DNA from: an uncultured Clostridia bacterium
Lineage (GTDB): Bacteria > Bacillota > Clostridia > Oscillospirales > Ruminococcaceae
NCBI GenBank assembly: GCA_947624555.1
Contig: CANQKW010000003.1
Location: 62,001 to 126,000, forward strand
Length of the DNA: 64,000 bases
Direction: 5' to 3'
Below the pieces are notes generated by a model. It saw nothing but the letters and a program-made list of their open reading frames with translations, was not told the origin of the DNA and made no database searches. Of this stretch, positions 1 to 64,000 are shown piece by piece; position 1 is the stretch's first letter; every line of letters begins with the position of its first letter. Position numbers and translations under genes: made by a program.

Positions 1-464
1 CCGATAAGCTCAAATTCCGTGTAATCCTTTACCATAACTATTATGCTGTTTCCGCCCGAAACAACAAGGCACATATAAGGCGGCTCAAGCTCTCTGTGAG
101 CAAGATAATTTGCGGCAATATGCCCTCTGATATGATGTACGGGAACAAGCGGTCTGCCTAAGGAATATGACAGACCTTTGGCGTAATTTACCCCCACAAG
201 AAGTGCGCCGATAAGCCCCGGCGCATAGGTCACGGCGACAGCGTCTACCTCCGAGGATTTAAGCGAGGCTTTTTCAAGAGCCTCTGAAACCACTGCGGAA
301 ATGCTTTCACAATGCCGTCTGGAGGCAATTTCGGGGACAACCCCTCCGTATAATCTGTGCTCCTCTATCTGCGTTGCCACGACCGACGAGATTATTTCCC
401 GTCCGTCACGGACGACCGCCGCCGCCGTTTCATCGCAGGAGCTTTCTATCGCTAAAATATCCAT
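1..464 (-). CDS. tsaD: tRNA N6-adenosine threonylcarbamoyltransferase TsaD (partial, C-terminus outside window)
   Basis: Minus-strand translation begins [18 protein letters not shown]... and contains [12 protein letters not shown], both hallmarks of the TsaD/Kae1 family; runs off the window edge. Confidence 0.93.
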
Positions 465-483
465 TTGTCCAATCCTGATTTCG

Positions 484-1170
484 TTATTTTTCTGTCGGTT
501 TTCTTGATGTCAGAAACTCAATCGCCCGCTCTACGGAATTTCTTACGTGCTGCATACCCTCGCTGTGGAGCTTTCCTGCGTTGCGGTAATCAAAACTGTC
601 GCAGAACTCCTTGACATCTTTGTTGAGAGCGTCCGCATACCTTGTAACAAGCATGTTCGTTGCCTCCTGAAAAGCCTTTAGATCGTCCTTTTTCAGCCTT
701 TGCGCAGCGCCCGACATAAGCAGATCATAATGCGGCATACAGATATATTCCTGAGAGGAATAGAGCTTTCTGAACCCCTCATCGTCCCTGAAAAGAGTAT
801 ACAGCGTTTCAAGCGTGTGATTTACGCCCCATTCCGTTTTTGAGCATACAAAGCAGGTTTGTCCCGACGGAGCATTTTTCTTTGACTTTGCGCTCTTTTT
901 GTCAGAGATTTTCTCACGGACAGCCGCAAGGTGCGTGTTGAGCATAAGCGCAAGCGAAAGCCTGTTGTTCTGTTTCAAAAGCATATTGTAGTGCGTCAGG
1001 CAAAATCCCATAGCATTTGTTTCCTCACGAACATCAGGCTCCATCATAGCGGCACCCATAATATATTCGCAGATATGCTCCTCGACTGTATTTCTCATAG
1101 CACACACGGGACAGCCGCAGCGAGGCTCAAACACCTCGTTTACGGGTATCGTGAGCAAACTCTCCCTCAT
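484..1170 (-). CDS. DUF6062-like Cys-rich protein of unknown function
   Basis: ORF; start placed at [23 protein letters not shown] because a GGAGGG RBS lies just upstream; CxxC and CLTHY/CMPHYD motifs. Confidence 0.7.
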
Positions 1171-1225
1171 AATGCCCTCCTGAAAAAAATTCCGAAAAGT
1201 TTTTCGGAAAATTAGGTGAAAACCC

Positions 1226-1254
1226 TTGAACATCTTCTTATATTGTATTATAAT
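1226..1254 (+). promoter_or_regulatory. sigma-A-type promoter upstream of the DNA glycosylase
   Basis: TTGAAC (1226-1231), 17-nt spacer, TATAAT (1249-1254). Confidence 0.6.
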
Positions 1255-1286
1255 TAAAGAAAATAATCAAGGGGTTTTTAAAAAAA

Positions 1287-2096
1287 TTGAAAATAAAAGT
1301 TAAACTCACGGAAATAAATCCCCGAAAAACATTTTTCTGCGGACAGTGCTTTCGCTGGTGCGAAGGTGAAAGCGGCGTGTTTTCAGGGATAGTAGGCGGC
1401 AAAAAAATCACCGTTTCGGAAAACGGAGAGTTTGCCGAAATTTCGGGCTTTACCGAAAAGGAAGCACGAAAATATTTTGATCTGGATACGGACTACGGGG
1501 AATACATAAAGCGTCTTTCGGCGGACAAAACATTAAAAGCCGCCTGTCAATGCTCTTCGGGCATAAGAATATTGCGGCAGGAACCGTTTGAAACGCTGAT
1601 AAGCTTTATTATCTCTCAGAACAACAATATTCCGCGTATTTCGGGGATAATTTTGCGGCTCTGCGAAAACTTTGGAGAAAAGATAGACGAAAATAATTAT
1701 TCTTTCCCGACAGCAAAACAGCTTTTCGGGATAACCGCCGAAGATATGTCGCCGCTGCGTGCGGGATTTCGCGCACGGTACATAGCAGACGCCGTAAGCA
1801 GGATAAACAGCGGAGAAATCGACTTTGATGAAATTGACGCTCTTCCTCTTGAACAGGCACGGGAAAAGCTAAAGCTCATCACCGGAGTAGGAGATAAGGT
1901 GGCGGACTGCGTTTTGCTTTTCGCTTTCCGCAAAACCGACGCTTTCCCGAAAGATGTATGGGTAAAGCGGCTTATGTCCGAATTTTACCCGAACGGTCTG
2001 CCCGAATGTACTAAAGGCATCGAGGGAATAGCTCAGCAGTATCTGTTCGATTATGTGAGAAATAACAACGGTTTAAAATCCGAAAAAAACGAATAA
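1287..2096 (+). CDS. 8-oxoguanine DNA glycosylase / AlkA-type HhH-GPD DNA glycosylase (TTG start)
   Basis: GQCFRW, LISFIISQNNNIPRI and LKLITGVGDKVADCVLLFAF...DVWVKR helix-hairpin-helix-GPD signature. Confidence 0.9.
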   Translation: MKIKVKLTEINPRKTFFCGQCFRWCEGESGVFSGIVGGKKITVSENGEFAEISGFTEKEARKYFDLDTDYGEYIKRLSADKTLKAACQCSSGIRILRQEPFETLISFIISQNNNIPRISGIILRLCENFGEKIDENNYSFPTAKQLFGITAEDMSPLRAGFRARYIADAVSRINSGEIDFDEIDALPLEQAREKLKLITGVGDKVADCVLLFAFRKTDAFPKDVWVKRLMSEFYPNGLPECTKGIEGIAQQYLFDYVRNNNGLKSEKNE

Positions 2097-2107
2097 AGGA
2101 GTAAAAT

Positions 2108-2497
2108 ATGATTTGTTTTAACTGTGGAAGAGAAATTACGGACGGCAATAAATTCTGCGTTTACTGCGGAGCGTCGACTGCCGTCAAAGCATTATCGCCC
2201 GATACGGAGGAAATCAAAGATGGAACGCCGAACGTTAACGAAATAATTGAAGAAACAGCGGAAAATGCGGCTCTTCTGCCGGAACGCACAGTCGGTTATC
2301 CTGCCGTTTCGGAGAATATTTCCCGTGCAATAAATCCCGATATTCCAATACAGAACACCGACCTTAATACAAATCTCTCAAAACAAGGTCCTGAGAGAAA
2401 ATACACGATAAAACACATCATAATGTGTCTGATTTCAACGGCTGTTTGTGCAATTGCAGCAGGCATTTTTGCAGGCTTGTATTTTTCCGTTGTTTAG
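2108..2497 (+). CDS. zinc-ribbon domain protein with C-terminal transmembrane helix
   Basis: N-terminal CFNCGREI...FCVYCGAS zinc ribbon; C-terminal hydrophobic helix IIMCLISTAVCAIAAGIFAGLYF. Confidence 0.75.
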   Translation: MICFNCGREITDGNKFCVYCGASTAVKALSPDTEEIKDGTPNVNEIIEETAENAALLPERTVGYPAVSENISRAINPDIPIQNTDLNTNLSKQGPERKYTIKHIIMCLISTAVCAIAAGIFAGLYFSVV

Positions 2498-2549
2498 CAC
2501 AAAATACAAGATGTTTATTGCATTATTTGTACAATTATTCTGAAAAGAA

Positions 2550-2578
2550 TTGACATTCATTGAAAAATGTTGTATAAT
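2550..2578 (+). promoter_or_regulatory. sigma-A-type promoter for the 902-aa zinc-ribbon protein
   Basis: TTGACA (2550-2555), 17-nt spacer, TATAAT (2573-2578). Confidence 0.7.
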
Positions 2579-2639
2579 TAGTGTATACTGATAAGTATAC
2601 TTCTTTTAATCTACAAAGTTTTTCAATGGGAGGAATAAT

Positions 2640-5348
2640 ATGTTTTGCGAAAATTGCGGTAAACAACTCATCAGGGGATACTCGTTCTGTCATGAATGCG
2701 GTTCGCCTGTGCCTCCCGAAGTGCTTGAAGAGGGCGGTCTGCCCGCAAGAGGCGGAAATAATTCCGAAGAAGGACAAACTCTGTCGGAACAAGCCGCAGA
2801 CGAAACGTCAGATATTACCGAAACTGCGGCTGAAGTGCAGGCGTCTATGCCCGGAATTGAGCCTCTCAACAAAAACGAGAGCGAAGAAACGCTCGTTTAT
2901 TGCCCGAACTGTGGGGTAAGAATTCAGAAAAACAAGGATTTCTGCGAAAAATGCGGAATGAGGGTCGGGGATAAGCCGACAAATTCCGTGCCGCTTATCA
3001 ATACTCACCCGATTAATCTTGACGGAAGTCCGAACGAATTCGGGGGCAGTGTGGACGATTTGTCCGCAAACGATTTATTCGGCACGGAGTCATATTCTCA
3101 GAGCGATATTGAGGCTCTTAATCAGCAGATGACGAATTTCGGTGCCTCTGCAAGCCTGATGCCCGAAATCAGCGGTATTGCGCCGACTGTCACTCACCAA
3201 AAAGAGCCTGAACCCGGCGCAGAACGCAAGGTCGAGAATTTTTCGATCTCGGAAGGCGATGATTTTCTTCCTGTTTCGGACAATTCCGTCCCGATAATTG
3301 AGGGCTGCTCGATGGACGAAAATCCCGACGAGGACGTTTCTCTTGACCCGTACCCGTTCCTTGGCAATTCAATGGACGATAATATTACGATTGAGGAAGT
3401 AGTTCCTGCTGTCGAGGAAGTTGTTCCTGCTGTGGAGGAAGTTGCTCCTGCTGTGGAAGAAATTGCTCCTGCTGTAGAGGAAATTGCCCCTGCTGTGGAA
3501 GAAATTGCTCCTGCTGTGGAAGAAGTCGCTCCTGTTGCAGAAGAAATTGCCCCTGCTGTGGAAGAAATTGCTCCTGCTGTGGAAGAAGTTGCTCCTGCTG
3601 TCGAGGAAGTTGTTCCTGCTGTGGAGGAAATTGCTCCTGCTGTGGAGGAAGTTGTTCCTGCTGTTGAGAAAGTCGCTCCTGCTGTGGAAGAAATTGCTCC
3701 TGCTGTGGAAGAAATTGCTCCTGCTGTAGAGGAAATTGCCCCTGCTGTGGAGGAAGTTGTTCCTGCTGTGGAGGAAATTGCTCCTGCTGTGGAGGAAATT
3801 GACGACTTTATTCCCGAAGAAATGGGATTTATTGCAGAAAGCTCCCCGATTATCGAAGAAACTGCTGAATTTACGGAAACCGCCTCCGCTGTGAAAACAG
3901 AGCAAAAGCCTGTTGAGGACCTTGATTTCAGACGTCCCGACAAGCCGAAAGCGTCAGCGGAAAATCCCGAAGAAGAGGTTCACGACGGAAATCTCGTATA
4001 CTGCCGCAACTGCGGTCAGGATATGTATGACACTGAGCCCTTCTGCAAAAACTGCGGCGCTCCGTACAAAGGGGCTTACATACCGCCGAAATCCGCTCCC
4101 TCAAAGAGCGCAAACAAGGAATCCCCAAAGGTATTCGGAAAAATCCCGCTCCCGAAGTTTATAGGCATTATTGCGGCAATTTTAGGAGTTACAGCAGCAG
4201 TTCTGTTTTTGGTGCAGCCGTGGCGTATAAAGAGCAACGGCGGCGACCTTACGGGAGATAAGACTCAAACAAGCTCTTCTTCGTCAAGCACTCCTGCTGA
4301 AAGCAGCTCATCCGGAAACCAAAGCAGCTCTTCGTCCGTTTCGTCAAGTACGCAAAGCAACGTTTCCTCTGCCGAGAGCAGTACGTCTTCAGCCGAAAGC
4401 GGCAATTCTTCGGCTGCGTCATCTTCTTCAAAGGCAAGCTCTTCTTCGTCTAAAAAGTCCTCTTCGTCCTCGTCAACCGTCCCCGTGGTGACAGGCACTA
4501 TGAGCGAAAAGGTAAAATCTCTCGAAAGTGACCGTGAAAAAATGATGGACGCTGCGGCACAGCTTGCAGGCGAGGTCGGTAAGATAGAGGCGTTCACTCA
4601 GCACATAATTTACGCTATGGATACTTCTTCACTAAGTGCAGAAAGCTCAAGAAAGGCTTTTTATACCACGAGCTTTGCAAAAAATATGCTGAGCAATCTC
4701 AGTTCGGGAAAATCCACCGTTGACAAGGCGGTTTCGGCGGCGTCACCCAAAAACAGCGAATACAGCTCGCTTTACAGCTCTCTTAAATCGCTCAGGACAA
4801 AATATGAGTCCTATTACAACTTCATAAAATCGCCTTCGGGTGATTATTCGTCCTTTACAAGCACCTGTTCGTCTTATGCGTCGAGCTTTAACAGCGCGCT
4901 TTCAAATCTGAGCCTCAGCAAGTTTATGACAAGCAATTACACCGCAGGCAACAGAAACAGCGCTTATGCGTCTGTGGTAAGCGCAGCAGTCACGGCGATC
5001 AAAAACTCCACGTCAAAGCTCACCACGCTCCAGAGCAAACTGACAGGACTTGGTTCGTCGTTTGACTCTAAGGTTTACAGCACGCTTTCGGACAATATGT
5101 CGACATTTGCAAGCGCAGCAGGTTACACATACAGAGTAAAAGCTTATTCGATAATGCTCAGCGGAGTTTCAAGCGGCTACAGCAGCGCTCTCACGTACAT
5201 AACCTACGCCGACAACACCTTGCAGAGCTTAATTGAAACTTATTCCTACATAAAGGAAAACAGCCTTTCAAACTACAAATCCGGCAGCACCACGCAAATT
5301 TCCAACGCCAACGCCTACGCAAACAACGCTGCGGCAGTTGTAAGATAA
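2640..5348 (+). CDS. multi-zinc-ribbon membrane protein with tandem (EE[VI][AV]PAV) heptad repeats, TM helix and Ser-rich linker
   Basis: Three zinc ribbons (CENCGKQ..CHECG; CPNCGVR..CEKCG; CRNCGQD..CKNCG), 19 heptads, TM segment FIGIIAAILGVTAAVLFLV, poly-Ser linker, large C-terminal domain. Confidence 0.8.
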   Translation: MFCENCGKQLIRGYSFCHECGSPVPPEVLEEGGLPARGGNNSEEGQTLSEQAADETSDITETAAEVQASMPGIEPLNKNESEETLVYCPNCGVRIQKNKDFCEKCGMRVGDKPTNSVPLINTHPINLDGSPNEFGGSVDDLSANDLFGTESYSQSDIEALNQQMTNFGASASLMPEISGIAPTVTHQKEPEPGAERKVENFSISEGDDFLPVSDNSVPIIEGCSMDENPDEDVSLDPYPFLGNSMDDNITIEEVVPAVEEVVPAVEEVAPAVEEIAPAVEEIAPAVEEIAPAVEEVAPVAEEIAPAVEEIAPAVEEVAPAVEEVVPAVEEIAPAVEEVVPAVEKVAPAVEEIAPAVEEIAPAVEEIAPAVEEVVPAVEEIAPAVEEIDDFIPEEMGFIAESSPIIEETAEFTETASAVKTEQKPVEDLDFRRPDKPKASAENPEEEVHDGNLVYCRNCGQDMYDTEPFCKNCGAPYKGAYIPPKSAPSKSANKESPKVFGKIPLPKFIGIIAAILGVTAAVLFLVQPWRIKSNGGDLTGDKTQTSSSSSSTPAESSSSGNQSSSSSVSSSTQSNVSSAESSTSSAESGNSSAASSSSKASSSSSKKSSSSSSTVPVVTGTMSEKVKSLESDREKMMDAAAQLAGEVGKIEAFTQHIIYAMDTSSLSAESSRKAFYTTSFAKNMLSNLSSGKSTVDKAVSAASPKNSEYSSLYSSLKSLRTKYESYYNFIKSPSGDYSSFTSTCSSYASSFNSALSNLSLSKFMTSNYTAGNRNSAYASVVSAAVTAIKNSTSKLTTLQSKLTGLGSSFDSKVYSTLSDNMSTFASAAGYTYRVKAYSIMLSGVSSGYSSALTYITYADNTLQSLIETYSYIKENSLSNYKSGSTTQISNANAYANNAAAVVR
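3393..3791 (+). repeat. 19 tandem in-frame 21-nt repeats encoding EE(V/I)(A/V)PAV
   Basis: Direct count of consecutive 21-nt units of the GAGGAAGTTGCTCCTGCTGTG type. Confidence 0.95.
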
Positions 5349-5356
5349 GAAAAACG

Positions 5357-5418
5357 CTCCCTTATGAGATGCGTCCAAAAATCGGAAAATTTTGGGCGTA
5401 TTTAATAAGGGAGTTTTT
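5357..5418 (+). terminator. intrinsic terminator-like hairpin
   Basis: CTCCCTTAT (5357-5365) / ATAAGGGAG (5405-5413) followed by TTTTT. Confidence 0.7.
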
Positions 5419-5517
5419 CGTTGTACACGAAAACAGCTGCCTATTACTCGGAGAAAAATGAATAACGGATATCTTTGCATTGTGATGAAATTTTCATAAT
5501 TCCCTGCAATATTTAGG

Positions 5518-5546
5518 TTGAAAAATATACGAAAAAGTGCTATAAT
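5518..5546 (+). promoter_or_regulatory. sigma-A-type promoter for the RING-like protein gene
   Basis: TTGAAA (5518-5523), 17-nt spacer, TATAAT (5541-5546). Confidence 0.65.
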
Positions 5547-5596
5547 AAGAATAGATTGCTTTTTTATATTGCTTTATATACCCGAAAGGAGATTTT

Positions 5597-6481
5597 ATGA
5601 ATAGATTTGAAAATAAGCTCTGCCCCGTATGCAGAGCAAGATTTACCGATAAGGCTGACGTTGTAGTCTGCCCGATATGCGGAACGCCGCATCACAGGGT
5701 CTGCTATGAAATAAAGGGAGAATGTTCGCTAAACGAGCTGCATGAAAGCGGATTTGTCTGGAATGGATACCTGCCTGACGAGCCTGTGCCTTCTGACGCC
5801 AATGAAGGTGTAAACGCCGAGATCACGGACTTTTCGGAAAGCAAAACCGACGAAAACGTTTCGGACGAGCCGACTTTTTCAATGTTCGGGGACGACGACG
5901 CAAGTTTTGGCGGATTTTTTAAGATGCTGCGTGACCCTGCTCTGGGCGAGGACGGCGTAAGTATGAGAGAGCTTACCTCTTACTCTGCTACATCACCGTT
6001 CCATTACGGAAAAGCGTTTGAGGCTTTTCGCACGAAAATCGGCGGAAAAAAACGCAGGGTCTATTTCAATTTTGCGTCGGGATTTTTGGCTCCTGCTTTT
6101 CAGTTTTACAGAAAAATGGACGTTTTTGGGCTTATTGTAACGGTAATAATGCTTATTCCTACGTCGATTGCGACTTTTTATCCTGCGTTTTATCAAACGT
6201 CAGCCGCCTATTATCTGCTAAATCTTTTTAATATCGCTTTACTGATAGTGCTTAGCGCTTACGGAGATTATTTTTACTACCGACACGCTGTCAAAAGCAT
6301 AATAAAATTCAGAGGAAATTACAAAGGTGATACTCAGTCGGAAGAGTACTTTGCGGCTCTTGCCGAAAAGGGCAGACCCTCTTTCCTGAGAGCATTTATC
6401 GGATTTTTAATTCTGATGTTTCTTATGGGCGGAATTATGTGGCTGTCGGGAAATGTCTACAGCCCTATAGGATTATTCTAA
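5597..6481 (+). CDS. prokaryotic RING-finger-like (Prok-RING_1-type) membrane protein
   Basis: N-terminal CPVCRARFTDKADVVVCPICGTPHHRVCYEIKGEC Cys/His arrangement; C-terminal hydrophobic segments. Confidence 0.75.
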   Translation: MNRFENKLCPVCRARFTDKADVVVCPICGTPHHRVCYEIKGECSLNELHESGFVWNGYLPDEPVPSDANEGVNAEITDFSESKTDENVSDEPTFSMFGDDDASFGGFFKMLRDPALGEDGVSMRELTSYSATSPFHYGKAFEAFRTKIGGKKRRVYFNFASGFLAPAFQFYRKMDVFGLIVTVIMLIPTSIATFYPAFYQTSAAYYLLNLFNIALLIVLSAYGDYFYYRHAVKSIIKFRGNYKGDTQSEEYFAALAEKGRPSFLRAFIGFLILMFLMGGIMWLSGNVYSPIGLF

Positions 6482-6502
6482 GAAATCAGAGGGTAAGGCT
6501 TT

Positions 6503-8308
6503 ATGAAACGTCGGCTGAAACAGTTTTACGACGCATTCGGCGACCGCGGAGTAATGTTTATTCTTTACGCTTTTTCGGTCGTCATAAATGCGCTTATGAC
6601 AATTTGTATGGAACTCCCTGCGGTTTTTCCCGAAGAAATCAGTGCTGCGGGTATTGCTGCGTTTTATTCGGGTAAGGACTGGTCGGCTCTGTTGGGAAAT
6701 ATCAATATTACAGGCGGATTTATACATTCCCTGTTTTATGCGCCGCTGTTTATGGTTTTCGATAATCCGTACGCTCTGTACAAGGCAATGCTCGTAATCA
6801 ATTCCTTTATTGTGAGTTTCATTCCGCTTATCGCTTATCATCTTACGGCAAAGCTCGGCATAGAGCGTGTGCGGTATAAGCTGTTGACTGCGGTGTGCTG
6901 CGGCTTTTATGTTTCCGTTATAACAGGTTCAAAATTCATCACGACAGGTGCGCTGTCCTCGCTTGTGGTGTGGATATTGATATGGTGCATTTTTGCTGCG
7001 TGGGATAAGAAAAACCGCTACACTCGCCTTACATTGTCCGTCCTTATGGGATTTTTGTGCGCTGTCACATTCGGCATTGACGCAGGTCTTATCGCTGCCG
7101 TTCCGGCAGTAGCGATTACAGCTCTTCTGGCAAAGCTTGTCTTTAAGGAGCGCATTGTAAATATACCGGCATTTGGTCTTTCGCTTGCGGTATCGTTTGT
7201 GGCGGAGCATTTTGCCCGAATTGCCGTTGTAAACAGTATCACAAATACCTATACACCGCCCGAATTTTTCTTCAAAGTGAACGAAACGGCATCTCTCAGC
7301 AAGGTTTTCGGCGAGGTGTACGCTTTTATGACCGAAAGTTTCGGTATGGGCGCACTTGCCGCTGCAATTTTTGCAATCGTTATCTTTTCCTGGATAAAAG
7401 AGGGCATAAAAAACAGGGAAACCGTTGACGAAAACGGCACAAAAGTCTATGAGCCTGTTAAGCACAAATACAATATAAGGCTTACTGTTTTTGGAATATA
7501 TCAGTTTCTTCTCACGGGATTGTCAATGGTTCTGCCTATGTTTTCATTTACGGGTCTTGACAGCTCCTGCGCTTTGGGAGAACGTACGTCTTTTCTTGCG
7601 CCGATTGCGCTGCTTTTCGTACTTGTCTTTGTGTTTATTTACGGGATAGATATGAAAAAACTCCTCTTTGGGACAGGAATATATGCGTATTTCTGCCTTT
7701 GCTTTGGTCTGACATATTACAGGAATATCGAAAACGCCGATAAAAGCGAACTTCCACTGCTTGCGCCTTTTCGTTTCGGAGAGAATATCCTGAACGAACC
7801 TACCGGAATGAGCTTTATAATTATGTCGTCGTGCGTATTTTCGGTGTTTGTACTGCTTATCGTTATGTCGTCCTGCACAAGAAAGTACCTCGTGAGGTTT
7901 ATATCCGCAGTAATGATGGCTATTCTGGTGTACAATACTTCGTACAGCGCATTTTATTACCTTCCCGAAACAGCAGAAAAGTTTATCTCGGAGAGCGAAC
8001 CCTACAAGCAGGCGGCTGAATATTTCTACGACAGTCCGCAGTCGCCTCCTATAATCGCTTACAGGACCGACCCTGAGCTTGCTGTGACTCTGCAGTTTTT
8101 AAAGCTGAATACCTCTGTGACGATAATGGAAGAGGACGGCAAAGTGCCCGACTCCTGCCTGCTTATCGCTGAAAACGGCGTCAAAGTTCCATTTGAGGGC
8201 GGCTCTTACGATATTGTCGGAAAAACCGACAGCTATTCCGTTTACGCTTACGGAGAAAGTGCAAGAGACTTCATAAGATACAGCTCGGCGTCTGCGTCGG
8301 GCAGCTGA
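6503..8308 (+). CDS. large multi-pass membrane protein of unknown function
   Basis: 601-aa ORF with many hydrophobic segments, RBS upstream, co-directional with the RING-like gene. Confidence 0.7.
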   Translation: MKRRLKQFYDAFGDRGVMFILYAFSVVINALMTICMELPAVFPEEISAAGIAAFYSGKDWSALLGNINITGGFIHSLFYAPLFMVFDNPYALYKAMLVINSFIVSFIPLIAYHLTAKLGIERVRYKLLTAVCCGFYVSVITGSKFITTGALSSLVVWILIWCIFAAWDKKNRYTRLTLSVLMGFLCAVTFGIDAGLIAAVPAVAITALLAKLVFKERIVNIPAFGLSLAVSFVAEHFARIAVVNSITNTYTPPEFFFKVNETASLSKVFGEVYAFMTESFGMGALAAAIFAIVIFSWIKEGIKNRETVDENGTKVYEPVKHKYNIRLTVFGIYQFLLTGLSMVLPMFSFTGLDSSCALGERTSFLAPIALLFVLVFVFIYGIDMKKLLFGTGIYAYFCLCFGLTYYRNIENADKSELPLLAPFRFGENILNEPTGMSFIIMSSCVFSVFVLLIVMSSCTRKYLVRFISAVMMAILVYNTSYSAFYYLPETAEKFISESEPYKQAAEYFYDSPQSPPIIAYRTDPELAVTLQFLKLNTSVTIMEEDGKVPDSCLLIAENGVKVPFEGGSYDIVGKTDSYSVYAYGESARDFIRYSSASASGS

Positions 8309-8326
8309 AAAGAAAGAAGTGGTTTT

Positions 8327-9694
8327 ATGCCCGTTTTTAAAAAGGAAAAGCGTTCATCTCCCGCACGAACGCTGGTTCTCGGCTTTTTGATAATAATAGC
8401 CGCAGGAACGTTTCTGCTTTGTCTGCCTGCGTCCTCAAAAGCAGGAAAATTCACCAACCCCTTTGACTGCCTTTTTACGGCAACGTCCGCCGCCTGTGTA
8501 ACGGGATTTGTCGTGTATGATACCTGGGCTTACTGGTCGGTTATGGGACAAATTATAATTGCCTTGCTTATTCAGGTGGGCGGTCTGGGATTTGTCACGA
8601 TCATCACCTTTTTCAATATTGCCGCAGGAAAAAAACTTGGTTTCCGCACTCTGAAAAACGCCTCTGAAGACTTGACGGAAAGCAGTTTTCAAAACGGCAG
8701 AAAAATCTTTGTCAGGATCATAAAATATTCTATGATATTTGAGGCGGCAGGCGCTGTGATAATGTCGTTTGCGCTGTTTCCGAAATACGGCGGCTATGGG
8801 ATATGGATGGCTGTTTTTATGAGTATAACCGCTTTTTGCAACGCAGGCTTTGATCTGGCAGGTATGGAGGGCGAGTTTTCAAGCCTTATCGGATTTCAGG
8901 ATAATCCTGCTGTTCTGGTAACTATTGCGGTGCTTATCATTATCGGCGGTCTGGGATTTATCGTTTGGGAAAATTTCCTTACTTTTCGTGAGAGCAAAAA
9001 ACTCTCGCTCCATTCAAGAACCGTTTTGGTTATGACAGGAGCGCTTATTCTTGCGGGAACGCTGTTTTTTCTGTTTTCCGAATGGAACAATCCGAAAACT
9101 CTTGGAAAAATGGATTTCGGCGAAAAGCTGCTAAATGCTTTTTTCTCGTCCGTGACATCAAGAACAGCAGGCTTTGACAGCATTTCAATGGGCGATATGT
9201 CCGAGTTTACACAAATGGGAACGGTTCTTCTGATGTTCGTGGGGGCAGCGCCCGGCTCAACGGGCGGCGGAATTAAGATAACTACTCTTATGGTCGTAAT
9301 TGTGACCGTATCTTCATACATAAAGAATAAAAATGACGTAGAGCTTTTCCACCACAAGCTTGATAAGTTGGTGATTTACCGCACAGTGGTCACTCTTGCG
9401 CTGTCTTTTACGGCTGTTGGATTGTGCTTTTTTGCGCTTTATTTTTCAATGCCTGCAAAGGACTCTCCCGGAGCAGGAGCTGTTCAATGCCTGTTTGACG
9501 CTGTATCGGCTTTCTCGACAACGGGACTTACCGCAGGGGCGGCTGCTCAGACGGGGATAGCCGGAAAAATCGTGCTTATTATAACGATGTTTTTGGGTCG
9601 TGTAGGACCTGTTTCGGTAATAATGTCGCTGGTTATGAATATTCAAAACCGCAAGAATATCGTTGTTCCCGAAGGTCATATCCTGATAGGTTAA
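8327..9694 (+). CDS. ktrB: TrkH/KtrB-family potassium uptake membrane subunit
   Basis: Repeated selectivity-like segments (SAACVTGF, AFCNAGFD, SRTAGFDS, FSTTGLTAG), GAAPGSTGGGIKITT. Confidence 0.92.
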   Translation: MPVFKKEKRSSPARTLVLGFLIIIAAGTFLLCLPASSKAGKFTNPFDCLFTATSAACVTGFVVYDTWAYWSVMGQIIIALLIQVGGLGFVTIITFFNIAAGKKLGFRTLKNASEDLTESSFQNGRKIFVRIIKYSMIFEAAGAVIMSFALFPKYGGYGIWMAVFMSITAFCNAGFDLAGMEGEFSSLIGFQDNPAVLVTIAVLIIIGGLGFIVWENFLTFRESKKLSLHSRTVLVMTGALILAGTLFFLFSEWNNPKTLGKMDFGEKLLNAFFSSVTSRTAGFDSISMGDMSEFTQMGTVLLMFVGAAPGSTGGGIKITTLMVVIVTVSSYIKNKNDVELFHHKLDKLVIYRTVVTLALSFTAVGLCFFALYFSMPAKDSPGAGAVQCLFDAVSAFSTTGLTAGAAAQTGIAGKIVLIITMFLGRVGPVSVIMSLVMNIQNRKNIVVPEGHILIG

Positions 9695-9736
9695 GACCAC
9701 TGTAAACGGGCTTTACGCAAGAAAGGCGGCGTCGAA

Positions 9737-10453
9737 ATGGACGGCAATTTTGAAACCTTCGATTTAGGAAAAATAAAGATGTATGTTTCGCAGGACCACC
9801 GTTTCGGCACGGACGCTTTTCTGCTTGCGAGATACGCCGCCATTCGCAAAGACAACGTGGTATGCGACCTTTGTACGGGCTGTGGGATAATTCCTCTTAT
9901 TCTCTGCAAGAATGTTATGCCTAAGAAGATTTATGCCGTGGATATTCAAAACGAGGCTGTTGCTCTTCTCGAAAAAACTGTTAAGGAGAATAGTCTTGGC
10001 GAAACGGTTTTTCCTGTTTTATGCGATTTGAGAGAGCTTTCGCAGGACAAAATCCCGTTTGAAATCGCCGATATAGTAACGGTAAATCCGCCGTATATGA
10101 CGGACGGTTCGGGAGCTGAAAGGCTTTCCAAAGCGCAGGCTATCGCCCGTCACGAGCTTATGTGCAATATAAATGACGTGTGTAAAGCAGCCGCTAGACT
10201 GCTTAAATACGGCGGTCTGCTTAAAATGTGCCACCGCCCCGAACGTCTTGCAGACGTTATCTGCGCTATGAGAGAAAGCGGCATAGAACCGAAAACCGTG
10301 ACTTTTGTACAAAATACCGCAAAGGATAAGCCGTGGCTCTTTCTTGTGAGCGGTAAAAGAGGTGCGGCGTCGGGTATGATTATCGAAAAGCCAATGGTCC
10401 TTCGGAATGATGATTTGAGTTTTACTGAGGAGTATACTAAGCTGTATGAGTGA
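9737..10453 (+). CDS. tRNA1(Val) (adenine-N6)-methyltransferase-like SAM-dependent methyltransferase (TrmN6/YfiC family)
   Basis: FGTDAFLLARYA, DLCTGCGIIPLIL SAM-binding loop and NPPY catalytic motif. Confidence 0.85.
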   Translation: MDGNFETFDLGKIKMYVSQDHRFGTDAFLLARYAAIRKDNVVCDLCTGCGIIPLILCKNVMPKKIYAVDIQNEAVALLEKTVKENSLGETVFPVLCDLRELSQDKIPFEIADIVTVNPPYMTDGSGAERLSKAQAIARHELMCNINDVCKAAARLLKYGGLLKMCHRPERLADVICAMRESGIEPKTVTFVQNTAKDKPWLFLVSGKRGAASGMIIEKPMVLRNDDLSFTEEYTKLYE

Positions 10454-11279
10454 TTTTGGAAAGCTGTCTATCGTAGGAACACCGATAGGAAATTTCTCAG
10501 ATTTCAGTTTCCGAGGAGTTGAAACACTTAGAAATTCTGATTTTATCGCCTGCGAGGACACAAGAGTTACGGCAAAGCTGCTGATGAAATTCGATATAAA
10601 AAATCCGCTTTTGTCGTATTACAAGCCAAAAGAGCAGGAAAAAAGCGAGAAGATTATTTCTCTGCTCCTTGAAGGAAAAAATGTCGCACTAGTATCTGAC
10701 GCAGGAATGCCCTGTGTTTCCGACCCCGGATATATTCTTGTAAAAAAGTGCTATGAGCAGGATATTCCCGTTGAGGTCATACCGGGAGCGAATGCAGCGG
10801 TCTGCGCCGTGGCTTTAAGCGGTCTTGAGGCGGCACGTTTCTCGTTTGAGGGATTTTTGCCCGTTGACAAAAAAGAGCGCTCCGAGCGTCTAAGCGAGGT
10901 TAGAAATATGCCGCATACTCTTGTTTTTTACGAGGCTCCGCATAAGCTGAAAACAACGCTGGACGATTTGGCGGAATTTTTGGGAGAAGAACGCAAAACC
11001 GCACTTTGCCGTGAGCTTACAAAGCTCCACGAGGAAGTGATCAGGGGCAGTTTGGGTGAGCTGAAAAGGCTCTACGAGGAAAACGAGCCCAGAGGCGAAT
11101 TTGTTATCGTTATCGAAGGAAAATCGTCCGAAAAGCAGACGTTTTCTGCCGAAGAGGCAGCCGCTCTTGCGAAAAAACTTATTGCAGAGGGCGAAAAAGC
11201 GTCTGACGCCTGCAAAGAGGCTGCTAAAATCACGGGCGTTTCAAAGCGGGAGATTTACTCGCTCATTGTCGAAGAATAA
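10446..11279 (+). CDS. rsmI: 16S rRNA (cytidine(1402)-2'-O)-methyltransferase
   Basis: IVGTPIGNFSDFSFRGVETL, CEDTRVT, ALVSDAGMPCVSDPGY, FEGFLP, REYTKL-like ...CRELTKLHEEV; overlaps upstream gene by 8 nt. Confidence 0.95.
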   Translation: MSDFGKLSIVGTPIGNFSDFSFRGVETLRNSDFIACEDTRVTAKLLMKFDIKNPLLSYYKPKEQEKSEKIISLLLEGKNVALVSDAGMPCVSDPGYILVKKCYEQDIPVEVIPGANAAVCAVALSGLEAARFSFEGFLPVDKKERSERLSEVRNMPHTLVFYEAPHKLKTTLDDLAEFLGEERKTALCRELTKLHEEVIRGSLGELKRLYEENEPRGEFVIVIEGKSSEKQTFSAEEAAALAKKLIAEGEKASDACKEAAKITGVSKREIYSLIVEE

Positions 11280-11293
11280 CATATTGTCTGCGC

Positions 11294-11322
11294 TTGACAT
11301 ATTTCTCAAATAGTGGTATAAT
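11294..11322 (+). promoter_or_regulatory. consensus sigma-A promoter inside an inverted-repeat element
   Basis: TTGACA (11294-11299), 17-nt spacer, TATAAT (11317-11322). Confidence 0.75.
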
Positions 11323-11440
11323 AAACACAGAGCGTTTATTATACATTATGTCCACGCACATACGCAAATCAAAGATTTGCTCCGTGCGGTAATGGACAAT
11401 TATACCATAAATCCTCCGAATTTATGGTATAATAAACACA
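11314..11440. repeat. compound palindromic element with a 16-bp direct repeat (TGGTATAATAAACACA) and three inverted-repeat pairs
   Basis: Direct repeats 11314-11329 and 11425-11440; inverted pairs 11316-11326/11334-11344, 11349-11380 side/11374-11398 side (TGTCCA..CGCAC..GCAAATC aaa GATTTGC..GTGCG..TGGACA), and 11399-11412/11420-11433 (14-bp perfect arms). Confidence 0.85.
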
Positions 11441-11506
11441 AGAATTTGGTTTCCCTCTTCGGGAAAAGCAGACAACTGCTGATTATGGTATCGAAAGGAG
11501 ATTTTT

Positions 11507-11683
11507 ATGAAAGCTATCAAGGAAACGAAAGTAAAATTAGGACCTGCTGCAACTGTCGTCGTGCCGATAATCGCCGCTGTGATAGTCGTAGCGTCCGCCG
11601 TGGCATATATCTGCCTGAAGATTGCAGACGAAATTCGCTACAACGAAAAGTGGAAGGACTATGACGAGTGCGGCTGGCATTGA
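11507..11683 (+). CDS. 58-aa single-pass membrane micropeptide (absent from the ORF track)
   Basis: ATG with GAAAGGAG RBS; MKAIKETKVKLGPAATVVVPIIAAVIVVASAVAYICLKIADEIRYNEKWKDYDECGWH; overlaps downstream ATG (11661). Confidence 0.7.
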   Translation: MKAIKETKVKLGPAATVVVPIIAAVIVVASAVAYICLKIADEIRYNEKWKDYDECGWH

Positions 11684-12371
11684 TGTGAAAACAGTAAATT
11701 TGCCTGACGGGCGGTCGGTTTCTTACACGCTTACACGCAAGCCCGTAAAGAACATCAATTTCCGTGTGTCGGAAAACGGTATAGTTTCAGTATCAGCAAA
11801 TTCTCGTGTTTCGGTAAAGTTTATCGAGGAGCTTATCGAAAAGCGCGCCGATTTCTTTCTAAATGCGGCGGAACGTCTGAAAAACCGTGCTGAGCTGTTT
11901 GAGGCAAATCTTAACTCCGTCAGATACTTGGGACGGGACTATCCCGTGAGGATAATCGAAAATTCCCGTGAGATTGCTGTTCTTGACGAGAGCGAATGTC
12001 GGGTTTTCACCAAAAGCAAGGATAAAAAATACATAAAATCACTTCTGGAAAATGCGGTTCTGACACGTTTTAAGGCGCTCTGCGAAGAGCTTGACAGAGA
12101 AGTTCGCAACACTCTTTGCGAAAAGGGGTTTCCGCCGCCGCCTGCAAAGATTACGATAAAGGATATGAAGTCACGTTGGGGGAGCTGTTCCTATTACAAG
12201 GGACGCATTTCCATAAACAGTCGGCTTGCGGCTTATCCGAAAGAAACTGTGCTGTCGGTTTTTTATCACGAGTATGCTCATTTTCGCTGTCACGACCATT
12301 CAAAGGCTTTCTACGATTTTCTCCTGATGATTTATCCCGAATATTATGAGCATAATAGAACGTTAAAGTAG
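11661..12371 (+). CDS. YgjP-like / DUF45 zinc metallopeptidase (SprT-like)
   Basis: MKSRWGSCS...ISINSRL...YHEYAHFRCHDHSKAFY (HExxH-type YHEYAH); start at 11661 preceded by GGAAGG. Confidence 0.88.
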   Translation: MTSAAGIDVKTVNLPDGRSVSYTLTRKPVKNINFRVSENGIVSVSANSRVSVKFIEELIEKRADFFLNAAERLKNRAELFEANLNSVRYLGRDYPVRIIENSREIAVLDESECRVFTKSKDKKYIKSLLENAVLTRFKALCEELDREVRNTLCEKGFPPPPAKITIKDMKSRWGSCSYYKGRISINSRLAAYPKETVLSVFYHEYAHFRCHDHSKAFYDFLLMIYPEYYEHNRTLK

Positions 12372-12386
12372 AATTATTTGCAAGAA

Positions 12387-12414
12387 AAAACTCCCCATAA
12401 AAGGGGAGTTTTCT
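12387..12414. terminator. bidirectional intrinsic terminator between convergent ygjP-like and rplQ genes
   Basis: AAAACTCCCC ATAA AAGGGGAGTTTT hairpin. Confidence 0.85.
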
Positions 12415-12417
12415 TTG

Positions 12418-12759
12418 TTATACCAACTCTATGATTGCCATTTCGGCAGCGTCGCCGCGGCGCGGACCCAGCTTATAAATTCTGGTATAGCCGCCCTTTC
12501 TGTCGCTGTACTTAGGAGCTATTTCATCGAACAATTTCTTCGCAACAGCCTCTTTCGTAATGTAAGCGAATACCTGACGCTTTGTGTGAAGTGTATTTGC
12601 CTTGCCGAGCGTAATCATCTTCTCAGCCTCCGCACGGACTTCCTTCGCACGTGTGACAGTGGTTTCGATTTTTCCGTTTTCAAGCAGGAAAGTGACCATT
12701 CCTCTGAGCATTGCCTTTCTGTGGTCGCTTGCTCTGCCGAGTTTTCTGGAACCTGGCAT
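12418..12759 (-). CDS. rplQ: 50S ribosomal protein L17
   Basis: [21 protein letters not shown]...; position in alpha operon. Confidence 0.97.
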
Positions 12760-12794
12760 ATTATCTTCTCCTTTCGGGAAATGTTAGTGTTAGT

Positions 12795-13754
12795 TTATTT
12801 GCTCTCCTCAGAATTCATAAGCTCACAGCCCAAAGACTGCAGCTTTGCCTTAACCTCATCAAATGACTTCTTTCCGAGGTTTCTTACCTTCATCATATCT
12901 TCGGGCGATTTGTTTACCAAATCCTCGACGGTATTTATTCCTGCTCTCTTCAAGCAGTTGAAGGAACGAACGGAAAGCTCAAGCTCTTCGATAGTCATTT
13001 CGAGAACCTTGTCCTTACGGCTTTCCTCCCGTGTTTCCATAAGCTCCTGAGGATTAGTCTCATCGGAAAGCTCCGCAAACAGCGTGAGCCTTTCAATCAG
13101 TATTTTTGCTGCGTAGGAAACAGCCTCCTTCGCAGAAATCGTGCCGTCAGTCCAAATCTCGATTATAAGCTTTTCATAATCTGTTCTCTGTCCGACACGG
13201 GTATTTTCAACCGTATAATTACACTTCAATACAGGAGTGTAAATACTGTCTATCGGAATAACCCCTATAACAGGCTGGAGCTGATTTTTATTCTGCTCCG
13301 CAGAAACGTAGCCCCTTCCCCTGTCAAGCGTAATGTCCATATAAAGCTTTGCGCCTGCGCTCAGAGTTGCGATATGCATACCGGGATCGAGTATTTCTAC
13401 CTCGCTGTCAGTTTTTATATCGCCCGCAGTGACCTCGCACTCGCCCTCAGCTTCGATGTAAATCGTTTTGGGCGCTTCGCCGTACATTTTCGCCCTGAGC
13501 CCTTTAATATTAAGAATTATTTCCGTAACGTCTTCTTTTACACCGGGAACGGTTGAAAATTCGTGCTGTACACCGTCAATCTTGACCGATGTTGCAGCTA
13601 CTCCCGGCAATGAGGAGAGCAGCACCCTGCGAAGGCTGTTGCCCAGGGTGTTTCCATATCCGCTCTGGAGAGGCTCCAGAACGAACATTCCATAAGTTCC
13701 GTCCGACCTTAGCTTAAAGGTCTCGATATTGAGCTTTTCGATTTTTTCAAGCAT
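12795..13754 (-). CDS. rpoA: RNA polymerase subunit alpha
   Basis: [29 protein letters not shown]-terminal [15 protein letters not shown]...[15 protein letters not shown]. Confidence 0.98.
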
Positions 13755-14076
13755 TGATAACCCTCCCCGCTAGCTTGTCTGTGACGGCAAAGAGTGTTTT
13801 CTCTCCACCGACTGTCCTTAATTATCCTGTGTGCAAAAACCGTTTTTTTATAAAACGCTGCTGTATTCACGTTAATTTTAAATCACGCTCGCAAAAGCCT
13901 CACAACAGTATTGACGCTTTTTTTCGCTTATAATCACATAGCAGCGAGTATGAATTAAAAATAACAGCACTAAATATCTGTATGCACCAAAGCATTTCCT
14001 TATTACGACGGGGTACGCTGTCCGAAACGTTCCGTTTACGAAGAACAAATACGCCCGTTTTGAATGCTTACGGCAA

Positions 14077-14679
14077 TTATTTAGAATACAACTCGATAAT
14101 CAGGTGCTCAGCAATCTCGAAATCAAGGTCGTCTCTGACAAACGCACGGGTAACTTTTGCGGACTGCTTTTCCTTATCGACTTCAAGCCACATAGGAGTA
14201 AGTCTTCCGCCTGCAACTTCTGCTATCTGCTCAAACTTCTTGCTCTTCTTGCTCTTTTCGCGAAGAGAAACCACGTCGCCTACCTTAACTCTGTAAGAGG
14301 GAATATCAACTCTCTTTCCGTTCACACAGAAATGACCGTGAGTTACAAGCTGACGTGCCTCACGACGGGTTGTTGCAAGACCCATTCTGAATACGATATT
14401 ATCAAGTCTGCTTTCGAGAAGTCTGATAAGGTTTTCACCTGCGATACCCTCTTCCTTAGTAGCAAGCTCGTAGTAGTGATAGAACTGCTTTTCAAGAACG
14501 CCGTAAACGAACTTGAGTTTCTGCTTTTCCTTAAGCTGCTGTCCGTATTCGGAAACCTTCTTGCGGCGACCGCCGTCGGGGTGTCTTTTAGACTTCTTAT
14601 TCTCAGAATAGCCCAAAACCGCAGGGCTGATGTCAAGACTTCTGCACTTTTTCAAAATCGGGTCACGATTTACTGCCAT
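14077..14679 (-). CDS. rpsD: 30S ribosomal protein S4
   Basis: EKQKLKFVYGVLEKQF...LLESRLDNIVFRMGLATTRREARQLVTHGHFCVNGKRVDIPSY. Confidence 0.97.
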   Translation of the reverse strand: MAVNRDPILKKCRSLDISPAVLGYSENKKSKRHPDGGRRKKVSEYGQQLKEKQKLKFVYGVLEKQFYHYYELATKEEGIAGENLIRLLESRLDNIVFRMGLATTRREARQLVTHGHFCVNGKRVDIPSYRVKVGDVVSLREKSKKSKKFEQIAEVAGGRLTPMWLEVDKEKQSAKVTRAFVRDDLDFEIAEHLIIELYSK

Positions 14680-14783
14680 AATAAAATTTCCTCCGTTAAT
14701 CTAATCAATATCGGCTTATTGCCGACGTCGAGCAAACGTTGCGCTCGGCTTTGTTTTTGTTTATTCCCAACAAGCAGAGCAAT

Positions 14784-15182
14784 TCAGACTCTTCTTCTCT
14801 TGGGAGGACGACAACCGTTATGGGGAATAGGAGTAACGTCCTTGATGAGCTTTACCTCAAGACCTGCTGCCTGAAGTGCTCTGATAGCTGCCTCACGACC
14901 CTGACCGGGACCCTTTACATAAACCTCAACGGTCTTCAGTCCGTGCTCCATAGCAGCCTTAGCTGCAACGTCAGCAGCTGTCTGCGCAGCAAACGGGGTA
15001 GATTTCTTTGAGCCTCTGAAACCCAATCCGCCTGCAGATGCCCACGAGAGCGCATTTCCCTGAAGGTCGGTGATAGTAACTATCGTATTGTTGAAAGACG
15101 ACTGAATGTGAGCCGCACCGTTTTCGATGTTCTTGCGCTCACGGCGTCTGCGTACAACCTGTTTTCCTTTAGCCTGTGCCAT
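14784..15182 (-). CDS. rpsK: 30S ribosomal protein S11
   Basis: [30 protein letters not shown]...[11 protein letters not shown]. Confidence 0.98.
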
Positions 15183-15201
15183 TTATTTACCGCCTTTCTG
15201 A

Positions 15202-15573
15202 TTATTTCTTCTTGTTAGCAATTGTCTTCTTAGGACCCTTGCGTGTTCTGGCGTTAGTCTTTGTGCGCTGTCCGCGTACAGGCAGACCCTTGCGGTGACG
15301 AGTACCGCGATAGCAGTTGATTTCAACCAGACGCTTGATATTGAGAGCGACCATTCTTCTGAGGTCACCTTCAACCACATAGCCGTCCTTGTCGATTACA
15401 TCACGGATTTTTGCCTCTTCCTCATCGGTGAGGTCACGAACACGGGTGTCGGGATTTACTCCTGCTTTTGCCAGAATATCATTTGCGGATTTTCTGCCTA
15501 TTCCGTATACATAGGTAAGACCTATTTCAACACGCTTTTCCTTAGGCAAATCTACGCCGGCAATTCTTGCCAT
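15202..15573 (-). CDS. rpsM: 30S ribosomal protein S13
   Basis: [26 protein letters not shown]...[26 protein letters not shown]. Confidence 0.98.
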
Positions 15574-15596
15574 ACTTTCTTTCCTCCTGTCCGGGA

Positions 15597-15710
15597 TTAA
15601 CCCTGTCTTTGCTTGTGTTTAGGTTCAACACAAATTACCATAACCTTGCCCTTGCGCTTTATTACCTTGCATTTGTCGCACATAGGCTTTACCGAAGGTC
15701 TGACTTTCAT
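15597..15710 (-). CDS. rpmJ: 50S ribosomal protein L36, zinc-binding type (absent from ORF track because of length)
   Basis: Direct translation [37 protein letters not shown] (37 aa) between infA and rpsM. Confidence 0.97.
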
Positions 15711-15797
15711 TGTAATACCTCCTAATCAAACTGTACAAACCATAGCTTTAAGACAAAACCGCACCAAAATTTCCTTGCGAATTTGTCTTTAGCACAA

Positions 15798-16016
15798 TCA
15801 CTTAGCACGCCAAGTAATTCTGCCCTTTGTAAGGTCGTAGGGTGACATTTCGACGGTCACTTTGTCGCCCGGAAGTATGCGTATATAATTCATACGAAGT
15901 TTTCCGCTTATATGCGCCAAAATCTGATGACCGTTTGAAAGCTCTACCTTGAACTGAGCGTTAGGCAGCGCCTCCAGAATTGTGCCTTCCACTTCCAATA
16001 CATCTTCTTTAGACAA
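15798..16016 (-). CDS. infA: translation initiation factor IF-1
   Basis: [70 protein letters not shown]. Confidence 0.98.
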
Positions 16017-16018
16017 GC

Positions 16019-16282
16019 TTATTCACTCTCCTGTAACGAGCTGTCCTGCCCGAACATTTCTCTGAGTGTCCGACGCAGGCACTTATCTGTCAGTCCCTCC
16101 AGGTCTATTGACCTGTGAGTTGCTCCGACGTGCTTTCGGTTCTTTTTTTTCGGATTTTCGAGCTTTCGCTCTTTTCCGTCGGCGACGAAAACAAATTCGC
16201 CGTCGTTTCGGACGACCAACATCGCCCTGCCGCTGTCGTGACCTGCACGGCTTATGACCACTGTTCCAACTGTAATACTCAT
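16019..16282 (-). CDS. KOW-domain RNA-binding protein (L14e-like)
   Basis: [19 protein letters not shown]...[23 protein letters not shown]; lies between map and infA. Confidence 0.8.
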
Positions 16283-17037
16283 CAATGATTCTCCAGAGTC
16301 AGAATTAGCGGTTCGCCGTTTGTAACAGCGACGCTGTGTTCAAAGTGGCACGACAAGCTGCCGTCGGTCGTTACGACCGTCCACTTATCGCCCAGAATAT
16401 TTACCCTGCGGCTGTGCGAATTGACCATCGGCTCTATTGCGATTGTCATACCCGGAACAAGTCTCGGACCGTGACCTGCTCTTCCCTCATTGGGGACTTC
16501 GGGGTCCTCGTGCATTTCCCGTCCTACGCCGTGACCGATAAATTTCTCTGCCACCGCATATCCGCCGCTCTTGACGTGAGTTTCAATTGCGCTGGAAATG
16601 TCGCCGATCCTGTTCCCTGCAACAGCCTGCTCAATTCCTTTGTAGAGCGCCTCTTCGGTGAACTTCATAAGGCGTTTTGCCTCGTCTGACACCTCTCCGA
16701 CCGTAAAAGTCTTTGTGTTGTCGCCTATAAAGCCGTTAAGCTCAGCCACAATATCGCAGGATATTATATCGCCGTCTTTCAGGATTTTTTTCTTATTGGG
16801 TATTCCGTGGATAAGCTCTTCGTTTACCGAAAAGCAATTATGTCCGGGAAAACCGCCAAATCCATAGCACGGGCAGCTTCCGCCCTTGGAACGGATAAAC
16901 TCGTCAACGATTTTATCCAGCTCCCATGTGGAAATTCCCGCCCTGATGTTTTTCCCTGCAAGAGCAAGCGCCTGAGCCGCAAGCTCGCCTGCTTTTATCA
17001 TACACTTCAGCTCTTCGGGATTTTTAATCTGAATCAT
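16282..17037 (-). CDS. map: type I methionine aminopeptidase
   Basis: GHNCFSVNEELIHGIPNKK, GDIISCDIVAELNGFIGDNTKTF, GHGVGREMHEDPEVPN, EHSVAVT. Confidence 0.97.
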   Translation of the reverse strand: MIQIKNPEELKCMIKAGELAAQALALAGKNIRAGISTWELDKIVDEFIRSKGGSCPCYGFGGFPGHNCFSVNEELIHGIPNKKKILKDGDIISCDIVAELNGFIGDNTKTFTVGEVSDEAKRLMKFTEEALYKGIEQAVAGNRIGDISSAIETHVKSGGYAVAEKFIGHGVGREMHEDPEVPNEGRAGHGPRLVPGMTIAIEPMVNSHSRRVNILGDKWTVVTTDGSLSCHFEHSVAVTNGEPLILTLENH

Positions 17038-17040
17038 TGT

Positions 17041-17673
17041 TTAACCTCTGATTGCCGCCAGCGTAAGCCTTGACGTTTCGGAGATCTCGTTCTGACCCTC
17101 AACCGTTACCAGCTTGCCTCTCTTGGTGTAATAATCCTTGAGGGGAGCTGTCTTTTCGTGATAGGTCTTTAAACGCGCCTGAACCGTTTCGGGTTTATCG
17201 TCTATTCTCTGAACGACCTTTGCGCCGCAGGCATCGCAAATTCCCTCTACCTTTGTCGGTTTATACTCGATATGGTAAGAATTTCCGCAGCCCTCGCAAA
17301 CACGTCTGCCGCTCATTCTTGCAGTAATTGCCTCGTCGGAAACGCTGATTTCGATAACCTTATCAATTTCAACGCCCATTTTATCGAGAGCCTCTGCCTG
17401 CTCAACTGTACGGGGAAAACCGTCGAGGATAAAGCCGTTCTGAGCGTCGGGCTGAGCAATTCTGTCCTTCAGAATGCCTATAACGACCTCATCGGGGACA
17501 AGCTCTCCTGCGTCCATATAACTTTTTGCTTTAAGACCTGCCTCGGTTCCGTTTTTAACAGCCTCTCTGAGCATATTTCCTGTGGAAATAGCGGGAATGT
17601 TAAGCTCTTTGCAGACAACCTCTGCCTGCGTGCCTTTTCCGGCGCCGGGAGCGCCTAAGAATATCATATTCAT
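17041..17673 (-). CDS. adk: adenylate kinase (zinc-lid type)
   Basis: MNMIFLGAPGAGKGTQA P-loop; LDGFPRTVEQA; CEGCGNSYH...CDACGA lid. Confidence 0.98.
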   Translation of the reverse strand: MNMIFLGAPGAGKGTQAEVVCKELNIPAISTGNMLREAVKNGTEAGLKAKSYMDAGELVPDEVVIGILKDRIAQPDAQNGFILDGFPRTVEQAEALDKMGVEIDKVIEISVSDEAITARMSGRRVCEGCGNSYHIEYKPTKVEGICDACGAKVVQRIDDKPETVQARLKTYHEKTAPLKDYYTKRGKLVTVEGQNEISETSRLTLAAIRG

Positions 17674-17701
17674 AAGTCAATCTCCTGTCATTCAAATTAT
17701 C

Positions 17702-17794
17702 CCGACGGGCGACAGCCTGTGACTGCCGCAGTCACTGACCGCTGCCTGTAGCCGCCGACGTCCTTGACCGCCGACTGTAACTGCCGCCTGTCGG
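17702..17794. repeat. GC-rich inverted-repeat element in the secY-adk spacer
   Basis: CCGACGGGCGACAG (17702-17715) pairs 12/14 with CTGCCGCCTGTCGG (17781-17794); internal perfect hairpin GTGACTG ccg CAGTCAC (17719-17735). Confidence 0.8.
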
Positions 17795-17801
17795 ACAAAA
17801 C

Positions 17802-19133
17802 TTAGTCCAAAAATCCGGGATGGTGACGCATCATAATCTGGCTTTCGAGAGAACGAACCGTTTCAAGAGCAACACCGACGATAATGAGCAGCGTTGTTCC
17901 GCCGAGTGCCAGACCGTTGATACCCGAAACCATTGAGAAGATTATCGGGAAAACGGCAATAAAGCCGAGGAAAATCGCTCCTATGAGCGTAATCTTGCCG
18001 AGAGAATTGTGAATGAAGTCGGAAGTCGGCTTTCCGGGGCGATAGCCGGGGATTGCGCCGTTGTTCTTTTTCAAATTGTTTGCAATCTCGACAGGATTGT
18101 AAGATATTGATACATAGAAATAGTTAAACGCAATTATCAGCAAGAAGTAGATGACTGCGTAGAACGGAGAATTCTGACTGAAGAAACGGACAAATCCGTC
18201 CCAGAAAGACTCTCCCGTGCCGTCTATACCGAAGAAGAAACAAATCGTCTGAGGCAGCGACATAATCGACATAGCGAAGATTATCGGCATAACGCCGGAC
18301 ATTGCTACCTTTATCGGGATATGTGTCGACTGACCGCCGTACATCTTGCGTCCTACAACGCGCTTAGCGTACTGAACGGGTATTCTGCGTTCTGCGTTGG
18401 TCATAAAAATTACGAACCAAATCATTGCGACGTAGATGACGAGTATCACGATAATAAAGGGCAGCTTGCTCATATCAGCCTGACAAAGCTTGATATAAGT
18501 GTTTATGTCGTCGGGGAAACGAGCCACGATACCCGCAAAGAGTATCATTGAAATTCCGTTTCCTATGCCCTTTTCGTTTATTCTGTCGCCGAGCCAGATG
18601 ATGACCGACGCACCTGCGACAAAACAAGCCACGATTGTAATTGCAGCCAACACCTGTGCCGTCATATCCGCACCGTCGCCGTATTTCAGAAGAGGCTCAA
18701 TGCCGTAATCTGTCTTTACACCGCCTCTTAATGTGAAGTAAAATGCGATAGCCTGTATTACGGCTATTCCGAGAGCGGTAAACTTCGTGACCTTATTTAT
18801 TTTCTTCCTTCCTTCCTCGCCTTCTTTTGAAAGCCTTTCAAGAGGAGGAATAGCGACAGTAAGGAGCTGAACTATAATCGACGCATTGATGTAAGGCGTG
18901 ATTGACATTGCAAGCAGCGTTCCTTTTGAGAGCGAGCCGCCTGTCATTGTGTCAAGGTAGCTCAGCAGCGAAGCGTCGCCGATAAGGTCTGCAATCGACG
19001 TATTATTCAAAAACGGTACGAAGATGTTTGAACCTAAGCGGAACAGTATGATGATAAACAGCGTGTACAGTATCTTTTTGCGCAGCTGAGTGTCGACCCA
19101 AGCGTTGCGAAAGACCGTTAACATTCCGTTCAA
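17802..19133 (-). CDS. secY: preprotein translocase subunit SecY
   Basis: ALGIAVIQAIAFY, NGISMILFAGIVARFP, RRIPVQYAKRVVGRKMYGGQSTHIPIKVAMSGVMPIIFA. Confidence 0.98.
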   Translation of the reverse strand: MNGMLTVFRNAWVDTQLRKKILYTLFIIILFRLGSNIFVPFLNNTSIADLIGDASLLSYLDTMTGGSLSKGTLLAMSITPYINASIIVQLLTVAIPPLERLSKEGEEGRKKINKVTKFTALGIAVIQAIAFYFTLRGGVKTDYGIEPLLKYGDGADMTAQVLAAITIVACFVAGASVIIWLGDRINEKGIGNGISMILFAGIVARFPDDINTYIKLCQADMSKLPFIIVILVIYVAMIWFVIFMTNAERRIPVQYAKRVVGRKMYGGQSTHIPIKVAMSGVMPIIFAMSIMSLPQTICFFFGIDGTGESFWDGFVRFFSQNSPFYAVIYFLLIIAFNYFYVSISYNPVEIANNLKKNNGAIPGYRPGKPTSDFIHNSLGKITLIGAIFLGFIAVFPIIFSMVSGINGLALGGTTLLIIVGVALETVRSLESQIMMRHHPGFLD

Positions 19134-19577
19134 TTACATCACCTCTGCCTTTCCGCCTGCCTTTTCGATTTTTTCCTGAGCGGAAGCAGTAAACTTAACT
19201 GCCTTTACTGTGAGTTTCTTTGTAAGCTCTCCGTTGCCGAGAATCTTAACGCCGTCCTTTGCGTCCTTGATAGCGCCGCACGCAATAAGAGCGGCAGCGT
19301 CAACAACAGCACCGTCCTCGAAACGCTTTTCAAGCTCCGAAACGTTTACTGTAGCAAATTCATCAGCGAAAATATTATTAAATCCTCTCTTCGGCATTCT
19401 TCTCTGGAGCGGCATCTGACCGCCCTCGAAACCGGGTCTTATAGAACCGCCCGAACGAGCTTTCTGACCCTTATGTCCCTTGCCTGCGGTTTTGCCCTGA
19501 CCCGAACCGTGTCCGCGTCCTATGCGCTTAACGTCCTTAACCGAACCTGCGGCAGGCTGTAATTCGTGAAGTTTCAT
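19134..19577 (-). CDS. rplO: 50S ribosomal protein L15
   Basis: [44 protein letters not shown]. Confidence 0.98.
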
Positions 19578-19628
19578 TAACTATTGCACCCCATTTCTTT
19601 AGTTGATAGCTTGCGGATTGTCCGCATA

Positions 19629-19808
19629 TTAGACTTCTTCAACCTTAATAAGGTGAGCGATAGTCTTTATCTTGCCTCTTGTAGCGCCGTTATCGGGTTG
19701 GGTCGTAACAGAATTGATCTTGTGAAGTCCCAACGCTTTGGCAGTGGCGATCTGATTTTTCTTGCAGCTGTTTAAAGAGCGTACAAGAGTAATTTTTAAG
19801 TTTGCCAT
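19629..19808 (-). CDS. rpmD: 50S ribosomal protein L30 (absent from ORF track because of length)
   Basis: Direct translation MANLKITLVRSLNSCKKNQIATAKALGLHKINSVTTQPDNGATRGKIKTIAHLIKVEEV (59 aa). Confidence 0.96.
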   Translation of the reverse strand: MANLKITLVRSLNSCKKNQIATAKALGLHKINSVTTQPDNGATRGKIKTIAHLIKVEEV

Positions 19809-19834
19809 TGTTTTTCCTCCTAAAGCTCTTTAAA

Positions 19835-20329
19835 TTAAAGCTCCTTTACGCTCTTGCCTCTGAGAGCCGCAACCTCTTCTGCGGTTCTGAGAGCCATAAG
19901 TCCCTGCATTGTAGCTCTTACTACGTTGCAAGGATTATTGGAGCGCAGGGATTTTGTACGAATATTTTTGATACCTGCCATTTCGATTACCGCACGGACA
20001 GGGCCGCCTGCGATAACGCCTGTACCTTCGGGAGCGGGACGCATAAGAACTGCACCTGCGCCGAACTTTCCTGTAATCTCATGGGGAATTGTCGTTCCCT
20101 TGAGAGCAATCTTGTGAAGATTTTTCTTTGCGTCGTCAATTCCCTTACGGATAGCGTCGGGAACCTCGTTGGATTTGCCCATACCAAAGCCTACAGTGCC
20201 TTTTCCGTCGCCTACGACTACGAGAGCCGCAAACTTCATAATACGTCCGCCCTTTACGGTCTTTGATACTCTGTTAATAGCAACAACCTTTTCGCTGAGC
20301 TCGTTTTCTGTCTGTTCAATTCTAGCCAA
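19835..20329 (-). CDS. rpsE: 30S ribosomal protein S5 (TTG start)
   Basis: [52 protein letters not shown] preceded by AAGGAGGG just after the rplR stop. Confidence 0.95.
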
Positions 20330-20345
20330 GTCATTTCCCTCCTTA

Positions 20346-20705
20346 TCAGAAATTGAGTCCGCCTTCTCTTGCGCCTTCGGCAAGAGCAGCTACTCTACCG
20401 TGATATACATATCCGCCTCTGTCGAATACGACATCAGTGATGCCCGCCTTCTTTGCCTTTTCAGCTATCATCTGTCCGACCTTTTTGGCAGCGTCGCAGT
20501 TGCCGCCGTACATACCAAATCCCTTTTCAAGAGATGAGGCAGCGCAGAGCGTCTTACCGTTTACGTCGTCGATGATCTGAGCGTAAATATGCATTGAAGA
20601 ACGGAAAACATTAAGTCTGGGGCATTCGGGAGTACCCGAAATCTTGCCGCGAACACGCTTATGACGGCGCATTCTGCTTTTGTTTTTATCGATTACTTTA
20701 ACCAT
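20346..20705 (-). CDS. rplR: 50S ribosomal protein L18
   Basis: [37 protein letters not shown]...[24 protein letters not shown]. Confidence 0.98.
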
Positions 20706-20810
20706 ATTCTTGTCCTTTCACAGTTTTTCCTGTACTCGCAGCGACGAATATTTCGGAAAAACTCAAAATCGAATAATATCTCGCAGAGATACACTCTGTT
20801 GTTCTCAATA

Positions 20811-21356
20811 TTACTTTTTGCCCTTTCCTGCCTTACCTTCCTTACGGCGAATATGCTCTTCGGCATATTTAATGCCCTTGCCCTTGTAAGGCTCAGGAGG
20901 ACGCTTGCCTCTTATTTCGGATGCACGCTGACCTACCATCTGCTTGTCAATTCCCACAACAATGATTTTGTTGGGAGAAGGTACTTCAAGCTTTACGTCG
21001 TCTGTGTCCGAAACAACGACCTTGTGTGAAAAGCCTAAATTCATAATTACGTCCTTGCCCTGCTTTTCACATCTGAAACCGACGCCGTTTATCTCCAGCT
21101 CTTTCTTAAAGCCCTCTGTAACGCCCACAATCATATTGTGGATAAGAGTTCTTGTAAGACCGTGAAGAGAACGGGAAAGGTTTTCGTCGTTGGGGCGCTC
21201 TACCTTGATTTCAGCACCCTCGTGAGTAATTTTCATCAAATGATTGAACTCTTTGGTAAGAGTTCCCTTAGGACCTTTTACAGTTACAACGGAACCGTCG
21301 ATTTTAACATCTACGCCCGCAGGAACAGTAACAGGCATTCTTCCGATTCTTGACAT
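20811..21356 (-). CDS. rplF: 50S ribosomal protein L6
   Basis: [17 protein letters not shown]...[30 protein letters not shown]-like C-terminus. Confidence 0.98.
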   Translation of the reverse strand: [181 protein letters not shown]

Positions 21357-21368
21357 TACTATTCCTCC

Positions 21369-21767
21369 TTACCATACGAATGCAAGCACTTCGCCGCCTA
21401 CATTCAATTCGCGAGCCTTTTTGTCCGTCATAATGCCCTTTGAGGTGGAAACGATAGCTATACCGAGACCCTTCATTACTTTGGGCATATCCTTGCAGTT
21501 GGAGTAGATCCTCAAACCGGGCTTAGAAACTCTTCTAAGCCCTGTGATGACCTGCGCCTTGCTGTCAGTATACTTGAGCGTGATTTTGATTACGCCCTGC
21601 TTGTTGTCGTCAACTACCTTGAAGGACTTGATATATCCTTCGTCAAGCAAAATTTGTGCAATCTGCTTTTTAAGGTTAGAAGACGGAACATCAACAGTTG
21701 CGTGCTTAGCGGAATTAGCGTTGCGTATTCTTGTAAGCATATCCGCTATTGTATCTGTGATCTGCAT
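21369..21767 (-). CDS. rpsH: 30S ribosomal protein S8
   Basis: [40 protein letters not shown]...[20 protein letters not shown]. Confidence 0.98.
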
Positions 21768-21940
21768 TCATTTACCTCCTAACAACGGGCCGTTACGAAT
21801 TCGATCGGCATTCTGCCTGTTCGTCGTACCCGCATATTCCGCACTATTCAAGTGCCTTGTCGATATATAGCCGAACCATCGATCTGCCCGTTCGGCGAGG
21901 GAATTTTGCAGAAACCTTTATAATCTGCCTTTTTTTGCTT

Positions 21941-22126
21941 TTACCAGCTTGACTTCTTTACACCCGGAATTTGTCCCTTGTAAGCAAGCTCTCTGAAACA
22001 GATTCTGCAAATGCCGAATTTGCGCATATACGCATGAGGTCTGCCGCAAATCTTGCATCTGTTGTAAGCACGAGTAGAAAACTTCGGTGCTCTGAGCTGT
22101 TTCTGCTTGAGTGACATCTTTGCCAT
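21941..22126 (-). CDS. rpsN: 30S ribosomal protein S14 type Z
   Basis: 61 aa, [38 protein letters not shown]. Confidence 0.98.
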
Positions 22127-22144
22127 AGCTTTCCTCCGTCCTAA

Positions 22145-22684
22145 TTACTTCTCAAAGGGGGCGCCCATAAGTGTGAGCAGCTCTCTTGCCTCTTCATCAG
22201 TTTTAGCGGTGGTTATAAAGTTAATATCCATACCGCGAACGGCGTCAATCTTATCGTACTCGATTTCGGGGAAAATCAGCTGTTCTTTCAGACCGAAAGA
22301 GTAATTTCCTCTGCCGTCGAAAGAGTTGGGGTTTATACCTCTGAAATCACGTACACGGGGGAGCGCCACGTTGAAAAGTCTGTCGAGAAACTCGTACATA
22401 ATATCTCCGCGGAGCGTTACCTTAACGCCGATTGCCTGACCTTCTCTTAACTTGAAGTTCGCAACGGACTTCTTAGACTTGCAGACAACAGGCTTTTGTC
22501 CTGTGATGGCAGCAAGCTCTTCCATAACGTTGTCGATGATTTTAGCGTTTTCCTTTGCCTCGCCGCAGCCTACGTTTACAACAATCTTGTCAAGTTTCGG
22601 AGTCTGCATAACAGACTTGTAGCCGAATTTCTTGAAGAGAGCGGGTGCTACGGTTTCCTTGTAGAATTCTTTCATTCTTGCCAT
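22145..22684 (-). CDS. rplE: 50S ribosomal protein L5
   Basis: [27 protein letters not shown]...[30 protein letters not shown]. Confidence 0.98.
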
Positions 22685-22753
22685 TGTTATTTCCTCCGTT
22701 TGAGCCGGGTTTTAGCGCCTTTCGGCACTGCTTATACCCGACCATTGCGGCAA

Positions 22754-23095
22754 TCAATACTTCAGCTCTGCGCCGCAGTGCTTGCAGACTCTGATTTTCT
22801 TGCCGTCCTCAATCTTGTGACCTACTCTGGTTGGCTTGTCGCACTTAGGGCAGACAGGCATAACCTTGCAGGCATAAATAGGACTTTCAGCCTGAACTCT
22901 TCCGCCGAGTTGTCCCTGCTGTCTGGGCTTTACGTGCTTGGTGACCATATTGATACCCTCAACAATCACCTTGCCCTCTTTGGGAGAAACCGTAAGAACC
23001 TTTCCTGTCTTTCTCTTGCCGTTCTCACCGTTTGCGTACTTATCTTTCTTGTCGCCCGTCATAAGAGCGACTGTGTCGCCGACTTTAATATTCAT
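22754..23095 (-). CDS. rplX: 50S ribosomal protein L24
   Basis: GKVLTVSPKEGKVIVEGINMVTKHVKP; C-terminal CPKCDKPTRVGHK...CKHCGA. Confidence 0.97.
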   Translation of the reverse strand: MNIKVGDTVALMTGDKKDKYANGENGKRKTGKVLTVSPKEGKVIVEGINMVTKHVKPRQQGQLGGRVQAESPIYACKVMPVCPKCDKPTRVGHKIEDGKKIRVCKHCGAELKY

Positions 23096-23110
23096 ACAAC
23101 GGCACCTCCA

Positions 23111-23479
23111 TTACAGAACTTCGGGAGCAAGCGACAGGATTTTCATATAATCCTTATCTCTCAGCTCTCTCGCAACCGGACCAAAAATACGAGTACCTCT
23201 CGGGTTTTTGTCCTCCTTAATGATAACCGCTGCGTTCTCGTCGAAGCGGATATATGTGCCGTCGTCGCGTCTCAGACCTTTTGCAGAGCGAACGATTACG
23301 CACTTAACAACGTCGCCCTTCTTGACAACGCCGCCGGGTGTAGCTTTTTTAACAGAAGCCACTACAACATCGCCGATATTTGCGTATCTTCTTCTTGTAC
23401 CGCCAAGAACTCTGATACACATAAGCTCCTTTGCGCCTGTATTATCGGCAACCTTGAGCAATGTCTGCATTTGTATCAT
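23111..23479 (-). CDS. rplN: 50S ribosomal protein L14
   Basis: [27 protein letters not shown]...[28 protein letters not shown]. Confidence 0.98.
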
Positions 23480-23551
23480 AGCTTAACTTACTCCTTCCCT
23501 GCCGAAGTCGGAAATTCTTTCGAGTTTCCCACTCTGACAAATTTAAGTCGA

Positions 23552-23806
23552 TTACTTAGCTCTTTCGATTACATTTACAAGGCGCCATCTCTTGTCTTTG
23601 GAGAGAGGTCTTGTTTCCATAATCTCAACTCTGTCGCCTATCTTACAGGTGTTTTCTTCATCGTGAGCCTTGAGCTTGATCGTGCGCTTTACTATTTTCT
23701 TGTAAAGAGGATGACGAACGTTGTCCTCGATAGCGACTACAATCGTTTTATCCATTTTGTCGCTTACGACTCTTCCTACTCTTGTCTTTCTAAGATTTCT
23801 TTCCAT
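23552..23806 (-). CDS. rpsQ: 30S ribosomal protein S17
   Basis: [22 protein letters not shown]...[25 protein letters not shown]. Confidence 0.98.
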
Positions 23807-23828
23807 ATTTTGTTCTTATCCTCCTTCC

Positions 23829-24029
23829 TTAATTCTCCGCCGTGAGTTCACGCTGACGCTGAATGGTCTTTATACGTGCGATGTCCTTCTTGACAGCCTT
23901 TATTCTCGTGGGATTGTCAAGCTGGTTCACAGCGAGCTGGAAGCGCAGATTAAAAAGCTCCTGTTTGAGTTCGGCAAGCTTTGTTTCAAGCTCTTTTTCC
24001 GAAAGATATTTAATTTCCGAAGCCTTCAT
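23829..24029 (-). CDS. rpmC: 50S ribosomal protein L29
   Basis: [44 protein letters not shown]. Confidence 0.97.
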
Positions 24030-24451
24030 TAAAGCTCACCTCCGTCTTCCTTTTTAACAAATTTGCACTTTATGGGAAGCTTATGCATAGCAAGACGCAT
24101 AGCCTCTCTTGCTGTTTCTTCGGGTACGCCTGCAATCTCGAACATTACTCTGCCGGGCTTTACAACGGATACCCAATATTCGGGAGAACCTTTTCCCGAA
24201 CCCATACGAGTACCAAGCGGCTTTGTTGTAACGGGCTTGTCGGGGAATATCTTGATCCAAACCTGACCGCCGCGCTTGATATAACGTGTCATTGCGATAC
24301 GGGCAGCCTCAATCTGATTAGACTTTATCCATGCAGCCTCAAGTGCCTGCAGTCCGTATTCGCCGTTGCTTACCGTATTGCCTCTTGTTGCAATACCCTT
24401 GCGGCGTCCTCTTTGTACTCTTCTGTATTTTACTCTCTTAGGAAGCAGCAT
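24029..24451 (-). CDS. rplP: 50S ribosomal protein L16
   Basis: [25 protein letters not shown]...[24 protein letters not shown]. Confidence 0.98.
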
Positions 24452-25284
24452 TATTCGTTACCCCCTTCTTTTTTTACTTCTGCTCTGGGCTTACGGGGAG
24501 GACGGCGGTCACCGTTTCTGCCTGAACCGTTTGCCCTGTCGTTACGGCGTCTGTCGCTGCGTTCGTTTCTCTCGCTGCGAGCAGGCTTGTTTGCGGGAAT
24601 TTCTCCCTTAAGAACCTCGCCGTTATAAATCCATACCTTTACGCCGATAACGCCGTATGTGGTATTTGCTCTTGCTACTCCGTATTCGATGTCTGCACGA
24701 AGTGTCTGCAGCGGTATCGTACCCTCGTGGTAGCTTTCGGAACGAGCGATTTCTGCGCCGCCCAAACGTCCGCTTACCATTGTCTTGATACCCTTAGCGC
24801 CGCTCTTCATCGTTCTGCCGATAGCCTGTTTCATAGCACGTCTGAAGGAAACACGTCCTTCGAGCTGCTGTGCGATATTATCGGCAACGAGCTGTGCGTT
24901 GAGGTCGGGATTTTTGATTTCTACAATGTCTATAGAAACCGTCTTTCCGCCAACGAGCTTTTCAATCTCGCTGCGGATTTTCTCAATCTCTGCGCCCTTA
25001 GGTCCTATCAGCATTCCCACCTTGTCGGCGTGAATGTAGATTTTGATTTTATCAGCGCCTGTGCGCTCAATCTGAATGTCTGCGATGCCAACAGCTCTTG
25101 AAAGCAGCTGTGTGGTCTTTTCTCCGCTTACCTTGTTGAACATTCTCTTGTTCATAAGGTATTCGCGGATTTTGTAATCCTCGACAAGTGTATCACCGAA
25201 GGTTGATTTATCGGCGAACCAGCGAGAATCCCAATCTTTGATTACACCCACGCGAAGACCGTGCGGATTAACCTTCTGTCCCAT
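24451..25284 (-). CDS. rpsC: 30S ribosomal protein S3
   Basis: [24 protein letters not shown]...[23 protein letters not shown]. Confidence 0.98.
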
Positions 25285-25298
25285 TGTAATTCTCCTCC

Positions 25299-25634
25299 TT
25301 ATTCAGCTTCTTTAACAACCAGCGTGATGTTGGACGTTCTCTTCATAATTCTGTGCGCTCTGCCGTGGTCTTTGGGTCTTATGCGCTTAAGAGTAATTCC
25401 TGCGCCGACATAGCACTGTGAAACGTAAAGTCTTGAGGTATCCATATTGTGATTGTTCTCTGCGTTTGCAACTGCCGACTTGAGCAGCTTTGCGAGAGGC
25501 TCACAAGCTGACTTCGGCGTATTCTTGAGAATAGCCATTGCGGTCTCGACAGGCTTATTGCGGATCAAATCCAGCACGATACCGACCTTGCGCGGAGAGA
25601 TACGTACCTGCCTGAGTTCTGCTCTTGCTTCCAT
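25299..25634 (-). CDS. rplV: 50S ribosomal protein L22
   Basis: [27 protein letters not shown]...[29 protein letters not shown]. Confidence 0.98.
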
Positions 25635-25646
25635 ATTCTCCCCTCC

Positions 25647-25925
25647 TTACTTCTTAGCAGTGGTTTTGCTGCCTGCGTGACCCTTGAAGGTTCTTGTCGG
25701 AGCAAATTCGCCAAGCTTATGTCCTACCATATCCTCTGTAACATACACAGGGACGTGTTTTCTGCCGTCGTGAACAGCAAATGTGTGACCTACGAAATCG
25801 GGGAAAATTGTCGAGGAACGGCTCCAGGTCTTAAGAACCTTTTTCTCGCCCTTTTCATTCATATCGAGAACTCTCTTCATAAGAGCTTCCTGAACGTAAG
25901 GCCCCTTCTTAATGCTTCTTCCCAT
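25647..25925 (-). CDS. rpsS: 30S ribosomal protein S19
   Basis: [19 protein letters not shown]...[29 protein letters not shown]; start at MGRS rather than the ORF-track start. Confidence 0.97.
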
Positions 25926-26041
25926 TATGATTTTTCCTTTCAAGTTGAGCTGCAAGTTAATGAACGGCGAAAAACCTTTTTACAGAGCTTGCGCCAAACG
26001 CCGTTCTTATTAACAGCAACTGTCGGGTTTTAATTTTTTAA

Positions 26042-26875
26042 TTATTTACCGTTTCTTCTTCTTACGATAAACTTGTTAGACGCCTTCTTTGTAGAACGTG
26101 TCTTGTAGCCCAAAGCAGGCTTGCCCCAAGGAGTAACAGGTCCGGGACGTCCTACAGGGGACTTACCCTCACCGCCTCCGTGCGGGTGGTCGTTCGGGTT
26201 CATTACAGAACCGCGGACTGTCGGTCTTATTCCGAGGTGACGGGTCTTGCCTGCCTTACCTCTGTTTACGTTTTCATGGTCGAGGTTCGATACCGTTCCG
26301 ATAGATGCATAGCAGGACGCCTGCACGTTTCTCAGCTCTCCCGAAGGAAGTCTGAGAAGAGCGTATCCGTTCTCCTTAGCCATAAGCTGAGCCGTATTTC
26401 CTGCGGAACGGACAAGCTGTCCGCCCTTGCCGGGATAAAGCTCGATATTGTGGATAAAAGTACCTACGGGAATATTATCAAGAGGAAGTGCGTTGCCCGA
26501 CTTAATGTCTGCGTCTGCGCCTGCTCTTACCGTATCGCCGACTTTAAGTCCGTCGGGAGCGATAATATATCTCTTTTCGTTATCCTCGTACTGTACAAGA
26601 GCGATAAATGCCGAACGGTTGGGGTCATACTCAAGAGTAAGAACCGTTGCATTCATTCCGCGCTTATCTCTTTTGAAGTCGATAACACGGTACTTCTTTC
26701 TGTTTCCGCCGCCGATATGGCGAACAGTTATTCTGCCGTAGCTGTTTCTGCCAGCAGTCTTTTTAACAGGCTCCAGAAGGCTTTTTTCGGGAGCGACCTT
26801 TGACAGGCAGCTGTAATCAGTAACAGTCATACCTCTGCGGCTGTTATTGACGGGCTTGTAAACTTTAATAGCCAT
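26042..26875 (-). CDS. rplB: 50S ribosomal protein L2
   Basis: [22 protein letters not shown]...[20 protein letters not shown]...[36 protein letters not shown]. Confidence 0.98.
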
Positions 26876-26892
26876 TACGTTTCACTCCTTAC

Positions 26893-27192
26893 TCAAATCA
26901 TTCCGTCGAAGAATTCAATGGTCTTGGAATCCTTGGTCACGGTGATGATTGCCTTCTTCCAATCAGAGGTATAACCCTCGTTTCTGCCCATTCTCTTCTT
27001 ACGTCCGCGGACGCTTACGGTGTTTACCTTAGCGACCTTAACGCCTTTAAAAAGCTGCTCGACAGCCTTGGCGATTTCAATTTTGTTTGCGCCTTTTGCT
27101 ACCTTGAAAGTGTACTTGCCGTGCTGAAGGCAATCCATACTGTGCTCGGTAATAATAGGCTTGATGATGATGTCCTGTGCCATCTTTTCCAT
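26893..27192 (-). CDS. rplW: 50S ribosomal protein L23
   Basis: DIIIKPIITEHSMDCLQHGKYTFKVAKGANKIEIAKAVEQLFKGVKVAKVNTVSVRGRKKRMG. Confidence 0.97.
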   Translation of the reverse strand: MEKMAQDIIIKPIITEHSMDCLQHGKYTFKVAKGANKIEIAKAVEQLFKGVKVAKVNTVSVRGRKKRMGRNEGYTSDWKKAIITVTKDSKTIEFFDGMI

Positions 27193-27815
27193 TATGCGTA
27201 CACCTCCTCAAGCTTTTCAACAGCGCCCTTTACGATAACGAACTTATCGCAGTTGAGAATATCGTAAACATTAAGGGTGTTTACCTGTGTTGTCTTTACC
27301 TTTTCGATATTGGCTGCGGACTTGATGACCTTCTTATCAACACCGTCAAGAACGATGAGGGTCTTGCCCTGTGCACCGACAGCGGCAAGCATATTTACCA
27401 TTGTTTTGGTCTTGTACTCGTCCGTTGTAATAGCGTCAACAACTATCATTTCGTTTTCGATGACCTTGCTGGAGAGAGCCGAGCAAATTGCCAGCTTTCT
27501 TACCTTCTTATTCATACTCATTCTGTATGAACGGGGTTTCGGTCCGAGAGCAATACCGCCGTGTGTCCACTGAGGCGCTCTTGTAGAACCCTGTCTTGCG
27601 TGACCTGTATCCTTCTGGCGATAGGGCTTTTTGCCGCCGCCGCTTACCTCTGTTCTGGTGAGCGTTGACTGTGTGCCCTGACGCTGATTAGCGAGATAAT
27701 TAACCACTGCGGTGTGCATTGCGGTCTTGTTGGGCGCAATGCCGAAAACAGCGTCGTTAAGCTCCAGCTCGGAAACGACATTACCCGCCATATTAACTAC
27801 GTTAATCTTTGACAT
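27192..27815 (-). CDS. rplD: 50S ribosomal protein L4
   Basis: NQRQGTQSTLTRTEVSGGGKKPYRQKDTGHARQGSTRAPQWTHGGIALGPKPRSY. Confidence 0.98.
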   Translation of the reverse strand: MSKINVVNMAGNVVSELELNDAVFGIAPNKTAMHTAVVNYLANQRQGTQSTLTRTEVSGGGKKPYRQKDTGHARQGSTRAPQWTHGGIALGPKPRSYRMSMNKKVRKLAICSALSSKVIENEMIVVDAITTDEYKTKTMVNMLAAVGAQGKTLIVLDGVDKKVIKSAANIEKVKTTQVNTLNVYDILNCDKFVIVKGAVEKLEEVYA

Positions 27816-27835
27816 ATCGTATCGTCCTCCTTACT

Positions 27836-28468
27836 TTAAGCCTTAACTGCGTCGCAGATAGTAACGACTCCGCCCTTAGGACCGGGAACAGCGCCCTTTA
27901 CTGCGATAAGATTGTTCTCGACGTCAACCTTGACTACAACGAGATTTTGCACGGTAACTCTTTCAGCGCCCATATGACCTGCCATACCCTTGCCCTTGAA
28001 AATTCTCGAAGGCGAGGAGCAGGCGCCCATAGATCCTGCCTGTCTTGCTACAGGACCCGAACCGTGGGTTTCCTTCAGTCTGTGCTGATTGTGACGCTTT
28101 ATCGCACCCGTAAAACCTTTACCCTTGCTGGTTCCTACGACGTCGATAACATCGCCCTCTGCGAACACGTCTGCTTTAAGAATGTCGCCCGTATTGAGCG
28201 CCGACGTATCATCAAGACGAAATTCCTTAAGAGTCCTCTTGAAAGCCACGTCGTTCTTCTTGAAATGACCCTGTTCAGGCTTATTTACGTGCTTAGCGGA
28301 AATATCGCCAAAGCCTAACTGAACAGCGTCATATCCGTCGTTTTCGGTTGTTTTTTTCTGCACTACTACGCAGGGACCCGCCTCAATAACGGTTACGGGT
28401 ACAACCTTTCCTGCCTCGTCGAAGACCTGCGTCATGCCGACCTTCTTGCCGATGATAGCTTTTTTCAT
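27836..28468 (-). CDS. rplC: 50S ribosomal protein L3
   Basis: [33 protein letters not shown]...[56 protein letters not shown]. Confidence 0.98.
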
Positions 28469-28612
28469 CAGCTTTTTCCTCCTTTTCGGTTATTGGTTGA
28501 GCAGTTTTCGCTCAACTTGACCTTGCGCTGCGAATCAGCGTTCGGTTAGTGGTTGAGAAACCGTTGGGTAAATTCCTCAACATAACTCAAAGCCAAAACT
28601 TTCGTTTCGACT

Positions 28613-28924
28613 TTAAATATCCATTGAAATCTCCACGCCTGCAGGAAGCTCTAATCCCTGGAGCGCCTCGATAGTTTTCTGAGAAGGACGAATAACGTCG
28701 ATAAGACGCTTGTGTGTCCTGAGCTCAAACTGCTCGCGGGAATACTTGTACTTGTGTACCGCTCTCAGTATGGTTACGACCTGCTTGTCCGTGGGGAGCG
28801 GAATAGGACCTGCAACCCTCGCTCCGCTGCGCTTTGCGGCGTCAACGATTTTAGCGGCAGCAGCATCAACAATGCCGTGCTCGTAACCCTTAATTCTGAT
28901 TCTTACCTTTTCACTGGATGCCAT
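28613..28924 (-). CDS. rpsJ: 30S ribosomal protein S10
   Basis: [39 protein letters not shown]...[23 protein letters not shown]. Confidence 0.98.
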
Positions 28925-29266
28925 AATGATTTTTCAACCTTTCTTTCCAAAATGTCAGCGAAAGCTTATTATGAAAAATCCACTGCCCCGTGTGTTTCAT
29001 CTTCTTCGCAAGCTTACGTTAGTTATCCGAAATTTCGGACACTTTAACAATCAGCAACAACGATCAGAGATGATCAATGCGAACGACAAACACATTTAAA
29101 CGGAGCATTTCAATTTTTCCGCCCGAATCTTGTTCGGACCTGCTCTGCCGAAGTTCCCACGTCAAGCGTGCAATCTCCGACTTCATCGCCTTGCTCTGTT
29201 TGATTTTACAGACTGCCCTCAGCAGTCGCCAAAAATTATTTTACCACATAAGGCACATTTTTTCAA
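28925..29266 (-). promoter_or_regulatory. S10 operon promoter and ~300-nt 5' leader
   Basis: Minus-strand TTGAAA (29266-29261), 17-nt spacer, TAAAAT (29243-29238); leader contains several inverted repeats (e.g. GACTGC tgag GGCAGTC, TCCGAAATTTCGGA). Confidence 0.65.
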
Positions 29267-29462
29267 GCATTTTATTGCAATCCTCCGAAATTTTATCAGA
29301 GAATTTTCGGCTGATTTTCATTATATTTTTATGCATTTTATACAAATTATGCAAATTATACGAGAAAAAGAATATAATATACTATTTAATATATAATACA
29401 AGTAATTATGCAGCCCGGTGAAAAATCGGGCGTGCAGTCAAGCAATAAAACGGGGGTAACTT

Positions 29463-30188
29463 ATGGACAGGACGGGTCTTGCCGTAGAGGCGGCGAAAAT
29501 CTTAACCGAAAAGGACGGTATATCGGCGGTGTCAAGAACGATAGGTTCTATAAAAATCACGGACGTAAAAATTCGGGAAAGCGCTGCCCGAAAGATACAC
29601 AAATCGGCTGGACGCTATATCACGCTCGCAGGAGAACCATCGGCAGAGGGAATAACAGCTCTGCTGAGAAGAGCGATTTTACAGCTGATCCCCGAAAGAG
29701 GGAATATTTTCACAGCAGGTCTGGGCAATCCCGATATAACGCCCGACAGCCTCGGTGCGCTCTCCGTGAGAGGAATTACCAGGCGAAAAACCAGACACTA
29801 TCTCCTCTCGGCTATTGAAACGGACGTTGCCGCAAAAACAGGTCTTGAAACAGCAAAACTTGTTAGGGCAGCCGCAAGGGAGCTGCCTGCCGACTGCGTT
29901 ATCGCAATTGACGCTCTCTGCTGCAAAGACCCGCAGTTTATCGGCAAAACCGTCCAGATTACCAATGCAGGCATTACCCCCGGCGAGGGGACAGCCTGCC
30001 GTAAAGGGGAAATTTCCCGTAAAACCTTCGGAATACCCGTCGCAGTAATAGGCGTTCCTACCATAACGCCGCTTTCGGCAATCACAAAAAATCCCTCCGA
30101 CAAGAATTTTTTGGTTACAACAAATGACGCAGATATCCTTGTTAAACAATGGGCAGAGGTCATCGCAGGAGCTTTGGACAACCTGTAA
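29463..30188 (+). CDS. gpr: GPR-family germination (spore) endopeptidase, short form
   Basis: MDRTGLAVEAA...GLGNPDITPDSLGALSV...CVIAIDALCCKDPQFIGKTVQITNAGITPGEG; adjacent to rpsT as in B. subtilis gene order. Confidence 0.88.
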   Translation: MDRTGLAVEAAKILTEKDGISAVSRTIGSIKITDVKIRESAARKIHKSAGRYITLAGEPSAEGITALLRRAILQLIPERGNIFTAGLGNPDITPDSLGALSVRGITRRKTRHYLLSAIETDVAAKTGLETAKLVRAAARELPADCVIAIDALCCKDPQFIGKTVQITNAGITPGEGTACRKGEISRKTFGIPVAVIGVPTITPLSAITKNPSDKNFLVTTNDADILVKQWAEVIAGALDNL

Positions 30189-30231
30189 CGGATACTTGCA
30201 AGATGTACCAAAATATTTTTTTCAAAACCCC

Positions 30232-30260
30232 TTGAAAAATCACTTTAAATATGCTATAAT
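30232..30260 (+). promoter_or_regulatory. sigma-A-type promoter upstream of rpsT
   Basis: TTGAAA (30232-30237), 17-nt spacer, TATAAT (30255-30260). Confidence 0.7.
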
Positions 30261-30405
30261 AGAGTGTACTGTAAGGAATGACCCGTAAAAAACACAGAAA
30301 AATAACGTTAAACGGGGGAATTTTTGGCTAATATGAGATAAAATTTGCCGGAAATTCTTGCAAAATTCAGTTAATAAGACAACATTTCAGACGGAGGTGA
30401 AACAA

Positions 30406-30645
30406 ATGCCGAATATTAAATCCGCAAAAAAGAGAGTTTTGATTTCTGAGGCAAGATATGCAGCAAATAAGAGCGCAAAGTCTGCACTCAGAACTTCCAT
30501 TAAAAAGGCTCGTGAGGAAGGAGCAGACGCAGCAACGGTAAAAGCTGCCGTAGTAAGCGTTGACAAGGCAGCAGGCAAGGGTCTTATTCATAAGAACAAA
30601 GCGGCTCGCCTTAAATCTCAGCTCGCTAAGAAAGCGAACGCTTAA
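30406..30645 (+). CDS. rpsT: 30S ribosomal protein S20
   Basis: MPNIKSAKKRVLISEARYAANKSAKSALRTSIKKA; GGAGGTGA RBS; start downstream of the ORF-track start. Confidence 0.97.
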   Translation: MPNIKSAKKRVLISEARYAANKSAKSALRTSIKKAREEGADAATVKAAVVSVDKAAGKGLIHKNKAARLKSQLAKKANA

Positions 30646-30653
30646 GGATTTGA

Positions 30654-30688
30654 CTCCCACGGCTTATATGCTTGTGGGGGTTTTTTTT
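30654..30688 (+). terminator. intrinsic terminator after rpsT
   Basis: CTCCCAC ... GTGGGGG followed by T8. Confidence 0.8.
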
Positions 30689-30720
30689 AAAACGGCAGCT
30701 CAGGGACGGGGGTGTGAAAG

Positions 30721-31197
30721 ATGATACTGAAGGAAATTACCGATATAAACGAAATAGAGTCCGTGCTTGAAGAGGCAAAAATGTGCAGACTGGCGCTGTT
30801 CAACGGGGAAAAGCCGTACATAACACCTATGCTCTTCGGATACTGCCTTTCGGGGGGAAATCCCGAAATATATTTCCGCTGCGGAGAAAAAAATGAGATA
30901 ACAGAGCTTATCAAAAAGAACAACTCTGCCGCATTTGAAATTGATAAGCTGGGAGAAGTCTGCCCTCGCAAGGAAAATCCCTGCCTTGTTGAGGCTGTGT
31001 ATGAAAGCGTTGTGGGAACGGGTACGATCGAGGTCATAACCGGAATAGACAAAATCACGGGATTTAGTCATATTTTAAAGAAATACAACACAAATGCAGA
31101 ACATAATATCTCCGAACAGGTGCTGAACAGCTTTGCAGTGCTTAAACTCACGGTGACGGAAATTTGCTGCAAAAAGCAGTTTCAAGAGGAAAAATAA
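30721..31197 (+). CDS. pyridoxamine 5'-phosphate oxidase-like / NimA-type flavin-binding split-barrel protein
   Basis: MCRLALFNGEKPYITPMLFGYCLSGG...IYFRCG...AFEIDKLGE...ACxY-like AVYESVVGTGTIEVI. Confidence 0.8.
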   Translation: MILKEITDINEIESVLEEAKMCRLALFNGEKPYITPMLFGYCLSGGNPEIYFRCGEKNEITELIKKNNSAAFEIDKLGEVCPRKENPCLVEAVYESVVGTGTIEVITGIDKITGFSHILKKYNTNAEHNISEQVLNSFAVLKLTVTEICCKKQFQEEK

Positions 31198-33200
31198 TGA
31201 ATAAGCAAAATATCAAACACAAGCTCCGAGAGCTGCTTGACAACGAGGAATACGAGCTTATCGAAAAGTCCGTGACGGCTCTTCCCGACAGCCTTATAGA
31301 CGACGATATTCTCAATGTGCTTTGTTCGGCTTATTTCAATCTCAAAGAGTACAAAAAAGCTATCGCTCTGCTGGAGGGTCAGCGCAAGCGTCTGGACGAC
31401 GATTACAAGTGGCATTTTCGTATGGGTCTTGCGCTGTACAACGTTTCCTCCGACGAGGAATGCGAGGAAGACGACGAGCTGCGCAGAAATATCCTCGAAC
31501 GGGCAAAGGTGGAATTTGCAAGAGCTATGCACTTGTATCCGTCCGAACAGATACTGAATTCCGCTGACAGGTATATGGAGAAAATAGACAGCGCACTTGA
31601 CGAACTTGACGAAGAGGACGACAGGGAATTTGCACCCGAAATGTACGACGACGAGGAAATTGAGGCTATCGAGGAGCATATAAAAGAATATTTCGGGGAT
31701 TTTCCGACCGTTTTTCACGAGATTGTTTCTCCCGATATACATTGTGATATATACATAATTCCCCCGACAAAGGAAAAGGATTATTTTACGCTGGTCACTG
31801 TCGGAATGGGAGCGCATATTATGGACATTCCCGAAGAGCTTGACAGCGCAGAATACGGAAGAGCCGAACTTCTGATCTGCCTGCCCTCTTCCTGGAAGGT
31901 AGGAGAAAATACCGAAGAATGGTTCTGGCCGATAAGAACGCTCAAATCTCTGTCAAGACTGCCGATAAACTGCGAAACATGGTTGGGTTGGGGTCACTCA
32001 GTTGATAACGGGCAGTGCTTTGCCGAAAATACACAGCTTTGCGGCTCGCTGCTTGTTTATCCCGAAAACGTTGAACCGGGTGCAGATTACTGCCTGCTGC
32101 CGAACGGCGAAAGGGTAAATTTCTTCGAGGTAATTCCTATCTACCGTGAGGAAATGAGTTTCAAGCTTGACAACGACACGCAGGCTCTCCTTGAAATAAT
32201 GAACGGTATCTCGCATATTGTCGACATAAATAGAGAGAATGTCTGCGAGGGTTACACAAGAAAAGGATTTGTCGACTCTTCCTATGAACATTCGTCGAAA
32301 ATAACCGAAAAAAATCTTCCTGTCGAGGAAATAAACGGCTGTAATCATCTGGCGATATTTCTGCGATGGTGTATCGAACACGACTTGTACAATAAAGACT
32401 TTTTTGATAGCTTTTCCGATATTGCAGACGAGGTCAAAAAAGGAGAGATTACCGACCTTCGTCCTTTCATAAACGAATGTCTGGGCGGAGAATTGAACGA
32501 TAATCTTTTCAGATACCCCATAGGCTCTATGTTTGTGCAAAGATATTACAATTTCAATCAAATGTTTCCCGACATATTTTTTCCCGCAGATGTCGACGAA
32601 TGTGCCAAAGAGTATTTCGGTGAGGAAAAGTACAATTCCGAAGAATTTCAGGACGAGGCATATCTTTTCGTGCCGTTTGACGAGGATTACTATAAGCGTT
32701 TGTCAAAATACATAGAAAATGCGTACGAGATATTCTACTGCGAATTTACGGAGCATTACTATTACGACAAAAAAACCGCTGTAATGAGCGCCGAAAAATG
32801 CCTCGACTGCGAATGTATATTTCCCAAAGATCCCCAAAGCATTGTAAAAATACTGAAAGACAGCGAAAATCAGAATTTTTCCCCTCTGTTGCTTATCATT
32901 GACGACTTTTACGGGGAAAAAGACTGCACAGATGAGGAAGAGCTTGCACGTACGCTTTATTTTGGCAACGAGCCGTTCTTTATGCCGATAGTTGTCGCAA
33001 AAATGCCAAAAGACAGCCTTCCCGGCACATTCTCCGAGAAGAAAAAGTGTGTTTTAAGCTCAGACGAAATCAAATCTGGCAGCGAACGCCTGCGAAAGAA
33101 ATTCGGAGTAAAACCTGCGGTATTGGGATTATCGGAAAACGGCTGTTCGCTTATGCTGCCGCAGGACAACGGAGATTACCTCTTGCTGAAAGGAGAATAA
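31197..33200 (+). CDS. TPR-like plus suppressor-of-fused (SUFU)-domain protein
   Basis: N-terminal TPR-like helices; middle HCDIYIIPPTKEKDYFTLVTVGMGAHIMDIPEE...ELLICLPSSWK...WPIRTLKSLSRLP...GWGHSV resembles SUFU domain; start overlaps preceding stop (TAATG). Confidence 0.72.
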   Translation: MNKQNIKHKLRELLDNEEYELIEKSVTALPDSLIDDDILNVLCSAYFNLKEYKKAIALLEGQRKRLDDDYKWHFRMGLALYNVSSDEECEEDDELRRNILERAKVEFARAMHLYPSEQILNSADRYMEKIDSALDELDEEDDREFAPEMYDDEEIEAIEEHIKEYFGDFPTVFHEIVSPDIHCDIYIIPPTKEKDYFTLVTVGMGAHIMDIPEELDSAEYGRAELLICLPSSWKVGENTEEWFWPIRTLKSLSRLPINCETWLGWGHSVDNGQCFAENTQLCGSLLVYPENVEPGADYCLLPNGERVNFFEVIPIYREEMSFKLDNDTQALLEIMNGISHIVDINRENVCEGYTRKGFVDSSYEHSSKITEKNLPVEEINGCNHLAIFLRWCIEHDLYNKDFFDSFSDIADEVKKGEITDLRPFINECLGGELNDNLFRYPIGSMFVQRYYNFNQMFPDIFFPADVDECAKEYFGEEKYNSEEFQDEAYLFVPFDEDYYKRLSKYIENAYEIFYCEFTEHYYYDKKTAVMSAEKCLDCECIFPKDPQSIVKILKDSENQNFSPLLLIIDDFYGEKDCTDEEELARTLYFGNEPFFMPIVVAKMPKDSLPGTFSEKKKCVLSSDEIKSGSERLRKKFGVKPAVLGLSENGCSLMLPQDNGDYLLLKGE

Positions 33201-33201
33201 T

Positions 33202-33789
33202 ATGACCGAAAAGGAAGAGTTTATCTCAATATTCAAGGAAAATATCAAGCGAGAGGGTGCGGACAAACTCCTGGACTTTCTGGAGAATAAAAGTGATTTT
33301 TTCACTGCTCCTGCGTCAACACGCTATCATAATGCCTTTGAGGGCGGATTGCTAAGACATTCTCTTAATGTGTACAAATGCCTTTGCGCCTATCTCGAAA
33401 GAGGAAGAGTAAAGGACGTTTATAAGCTCGAAGCGAGTGCGGAAACGATAGCCGTTACGGCTCTTCTGCACGATTTGTGCAAGGTCAATATCTATCGTGT
33501 TTCCTACCGAAATTCCAAGAACGAACAAACGGGACAATGGGAGAAAGTGCCTTATTATGAGATCTGCGACAATCTCCCGTATGGTCACGGCGAAAAAAGC
33601 GTTTATATGATAAGCGGATTTATGCGGCTTACCCGCGAGGAGGCTATGGCGATACGCTGGCATATGGGTTTTTCGGGCACCGAGGATAAAAACACTATCG
33701 GCAGAGCTTTGGAAAAATTTCCGCTGGCTTTCGCACTGTCGGTGGCAGATATGGAGGCAAGCTATTTCCTCGAAGGGAGCGAAAATTAG
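33202..33789 (+). CDS. HD-domain hydrolase
   Basis: HNAFEGGLLRHSLNVYKC...ALLHDLCKVN...HGEKSVYMISGF...IRWHMG. Confidence 0.82.
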   Translation: MTEKEEFISIFKENIKREGADKLLDFLENKSDFFTAPASTRYHNAFEGGLLRHSLNVYKCLCAYLERGRVKDVYKLEASAETIAVTALLHDLCKVNIYRVSYRNSKNEQTGQWEKVPYYEICDNLPYGHGEKSVYMISGFMRLTREEAMAIRWHMGFSGTEDKNTIGRALEKFPLAFALSVADMEASYFLEGSEN

Positions 33790-33965
33790 CTTTTTCTTTC
33801 AAAAAGAAAAAGCCTGCGGTTTATCGGAGCTTTGCCCCGAACCCCTGTTGGCAATTGACAAAGTGCACGAAAAAAGTTTTTTGAAAAGTCCGGAGAAACT
33901 TTTTTTCAAAAAAGTTTCTTCGGTGGGGTGTGGGGCGACGCCCCACAGCGTCCAAAAGCGCTAAA
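33790..33965. repeat. hairpin-rich intergenic element (putative interspersed repeat)
   Basis: Contains stacked inverted repeats: TTTTTCTTTC/GAAAAAG, GAAACTTTTTTTCAAAAAAGTTTC, and TGTGGGGCG a CGCCCCACA. Confidence 0.6.
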
Positions 33966-34015
33966 ATGGCGTGGGGGAAAACAAGAAATAAAGCGATTTT
34001 TACGGAGGGTTACAT

Positions 34016-35032
34016 ATGATAAATAAAATCAGAAAAGCGATAGTTTCGGTTATTTTGTCCGCAGCGACTCTTTTTAGCCTGTCGACAGCGGCATTCTCCG
34101 AAACGTATATGGGCGACGTCAACGGCGACGGAAAAGTAAATTCGCTTGACGCTCTTGGTATACTTAAATGGCGCACAGGCAAGGGCACTATAGACCAAAG
34201 CGTCGCTGACTATAACCATGACGGAAAAATCAACGCCTCGGACGCTCTGGCTATACTCAAGGACAGCGCAGCAGGGGTACATCATTCAAGCTCAGGCGAG
34301 TCACAGCTCACCGAAAACAAATACTACTACTCCACGCTCACCAAAGAGGAGAAATCAATATACAGCAATATAGTAACCGCTATACAAAACTTCGACGAAA
34401 AAGCATATTTCCCCAATTTTGACTACTATTCGGGTGTTTCAACGCTCAATAAGATTTTTCAGCTTGTAAAGTACGAAAACCCCGATCTGTTTTACGCCAG
34501 CAGCAATTCGTGGAGCTACGGCTCTTACAATTCTACAAGCTACATTGTTCCAAAATATACTCTTACGAAAACTCAGGCAAATAATATGAAGAAAAAGCTC
34601 GACGAAAAAGCAGACGCTATCCTCAAAAAGGCATCGAATGCCGCTGACGATAAAGAACGAGCAAGAATTATCCACGATGAGATAATCAATATGACAAGGT
34701 ACCGTGTCGATTACAACGATCGTTCCAACGCCGAGGCGGACGGTCCGCTCCTTAAAGGATATGCACGCTGCGAGGGTTATGCGAGAGCGTTTGCATACGT
34801 TGCACAAAAAGCCGGAATACAAACTATCTGCGTTACAAATACCCAGCATATGTGGAATATGATAAATCTTGACGGAAAATGGTATCACGTAGACCTTACA
34901 TTTGACGACCCTATCGGTGCAGGTGATATTCTCAATCACAATTACTTCTGCGTAGACGACAGCGTTCTTGCGGCAGAGGGAAGAAGAGTAACCGCAAATA
35001 TGCCTTATCCGACAAATCTCAGAAAAGAATAA
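34016..35032 (+). CDS. secreted dockerin type I + transglutaminase-like protein
   Basis: Signal peptide; paired calcium-binding motifs GDVNGDGKVNSLDALGILKW / ADYNHDGKINASDALAILK; transglutaminase-like core GYARCEGYARAFAYVAQKAGI...THQ-like TQHMWNMINLDGKWYHVDLTFDDP. Confidence 0.9.
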   Translation: MINKIRKAIVSVILSAATLFSLSTAAFSETYMGDVNGDGKVNSLDALGILKWRTGKGTIDQSVADYNHDGKINASDALAILKDSAAGVHHSSSGESQLTENKYYYSTLTKEEKSIYSNIVTAIQNFDEKAYFPNFDYYSGVSTLNKIFQLVKYENPDLFYASSNSWSYGSYNSTSYIVPKYTLTKTQANNMKKKLDEKADAILKKASNAADDKERARIIHDEIINMTRYRVDYNDRSNAEADGPLLKGYARCEGYARAFAYVAQKAGIQTICVTNTQHMWNMINLDGKWYHVDLTFDDPIGAGDILNHNYFCVDDSVLAAEGRRVTANMPYPTNLRKE

Positions 35033-35036
35033 TAAC

Positions 35037-35067
35037 AAAAATCCCTGCGTTTGCAGGGATTTTTTTA
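35037..35067. terminator. intrinsic terminator between convergent dockerin and nifU-like genes
   Basis: ATCCCTGC gttt GCAGGGAT plus T-run. Confidence 0.9.
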
Positions 35068-35505
35068 TGCATCACAATGCCCACAGCTTTCGCAGTCGGG
35101 GAATTGGGAGTGGTCGTATTCAATGCCGTTTTTGTCGTAATAATCCTTCAAAGCGGATTTTATCGCCTCTTCGGCTAAAACAGAACAGTGCAGCTTGTGT
35201 GCAGGCAGTCCGTCAAGAGCCTCGACTACCGCCTTGTTTGTGAGCGACAAAGCCTCTGAAACGGGCTTGCCCTTGATAAGCTCGGTTGCCATTGAACTTG
35301 ATGCTATTGCGCTGCCGCAGCCGAACGTTTCAAATTTCACATCTGAAATAATACCGTCATCTATCTTCAGATAGATTTTCATAATGTCGCCGCATTTTGC
35401 ATTTCCGACCTCGCCTATACCGTCTGCGTTTTCTATCGTTCCGACATTTCTGGGATTGCGGAAATGGTCCATAACCTTTTCACTGTAAAGAGCCAAATCA
35501 AACAC
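35065..35505 (-). CDS. iron-sulfur cluster scaffold protein NifU/IscU family
   Basis: YSEKVMDHFRNPRNVG...GNAKCGDIMKIYLKI...FETFGCGSAIASSSMATELIKGK...KLHCSVLAEEAIKSAL. Confidence 0.95.
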   Translation of the reverse strand: MFDLALYSEKVMDHFRNPRNVGTIENADGIGEVGNAKCGDIMKIYLKIDDGIISDVKFETFGCGSAIASSSMATELIKGKPVSEALSLTNKAVVEALDGLPAHKLHCSVLAEEAIKSALKDYYDKNGIEYDHSQFPDCESCGHCDA

Positions 35506-35512
35506 CTCTCAA

Positions 35513-36703
35513 TCATTTTATTATAAATTCCCGTTTTCCGTTTATAAGGTCATTCCATACGGGAGAAATGCTCCTTAAATATTCAACGACTTCTTTTACC
35601 GATTTTATGATATAGTCCGCCTCCTCTTCTGTGTTTTCTTCCGACAGCGAAAGCCGCAATGACCCGTGTGCAACGTCGTGTACCCTTCCTATTGCGAGAA
35701 GAACGTGACTGGGGTCAAGAGAACCCGAAGTACACGCAGAACCCGACGACGCACATACGCCCTTGTCGTCAAGGAGCAGCAGCAAAGACTCTCCCTCAAT
35801 GCCCTCAAAGCAGAAATTTATATTACCGGGAAGTCTTTTTTCAGCGTCACCGTTGAGTATGGAATGTGGGATTTCCGATATTCCTGCAATGATCCTGTCA
35901 CGCAAAGCCGAAATTTTTTTCGCATTTTCGTCAATATGACTGCAAGCGTCCTCAAGAGCCGCCGCCATTCCCATAACAGCAGGAATATTTTCCGTTCCGG
36001 CACGCTTTCCTCTTTCCTGTGCGCCGCCTTCTATGAGATTAGTAAGCGCTATGCCCTTTTTCGCATAAAGAACGCCTGCTCCCTTTGGTCCGTGAAATTT
36101 ATGCGCAGACAGGGACAGCATATCTATATTCTGTTCTTTTACATCAATACGGATATGACCTGCCGCCTGGACTGCGTCCGTGTGGAAAAGCACTCCCCTT
36201 TCACGGCAAATTTGACCTATTTCCTTTATCGGCTGGATTGTGCCTATCTCGTTGTTGGCAAACATAACAGTAACAAGGCAGGTATCGTCACGGACAGCGT
36301 CCGCCACCTGTTCGGGAAGAACTATACCGTTTTCGTGCACATCGAGCAGGGTAACTTCAAAACCCTCCTTTTCAAGCTTGTTCAGCGTATGAAGAACAGC
36401 GTGATGTTCAAAAGCGGTTGAAATGATATGCTTTTTGCCTTTCTTCTCTCCGATACGAGCCGCTGATATTATCGCCTGATTATCCGCCTCGCTGCCGCCC
36501 GAAGTAAACGTTATCTCCTTTGCCTCACAGCCAAGCTGTTTAGCTATTCTGCTGCGTGCATTAACGAGCGCCTCGTCCGCTTTCTGTCCTACAGAATGCA
36601 GGCTTGAAGGATTTCCGTATATCACATCAAAATACGGCAGCATAGCGTCTATAGCCGATTTACTCATTTTTGTGGTTGCTGCGTTGTCAGCGTATATATG
36701 CAT
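35513..36703 (-). CDS. cysteine desulfurase NifS/IscS family
   Basis: [72 protein letters not shown]. Confidence 0.96.
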
Positions 36704-36725
36704 TTTTATCCCCCTTTAATTCATA

Positions 36726-36784
36726 TACCTATTTAGTAGGTAGGTCATTGTATTAAGTATAGCACTATTTATCTGTTTTGTCAA
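36726..36784 (-). promoter_or_regulatory. nifS promoter with downstream inverted-repeat operator
   Basis: Minus-strand TTGACA (36784-36779), 17-nt spacer, TATACT (36761-36756); perfect inverted repeat TACCTA tttag TAGGTA at 36726-36742. Confidence 0.7.
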
Positions 36785-36872
36785 TAGGTAAATGATAATT
36801 TTTCAAGATTTTTACGGTATATGCTCCCTGTACAAGGCATATAAATTTAAAAAAATCTGAAAAGGAGCATTT

Positions 36873-38015
36873 ATGAAGAAACTAATATGTCTTGTATTCA
36901 GCTTTATAACGCTGTTTGCGATTGATATGCCATCTTTTGCCGCAACAGAGCCTGTCGGTTCTTCCGCAAAAGCCGAAATACTTTACGAGGCAGACACGGG
37001 GCAGATACTTTACTCGAAGAACGCAGACGAAAAGCTGCCTATAGCGTCTGTTACAAAAACAATGTCGCTGCTTTTATGGGCGGAGGCTATCGAAGAAGGC
37101 AAGCTTTCCCTTGAAGAAAAAGTAAGGGTTTCGGGCGAGGCGTCGGGTACAGAGGGTTCGACTATCTGGCTTGAAATAGGCGAGGAAATGACCGCTGCGG
37201 AGCTGCTTGAGGCAGTAATCATCTCCTCTGCGAACGATGCCTGCAAGGCTCTTGCGGAACATCTGTCGGGCAGCGAGGCGGATTTTGTCAAGCTGATGAA
37301 CAAGCGCGCCAAAGAGTTGGGTATGAACTCCACACGATACAAAAACTGCACGGGACTTGACGAAAACGGGCATTATTCCTCTGCGAACGATACGGCAATA
37401 GTCACCGCAGAGCTTATGAAACACAAGGTCTATCAAGGCTGGTTTCTTACAAGACTGGACTACCTTAGAGGCGGCGGAACGCAGCTTGTAAACACAAACA
37501 AGCTCATCCTCACCTATAACGGCATTTTAGGCGGCAAAACAGGCACAACAGACGCCGCAGGCTGCTGCCTTACGGTCTGCGCCGAAAGAAACAATATGCG
37601 TCTTGTTGCGGTAGCTTTGGGGTGCGGTGACGATGACGAGCGCTTTGACGTGTGCAAAGGACTGCTCGATTACGGATTTCAAGGTTTTGAGCTTTTTACT
37701 CCCGAAATAGATTTCAACAAGCTTAAACCGATAAAAGTAACGCACGGCGTTCTTTCGGAAACAGTGCCTATAGTAAAAAAACAGGGCGGTCAATGCGTTA
37801 TCAGAAAAGGCAGGTCAAATGACGTGAAATACGAATATTCCTTTGTGGAAGGGCTTGACGCTCCCGTAGAAATCGGGCAGTTTACGGGAGAATATCTGGT
37901 AACGCTTGACGGAGCAGAGGTCTACCGTTCGGATATAGTCGCAAAAGAGGACATTCCCAGAATGAATTTCTGGCTCTGCCTGCAAAAGCTGTTTATGGAG
38001 ATAATCTCAATGTGA
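36873..38015 (+). CDS. D-alanyl-D-alanine carboxypeptidase (penicillin-binding protein, S11 family)
   Basis: Signal peptide; LPIASVTKTMS (SxxK), SSANDACKALAE (SxN), GGKTGTTDAAG (KTG). Confidence 0.95.
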   Translation: MKKLICLVFSFITLFAIDMPSFAATEPVGSSAKAEILYEADTGQILYSKNADEKLPIASVTKTMSLLLWAEAIEEGKLSLEEKVRVSGEASGTEGSTIWLEIGEEMTAAELLEAVIISSANDACKALAEHLSGSEADFVKLMNKRAKELGMNSTRYKNCTGLDENGHYSSANDTAIVTAELMKHKVYQGWFLTRLDYLRGGGTQLVNTNKLILTYNGILGGKTGTTDAAGCCLTVCAERNNMRLVAVALGCGDDDERFDVCKGLLDYGFQGFELFTPEIDFNKLKPIKVTHGVLSETVPIVKKQGGQCVIRKGRSNDVKYEYSFVEGLDAPVEIGQFTGEYLVTLDGAEVYRSDIVAKEDIPRMNFWLCLQKLFMEIISM

Positions 38016-38020
38016 AAAAA

Positions 38021-39184
38021 TTACATTCTCAGAGCGTCGGCAGGGCTTAATTTTGCGGCTTTTGCGGCAGGATAAGCGCCAAAGCCTGCTCCCAAAAAAG
38101 CGGCGGTGACTGCAGAAATTATCAGAGAGGGCAAATCTGCGGAAAAAGGCACTCCCAACACGGCACAGCCGATAAACGAAACCGCAAGTCCCGGAACAAT
38201 GCCGCCTATGCTCCCCAACAAAGTAAGAATGACACTTTCGGCAAGAAATTCTCCCATAATATCACGCCCCCGTGCACCGATAGCCTTTTTTATGCCTATT
38301 TCACGGGTGCGCTCTCCTACGCTCATCATCATTGAAGTCATCACCGAAATACCCGATACCACGAGAGAAATGCCTGCCGTGAGAGAAAGCGCAGTCGTTA
38401 CAGTCGAGAGAATGCTTTCAAGACTGCTCTTCTGAGAAAGAAGATTGTTGCAGATATACCCGTCAACGTGACCGTTCTTTTTATCGAGAGCGTCAGTCAC
38501 AGATTTCACGGGAAAATCATCTCCCGAAACCTTTACCGCAATTTTGTCGTAAGTCGTTCTTCCACAAAGGGTCTGCATTGTCGTTATCGGGATATACATA
38601 AATTCGGGCATTATATTCGTGAGCATTCCCTGCAAAGACGACAGACCCGATTTTGCTACCCCTATTATCGTAAATTCGTGGTATTTTTTGCCCAGAAAAA
38701 TTTTAAGCTTTTTTCCCGTAATGTCACTTCGTCCATAAGCCTCCAGAGCGAATTGCTCGTCAATGACACAGACTTTCGACAGCGACGCCGAGTCGGAATT
38801 GCTGATAAGTCTACCGTGGATTGCCTCAAGAGAAATAAGCTTGTCAGCGGACTTGTCCACGCCCCATACGTAACAGTTAAGCCGCCTGTCAAGCATTTTT
38901 GCCTCAGTAACGCTTGCCATAAGCGGCATAGCGTCTGTCACGCCGTCAATTTTCTTCAGCTCTTCCACGTCTTTGTCCGTAAGAGTAACGGAAACCGTCA
39001 AATCCGACGCTTGTACAAGCAAAGTATCAACTCCCATTGAAACAAGAGTTGAGCCGACCTGCTCCGTGCCGACAGCGCCGACAGTTGAAATAAGCGTTAC
39101 CGAAAAAACTCCTACGGCTATACCTGTCATTGTAAGCAGAGAACGTGTTTTTGCTCTGAATATGTTTTTCAGGATTTTCAGCAT
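38021..39184 (-). CDS. MacB/FtsX-type ABC transporter permease
   Basis: N-terminal TRSLLTMTGIAVGVFSVTLI; MMMSVGERTREIGIKKAIGARGRDIMGEFLAESVILTLLGSIGGI. Confidence 0.9.
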   Translation of the reverse strand: MLKILKNIFRAKTRSLLTMTGIAVGVFSVTLISTVGAVGTEQVGSTLVSMGVDTLLVQASDLTVSVTLTDKDVEELKKIDGVTDAMPLMASVTEAKMLDRRLNCYVWGVDKSADKLISLEAIHGRLISNSDSASLSKVCVIDEQFALEAYGRSDITGKKLKIFLGKKYHEFTIIGVAKSGLSSLQGMLTNIMPEFMYIPITTMQTLCGRTTYDKIAVKVSGDDFPVKSVTDALDKKNGHVDGYICNNLLSQKSSLESILSTVTTALSLTAGISLVVSGISVMTSMMMSVGERTREIGIKKAIGARGRDIMGEFLAESVILTLLGSIGGIVPGLAVSFIGCAVLGVPFSADLPSLIISAVTAAFLGAGFGAYPAAKAAKLSPADALRM

Positions 39185-40140
39185 TTTACGCCCTCAACTC
39201 TTATATATTTCTTCCCTGCAACAGCTTTTGGGTCGGCAAAAATCTCGTCCTCACGGGAAACCCCAGAACGTATCTCCGTACTGTCGGAAAACTCCTCGCC
39301 CGTGAGGATATTTCTGCGGACAGCCATGCCGTTTTCGTAAACATAAACGTATTCTCCCTGCTCGTCCTGCTCTATTGCGGAATACGGAAGAGTTATGATT
39401 TCCTTTTCATCGGAAAGAATGACCGAAACATCGGCGGAAAGTCCCGATTTAAACCGTTTATCGGGAACATTCGGCGTTATTCTCATATCAACGACCGTTT
39501 CAAGTACAGCACCGTTATACTGACTGTGCGCCGCAGAGGCTATCCCTGTCACTTTCCCGAAAAAAACCTCGTCGAGATAAGCCGCAGGCGTAAACATAAC
39601 GTCCTGACCTAACTCGATTTTGGCAATATCCAGCTCGCTGACAGCGGCGGTAATGCCGATTTCCTCGCCCTGTGAAACGGTCACTATTGCTGTGCCGCTT
39701 TGAACTGCGCTGCCGCTTTTGCACACGGAAATGACCCTGCCCGAACAATTCGCCGTGATTTTTTCGGGAATAAGCGCAGCCGCCGACTGCAAATCAGTCG
39801 CAGAAAAACCCAAGAGATTTTTTCTGCCTACGTTTTCAATAAATTCCGCTGAGGCTTTTCTGTCAACGACAGCAACTGTATCTCCCACGGAAATGCTGTC
39901 GCCCTCTTCAACGAGGAGCCGTTCTATGACAACGGGGAGTGCGCAGGTAATATCGCACTCATCGGAGTAGGAAAAGCTGCCGCTGCCCTTTACGGTTTCG
40001 CAGAAATTTCTCACAGACGGAGAAAAAACAGCGCACACGGGAGCGCTGCTCTCGATTATTTTCGGCAGCAATGCAGGAACAAGTGCCGCTGCAAGTAAAA
40101 AAACAGCCGCCGCCGCAAAAATTCTCTTCATATGGTTCAA
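39178..40140 (-). CDS. MacA/HlyD-type efflux periplasmic-adaptor-like protein
   Basis: N-terminal TM; ALPVVIERLLVEEGDSISVGDTVAVVDR lipoyl-like half; GRVISVCKSGSAVQSGTAIVTVS; overlaps permease start. Confidence 0.82.
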   Translation of the reverse strand: MNHMKRIFAAAAVFLLAAALVPALLPKIIESSAPVCAVFSPSVRNFCETVKGSGSFSYSDECDITCALPVVIERLLVEEGDSISVGDTVAVVDRKASAEFIENVGRKNLLGFSATDLQSAAALIPEKITANCSGRVISVCKSGSAVQSGTAIVTVSQGEEIGITAAVSELDIAKIELGQDVMFTPAAYLDEVFFGKVTGIASAAHSQYNGAVLETVVDMRITPNVPDKRFKSGLSADVSVILSDEKEIITLPYSAIEQDEQGEYVYVYENGMAVRRNILTGEEFSDSTEIRSGVSREDEIFADPKAVAGKKYIRVEGVKC

Positions 40141-40278
40141 CCCCTAACAAATGAATATCACAAGGATATTGTTGCGGAATTTTTGGGAAATATTCTACCG
40201 AAAAATAAAAAGAAAAAACTAAAATTATAAAGTTTTTTGGAAATTCTTAAAATCTTTTTTCAAACTCGTTTTAAAAAC

Positions 40279-40317
40279 AAAAATACGGGGAAAACTCTTG
40301 GTCTTCCCCGTATTTTT
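40279..40317. terminator. bidirectional intrinsic terminator downstream of secDF
   Basis: AAAAATACGGGGAA / TTCCCCGTATTTTT perfect 14-bp arms. Confidence 0.92.
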
Positions 40318-40346
40318 AAACGCCTAAAAGGCATTTTGAATTTCGA

Positions 40347-42710
40347 TTATTTCTCCGATTTTGCGGCATTGAGCTTTCTGCTCTTCCTCTCCTGATGCCA
40401 GATCCAGATAGGTCCTGCAAGGCACAGCGAGGAGTAAAATCCTACCACCATACCGATTGCAAGCGGTATCGAGAACGAAAGTATAGACGTCGTTCCCATA
40501 AATGCGCAGACAACTGAAATCGAAATCATCGCCGTGACCGTCGTAGCAGTAGTGATTACCGAACGGCTCAATGTCTGATTTATCGAGAGATTTACCAGCT
40601 CACGGTCGTTAAATTTGCCGCCGTATTTTGCTCTGTTTTCACGCAAACGGTCGTAGATGATAATAGTATTGTTGATAGAATATCCCAACAGCGTCAGAAT
40701 GACCGCCATAAAGTTAGAGTCGAGCGCCATTCCGCCGAAAACATAAACCGCATATGTTACTGCAACATCGTGCATAAGGCAGATTATCGCAATAACGCCT
40801 GCGCTCCAGCCGCCTATCTTCTTAAAGCGGAACGCAATATAAATTACAAGGAGCACAAAAGCTATAATTACCGCAATAAGACAGCTTATAAAGAACTGTG
40901 AGCCTGCGGACGCAGAAACGTTCGTTGTGTCCATATTGACGATATTGTTATCGGGGTAGGTCTTTTCAAGATGTTCGGAAACGCTTTGGAGCATATCATC
41001 GTCCATTTTTTCATCTGCTGCAAACGAAACAACCAGCGTCTTAAGATTTCCCGTAAAGCTCGTTCCCGTAGTAACTGTGGCTCTGGAAGTACCAATGCTC
41101 TCTATCTGCGACTTAACATCGTTTACGTCGATTTCTCCCTCGTAAGAATAGGTGATCATAGTACCGCCCTTGAAACGAATATCAACAGCAACGCCTATTA
41201 TAAACGTGCGAGCGACAGTCGCCGCTATAACTACTGCGGAAATGATAACGAAGATCTTTCTCTTGCTGACGAAATCAAAGTTGGTTTTTGCCTTGACTTC
41301 GATATTGCGGACGGTATCCTTGCCCTTTTCCACGTTGGAAACAGGCATATCCTTGCCGGAAACGCCGTACAAAGCAGGCTTTCTGAAACATTTGAACTTC
41401 GAGAGAGCAACAGTCATAAGTCTTGTTGCCCAACAAGCCATAATGAAGTTCATAATAACGCCTGCAAGCAGCGTATATCCGAACGAATATATAGTACCCT
41501 CTGTGGAAGCGCCGAACCATGTTCCGAATACAGCCATAAGGATAAGCGCAACGATAATTACCGTGAGATTTGAGTCGAGAATTGCCGTAAATCCTCTTGA
41601 AAAGCCGTTTTTGAGTGCGCCGTCAATGGTGCGTCCTGCTTTTAGCTCTTCTTTAATTCTTTCTGCGGAAATAACGTTTGCGTCGACGCCCATACCTATT
41701 GAAAGAATGATACCCGCAATACCGGGAAGCGTCAGCGAAGATGCGCTGTTGAACGCAAAGAAACCCGTTATCGCCGCAAACATACCTGCCACCTGTCCCG
41801 TAAGAGAAACAACCGCAACAAATCCGGGCAGTCTGTAATAAATTATCATAAATATCGCTATCAGCACAAATGCGATAAGTCCTGCGAGTGCCATAGCGTC
41901 GCGGGCGCCCGTTCCCAAAATAGGCGAGATAGTCGAAAGGCTCTTTATATCCAGCTTGAAAGGAAGTGCGCCGCCGTTTATCTTATTTGCGAGGTCCTGT
42001 GCGCTTTCTGCGGTAAAGCTGCCCGAAATCTGGCAGGAACCGTCAGCTATGCGCTCATTTACATTAGGCGATGAGATACACACATCGTCCATCCAGATTG
42101 AGATTTGTTCTCCGACAAGTCTGCCTGTTGCGTCAGCGAATTTTTCCTTTCCGCTGTCCTTAAACTCAAGATGAACTATATACTCATCATTCTTACTGTC
42201 ATAGCCTGCCTGTGCACGCTGTACATCTGCTCCCGTGAGAATAACGGTTTCGGTGTCGCCCGTAGGCAGACCCTCGCTGTCGGTCTCATACTTTTCACGG
42301 AAGGTGAGCAGCGCAGTTTCGCCTATTTCCTTGACAGCCTGTTCGGGATCAAAGGAAGTGTCGTCGCTCTGCCACGGAAACTGCACGATAATAGCGTTTG
42401 TTGCCAAATCCACAAAAACATCATAGTCGTTTATGTTTTTGGAAACAAGACGGGTCTCCATAATAGACTTTGCGGCGTTAAGGTCGTCCTCTGTGACTGC
42501 ATTCTCCTTAGCGTAGTCCTCAGGCACGCCGAAAGTAACGTTTACGCCGCCTCGAATGTCAATTCCCCATCTGATGTCGTCAATTCCCCATATATAGTGG
42601 TTTTTGATGTCGCCGTTATAGGTTTTGACACCCATTGTACTAAGGACAGTAAAAGCGATTATCAGGAAAAAGACCACAAAGAAAACGGGTTTTGTGATTT
42701 TACTCTTCAA
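40347..42710 (-). CDS. secDF: fused protein translocase subunit SecDF
   Basis: WGIDIRGGVNVTFG; GIAGIILSIGMGVDANVISAERIKEEL; VDIRFKGGTMITYSY; LLGYSINNTIIIYDRLREN. Confidence 0.96.
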   Translation of the reverse strand: MKSKITKPVFFVVFFLIIAFTVLSTMGVKTYNGDIKNHYIWGIDDIRWGIDIRGGVNVTFGVPEDYAKENAVTEDDLNAAKSIMETRLVSKNINDYDVFVDLATNAIIVQFPWQSDDTSFDPEQAVKEIGETALLTFREKYETDSEGLPTGDTETVILTGADVQRAQAGYDSKNDEYIVHLEFKDSGKEKFADATGRLVGEQISIWMDDVCISSPNVNERIADGSCQISGSFTAESAQDLANKINGGALPFKLDIKSLSTISPILGTGARDAMALAGLIAFVLIAIFMIIYYRLPGFVAVVSLTGQVAGMFAAITGFFAFNSASSLTLPGIAGIILSIGMGVDANVISAERIKEELKAGRTIDGALKNGFSRGFTAILDSNLTVIIVALILMAVFGTWFGASTEGTIYSFGYTLLAGVIMNFIMACWATRLMTVALSKFKCFRKPALYGVSGKDMPVSNVEKGKDTVRNIEVKAKTNFDFVSKRKIFVIISAVVIAATVARTFIIGVAVDIRFKGGTMITYSYEGEIDVNDVKSQIESIGTSRATVTTGTSFTGNLKTLVVSFAADEKMDDDMLQSVSEHLEKTYPDNNIVNMDTTNVSASAGSQFFISCLIAVIIAFVLLVIYIAFRFKKIGGWSAGVIAIICLMHDVAVTYAVYVFGGMALDSNFMAVILTLLGYSINNTIIIYDRLRENRAKYGGKFNDRELVNLSINQTLSRSVITTATTVTAMISISVVCAFMGTTSILSFSIPLAIGMVVGFYSSLCLAGPIWIWHQERKSRKLNAAKSEK

Positions 42711-42851
42711 ACATTTTCACTCCGTTTCACGATTTTTATCATTGTCCTATATCATATATTTCGAGTTTAACATCAAATTGCTTTCCCTGTAAAGAAGGCA
42801 AATTTAACGCCTGTTGTCTATTATATCACAATTTGTCCCGTTTGTCAAGAG

Positions 42852-44741
42852 CTAAAGCTTGCAATAAACTACTCCGAAATCGAACGGCGCTACCGTTATC
42901 CTGTTGTCGTCAATGCCCAGACCATAGCGGTCGAAAGCGGGCGTAAATCCGCTGAACATATCGGTATGCTCGTTTACGATACGGAAAGTTCTCGTTTTGG
43001 TGGATTTATTGAGGTAGATTATCGCTGCGTCACGGTTTATCTTGTCGCAGCGTGCAAATACGCACACGTTGTCGTCAACCTCGATAAAACGCATATCGCC
43101 CTGCTCAAAGGCTCTTGTGCCCTGTCTTACCCTTGCAAGACTTCTTGTAAAGTCGATAAGCTCAATATTTTCGTTGCCCCACGGATAACATCTTCGGTTG
43201 AACGGGTCACGGTAGCCTTCCATTCCTGCCTCATCTCCGTAATAAATGCAAGGAATACCCGGCAAAAAGAACTGGAGTACCATTGCACATTTCAGCAAAG
43301 AAATACCGTAAGTGTATTCGGCAGGCTCAAGGTGTCTTTCGCACTGCCAGTCCTTATCGTGCCAGCCCACTTCTTCGCCGCCCAGACGAGTCAGCGCACG
43401 CTCCGTGTCATGCGTGGAGATGAAATTCATCAGCATATCAACGGCAGGCTTAGGATAATGCTCCAGTATAGTCATTATCGAGTCGATAAAAATGCCTGCG
43501 TTTGCGTATTTTACGTAATTAAGTATAGCCTCTTTAAAGGGATAATTCATAACGCTGTCAAGCTGTCCGCCGAGCAGGTATCTTCTGCGGACGCCATAGC
43601 TCTCCTTGTTTGAGGCGTCCTCCCACACTTCTCCGTAAATAACCTTGTCCGTACCCATTTTCTTGACGGATTTGTTAAGATTATCCAGAAACTGGTCAGG
43701 CAGCTCGTCTGCAACGTCAAGACGCCAGCCTCTTGCGCCCAGCTCAATCCATTTCTGAAGAATACCGCCGTCACCGCAGATATATTCGGTATATTCGGGG
43801 TTATTCTCGTTGACATTCGGGAGAGTTGTGATGCCCCACCAGCTCTCGTATCTGTCGGGATAAGCCGTAAAGCTGTACCACGGGAAATAGGGGCTGTTTC
43901 TGTCACGAAAAGCGCCCGTATCGTTTCCGTAGCGTCCGAATTTGTTGAAATAAACAGAGTCTGCGCCCGTATGCGAAAAAACTCCGTCAAGAATGATGTC
44001 TATGCCCATTTCTCCTGCTTTTTGGCAAAGCTCCTTGAAATCCTCTTCCGTGCCGAGAAGAGGGTCTATTTTTTCATAATTTGACGTGGAATAGCGGTGG
44101 TTTTCCTGGCTCTCGAAGATGGGGTTAAGGTATATTATAGTTGTTCCCAAAGATTTTATATAAGGCAGTTTCTGTATAATTCCCTTTAAATCGCCGCCGA
44201 AAAAGTCGTTGTTTCTAACTATTCCCTTTTCATCGGGGCGGTAATAGGGCGTGCCGTACCAATCATCCCGGATAACCCTGTCCGCAGGAACGTTTTCGTG
44301 CTGCTCTCCGCTTTTAGCAAATCTGTCAGGGAAGATCTGATACATTATGCCGCCTCTTACAAAGGACGGCGTGTACAGATTTTCGTCAAAAACCGTGAGC
44401 TGGAAAAGCTCTTCGCCCTCAAAAACGCCGATATTTGCGCCTGTTCTTTTTATATAGCGGCGGCGTCCGTTTATCACTCCCGTGAAATAGTACTGATGAA
44501 CGCCGACGTTATTCGGGGTAAAAACTCCCGTAAAGATGTTGTCACTTCCGCTCTCGTCCTGAAGAACAAGCTCGATAAAACGCTCCTTATAACCGGGTCG
44601 GAACATAACCAGAGTAAGACTGCCCGAAACCTGAAACTCTTTGGGTATTCTTACGTTGAAAATAGACGGCTGACCTCTGCGTATAGCCCCGAACGGGTGT
44701 TTATAGCTCGTATCAAAGCAGTCAAAAATCGGCATACTCAT
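42852..44741 (-). CDS. GH13 alpha-glycosidase (cyclomaltodextrinase/neopullulanase-like)
   Basis: MYQIFPDRFAKSG, TTIIYLNPIFES, DGVFSHTG, ARGWRLDVADELP, VIYGEVWED, FISTHDTERAL; start moved to MSMPIFDC (RBS GGGAGA) to avoid overlap with glgP. Confidence 0.93.
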   Translation of the reverse strand: MSMPIFDCFDTSYKHPFGAIRRGQPSIFNVRIPKEFQVSGSLTLVMFRPGYKERFIELVLQDESGSDNIFTGVFTPNNVGVHQYYFTGVINGRRRYIKRTGANIGVFEGEELFQLTVFDENLYTPSFVRGGIMYQIFPDRFAKSGEQHENVPADRVIRDDWYGTPYYRPDEKGIVRNNDFFGGDLKGIIQKLPYIKSLGTTIIYLNPIFESQENHRYSTSNYEKIDPLLGTEEDFKELCQKAGEMGIDIILDGVFSHTGADSVYFNKFGRYGNDTGAFRDRNSPYFPWYSFTAYPDRYESWWGITTLPNVNENNPEYTEYICGDGGILQKWIELGARGWRLDVADELPDQFLDNLNKSVKKMGTDKVIYGEVWEDASNKESYGVRRRYLLGGQLDSVMNYPFKEAILNYVKYANAGIFIDSIMTILEHYPKPAVDMLMNFISTHDTERALTRLGGEEVGWHDKDWQCERHLEPAEYTYGISLLKCAMVLQFFLPGIPCIYYGDEAGMEGYRDPFNRRCYPWGNENIELIDFTRSLARVRQGTRAFEQGDMRFIEVDDNVCVFARCDKINRDAAIIYLNKSTKTRTFRIVNEHTDMFSGFTPAFDRYGLGIDDNRITVAPFDFGVVYCKL

Positions 44742-44839
44742 ATATAAATTCTCTCCCAAAAATGTTATAATATTTTGCCCATTATAATATAATTTTCTCC
44801 CCCATTTTTTGGGGGAGAAAAATATTTGCAGTTGAAATG

Positions 44840-47239
44840 TTATTTCAAATTCCAAATGTCGCGGGCATAGTCCTGTACCGCACGGTCAGCTGAAAATCTT
44901 CCCGAACCTGCAATATTGAACAGCGACTTCTTGTTCCACTCTTTGGCATTCTTGTAGACCTCGGAGGCATAAGCCTGTGTTCCTCTGTAGCTGTCGAAAT
45001 CGGCAAGAGCCATATAGAAGTCCTTATTTCTGATAGAGTCCGCAACTTCATTAAACGTAGCTCCGTTTATTCCGTTGTACATTCTGTCTATCACGTTTCT
45101 GATAACGGGATTGCCGTCGATATAAGACTGAGGATTGTAGCCCTTAAGCCGCAGTTCGTTCACTTCGGGAGTCCTCATACCGAAGATGAAGATATTATCA
45201 GTACCCACAGCCTCGTGTATTTCAACGTTTGCGCCGTCATAAGTGCCCAAAGTAAGCGCACCGTTAAGCATAAGTTTCATATTGCCCGTACCGGACGCCT
45301 CTGTTCCTGCAAGAGAGATCTGCTCGGATATTTCAGCGGCAGGCATAAGCATTTCGGAAAGTGTTACGCAGTAATCTTCCAGGAAAACGACCTGAAGTTT
45401 CTCACGGAGAGTGGGGTCATGCTTAAGCTCCTCGCCTATGCACCAGATCATCTTGATTATCTGCTTTGCGATATAATATCCGGGAGCTGCCTTTGCGGCG
45501 AAAATATAGGTCTTGGGCACGAACGGAGCGTTCGGGTTCTGCTTGAGGTAGTTGTAATCTGCGATAATATTCATAGCATTGAGCTGCTGACGCTTATACT
45601 CGTGCAGACGCTTTACCTGAACGTCAAAAATGCTGTCGACATTGAGCTTTGTGCCTGTTGTTTTCTCGACATACTGAGCAAAGCTTTCCTTATTTGCACG
45701 CTTTATCTTGCCCAATTTTTCGAGAACGGAGGCATCGTTTGCGAATACCTGGAACTTTATAAGCTCCGAGGCGTCCTTCTTAAAGCCCTCGCCGATACAC
45801 TCGGAGAGCAGGTCGGTAAGACCCTTGTTGCTCTGGAGCAGCCATCTTCTGTAAGCGATACCGTTTGTGACATTCTTGAACTGATACGGCTTGTCTAATG
45901 CCTGCAAACGGAAAACATCGTCCTTGATAATCTGGCTGTGGAGCTTTGAAACTCCGTTTACGCTGTGTGACGACGCAACGCAAAGATTTGCCATATGAAT
46001 TTTGCCGTCCTTCATAATGCACATCTTGCCTGCTTTATCGGCGTCGCCGCCTGTGCGGTTCATAATATCCTCGTAATAACGGCGGTTTATCTCACAGATT
46101 ATCTGGTAAATTCTAGGAAGAATAGTTTCAACAAGGCTCTGATCCCACTTTTCGAGAGCCTCTGCCATAACGGTATGATTGGTGTAAGCAAACGTGTTTG
46201 TAACGATATGCCACGCCTTTTCCCAGCTGTAGCCGCACTCGTCAAGCAATATTCTCATCAGTTCGGGGATAGCAAGCGTCGGGTGAGTATCGTTGATATG
46301 GATAGCAACCTTTTCGTGGAAATTGTCCATATTGCCGTAAACTCTCATATGACGCATAACTATATCGCCTATGGACGCAGCGCACATAAAGTACTGCTGG
46401 CGCAGGCGGAGAGCCTTGCCCTCTGCGTGATTGTCGTTCGGGTAAAGCACCTTTGATATAGAATGAGCGATATTGTTTGCGCCCAAAGCCTTAGTGTAAT
46501 CGCCCGTATTGAAAGCGTTCATATCGAAGGACATAGCCTCTGCACTCCACAGACGGAGCTTGGAAACGCCCTTGCTGTCGTATCCCGACACGTACATATC
46601 GTAAGGAACTGCATTTACGCTGTTGTAATTGATGTGCTGGAGCTGGTGATAATCGTTATCCCAACGCTCAACTATCTGACCGTCAAAGCGCACCTCTACA
46701 GCCTGGTCACGCACGGGAACGAGCCACGCACCGCCTCCGGGCAGCCAGTTATCGGGCAGCTCTGTCTGCCAGCCGTCAACAATTTTCTGCTTGAAAATGC
46801 CGTACTCGTAAAGGATAGAGTATCCTGTCGCAGGGAAATCGCAGGTAGCAAGTCCGTCCATATAGCAAGCTGCAAGACGTCCCAGACCGCCGTTTCCCAA
46901 ACCCGCATCAGGTTCTTCCTCGTAGACCTTGTCGATTTTAACGCCTATTTCGTCAAGAGCAGCCTCAACCTCGTCCTGAAGACCTAAATTGTACAGCGAA
47001 GTCTTAAGCGAACGTCCCATAAGAAATTCCATTGAAAGGTAATAGACCTGTTTCTTACCTTTTGAATTAAGGTCGTGCATAAAGTTATGACGCTTTTCCT
47101 TCATATAATTTACAACGATAGTGGAAAGCGCACGATAAATCTGAGTAATATTTGCGTCTTTCCTGTTGGTTCTGTAATCATATTCCAGAATTGTGGCGAG
47201 CTGTTTTAAAATCTCTTCCTTTGAAATCGGTGATTTCAT
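44840..47239 (-). CDS. glgP: glycogen/starch/alpha-glucan phosphorylase
   Basis: YYLSMEFLMGRSL, AGLGNGGLGRLAACYMDGLAT, EASGTGNMKLMLNGALTLGTYDGANVEI. Confidence 0.97.
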   Translation of the reverse strand: MKSPISKEEILKQLATILEYDYRTNRKDANITQIYRALSTIVVNYMKEKRHNFMHDLNSKGKKQVYYLSMEFLMGRSLKTSLYNLGLQDEVEAALDEIGVKIDKVYEEEPDAGLGNGGLGRLAACYMDGLATCDFPATGYSILYEYGIFKQKIVDGWQTELPDNWLPGGGAWLVPVRDQAVEVRFDGQIVERWDNDYHQLQHINYNSVNAVPYDMYVSGYDSKGVSKLRLWSAEAMSFDMNAFNTGDYTKALGANNIAHSISKVLYPNDNHAEGKALRLRQQYFMCAASIGDIVMRHMRVYGNMDNFHEKVAIHINDTHPTLAIPELMRILLDECGYSWEKAWHIVTNTFAYTNHTVMAEALEKWDQSLVETILPRIYQIICEINRRYYEDIMNRTGGDADKAGKMCIMKDGKIHMANLCVASSHSVNGVSKLHSQIIKDDVFRLQALDKPYQFKNVTNGIAYRRWLLQSNKGLTDLLSECIGEGFKKDASELIKFQVFANDASVLEKLGKIKRANKESFAQYVEKTTGTKLNVDSIFDVQVKRLHEYKRQQLNAMNIIADYNYLKQNPNAPFVPKTYIFAAKAAPGYYIAKQIIKMIWCIGEELKHDPTLREKLQVVFLEDYCVTLSEMLMPAAEISEQISLAGTEASGTGNMKLMLNGALTLGTYDGANVEIHEAVGTDNIFIFGMRTPEVNELRLKGYNPQSYIDGNPVIRNVIDRMYNGINGATFNEVADSIRNKDFYMALADFDSYRGTQAYASEVYKNAKEWNKKSLFNIAGSGRFSADRAVQDYARDIWNLK

Positions 47240-47423
47240 ATAATAAATACCCCTCTCTTATTCGACCGTAAAATGAACTCTGCCGAAAGTCGGATAATTC
47301 GTTACTGTACAGAGTTTATCTATTTTATTATACACTTTTTTGAAACAAATTTCAAGAGATTTACAAAATAATTTCAAATTACAACAAATTTAACACACTA
47401 AATTAAACGTTTTGCACAAAAAT

Positions 47424-47455
47424 CACCGCACAGGGAAAATAAATCCTGCACGGTG
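47424..47455 (-). terminator. imperfect terminator hairpin downstream of the 56-aa Cys-rich protein
   Basis: CACCGCACAGG ... CCTGCACGGTG with T-rich flank on the minus strand. Confidence 0.55.
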
Positions 47456-47478
47456 TGAGAAAAAACGTTTTTCTGCGG

Positions 47479-47649
47479 TTACTGTTTTCGTGCAATTTTA
47501 TACTCGTCGTCAGGCTCGTAGAAAGAGCAATCGTAGTTTGTGCCCTGCAAAAACCTGTACATTTCGTCCTCGTCAAGATTTACAAGGCAGGTGTAGCAGC
47601 CGCACTCATCGTCATATACGTAATTTACACATTCTTCGCAGTTTGACAT
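47479..47649 (-). CDS. 56-aa Cys-rich protein, DUF6472-like
   Basis: MSNCEECVNYVYDDECGCYTCLVNLDEDEMYRFLQGTNYDCSFYEPDDEYKIARKQ; RBS caggag; start inside the ORF-track entry. Confidence 0.75.
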   Translation of the reverse strand: MSNCEECVNYVYDDECGCYTCLVNLDEDEMYRFLQGTNYDCSFYEPDDEYKIARKQ

Positions 47650-47663
47650 ATTTTGCTCCTGTC

Positions 47664-48689
47664 TTATTTGAGAATTGAAGAGTAGAAATCGTCCCACATT
47701 TTAAGGACGTGCTTTTTCTCGTAAAACTCGTTTCCCCGTTTAGCGTTAAGGCAGCCTTTTTTGTAGTATTCCTTATCGTCACGGAGCTTTTCAATCTCTT
47801 TTACAAAGCCGTCTGCGCCGTCCTCACGGTAATAAAAATCAAAGAGAATGTTGTTGTAAATGGGCAAATCTCTTAAAAGAATGGGGATATTTACGCACAT
47901 CGCCTCAAGGATAGTCATAGGAAACAGCTCCTCAAAGGACGGCAAAAACATAACATCGGCTGCGTTGTAGACCTTGTTCATATTCTCACGGTCAACTATT
48001 CCCAGAAATTTTATATTCTTCGGGTGATTTTTCAGAAGCTTTTGTATCTCGTCATAGCCGTCGGTTATTCTTCCGAAACTGAAACCGCCTGCCCACACAA
48101 ACTGCACGTCGGGCAAACGCTCTGCGCACTCTGCGAAATCAAAAATTCCCTTTCTTGTCTGGAGCTGACCGGCGCACATTACAGTGAATTTATCCTCGGG
48201 AATATTCAGCTTTTTTCTGATATACGCTTTCTTTTCGGGAGAAACGGGATGGAATTTGTCCGTATCGACATAATTCGGTATGTAAGTGACCTTTTCACGG
48301 GGAATGCCGTACTCTTCAAGAGCGTCAATAAAGTAGGGATTTACCACGACAAGGTGCTCCATAGAGCTGTAAAACTTAATCATATACTTGTAGAAAACCG
48401 CTCTTGCGGGTTTGGGGAGATTTAGGCTGTCGTCAACTGTGGAAGGCAGCATATGCACGTAGCACACGGATGTTCCGTTTTTGCAGCGGCGCTTTCTGTT
48501 GATGTAAAATGAGGGATTTATCGTATGATAATGCGTGATGTCCGCCGTCATTTTTGCGTTCTCAAAGACATCAAACTTGTCGGAAAGACCCTCTTTTACC
48601 AGACGAACCTGTTCCATATAAGCCGAACCTACGCCCTGACCCTTTACGCTGGTAGCCTGTGAAATCATATTGATAGTTTTTTTCTCCAT
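47664..48689 (-). CDS. GT4-family glycosyltransferase
   Basis: VMCAGQLQTRKGIFDFAECAERLPDVQFVWAGG...ADVMFLPSFEELFPMTILEAMCVNIPILLRD. Confidence 0.92.
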   Translation of the reverse strand: MEKKTINMISQATSVKGQGVGSAYMEQVRLVKEGLSDKFDVFENAKMTADITHYHTINPSFYINRKRRCKNGTSVCYVHMLPSTVDDSLNLPKPARAVFYKYMIKFYSSMEHLVVVNPYFIDALEEYGIPREKVTYIPNYVDTDKFHPVSPEKKAYIRKKLNIPEDKFTVMCAGQLQTRKGIFDFAECAERLPDVQFVWAGGFSFGRITDGYDEIQKLLKNHPKNIKFLGIVDRENMNKVYNAADVMFLPSFEELFPMTILEAMCVNIPILLRDLPIYNNILFDFYYREDGADGFVKEIEKLRDDKEYYKKGCLNAKRGNEFYEKKHVLKMWDDFYSSILK

Positions 48690-48830
48690 AAAGCTCTCCT
48701 TAATCCGAACTGTATATCCCGTGAGTATATTTTACATCAGCAAAAACTGCATTTTACTGCAAAGATTGCTAAAAATCATCGATAACACACAAATAACAAA
48801 CGGCGCCTCAAAAATCAACTGACGGCAAGC

Positions 48831-49820
48831 CTATTTGTCCTCTAAGTCTTTAAGCGCCTTTATCTCGTCGCGGTTGAGCTTTATTTGTGCGTCTTTAAGC
48901 ACCTTTACCTCCGCTTTATTCACGGTAAACGGTACATCGGGCTTTTTATCCAGTTTTATTGTAAGCGTTCCCGTGAGCAGATTTACGTCCGTAACAACGC
49001 CCCGTCCTTCGGCTGTTTCCACGGTAGCGCCTATTTTGGGCGTTGTTTTCAGGAAGTCCTCATAGCAGCTCTGCTCATATTTCAGGCAGCACATAAGTCT
49101 TCCGCACGTACCCGAAATCTTAGTGGGATTGAGCGAAAGCGACTGCTCCTTTGCCATTTTTATGGACACGGGCTGAAACTCTCCCAAAAAGCTCGAACAG
49201 CAGAAAGGTCTGCCGCAGATGCCCAAACCGCCCAAAAGCTTTGCCTCATCTCTTACGCCTATCTGCCGAAGTTCTATCCTCGTGCGGTAAATAGAGGCGA
49301 GGTCTTTTACCAGATCACGGAAATCGACTCTTCCCTCTGACGTGAAATAAAACAATATTTTTGTCCCGTCAAAGGTGCAGTCCACGTCTATGGGTTTCAT
49401 ATCGAGCTTGTGGCGGTGTATTCTCTCAGAAAAGGTCTTCATAATCTCCTTTTCTTTTTCACGGTTGCTTTCAAGCTGTTTTTTATCCGCATCCGTCGCT
49501 TTTCTGACGACCCTTTTCAGCGGAGCGGAAAGCGTTTTCTGCGGAATTTTCCTGTTGGGGAGGATTATCTCGCCGCATTCAATTCCCCGAACGGTTTCCA
49601 CGACAGCAAGGTCGCCGTGAGAAAACACAATTTCTCCGGGAGAAAAGTAATACACCTTTCCCACGTCTTTAAAGCGCACCCCGATAATTTCGATTTCCGC
49701 CGTGTCCGCATCCTGATTTTCGGGAATATCGGCTCTTTTGCTTTTTATTTCTTCGGAGATGTTTTCTTTCCCTTTTTTCGGGGCGATTTTCTCCGTATAG
49801 TAATCCAGACCGTTATCCAT
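48831..49820 (-). CDS. PSP1 domain protein (YaaT/RicT family)
   Basis: IIGVRFKDVGKVYYFSPGE...KILFYFTSEGRVDFRDLVKDLASIYRTRIELRQIGVRDEAKLLGGLGICGRPFCCSSFL...CGRLMCCLKYE. Confidence 0.93.
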   Translation of the reverse strand: MDNGLDYYTEKIAPKKGKENISEEIKSKRADIPENQDADTAEIEIIGVRFKDVGKVYYFSPGEIVFSHGDLAVVETVRGIECGEIILPNRKIPQKTLSAPLKRVVRKATDADKKQLESNREKEKEIMKTFSERIHRHKLDMKPIDVDCTFDGTKILFYFTSEGRVDFRDLVKDLASIYRTRIELRQIGVRDEAKLLGGLGICGRPFCCSSFLGEFQPVSIKMAKEQSLSLNPTKISGTCGRLMCCLKYEQSCYEDFLKTTPKIGATVETAEGRGVVTDVNLLTGTLTIKLDKKPDVPFTVNKAEVKVLKDAQIKLNRDEIKALKDLEDK

Positions 49821-50784
49821 TATTTCCCTCTTTTCCTTCCGCAAAAGCGGCAGTAAAATAAGCCGCCGTCAATGCGGGATTAAGGTTGTATATTTCGTTC
49901 GCATTTATCTCAAAAGCTCTGTCGAGCAGAAAAATAAGCTCATCTTCGGTGTAATTTTCTGCGGCGGCAAGAGATGTCCGTTTATCGGCAAAATCCGCAC
50001 AAGCGCCCTCTTTTACGGCAAGAGCGTCACGGAAGATCCTTGTAAAATATCCCATTACTGCCGAAAGCTCTGCTCTGTCCTTTGTTTCCGAAAGAGCTGC
50101 CGCCGTGCCAAAGCCGTCCTTTACCGATGCAGCGGCAGCGGCTTTTTTCGCTGTATTGAGCAGTCTTGTTTCAATGCTGTCATCCGAAAGAGCAGACTTA
50201 CATTCTCCGATATTGCCCGAAAATGTTTCTGCAAGCTCTCTTGCACGGCTTTCGTCCGTACCGTCCTCAACAAGGCATCGCACACAGCTTTCAATATCCG
50301 TTTCGGGCACTTCGTAAAGCGTCACTCTCGACATAACCGTTATCGGCACGAGATTTACATTCTCGCAGGTAAAAATAAACCGTAGATGAGCAGGCGGCTC
50401 TTCGATGAGCTTTAGCAGGGCATTCTGATGCTGTGTGAGCATACTGTCGCAGTCCTCGAAAACGTAAATTTTGACATCGCCGTTGTTGGGCTTGATGACC
50501 GTGCCTTTTAACAGCTCACGGAGAGTTTTCATCTCGTATTTTCCGCCCAGCGTTTCCTTTACAAAAATAACGTCGGGGTGAGCGTTCATATCAATATTGC
50601 GACAGGTCGGGCACTCTCCGCAGGCGTTGTTTTCACACAGAAACAGTTTTGCCGTATAGCGGGCGAGGGTCTTTCGTCCCGAACCTTTTCTCCCCGAAAA
50701 CATAATTGCGTGGGAGAGCCGATTTTTTTCGGCTGTGAGGTCGAGTATTTCTTTAAGCTCGTCCTTTCCGTAAAGCCTTGTCAT
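49813..50784 (-). CDS. holB: DNA polymerase III subunit delta'
   Basis: AIMFSGRKGSGRKTLARYTAKLFLCENN..CGECPTCRNIDMNAHPDVIFV; FEDCDSMLTQHQNALLKLIEEPPAHLRFIFTCEN; yaaT-holB-yaaQ synteny. Confidence 0.92.
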   Translation of the reverse strand: MTRLYGKDELKEILDLTAEKNRLSHAIMFSGRKGSGRKTLARYTAKLFLCENNACGECPTCRNIDMNAHPDVIFVKETLGGKYEMKTLRELLKGTVIKPNNGDVKIYVFEDCDSMLTQHQNALLKLIEEPPAHLRFIFTCENVNLVPITVMSRVTLYEVPETDIESCVRCLVEDGTDESRARELAETFSGNIGECKSALSDDSIETRLLNTAKKAAAAASVKDGFGTAAALSETKDRAELSAVMGYFTRIFRDALAVKEGACADFADKRTSLAAAENYTEDELIFLLDRAFEINANEIYNLNPALTAAYFTAAFAEGKEGNNG

Positions 50785-50785
50785 A

Positions 50786-51109
50786 TCAGACCTTTTCAAA
50801 CCTCTCTATATCGGTCACAAAGACAGTTGCTCCGCCTACGGTCACCTCTACGGGGATACCTGTAAAGCTGTTGGTTGCATATGCCGAAGAATTTGGCACG
50901 AATTGCTGTCTTTTATGGGAATGTTCTTTGATTATCTCTATTACGCTGTCGACCTTATCGTCCTCTGCACAAACGATAAATGTGGTATTTCCCGACATAA
51001 GAAAACCGCCTGTTGTAGAGAGCTTTGTTGCCTGAAAGCCGTTTCTTGTCAATGACTGGCGCACGGCGTGGCTGTCGTCGTTATTTACAATAGCAAAAAT
51101 CAGTTTCAT
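50786..51109 (-). CDS. darA: cyclic-di-AMP receptor DarA/PstA (YaaQ) family
   Basis: MKLIFAIVNNDDSHAVRQSLTRNGFQATKLSTTGGFLMSGNTTF; synteny with holB. Confidence 0.93.
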   Translation of the reverse strand: MKLIFAIVNNDDSHAVRQSLTRNGFQATKLSTTGGFLMSGNTTFIVCAEDDKVDSVIEIIKEHSHKRQQFVPNSSAYATNSFTGIPVEVTVGGATVFVTDIERFEKV

Positions 51110-51225
51110 AAGCTGTTCCTTTCGGTTTAGGAAAATTTCGATTACACATTGCTGCTGAATATATTATACAACATTTCGCCGGAAATTGCAACAGGAAAAT
51201 ACCAACTTGAATTTTTTTTGAAAGA

Positions 51226-51268
51226 AAATAAAACCCCTGCCCGACTAATGCCGAACAGGGATTTATTT
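51226..51268 (-). terminator. terminator hairpin downstream of ferredoxin
   Basis: AAATAAAACCCCTG ... CAGGGATTTATTT. Confidence 0.7.
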
Positions 51269-51286
51269 CTATGTAGTCTTGATGAA

Positions 51287-51457
51287 TTATGCCTGCTTAG
51301 GTGCTCCAACAGGGCAAGTTCCTTCGCAAGCGCCGCAGTCAACGCAAGCGTCCGCATCAATAACATACTTGCCGTCACCCTCAGAAATAGCTCCTACGGG
51401 GCAGCCGTCAGCGCAAGCGCCGCAAGCGATGCAATCATCAGAAATCTGATATGCCAT
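51287..51457 (-). CDS. 2[4Fe-4S] ferredoxin
   Basis: MAYQISDDCIACGACADGCPVGAISEGDGKYVIDADACVDCGACEGTCPVGAPKQA; RBS AGGAGGT. Confidence 0.97.
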   Translation of the reverse strand: MAYQISDDCIACGACADGCPVGAISEGDGKYVIDADACVDCGACEGTCPVGAPKQA

Positions 51458-51576
51458 AACAAAATACCTCCTAAAACAAATATTGTGCACAATTACACAT
51501 ACACATTTTAACATATTTTCAGAAAAAATCAAGTGTCTGTTCATAGAATTTTAGGCTTAAAATTTGTGCACTATGT

Positions 51577-52797
51577 CTATTTTTTATACTTCATGTCGGG
51601 GATATAGTAATACCCCTCTCTGTTGAGAGCGATCACGCCTGCGCACTCCAGATCCATAAGCGTCACAAATACTGCGTCTGCGGGCAGACCTGTGGCATTC
51701 ATTACCATTTCATTGGAACGGGGTCGGTCTAAAAGCGAACGTATCACAAGCTGTTTTGTTTCGTCATATTTTCCGAGGAGCTCTTCGGTCATAACGGGCA
51801 GCTTTTTTTCTGCCGCAGGAGGGGCATTTTCGACGGTTTTCGGCGTCGGGTCAACATTCTGTGCAGCATTTGAGGCAATTTTTCCCTGATAATCCGTCTT
51901 TTTTACGGGAGAATTTTTCAGGGCAACGCCCAGTTCCTCCGCAATATCCGTGCTGTCAAAAGCCACAGACGCACCTGCTCTTGCGAGCATTATATTTCCC
52001 TCAAATCCGCTTGTATCCAGTCCGTTTGGCAGGGCGCAGAAAACCTTTCTTGCAAGTTTTTTTGCATATTCCGCAGTAATAAGACTGCCGCTTTTTTCGC
52101 CTGCCTCAGCTACAAGCGTCGCGCTGCCTATTCCTGCAAGAATAGCGTCACGCCGCTTGAAATAGCTCAATGACGCTTTTGTATCGGGAAAAAGCTCGCT
52201 GATTACAGCGCCGCCGTTGTCGATTATATTCTTTTTCAGCGGCTCGCTGCCTGACGGGTGAGTTTCAAGCACGCCGCAGCCGGGAAATGCGATACTTCTT
52301 CCGCCTGCAAAAACAGCGGCATTGTGAAACGCCTCGTCTGCTCCCTCGGAGGTACTGCTTGCGATTATTACGCCCGACTCTGCAAGCGGTTTCGCAATAA
52401 GATTTATGATCGCAGTACCGTACTCCGAAATATTTCGTGTGCCTACTCCCGTTAAAATCGGCATATCGTTAAGACCTTTTGCGTTTCCCAGAGCGAAAAG
52501 CACAGGCGGAGGATTTTCAATCTGCTTTAGCAATTTCGGATAGTCCTCGCTGTCATAAGAAATTATTGTAATGCCGCTTTTGCTGCAAAAATTCTTATAT
52601 TCCCGAACAGTTCCTATCCTTATTGCATTTGCACGGCTTTTTTCGTTTTTATCAAACGCAAAGTTCCCTCCGTCACGAATGATTTTTCCTGCCCTTGCTG
52701 CGTCATAATTGCAGCTTTTGAGTATTAAGCCCAGCTTTGCGTTATTCGGTTTCATTACTAAGGTAAGCCAGAGCCAGATATCTAAGTTATCCGACAT
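51577..52797 (-). CDS. dprA: DNA-processing protein DprA/Smf
   Basis: YPKLLKQIENPPPVLFALGN...VGTRNISEYG...AFPGCGVLETHPSGSEPLKKNI...GGAVISELFPDTKASLSYFKRRDAILAGIGSATLVAEAGEKSGSLITAEYA. Confidence 0.95.
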   Translation of the reverse strand: MSDNLDIWLWLTLVMKPNNAKLGLILKSCNYDAARAGKIIRDGGNFAFDKNEKSRANAIRIGTVREYKNFCSKSGITIISYDSEDYPKLLKQIENPPPVLFALGNAKGLNDMPILTGVGTRNISEYGTAIINLIAKPLAESGVIIASSTSEGADEAFHNAAVFAGGRSIAFPGCGVLETHPSGSEPLKKNIIDNGGAVISELFPDTKASLSYFKRRDAILAGIGSATLVAEAGEKSGSLITAEYAKKLARKVFCALPNGLDTSGFEGNIMLARAGASVAFDSTDIAEELGVALKNSPVKKTDYQGKIASNAAQNVDPTPKTVENAPPAAEKKLPVMTEELLGKYDETKQLVIRSLLDRPRSNEMVMNATGLPADAVFVTLMDLECAGVIALNREGYYYIPDMKYKK

Positions 52798-52842
52798 AAT
52801 TTCTCCTCCCGGATGAAAAAATTCGTCCCGAAAAAGTCTTAA

Positions 52843-54165
52843 TTAAACCTTAAGCACCATTGAAGAATAACCCTGCAATGTAAGTCCGCCCAGCTGCACC
52901 TTTTCTCCCGTGAGGAGATTTTCAGCCTCTCCACCCATTTTAAGATCGAACGTAAACGGAGCGCCGTCAGCGTTTATCACCGTGACAAGCGTTTCTCCCT
53001 CAGCAGAACGCGAGAAAGCGTACTGTCTGTTGGTAAGCTGTACCTGCTTATAATCGCCCATAGCCGCCGCAGGGTGGGTTTTTTCGATCTCTGCAAGTAC
53101 GCTTATAATCCCTGTCAAATCGCACAGACCCTCGCTCTTCATCTTTTCGATGTCAAATTCGGGACGAAGAGCGTCATCGCCGCCGCCTCTCTTGTCGCCC
53201 TGAACGCCGTACTCACTTCCGTAGTAAACGGACGGAATACCCGGCATCATAAACATAAGCGTATAGATGAGCGGCAAATGCTCTTTCACTTTAAGCATAG
53301 ACGCTATTCTTGTAACATCGTGGTTGTCTACGAACGTGTAAAGGTGTTTTCCTCTGTAAATACACCAGTTTTCTGAACCGAACTGACGGTTGATCGAATG
53401 AGCTATCTCGAACATATTCATATCGTTAAAGCTTGAAAATAAGCCCTTGTAGCACTCGTAGTTGGTCACGCTGTCGAGCATCTGATCGTTTGCCCACCTG
53501 TTGTAATCGCCGTGGAGAGTTTCTCCCAGCAGGAAAAAGTCCTCTGAGAGCCACTTGCAGTGACCCCTAAGTTCCTTTAAGAAGTTTTCGTCAAGGCAGT
53601 ATGCAACGTCAAGGCGAAGTCCGTCAATGCCGAACTCCTCTTTCCAGAAGGTGATCGTGTCCTTCAGGTACTGCTTTACTTCGGGATTGTACAAATTGAG
53701 CTTTACAAGCTCATAGTGACCTTCCCAGCCCTCGTAATAAAAGCCGTCGTTATAGCCGCTGTTTCCGTCACGAATGTGAAACCAGTCCTTTTTGCTGCTT
53801 GAAAACTTGTTTGCCCTTACATCCTCAAATGCCCAGAAATCACGTCCTACGTGATTGAAAACTCCGTCAAGAATGACCTTAATGCCGTTCTCGTGAAGAG
53901 CAGAACAGACTTTTTTGAGGTCCTCGTTCGTGCCCAGTCTGCGGTCGACAGTCCTGTAATCTATAGTATCATATCCGTGAGCGACGCTTTCAAATACAGG
54001 ACCGAAATAAACTGCGTCACAGCCCAATTCCTTTATGTGAGGAATATCCTCAATGAGCTTTAACAGCTTATGTGTAGGCTCGCTTGAACGGTCGTTCTGT
54101 TTCGGACAGCCGAAATATCCGATAGGATAAATGTGATAAAAAACCGCTTTTTCATACCATTTCAT
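52843..54165 (-). CDS. GH13 alpha-amylase family protein
   Basis: MKWYEKAVFYHIYPIGYFG, DGVFNHVGRDFWAF, IDGLRLDVAYCLD, LLGETLHGDY, FVDNHDVTRIAS; GAGG RBS upstream of MKWY. Confidence 0.93.
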   Translation of the reverse strand: MKWYEKAVFYHIYPIGYFGCPKQNDRSSEPTHKLLKLIEDIPHIKELGCDAVYFGPVFESVAHGYDTIDYRTVDRRLGTNEDLKKVCSALHENGIKVILDGVFNHVGRDFWAFEDVRANKFSSSKKDWFHIRDGNSGYNDGFYYEGWEGHYELVKLNLYNPEVKQYLKDTITFWKEEFGIDGLRLDVAYCLDENFLKELRGHCKWLSEDFFLLGETLHGDYNRWANDQMLDSVTNYECYKGLFSSFNDMNMFEIAHSINRQFGSENWCIYRGKHLYTFVDNHDVTRIASMLKVKEHLPLIYTLMFMMPGIPSVYYGSEYGVQGDKRGGGDDALRPEFDIEKMKSEGLCDLTGIISVLAEIEKTHPAAAMGDYKQVQLTNRQYAFSRSAEGETLVTVINADGAPFTFDLKMGGEAENLLTGEKVQLGGLTLQGYSSMVLKV

Positions 54166-54321
54166 TGTAAATACCTCGTCATACATATTAAGGCACGCAA
54201 TTCAAAAATTACCGCCTATATTATACTATCACAACAGGGAAAGTTTGTCAAGTAGGTTGTAAAAAATGCACAAAATGTTTTATTTGAAATTGCTAAAACT
54301 AAAGAAAGTAAAAAAATGCTA

Positions 54322-54350
54322 TTGAAAACCGTTTCATTAAATGCTATAAT
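54322..54350 (+). promoter_or_regulatory. sigma-A-type promoter for the GGDEF-EAL gene
   Basis: TTGAAA (54322-54327), 17-nt spacer, TATAAT (54345-54350). Confidence 0.7.
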
Positions 54351-54441
54351 GAGTGTGTAAGTTAGCGCATTGACGAACCCTGCCGCAGGCGGGGCGAAAA
54401 TAGCCGAACAGGATAAAATTAAAATGTAAGGAGCAATTACT

Positions 54442-55929
54442 TTGCCTGTTATTTCAATTTCACCGGACTCGTTTTCGGGAGAGTCTTTACCCGAAATGTT
54501 ACCGGCGCTCATAGCTCTATTTGCGGCTTTTGCCGTTATTCTCGCAGGAACGATAATCATACTCAAAATTAAAAACCGAAGAACGGCAGATACCGACTCG
54601 CTCACGGGCGGAAAAAACAAGGATAAGTTCTTCCGTGACTGCGAAAAGCTGATAAAAAAGACTGCCCCCGAAAAGCTGTCAATGGTCGTTTTCGATATAG
54701 ACAAATTTAAGCTTATCAACGACAGAATGGGCTATGAAGAGGGCGATAAGATACTTGTGCGTCTTCACAATACGCTGAAAGACTGTCTTGACAGTAAAGA
54801 GCCGTTTGCAAGGATATCCGAGGACAATTTCGCCTGCCTCATCAAAAACGCACCCGATGCAGAGCTTGAAAATCGCCTGAAAGGTATTTTTGAGGAATTT
54901 CAGAGGAGAAATTCGCTGTACGTGAAGTATCCGATGGTTTTCAGCTCAGGCGTGTGCAGATTGGGTCAATGCAGGGGAAAATTTGACGCTGTTGACTTTA
55001 CGATAGCTGTTGACCGCTGCAATCTCGCAAGAAAATCCATAAAGAACAAACAGACCCGCGAGGTCGCTTTCTATGACGGAAAAATACGTGAGATCTACCT
55101 GCGTGAAAAGGATTTCGAGAACGCTATGCCGCAGGCTCTTGAAAACAGGGAATTTGAGTGCTATCTTCAGCCGAAATACGGCACAAAATCCCACAAAGTG
55201 GTCGGAGCAGAGGCGCTTATCCGCTGGAACAGCAGAGATTTCGGCTTTGTTTCTCCCGGAGAATTTATACCGCTTGCGGAGAAAAACGGTTTTGTAGTTG
55301 AGCTGGATTTCTTCATTCTCGAAGAGGTTTGCAGGACAATGCGCCAATGGATTGATAAAGGCGAGCCGCTTGTTGTGGTTTCGGTAAATCAGTCAAGACT
55401 TCACATAAACGACGACGACTATATCTGGCGTTTAAGAGAAATTGTCGATAAGTACGAAATTCCCTACGAGTACATTGAGCTGGAGCTTACCGAAAGTGTT
55501 TTCACAGAGGACGCAGACCGTATGATTGCTATTATGAACAAGCTGCACGAGTTGGGATTTAAGCTCTCGATAGATGATTTCGGTTCGGGATATTCCTCGC
55601 TCAATCTGCTGAAAGATATTCCTGCGGACGTACTAAAGATTGACAGAGAGTTCTTCAACGGAACGGTAAACTCAAAAAAAGGACGTGCTGTCATCTCCTC
55701 CGTGGTGGATATGGCGAAAAACCTTGATATGAACGTTATCTCAGAGGGCGTTGAAACTAAAGACCAGATCGAATTTCTTGAAGAAATCGACTGCAATATG
55801 GTGCAGGGATTTTATTTCGCAAAGCCTATGAAACTGAAAGAGTTCAGCGAGCTGCTCAGCAAGGAAAACAGCGAAACTGAGAATGATACAAAAGAAGAAA
55901 CCGAGGACAACGAAACCGCAAACGCCTGA
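54442..55929 (+). CDS. membrane-anchored GGDEF (degenerate)-EAL protein; predicted c-di-GMP phosphodiesterase (TTG start)
   Basis: N-terminal TM; DSLTGGKNKDKF...FDIDKFKLIND...ARISEDNFACL (GGDEF motif lost); EAL motifs AEALIRW, VSVNQS, ELELTES, IDDFGSGYSS, KIDREF; AAGGAG RBS. Confidence 0.93.
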   Translation: MPVISISPDSFSGESLPEMLPALIALFAAFAVILAGTIIILKIKNRRTADTDSLTGGKNKDKFFRDCEKLIKKTAPEKLSMVVFDIDKFKLINDRMGYEEGDKILVRLHNTLKDCLDSKEPFARISEDNFACLIKNAPDAELENRLKGIFEEFQRRNSLYVKYPMVFSSGVCRLGQCRGKFDAVDFTIAVDRCNLARKSIKNKQTREVAFYDGKIREIYLREKDFENAMPQALENREFECYLQPKYGTKSHKVVGAEALIRWNSRDFGFVSPGEFIPLAEKNGFVVELDFFILEEVCRTMRQWIDKGEPLVVVSVNQSRLHINDDDYIWRLREIVDKYEIPYEYIELELTESVFTEDADRMIAIMNKLHELGFKLSIDDFGSGYSSLNLLKDIPADVLKIDREFFNGTVNSKKGRAVISSVVDMAKNLDMNVISEGVETKDQIEFLEEIDCNMVQGFYFAKPMKLKEFSELLSKENSETENDTKEETEDNETANA

Positions 55930-55953
55930 TTTTAGTATTTGAATGTATAAAAT

Positions 55954-55983
55954 AACCGCCGTAACCTACTGTTGCGGCGGTTT
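55954..55983 (+). terminator. intrinsic terminator-like hairpin
   Basis: AACCGCCG ... CGGCGGTTT. Confidence 0.75.
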
Positions 55984-56196
55984 GCTTTATTTTGCGCTTT
56001 TTCACATTCTCAACGGTTTTTTCAACCGAAAAAGTGGTGTTTTAATGCCGAAAGGCTGATTTTTACCGAAAAATTGTTGAAAACCGTATTGAAAAGTTTG
56101 AATATTATGAGTTTTTTACACTTTTTCAACAGGTTTTCACGTTGAAATCGTTGAAATATCCGACAGCGATTTTACGAAAAGTAAAGGGAAAATATG

Positions 56197-56937
56197 TCAG
56201 ACATTTCCTCTTGCCTCATTGAGGATAGCGGCATATTTTTCCATTTGCGACATCGAAATGACCTCGCCTCTGTCATAATTTTCCAGATACTGCAAAAGCT
56301 CCTTTGTGCCTAAGCAGACATAGTCGTTTTCACGAAGATTGAGTTTAAGACGAACATTTGCATTGGAAAAATACAGCACGGTATCGACCCAAATGTCCTC
56401 TCCTGCGGCATTGAGTATGCTTTTTATAATGTCACGCTGGCGGCGCATTTGCTTTATCGGGTTATCCATTTCGTTTGAAGTCTGCTTGCCGCCTCTGTAA
56501 AATTTTGTCTGCGTCCATTTTTCTGACTTCCAACTGCCTGATATTGTCCCCGAATGATTTTTCACTTCAATGACGATAACGCCCTTGTGGCTGATTATCA
56601 GCATATCGACCTCTGAGCGACCTCTCTTGTAGCGAACGGGCAGGTTTACAAAGACTATATTGTTTCCGGTAAGTCTTTTTACGGCTTTGTAGAGAGCTTT
56701 TTCTCCCCTCCTGCCGCTGTTGAGGATGTTGTATTTCCTTGCAAGTATCATATAAGCGGTATTGCACAGGAAAATCAGTCCAATAATGACAATGGCAAGC
56801 TCTTTTGTTTCATACATTCTGAAAAATACAAACGAAATCAGCAGCAAAACGGGAGCTATCCCCAAAAAGACCTGGAGTATCAGCAGAACCATAATCTTTA
56901 TGTTATTAGTATTTTTACAGCGAATTACCTTGTTCAA
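56197..56937 (-). CDS. NERD (nuclease-related domain) membrane protein
   Basis: GEKALYKAVKRLTGNNIVFVNLPVRYKRGRSEVDMLIISHKGVIVIEVKNHSGTISG (E...D..VIEVKNxxG) after N-terminal TM helices. Confidence 0.9.
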   Translation of the reverse strand: MNKVIRCKNTNNIKIMVLLILQVFLGIAPVLLLISFVFFRMYETKELAIVIIGLIFLCNTAYMILARKYNILNSGRRGEKALYKAVKRLTGNNIVFVNLPVRYKRGRSEVDMLIISHKGVIVIEVKNHSGTISGSWKSEKWTQTKFYRGGKQTSNEMDNPIKQMRRQRDIIKSILNAAGEDIWVDTVLYFSNANVRLKLNLRENDYVCLGTKELLQYLENYDRGEVISMSQMEKYAAILNEARGNV

Positions 56938-56951
56938 TTTTCTGCTTTCCT

Positions 56952-58046
56952 TTACACGTTAAATCTGAAGAGAGTAACATCTCCGTCCTGCATTACATAG
57001 TCCTTTCCCTCAAGGCGGACAAGACCCTTTTCCTTTGCGGCTGCCATTGAACCGCAGCTTATCAGGTCGTCAAACGAAACAATTTCTGCTCTGATAAATC
57101 CTTTTTCAAAGTCGGTGTGTATCTTTCCTGCCGCCTGCGGAGCTTTTGTGCCCTTTGTGATAGTCCACGCTCTTACCTCGGGTGTGCCTGCGGTAAGGAA
57201 CGATATAAGTCCCAACAGGCTGTATCCCTTCTTGATTATTCTCGAAAGACCTGAGCTTTCAAGGTTCATATCGGCAAGGAAAAGCTCTTTGTCCTCGTCA
57301 GACATATCGGACATTTCCGCCTCTATCTGTGCACAGATAGGAAGTACCTCTGCGTGCTCTTCTTCGGCGATTTTGAGAACAGCTTTATACTGCTCGTTAT
57401 TTTCAACGCCGTTCTTGAAATCCGTTTCGGACAGATTTGCCGCATAAATAACGGGCTTGTTGGACAAAAGCGGCGTATCTTTCAGCATTTCTCGCTCCTC
57501 ATCGGAGAAATCATAGCTCCTTGCGGACTTTCCCTCTTCAAGATGAGCTTTCAGGCTCTCGAAAAAATCCACCTCTTTCTGAAGAGATTTGTCGCCTTTC
57601 ATTGCCTTTTTTGCACGATCTATTCTTCTGTCAAGAATTTCCAGATCTGAAAAGATAAGCTCAAGATTTATCGTTTCAATATCCCTTGCAGCGCCTATTT
57701 TTCCGTCAACGTGAATGATATTGTCGTCCTCAAAGCACCTTACAACGTGAACAACAGCGTCAACTTCACGGATATTCGACAGGAATTTGTTTCCCAAGCC
57801 CTCGCCCTTTGAGGCTCCTTTTACAAGTCCTGCAATATCGACAAATTCCAGCGTTGCGGGAGTAAATTTTTCGGGGTGATACATCTCAGCGAGCTTGTCA
57901 AGACGCTCGTCGGGAACGCTTACGATACCGACGTTAGGCTCAATCGTGCAAAAGGGGTAATTTGCGGACTGTGCGCCTGCGTTTGTAATAGCGTTAAACA
58001 GAGTACTTTTGCCGACATTCGGCAAACCGACCATACCTAATTTCAT
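56952..58046 (-). CDS. ychF: redox-regulated/ribosome-binding ATPase YchF
   Basis: [43 protein letters not shown]-terminal [41 protein letters not shown]. Confidence 0.98.
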
Positions 58047-58141
58047 TTTTTATCCTCACTTTAAAAATTTGTTTCTTATATTACGCCTGCCTGCGGCAGG
58101 ACAATGAAATATCTTCTTTATTTTGCGACTGCGGTGCTGCC

Positions 58142-58996
58142 TTAAAACTCCAGAGCTTCGCCGCCGCCAAAATACATTAACCTGTCGCCTAAAATTTCGT
58201 CCATAGTGTCAAATCCCTTAAATCCCGTACAGTGACAGGCGTATATCTTTTTCGCTCCCGAAAGTTTCAGCGCCCGTGCGCTTGAAGTCACATAATCAAC
58301 GGGGCAATTAAGCGATTTTGGGTTGCTGCCCGAAAAATGAAATCCCCCGATAACCGCAAGCACGGGTATCCCCGACCAACGCCGCTCTACCGTAGCAAGC
58401 ATATTTTCAGCGCCGCAATGGAAACAGCCGCCTATAAGGATAAGCCCGTCTGCTTTTCTCTTATTCGGAAAGATTACCGCAAAGCTCTCATCGGAAAAAT
58501 CAAACGGCTGAGGCTTTTTTTCGCCCTCGTTAATTACAAAATAGCTCTTGTCGGGATTTACGCATTTCTCGTCAAAATCCTCACAGCTCGCAAGATAAAA
58601 GCCCTCGCATATTTCGGAAAAACTGTTGAACAGGATAAGATTATCCGCATATTTTCTGAAAAATGCCTTTCCTAAACCCGACGGCGACTTAAAAAATCCG
58701 TTTTTGAGGAAAACCTCGTTTTTTGCGCCTGCTCTGAGGTAAACGGGAACATTGGGATTTAACCGCATTATGTTTTCTATTCCCCCTATATGTGCCATAT
58801 GATTATGCGTTATAAAAACGCCCGAAAGCTCGTTTATGGGAAGTCTCATACGCTTTGCGTTTTCAACGGCTTTTCCCGTCAAACCCGTGTCTATCAGGTA
58901 ATTTTTCCCGTTATACTCAACGAAAAGCGACAGTCCTTCTTCGTAAAAAAGCTTGTCGTTTACGGTGGTATTTTCAATAAGACATATTATCTTCAA
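58142..58996 (-). CDS. MBL-fold metallohydrolase (TTG start)
   Basis: LSLFVEYNGKNYLIDTGLTG...FITHNHMAHIGGIENI...IGGFHFSGSNP...YACHCTGFKGFD; GGAGGG RBS upstream of TTG. Confidence 0.88.
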   Translation of the reverse strand: MKIICLIENTTVNDKLFYEEGLSLFVEYNGKNYLIDTGLTGKAVENAKRMRLPINELSGVFITHNHMAHIGGIENIMRLNPNVPVYLRAGAKNEVFLKNGFFKSPSGLGKAFFRKYADNLILFNSFSEICEGFYLASCEDFDEKCVNPDKSYFVINEGEKKPQPFDFSDESFAVIFPNKRKADGLILIGGCFHCGAENMLATVERRWSGIPVLAVIGGFHFSGSNPKSLNCPVDYVTSSARALKLSGAKKIYACHCTGFKGFDTMDEILGDRLMYFGGGEALEF

Positions 58997-59019
58997 TCTA
59001 AGACCCTCCGTTTGTAAGG

Positions 59020-59397
59020 CTAAATTCCGTGTTTTTTGATATATTTCTTGATAGCCGCAAAGCTCTCCTCGCTCAAACAATGCTCCATTCTGCAAGCGTC
59101 CTCTGCGGCGATTTTTTCGGGAATGCCCATTGACATAAGCCACTCCGTGAAGAGCAAATGCCGCTCATAGACACGCTCTGCTATCTTCTTTCCTTTTGCT
59201 GTAAGCGAGATGAAACCGTTTTCGTCAACGGTGATACAGCCCTCGTTACGAAGATTTTTCATGGCAACGCTCACGGAAGGCTTGGAAAAATCCATTTCAG
59301 CCGCTATATCAACGCCTCTTACCGCACCGCTCCTGTTTTGCAGGATAAGTATTGTTTCAAGATAGTTTTCCTTTGACTCGAGTATTCTGTCTTTCAT
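59020..59397 (-). CDS. DtxR/MntR-family metal-dependent repressor
   Basis: SKENYLETILILQNRSGAVRGVDIAAEMDFSKPSVSVAMKNLRNEGCI...GKKIAERVYERHLLFTEWL...AEDACRMEHCLSEES. Confidence 0.93.
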   Translation of the reverse strand: MKDRILESKENYLETILILQNRSGAVRGVDIAAEMDFSKPSVSVAMKNLRNEGCITVDENGFISLTAKGKKIAERVYERHLLFTEWLMSMGIPEKIAAEDACRMEHCLSEESFAAIKKYIKKHGI

Positions 59398-59437
59398 ATC
59401 ACCGCTCCTTGTAACAGACTTAATATGCAGTGCTGCC

Positions 59438-60376
59438 TTAAAAACTGCTGCCCATACTTAACATTCTGGCTATCGTGCTGCCCTCGCTTACTATCGGGTA
59501 TTCTCTTAATGAGAAAATAACGCCGCTTTCGGGGGCAATTATCTTCTGCACGACAGTACCCGTTATCGGCGTGACGATCTCGCCTATAACGCTGCCTCTT
59601 GCGAGCCACATATTATGCTCTACTTCGGGAATGAAAACCCCTGCGCCCGAGGCGTGTACGATATGTACCTCTCCGTCCGTGGAAACCATAGGGTGAGAAA
59701 TGCCGTGCTCCTCCTGCGACCAGATACCGAGGTTATTCATGAGATTGAATATGCCGTGAATGACCTGCTCGCTGTAAACGGGATTTATTCTTCCTCCGCT
59801 GCCCATTTCCACGGAAAGCGTAGGAACTCCTACGCTTATAAGCGCCTCTGCAAGAGAACCGCCGCCCACTGCTCCTGTTTCGTTTACCCACACAAGGTCT
59901 GTATTCAGCATTTTAGCATACCGCATAAGCCGGTCGCTTTCGCCGGGAGATAATCTCACCTGCGGTATCTCTCTGATGAAGATATTGCTTGCGTGAATGT
60001 CAACGCACATATCCGAGCCTTTGATGTCCTCAACGATCTTTGCGGCTATGCTCTCCGAAACAGAACCGGGATTTTTCGCAGAAAATACCCTGTTCATATC
60101 CAGTCCCGAAGTCGGTATCTCGCGGCAGGCGGAATCCAGTCCCAAAGGATTTATCGCAGGGTAGATGTCCACTCTTCCCTTTAAATTCTGCATATTTGCC
60201 GTTATCGTTTTTACGAGCTGATAGCAGATATACTGCCCTTCAAGTTCATCGCCGTGTATTCCCGTGACTATCGCCATACGCTTTTGCGTTTCGGGGTTTA
60301 CGGCGCACAGCGAGTTCTTCTTTATCATCAGCTTTTCGTCAGCGGCAAGCTTTATTGTAACAACATTTTCAATCAT
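59438..60376 (-). CDS. succinylglutamate desuccinylase/aspartoacylase (M14-like) family protein
   Basis: VTGIHGDELEGQYICYQL...INPLGLDSACREIPTSGLDMNRVF...CVDIHAS...PTLSVEMGSGGRI. Confidence 0.88.
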   Translation of the reverse strand: MIENVVTIKLAADEKLMIKKNSLCAVNPETQKRMAIVTGIHGDELEGQYICYQLVKTITANMQNLKGRVDIYPAINPLGLDSACREIPTSGLDMNRVFSAKNPGSVSESIAAKIVEDIKGSDMCVDIHASNIFIREIPQVRLSPGESDRLMRYAKMLNTDLVWVNETGAVGGGSLAEALISVGVPTLSVEMGSGGRINPVYSEQVIHGIFNLMNNLGIWSQEEHGISHPMVSTDGEVHIVHASGAGVFIPEVEHNMWLARGSVIGEIVTPITGTVVQKIIAPESGVIFSLREYPIVSEGSTIARMLSMGSSF

Positions 60377-60424
60377 ATTTCATACCCACCGTTCAGGAGT
60401 AATTTTAATCCGTCGAAAACCGCC

Positions 60425-63196
60425 TTATTCCACCGATTTCAGCGACTCGACCATACTTATCTTTTTCAGCGGTCCCGACATAAGGAGATTTACCAGCAGC
60501 GAGAAAGCTGCCGTCACAAGAAACGCCCACAGGAAAGACAGCGGATGAATGTTTCTTCCGAACATAACCTCGTCTATCTCCGCAGTTTCAATGACGAACA
60601 TACAAAGCGCAGTGCCCAGACCCAGTCCGAATGCTCCGCCGATAAGCGACAACACTATATTTTCTCTGAAAACATAAGCCGATACTTCAAGGTCGTAAAA
60701 TCCCAAAACCTTCAGTGTAGCAATCTCACGTATTCTTTCCGTGATATTTACGCTGGTAAGATTATAGAGAACGACAAGCGCAAGCGCTCCTGCCGAAACG
60801 ATAAGCACGACAGTCACCAAATCCATTATGGACAGAACATTGTGTATCTGCGTCATTGACGAAGCGTTTATATTCACCGCAAGAACCTTGCTGTTTTTCA
60901 GCATAAGCTCGCAGAAACGCTCTGCGTCCTCGCCCTCGCTTGAAATGCCGTTGTTGAAGAATATTATATTGTATTTCGGCGAAGAACCGAAAATCTCCTC
61001 ATACTGATTCTCGGAAAGGTACAGATAGTGACTTGTGTAGTGCTCTGTAATGCCCGAAATTTCCACGTTTCTGTAAACGCCGCTGCTCACCTGAACGGTA
61101 ATGCTGTCGCCTTTTTTCACGCCCAGCAGCTTTGCCGCCTTTTCGGTAATGACAGCTCCGTCCGAGAGCGAAAGTTTTTTACCGGAAACTCTTTCTCTCA
61201 GGTCTATAAAATCCGTGAAATTTTCTGCATCCTCAACGCAGGTCACGTTGCACTGGATATATTTTTCCCCAAAACGAACTTCGTACTGCTTGATAAGCGC
61301 ACGGGTAGTTTCGGTAGACGGCTCGTACTCTGTTATTGAGGAGTATATTTCTTCAAGCTCCGAAGGCTTTGCGTCGTCCTTGTAAGCCAAAAAACCGCTG
61401 TACTTGTTGATATCGAGATATTGAAGGTCTACTATATCCGAAATGCTGTCCTTAAGACCGAAACCCGTCAGCGACAAAGCCGTACAGCCTGCAATTCCGA
61501 CTACCGTCATGAACATTCTTCTCTTATAACGGAAAATATTTCGTCCGCTTACTTTGGCGAAGAAATTCATTCTGTTCCACAAAAACGGTATCTTTTCGAT
61601 AAGAACACGCTTTCCTGCTTTTGGGGCTTTTGGCCGCATAAGTGACGAGGGCGTTTCCGAAAGCGCCTTATGACAGCTGAAATACACCGTCAATGCTATC
61701 GCAAGCGTCATTGAGCCTATCGAGAAAAACATATTCTGCGGCTCAAAAAGGTAATAGAAGTCGTTTACCGTATACATTATCGAGTAAGCGTACATTATTA
61801 CCGACGGAAACAGCAGACAGCCGCCGAACGCCCCCAATGTGCCGCCGACAACCGCTCCCGAAACAGCATAGACCATATAATGACGCATCACAGCTCCGTT
61901 TCCGTAGCCCAAAGCCTTCAGCGTACCTATCTGCGTACGCTGTTCCTCGACCATTCTTGACATTGTTGTAAGGCAGACAAGCGCCGCTACCAGCAAGAAA
62001 AACACGGGGAAAATCGCAGCTATCTTGTCAATTCTTTCTGCGTTGCTGCCGTATTCCGAATAGCCTACATTATCGTCACGGGTAAAAATATACCACTCCG
62101 CATTTCCCGCACTTTCGACCTTTTGCTTTGCGTCTGCGATTTCCTTTTCGGCGTCGGCAATTTTTTCGTTGAATTCACGGACGCCGTCCTCATACTCTTC
62201 TTGTGCCTTGTCTATCTCCGCCTGCGCCGCCTCAAGCTGTGCGTTCATTTCTGCCGCCATTTCCGGGGGAAGCGTCGCATTCATCGCAGCGAGCTGCTCT
62301 TTCTGCTCGTCAAGCGCCTGCTGAGAATTTTCAATCTGCTTTGCAGCGTCATCAAGCTCCTTTTGACCGTCAATTTTCGCCTGAGCCAAATCCTTTTCTC
62401 CGTCGGCTATTTCCTGCTTTACATCGCCCAAAACCTCATCGTAACGGACAGCGCTGCGTTCTTTGCCGAGCTCTTCAAGCTTATCCGAGAGCGTTTTGCG
62501 GTAATTTTCGTACTCATCCGAATAGCTTGACATTCCTTGAAGAGTTTCGGATATTACATAGATTTCCGTATAAAAATCCTGCGTGAAATCTTCTTCGGAA
62601 ACTATCATAAAAGCGTCAAGAGAACCGTCGCCTATCGACGTACTTCCTCTTTGCGTCATTGAAACGTACATAGGGGAATTGTACTTGCCCACAACGGTAT
62701 ATTCCGTGCGTGTAAGCGGAAACTCGTCCGCCTCTGTAAGGTCGGCAAGCGTTATTTTATCGCCTATCGCAATACCCTCGTGCAGTGCGTTTGAGCTGAT
62801 GATGCACTCTCCGCTGTCCTGAATATCGCGTCCCTCGGTAATGACAGGCGTGTTTATCCCTTCGGGGAGTTTTGAAAATACTCTGGTGAGATATTCCTTG
62901 TCATTGTACCGGACAGCGAGGTCGGTGTAATCCGATGCATAGACTTCACAGTCATCGGGGAGAGCGCTTTTTATCGCCACTTTATCTCCGTCCGTAAGAC
63001 CGAATGTCGACACCGCACGCAGGTCGAACAGCCTCTGCTTGTCGTAGTAGTTGTCCGCAGAGGTTTTCATATCGTTGCAGGTCGCCCTTACGCCGCTGAA
63101 AAAGCCTACTCCTATCACGCAGATCAGGAAAATGGACAGAAATCGGCTCTTAGAGCCTTTTATCTCACGAAAAGTGTTTTTAGTTATTGCTTTCAT
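60425..63196 (-). CDS. FtsX-type ABC transporter permease with large extracellular coiled coil
   Basis: NTFREIKGSKSRFLSIFLICVIGVGFFSGVRATCNDMK; two MacB/FtsX permease blocks; Glu/Gln/Lys-rich coiled coil. Confidence 0.93.
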   Translation of the reverse strand: MKAITKNTFREIKGSKSRFLSIFLICVIGVGFFSGVRATCNDMKTSADNYYDKQRLFDLRAVSTFGLTDGDKVAIKSALPDDCEVYASDYTDLAVRYNDKEYLTRVFSKLPEGINTPVITEGRDIQDSGECIISSNALHEGIAIGDKITLADLTEADEFPLTRTEYTVVGKYNSPMYVSMTQRGSTSIGDGSLDAFMIVSEEDFTQDFYTEIYVISETLQGMSSYSDEYENYRKTLSDKLEELGKERSAVRYDEVLGDVKQEIADGEKDLAQAKIDGQKELDDAAKQIENSQQALDEQKEQLAAMNATLPPEMAAEMNAQLEAAQAEIDKAQEEYEDGVREFNEKIADAEKEIADAKQKVESAGNAEWYIFTRDDNVGYSEYGSNAERIDKIAAIFPVFFLLVAALVCLTTMSRMVEEQRTQIGTLKALGYGNGAVMRHYMVYAVSGAVVGGTLGAFGGCLLFPSVIMYAYSIMYTVNDFYYLFEPQNMFFSIGSMTLAIALTVYFSCHKALSETPSSLMRPKAPKAGKRVLIEKIPFLWNRMNFFAKVSGRNIFRYKRRMFMTVVGIAGCTALSLTGFGLKDSISDIVDLQYLDINKYSGFLAYKDDAKPSELEEIYSSITEYEPSTETTRALIKQYEVRFGEKYIQCNVTCVEDAENFTDFIDLRERVSGKKLSLSDGAVITEKAAKLLGVKKGDSITVQVSSGVYRNVEISGITEHYTSHYLYLSENQYEEIFGSSPKYNIIFFNNGISSEGEDAERFCELMLKNSKVLAVNINASSMTQIHNVLSIMDLVTVVLIVSAGALALVVLYNLTSVNITERIREIATLKVLGFYDLEVSAYVFRENIVLSLIGGAFGLGLGTALCMFVIETAEIDEVMFGRNIHPLSFLWAFLVTAAFSLLVNLLMSGPLKKISMVESLKSVE

Positions 63197-63198
63197 TA

Positions 63199-63900
63199 TT
63201 ACCACTCTATTTCTTCAACGGGCGTAGGAGACGGGTTTGTTATGATTTCGCTTACCTTGCTGTTTTTTATTTTTATTACCCTGTCAGCCATAGGCGTGAT
63301 AGCGGTATTGTGCGTTACGAGAATAACCGTCATTCCTTCTTTGCGGCAGGTGTCCTGAAGGAGCTTTAATATCATTTTGCCCGTGTTGTAGTCAAGAGCA
63401 CCTGTAGGCTCGTCACAGAGCAAAAGTTTCGGCTTTTTCGAGAGTGCTCTTGCGATAGACACACGCTGCTGTTCTCCGCCCGAAAGCTGAGCAGGGAAAT
63501 TGTTCAATCTTTCGGAAAGACCGACTTTGTCTAATATTTCCGCCGCAGGTATGTAATCCTTGTTAGTCTGCCCCGCTATTTCGACATTTTCCTTTGCGGT
63601 CAGATTTGGAAGAAGATTATAGAACTGGAATATAAATCCTATGTCGAAACGGCGGTAAAGCGTGAGCTGATTTCGATTATACTTGTCGACTCTTGCCCCG
63701 TCAACCGAAATAATTCCCTCGTCGCAGGAGTCCATTCCGCCCAGTATATTAAGCACGGTAGTCTTTCCCGAACCCGACGGTCCGACAATGACCGCAAGCT
63801 CTCCTTTTTCAATATCAAACGTCATACCGTCGGCGGCATTTATAGTGACCTCGCCAACGTGATAACGCTTGTAAACATCCTTTAATGTAACAAAACTCAT
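63199..63900 (-). CDS. ABC transporter ATP-binding protein (LolD/MacB type)
   Basis: [53 protein letters not shown]. Confidence 0.97.
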
Positions 63901-63942
63901 AGAAAACCCTTCAAAAAATTTGCCTGACCTTTGACGAAACCG

Positions 63943-64000
63943 TCAGCCTACTGTTATCTTATCTTTTCCGCCCATATACGGTTTTAATACTTCGGGGATA
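63943..64000 (-). CDS. serS: seryl-tRNA synthetase (C-terminal end only)
   Basis: Minus-strand translation ...IPEVLKPYMGGKDKITVG* matches the SerS C-terminal signature; truncated by window. Confidence 0.75.
   Translation of the reverse strand, partial: IPEVLKPYMGGKDKITVG

Follow-up and report, generated by a model that had tools for sequence, protein, structure and literature searches.

The palindromic segment at 11294-11440 of the window, by which we mean the whole 64,000-nucleotide stretch analysed, carries a non-autonomous element whose exact point of insertion is the -10 box, TGNTATAAT, of promoters of the sigma-70 type, where N is a variable base that differs among sites. Elements of this family are about 95-130 bp long, carry no gene, and prefer targets whose variable base is the same as that of their own right end. 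We observed that DNA was inserted, at an exactly defined position, that TGNTATAAT stands at either end, that three hairpins covary, that members of tandem arrays share a box, and that near-identical copies occupy different sites. We put the probability that this is a mobile, gene-less element directed to -10 boxes by sequence matching at roughly 85%.

The window copy and its surroundings

The original prediction described a 16-bp direct repeat, TGGTATAATAAACACA, at 11314-11329 and 11425-11440, inverted arm pairs at 11316-11326/11334-11344 (11 bp) and 11399-11412/11420-11433 (14 bp), a further hairpin around GCAAATCaaaGATTTGC, and a TTGACA-N17-TATAAT promoter. All of these are present (Table 1), with the central hairpin spanning 11349-11398 and the promoter, at 11294-11322, matching the consensus at 12/12 positions; this promoter is real and serves as the target of the element. 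Across the family the terminal repeat is only the 9-bp TGGTATAAT, and the adjoining AAACACA is peculiar to the window copy, its right-hand occurrence at 11434-11440 being possibly the remnant of a tandem copy. A 16-bp target duplication was rejected as a family rule because most copies have only the 9-bp box in common.

Table 1. Coordinates of the element copy in the window, its target promoter and the gene downstream.
Feature	Position	Strand	Evidence or remark
-35 box TTGACA of the host promoter	11294..11299	+	Kept at the orthologous empty locus in G031, G018 and G015
Target of the element: host extended -10 box TGGTATAAT, which also forms arm 1 of the left hairpin and lies outside the moved unit	11314..11322	+	Single in empty orthologous sites
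Left hairpin, arms 11316-11326/11334-11344	11316..11344	+	Compensatory changes in pairs 3' of the -10 box
Inserted unit, 111 bp	11323..11433	+	Missing at the same locus in G031, G018 and G015; repeated within the genome
AAACACA extending the direct repeat to 16 bp	11323..11329	+	AAACGCA in other copies; right-hand partner at 11434-11440
Central hairpin, asymmetric internal loops ATAC / TCC flanking the upper stem	11349..11398	+	Double changes at most pairs among 44 copies
Right hairpin ATTATACCATAAAT/ATTTATGGTATAAT, 3' arm ending in the second TGGTATAAT	11399..11433	+	Compensatory changes at the variable base
Element's right end, a second TGGTATAAT that matches the target box	11425..11433	+	Target/terminus match statistics
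58-aa ORF, gene of the invaded promoter	11507..11683	+	Conserved among relatives, whether or not they carry the element

The window copy is flanked by rsmI on one side and by the conserved 58-aa ORF on the other, beyond which comes a gene for a YgjP-like metallopeptidase (ygjP). The 58-aa product has a hydrophobic stretch and a weak match to DUF4231 (E 0.026). The leader 3' of the right box (11434-11484) is about 75% identical over 60 bases to the leader of another promoter, L011 (G000:C16:9568-9633; E 1.6e-4), and the two are possibly a second, weaker leader repeat in this genome; a second repeat family beginning TATAATAAACACA was considered and dropped, with a single weak partner as its only other member. 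Elsewhere in the window, 2640-5348 holds a 902-aa zinc-ribbon-type ORF with a long PAVEEIAPAVEEV-type repeat run and a serine-rich stretch.

Insertion into host promoters

Three relatives (G031, G018, and G015) have the same genes and the same promoter at the window locus without the element, the empty promoter consisting of TTGACATATTTCTCAAAT, or a sequence very close to it, followed by either TGGTATAAT or TGATATAAT. Compared with these empty sites, the window copy has 111 extra bp that begin directly after TGGTATAAT and finish with a second TGGTATAAT; the 9-bp box being common to both ends, the unit can equally be defined as 11314-11424. Empty sites in relatives were found for seven further insertions (L048, L068, L024, L026, L027, L067, and L071), and among them are sites at which an unusual target base was already present in the empty allele (TGATATAAT for L068 and GGGATATAAT for L048). 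In head-to-tail arrays, tandem copies have a -10 box in common, and at L105 the second copy retains the arm 2 of its parent and has the box of its neighbour as arm 1, indicating that arm 1 is outside the moved unit.

The same core at both junctions that is present once in the empty site, the preference for core identity, and the tandem arrays would all suit site-specific recombination, in which an excised circle with one TGNTATAAT core integrates at an identical promoter core through a recombinase of the tyrosine or serine type provided in trans, which might act on folded single-strand sites like those of integron cassettes. However, a double-stranded circle of 111 bp would be very small and arm-type binding sites are not evident, and we regard such a route as unlikely.

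Dispersal within the genome, genus, and family

Similarity searches of the element's own genome (2.2 Mb, 89 contigs) recovered 7-8 near-complete copies at 88-97% identity together with fragments, a covariance-model search gave eight strong matches, and two contigs, C59 at its end and C62 at its start, break within a copy. Copies are present in 24 of the 37 genomes of the genus, and 24 genomes of the order that belong to other families had no match to this sequence. In a sample of the family, the three-hairpin element was detected in 36/199 genomes representing 26/125 genera, and in GTDB genomes we found more than 100 loci with it, including in Ruminococcus flavefaciens, of which strain Y1 has tandem copies, the records being mainly rumen and hindgut Oscillospiraceae/Ruminococcaceae. 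This dispersal, together with the empty orthologous sites, bears out the early suggestion of a MITE-like or REP-like element; a locally duplicated operator, proposed alongside it, is at odds with dispersed copies at unrelated genes. The covariance model built here makes it possible to gather many copies from public genomes.

Searches for carriage by plasmids and phages returned no match. A pattern scan of viral contigs matched the right-end pattern in two contigs (L264 and L265). Related three-hairpin elements at L327 (G160) and L332 (G245) have different outer boxes and right ends in GTTTACTAT, and they are perhaps a sister family with another target. Perfect palindromes ATTATACCATA..TATGGTATAAT in unrelated bacteria (L161, L167, L191, L224, L237, and L258) were rejected as copies, as they look like overlapping divergent promoters.

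The promoter -10 box as target

The insertion site is TGNTATAAT, and a -35 box usually stands 17 bp above it. Across 55 independent sites in the genus, 35 have a -35 hexamer (TTGACA) matching at least 4/6 positions at 16-18 bp, compared with 15% in shuffled flanks, and the mean -35 score peaks sharply at 17 bp. The ssrA (tmRNA) promoter is occupied by copies in four genomes (G001, G004, G005, and G012), and G005 also has a copy directly upstream of a tRNA gene. Within the element's own genome, one copy (L005, probably completed by L008) has a stop codon on one side and a terminator on the other, which shows that the sites are not solely promoters.

The tmRNA promoter loci L027, L072, L083, and L096 show this promoter invaded in four species, and the left -10 box is TACAAT in three of them, as though its role had passed to the right-hand box. 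In G009, the tmRNA promoter locus holds only a truncated remnant (L131).

Every copy compared lies in the same orientation relative to its promoter. This bears on the idea, raised in the original prediction, of a phase-variable promoter: inverted repeats do flank part of the segment, but the two outer boxes are direct repeats and none of the assembled copies compared is inverted relative to its promoter, and we give an invertible promoter practically no credence. Following insertion, the old -35/-10 promoter would remain on the left and a second extended -10 box would be added on the right, so that the gene may keep its promoter and its transcript may gain a structured 5' leader. If elements of this kind seek out -10 boxes and do not merely end up there at random, they would systematically rewire promoters throughout a major family of the gut and rumen; the tmRNA promoter was struck in several species.

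Matching between element and target

The variable base of the target is associated with that of the element's right end (arm 3/4), with Fisher p-values of 5.6e-4 for the genus and, for a wider set that was collected with a G-type pattern, 1.6e-6. In the set collected with the covariance model, the two bases agree at 26/28 sites (p = 6e-6), and a further 15 readable sites, counted by eye, gave 11 matches. In one genome, G127, there are T-type copies at five different TGTTATAAT sites, four of them identical and the fifth differing by one base, and each of three A-type copies lies at a TGATATAAT site; given the background at promoter-like boxes, where N is about 30% A, 29% G, 26% T, and 15% C, the joint chance of these matches is about 3e-5. 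Among non-G targets of the genus set, about half are mismatched. The match is strong with arms 3/4 and weak with arm 2, the guide position, and one arm also comes to match another at a later stage, which obscures the signal in older copies. The preference for targets that share the right-end base suggests a natural targeting rule encoded in DNA.

Conservation of the fold

As RNA, the segment folds far beyond chance, with an energy of -44.5 kcal/mol compared with a shuffled mean of -18.7 (z = -8.5), and folded as DNA it gives z = -8.15. Three adjacent hairpins are retained across 44 diverse copies, with compensatory double changes at 22 of the 39 base pairs. In the left stem, the host -10 box and the first element bases pair with an internal complement, which in the window copy sets the host box against an element-internal ATTATAC. 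Because the -10 box is upstream of the start site and is not transcribed from that promoter, this pairing must act at the DNA level. An orthologous pair at the tmRNA promoter (L096 and L083) has TACAAT as the left box in both members and the matching change of the internal arm in one only, so the left-stem pairing has apparently been restored after insertion.

The constant promoter orientation, strong fold, and compensatory changes are also what a non-mobile cis-regulatory leader, riboswitch- or attenuator-like, would show had it evolved at these promoters. Such an origin is very improbable: orthologous sites are empty, near-identical copies lie at unrelated genes, the left stem includes the untranscribed -10 box, and Rfam has no covariance model that matches above its gathering score. 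A role as leader RNA, one of the options first proposed for the segment, may still apply to the part of the element downstream of the start site.

Movement and the search for a mobilising gene

Neither a mobilising gene nor a larger autonomous version with the element's ends was found among the isolated ends that we fetched: isolated left and right ends with several kb of flanking sequence, candidates for an autonomous parent, turned out to belong to normal short copies, to copies cut off at contig ends, or to divergent promoters that matched by chance. A search for a longer version in the genome with near-identical copies likewise found none. The hairpins, and the IS608 logic of a target on the left, would suit a Y1 transposase, but we found none in the element's own genome or in G004, G006, G009, and G127, all of which carry recent copies, and Y1 genes are about equally common in genomes with the element (12/36) and without it (61/163), most of the genomes compared being MAGs, where multicopy transposase genes can be lost. 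Among the Y1 loci fetched, none carries the element's ends. With no co-occurrence, and with the gene lacking from genomes that have recent copies, a Y1/IS200-type transposase was rejected as the mobiliser.

That no enzyme was found agrees with host-driven spread without a transposase, in which a nascent strand at one TGNTATAAT box would switch to the element's left box, copy about 110 bases to the right box, and switch back, with the hairpins promoting the switch. The 9-bp boxes match exactly at both ends and the variable base tends to be matched; tandem arrays and the truncated remnant L131 are typical of slippage between direct repeats; and L004 has TGCTATAAT at both ends with its inner arm unadjusted. 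Such template switching nevertheless leaves unexplained the near-identical copy set of G127 and the detailed shape of the central hairpin, internal loops included, that has been kept across many genera, and we consider it somewhat unlikely.

We suggest instead that the element moves as a folded single strand through an enzyme supplied in trans, and that the terminal box and the internal complements (ATTATAC..) would pair with, or exchange for, the target -10 box, comparable to guide/target pairing in IS608. Taken alone, the folded-strand enzyme step is tentative, at somewhat less than an even chance. Our literature search, whose coverage was partial, found no description of an element that targets -10 boxes, and there is a real chance that the mode of movement is new. 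That the family represents a new class of mobile DNA, with the host -10 box as both target and terminal repeat, chosen by sequence identity and spread by an undescribed folded-strand enzyme or without a dedicated transposase, is a possibility that we place just short of even odds.

Comparison with known systems

The element belongs with the short, gene-less, palindromic mobile elements, a known kind. Like classical MITEs of DDE transposons, it is short, without genes, dispersed, and palindromic, but those have terminal inverted repeats and a target duplication of fixed length, whereas here there is no terminal inverted repeat pair and the outer boxes run in the same direction, as copies of the -10 box that match the target. 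REP sequences mobilised by TnpA-REP (REPtrons) are similarly short, palindromic, intergenic, and dispersed, and bulged or looped hairpins are shared (REP recognition, PMC8266576); in place of a single hairpin with a conserved tetranucleotide and a TnpA-REP gene, however, this element has three hairpins, TGNTATAAT ends, and a promoter location, and its own genome has no Y1-type protein. In IS1272, DNA palindromes govern insertion (PMC5678879), a likeness to the element described here, but IS1272 has terminal inverted repeats and replaces its target palindrome, whereas here the target box is kept and repeated.

Parallels also exist with the IS200/IS605 family, in particular IS608, and with its non-autonomous derivatives (PATEs), which share end hairpins and the lack of classical terminal inverted repeats; in our element, too, the hairpins are subterminal. 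As in IS608, insertion is 3' of a fixed short target, here TGNTATAAT, that is kept at the left junction and restored in precise empty sites. IS608 selects its target by base pairing with sequence of its own (PMC5934647), and the targets of the present element may be chosen in a comparable way. The differences are that no Y1 (HUH) transposase is linked to or co-occurs with our element and that its right terminus repeats the target. Whereas IS608 targets a tetranucleotide under a rule that concerns the left guide, the present element targets a 9-base promoter box, and arm 3/4 agrees with its target better than arm 2 does.
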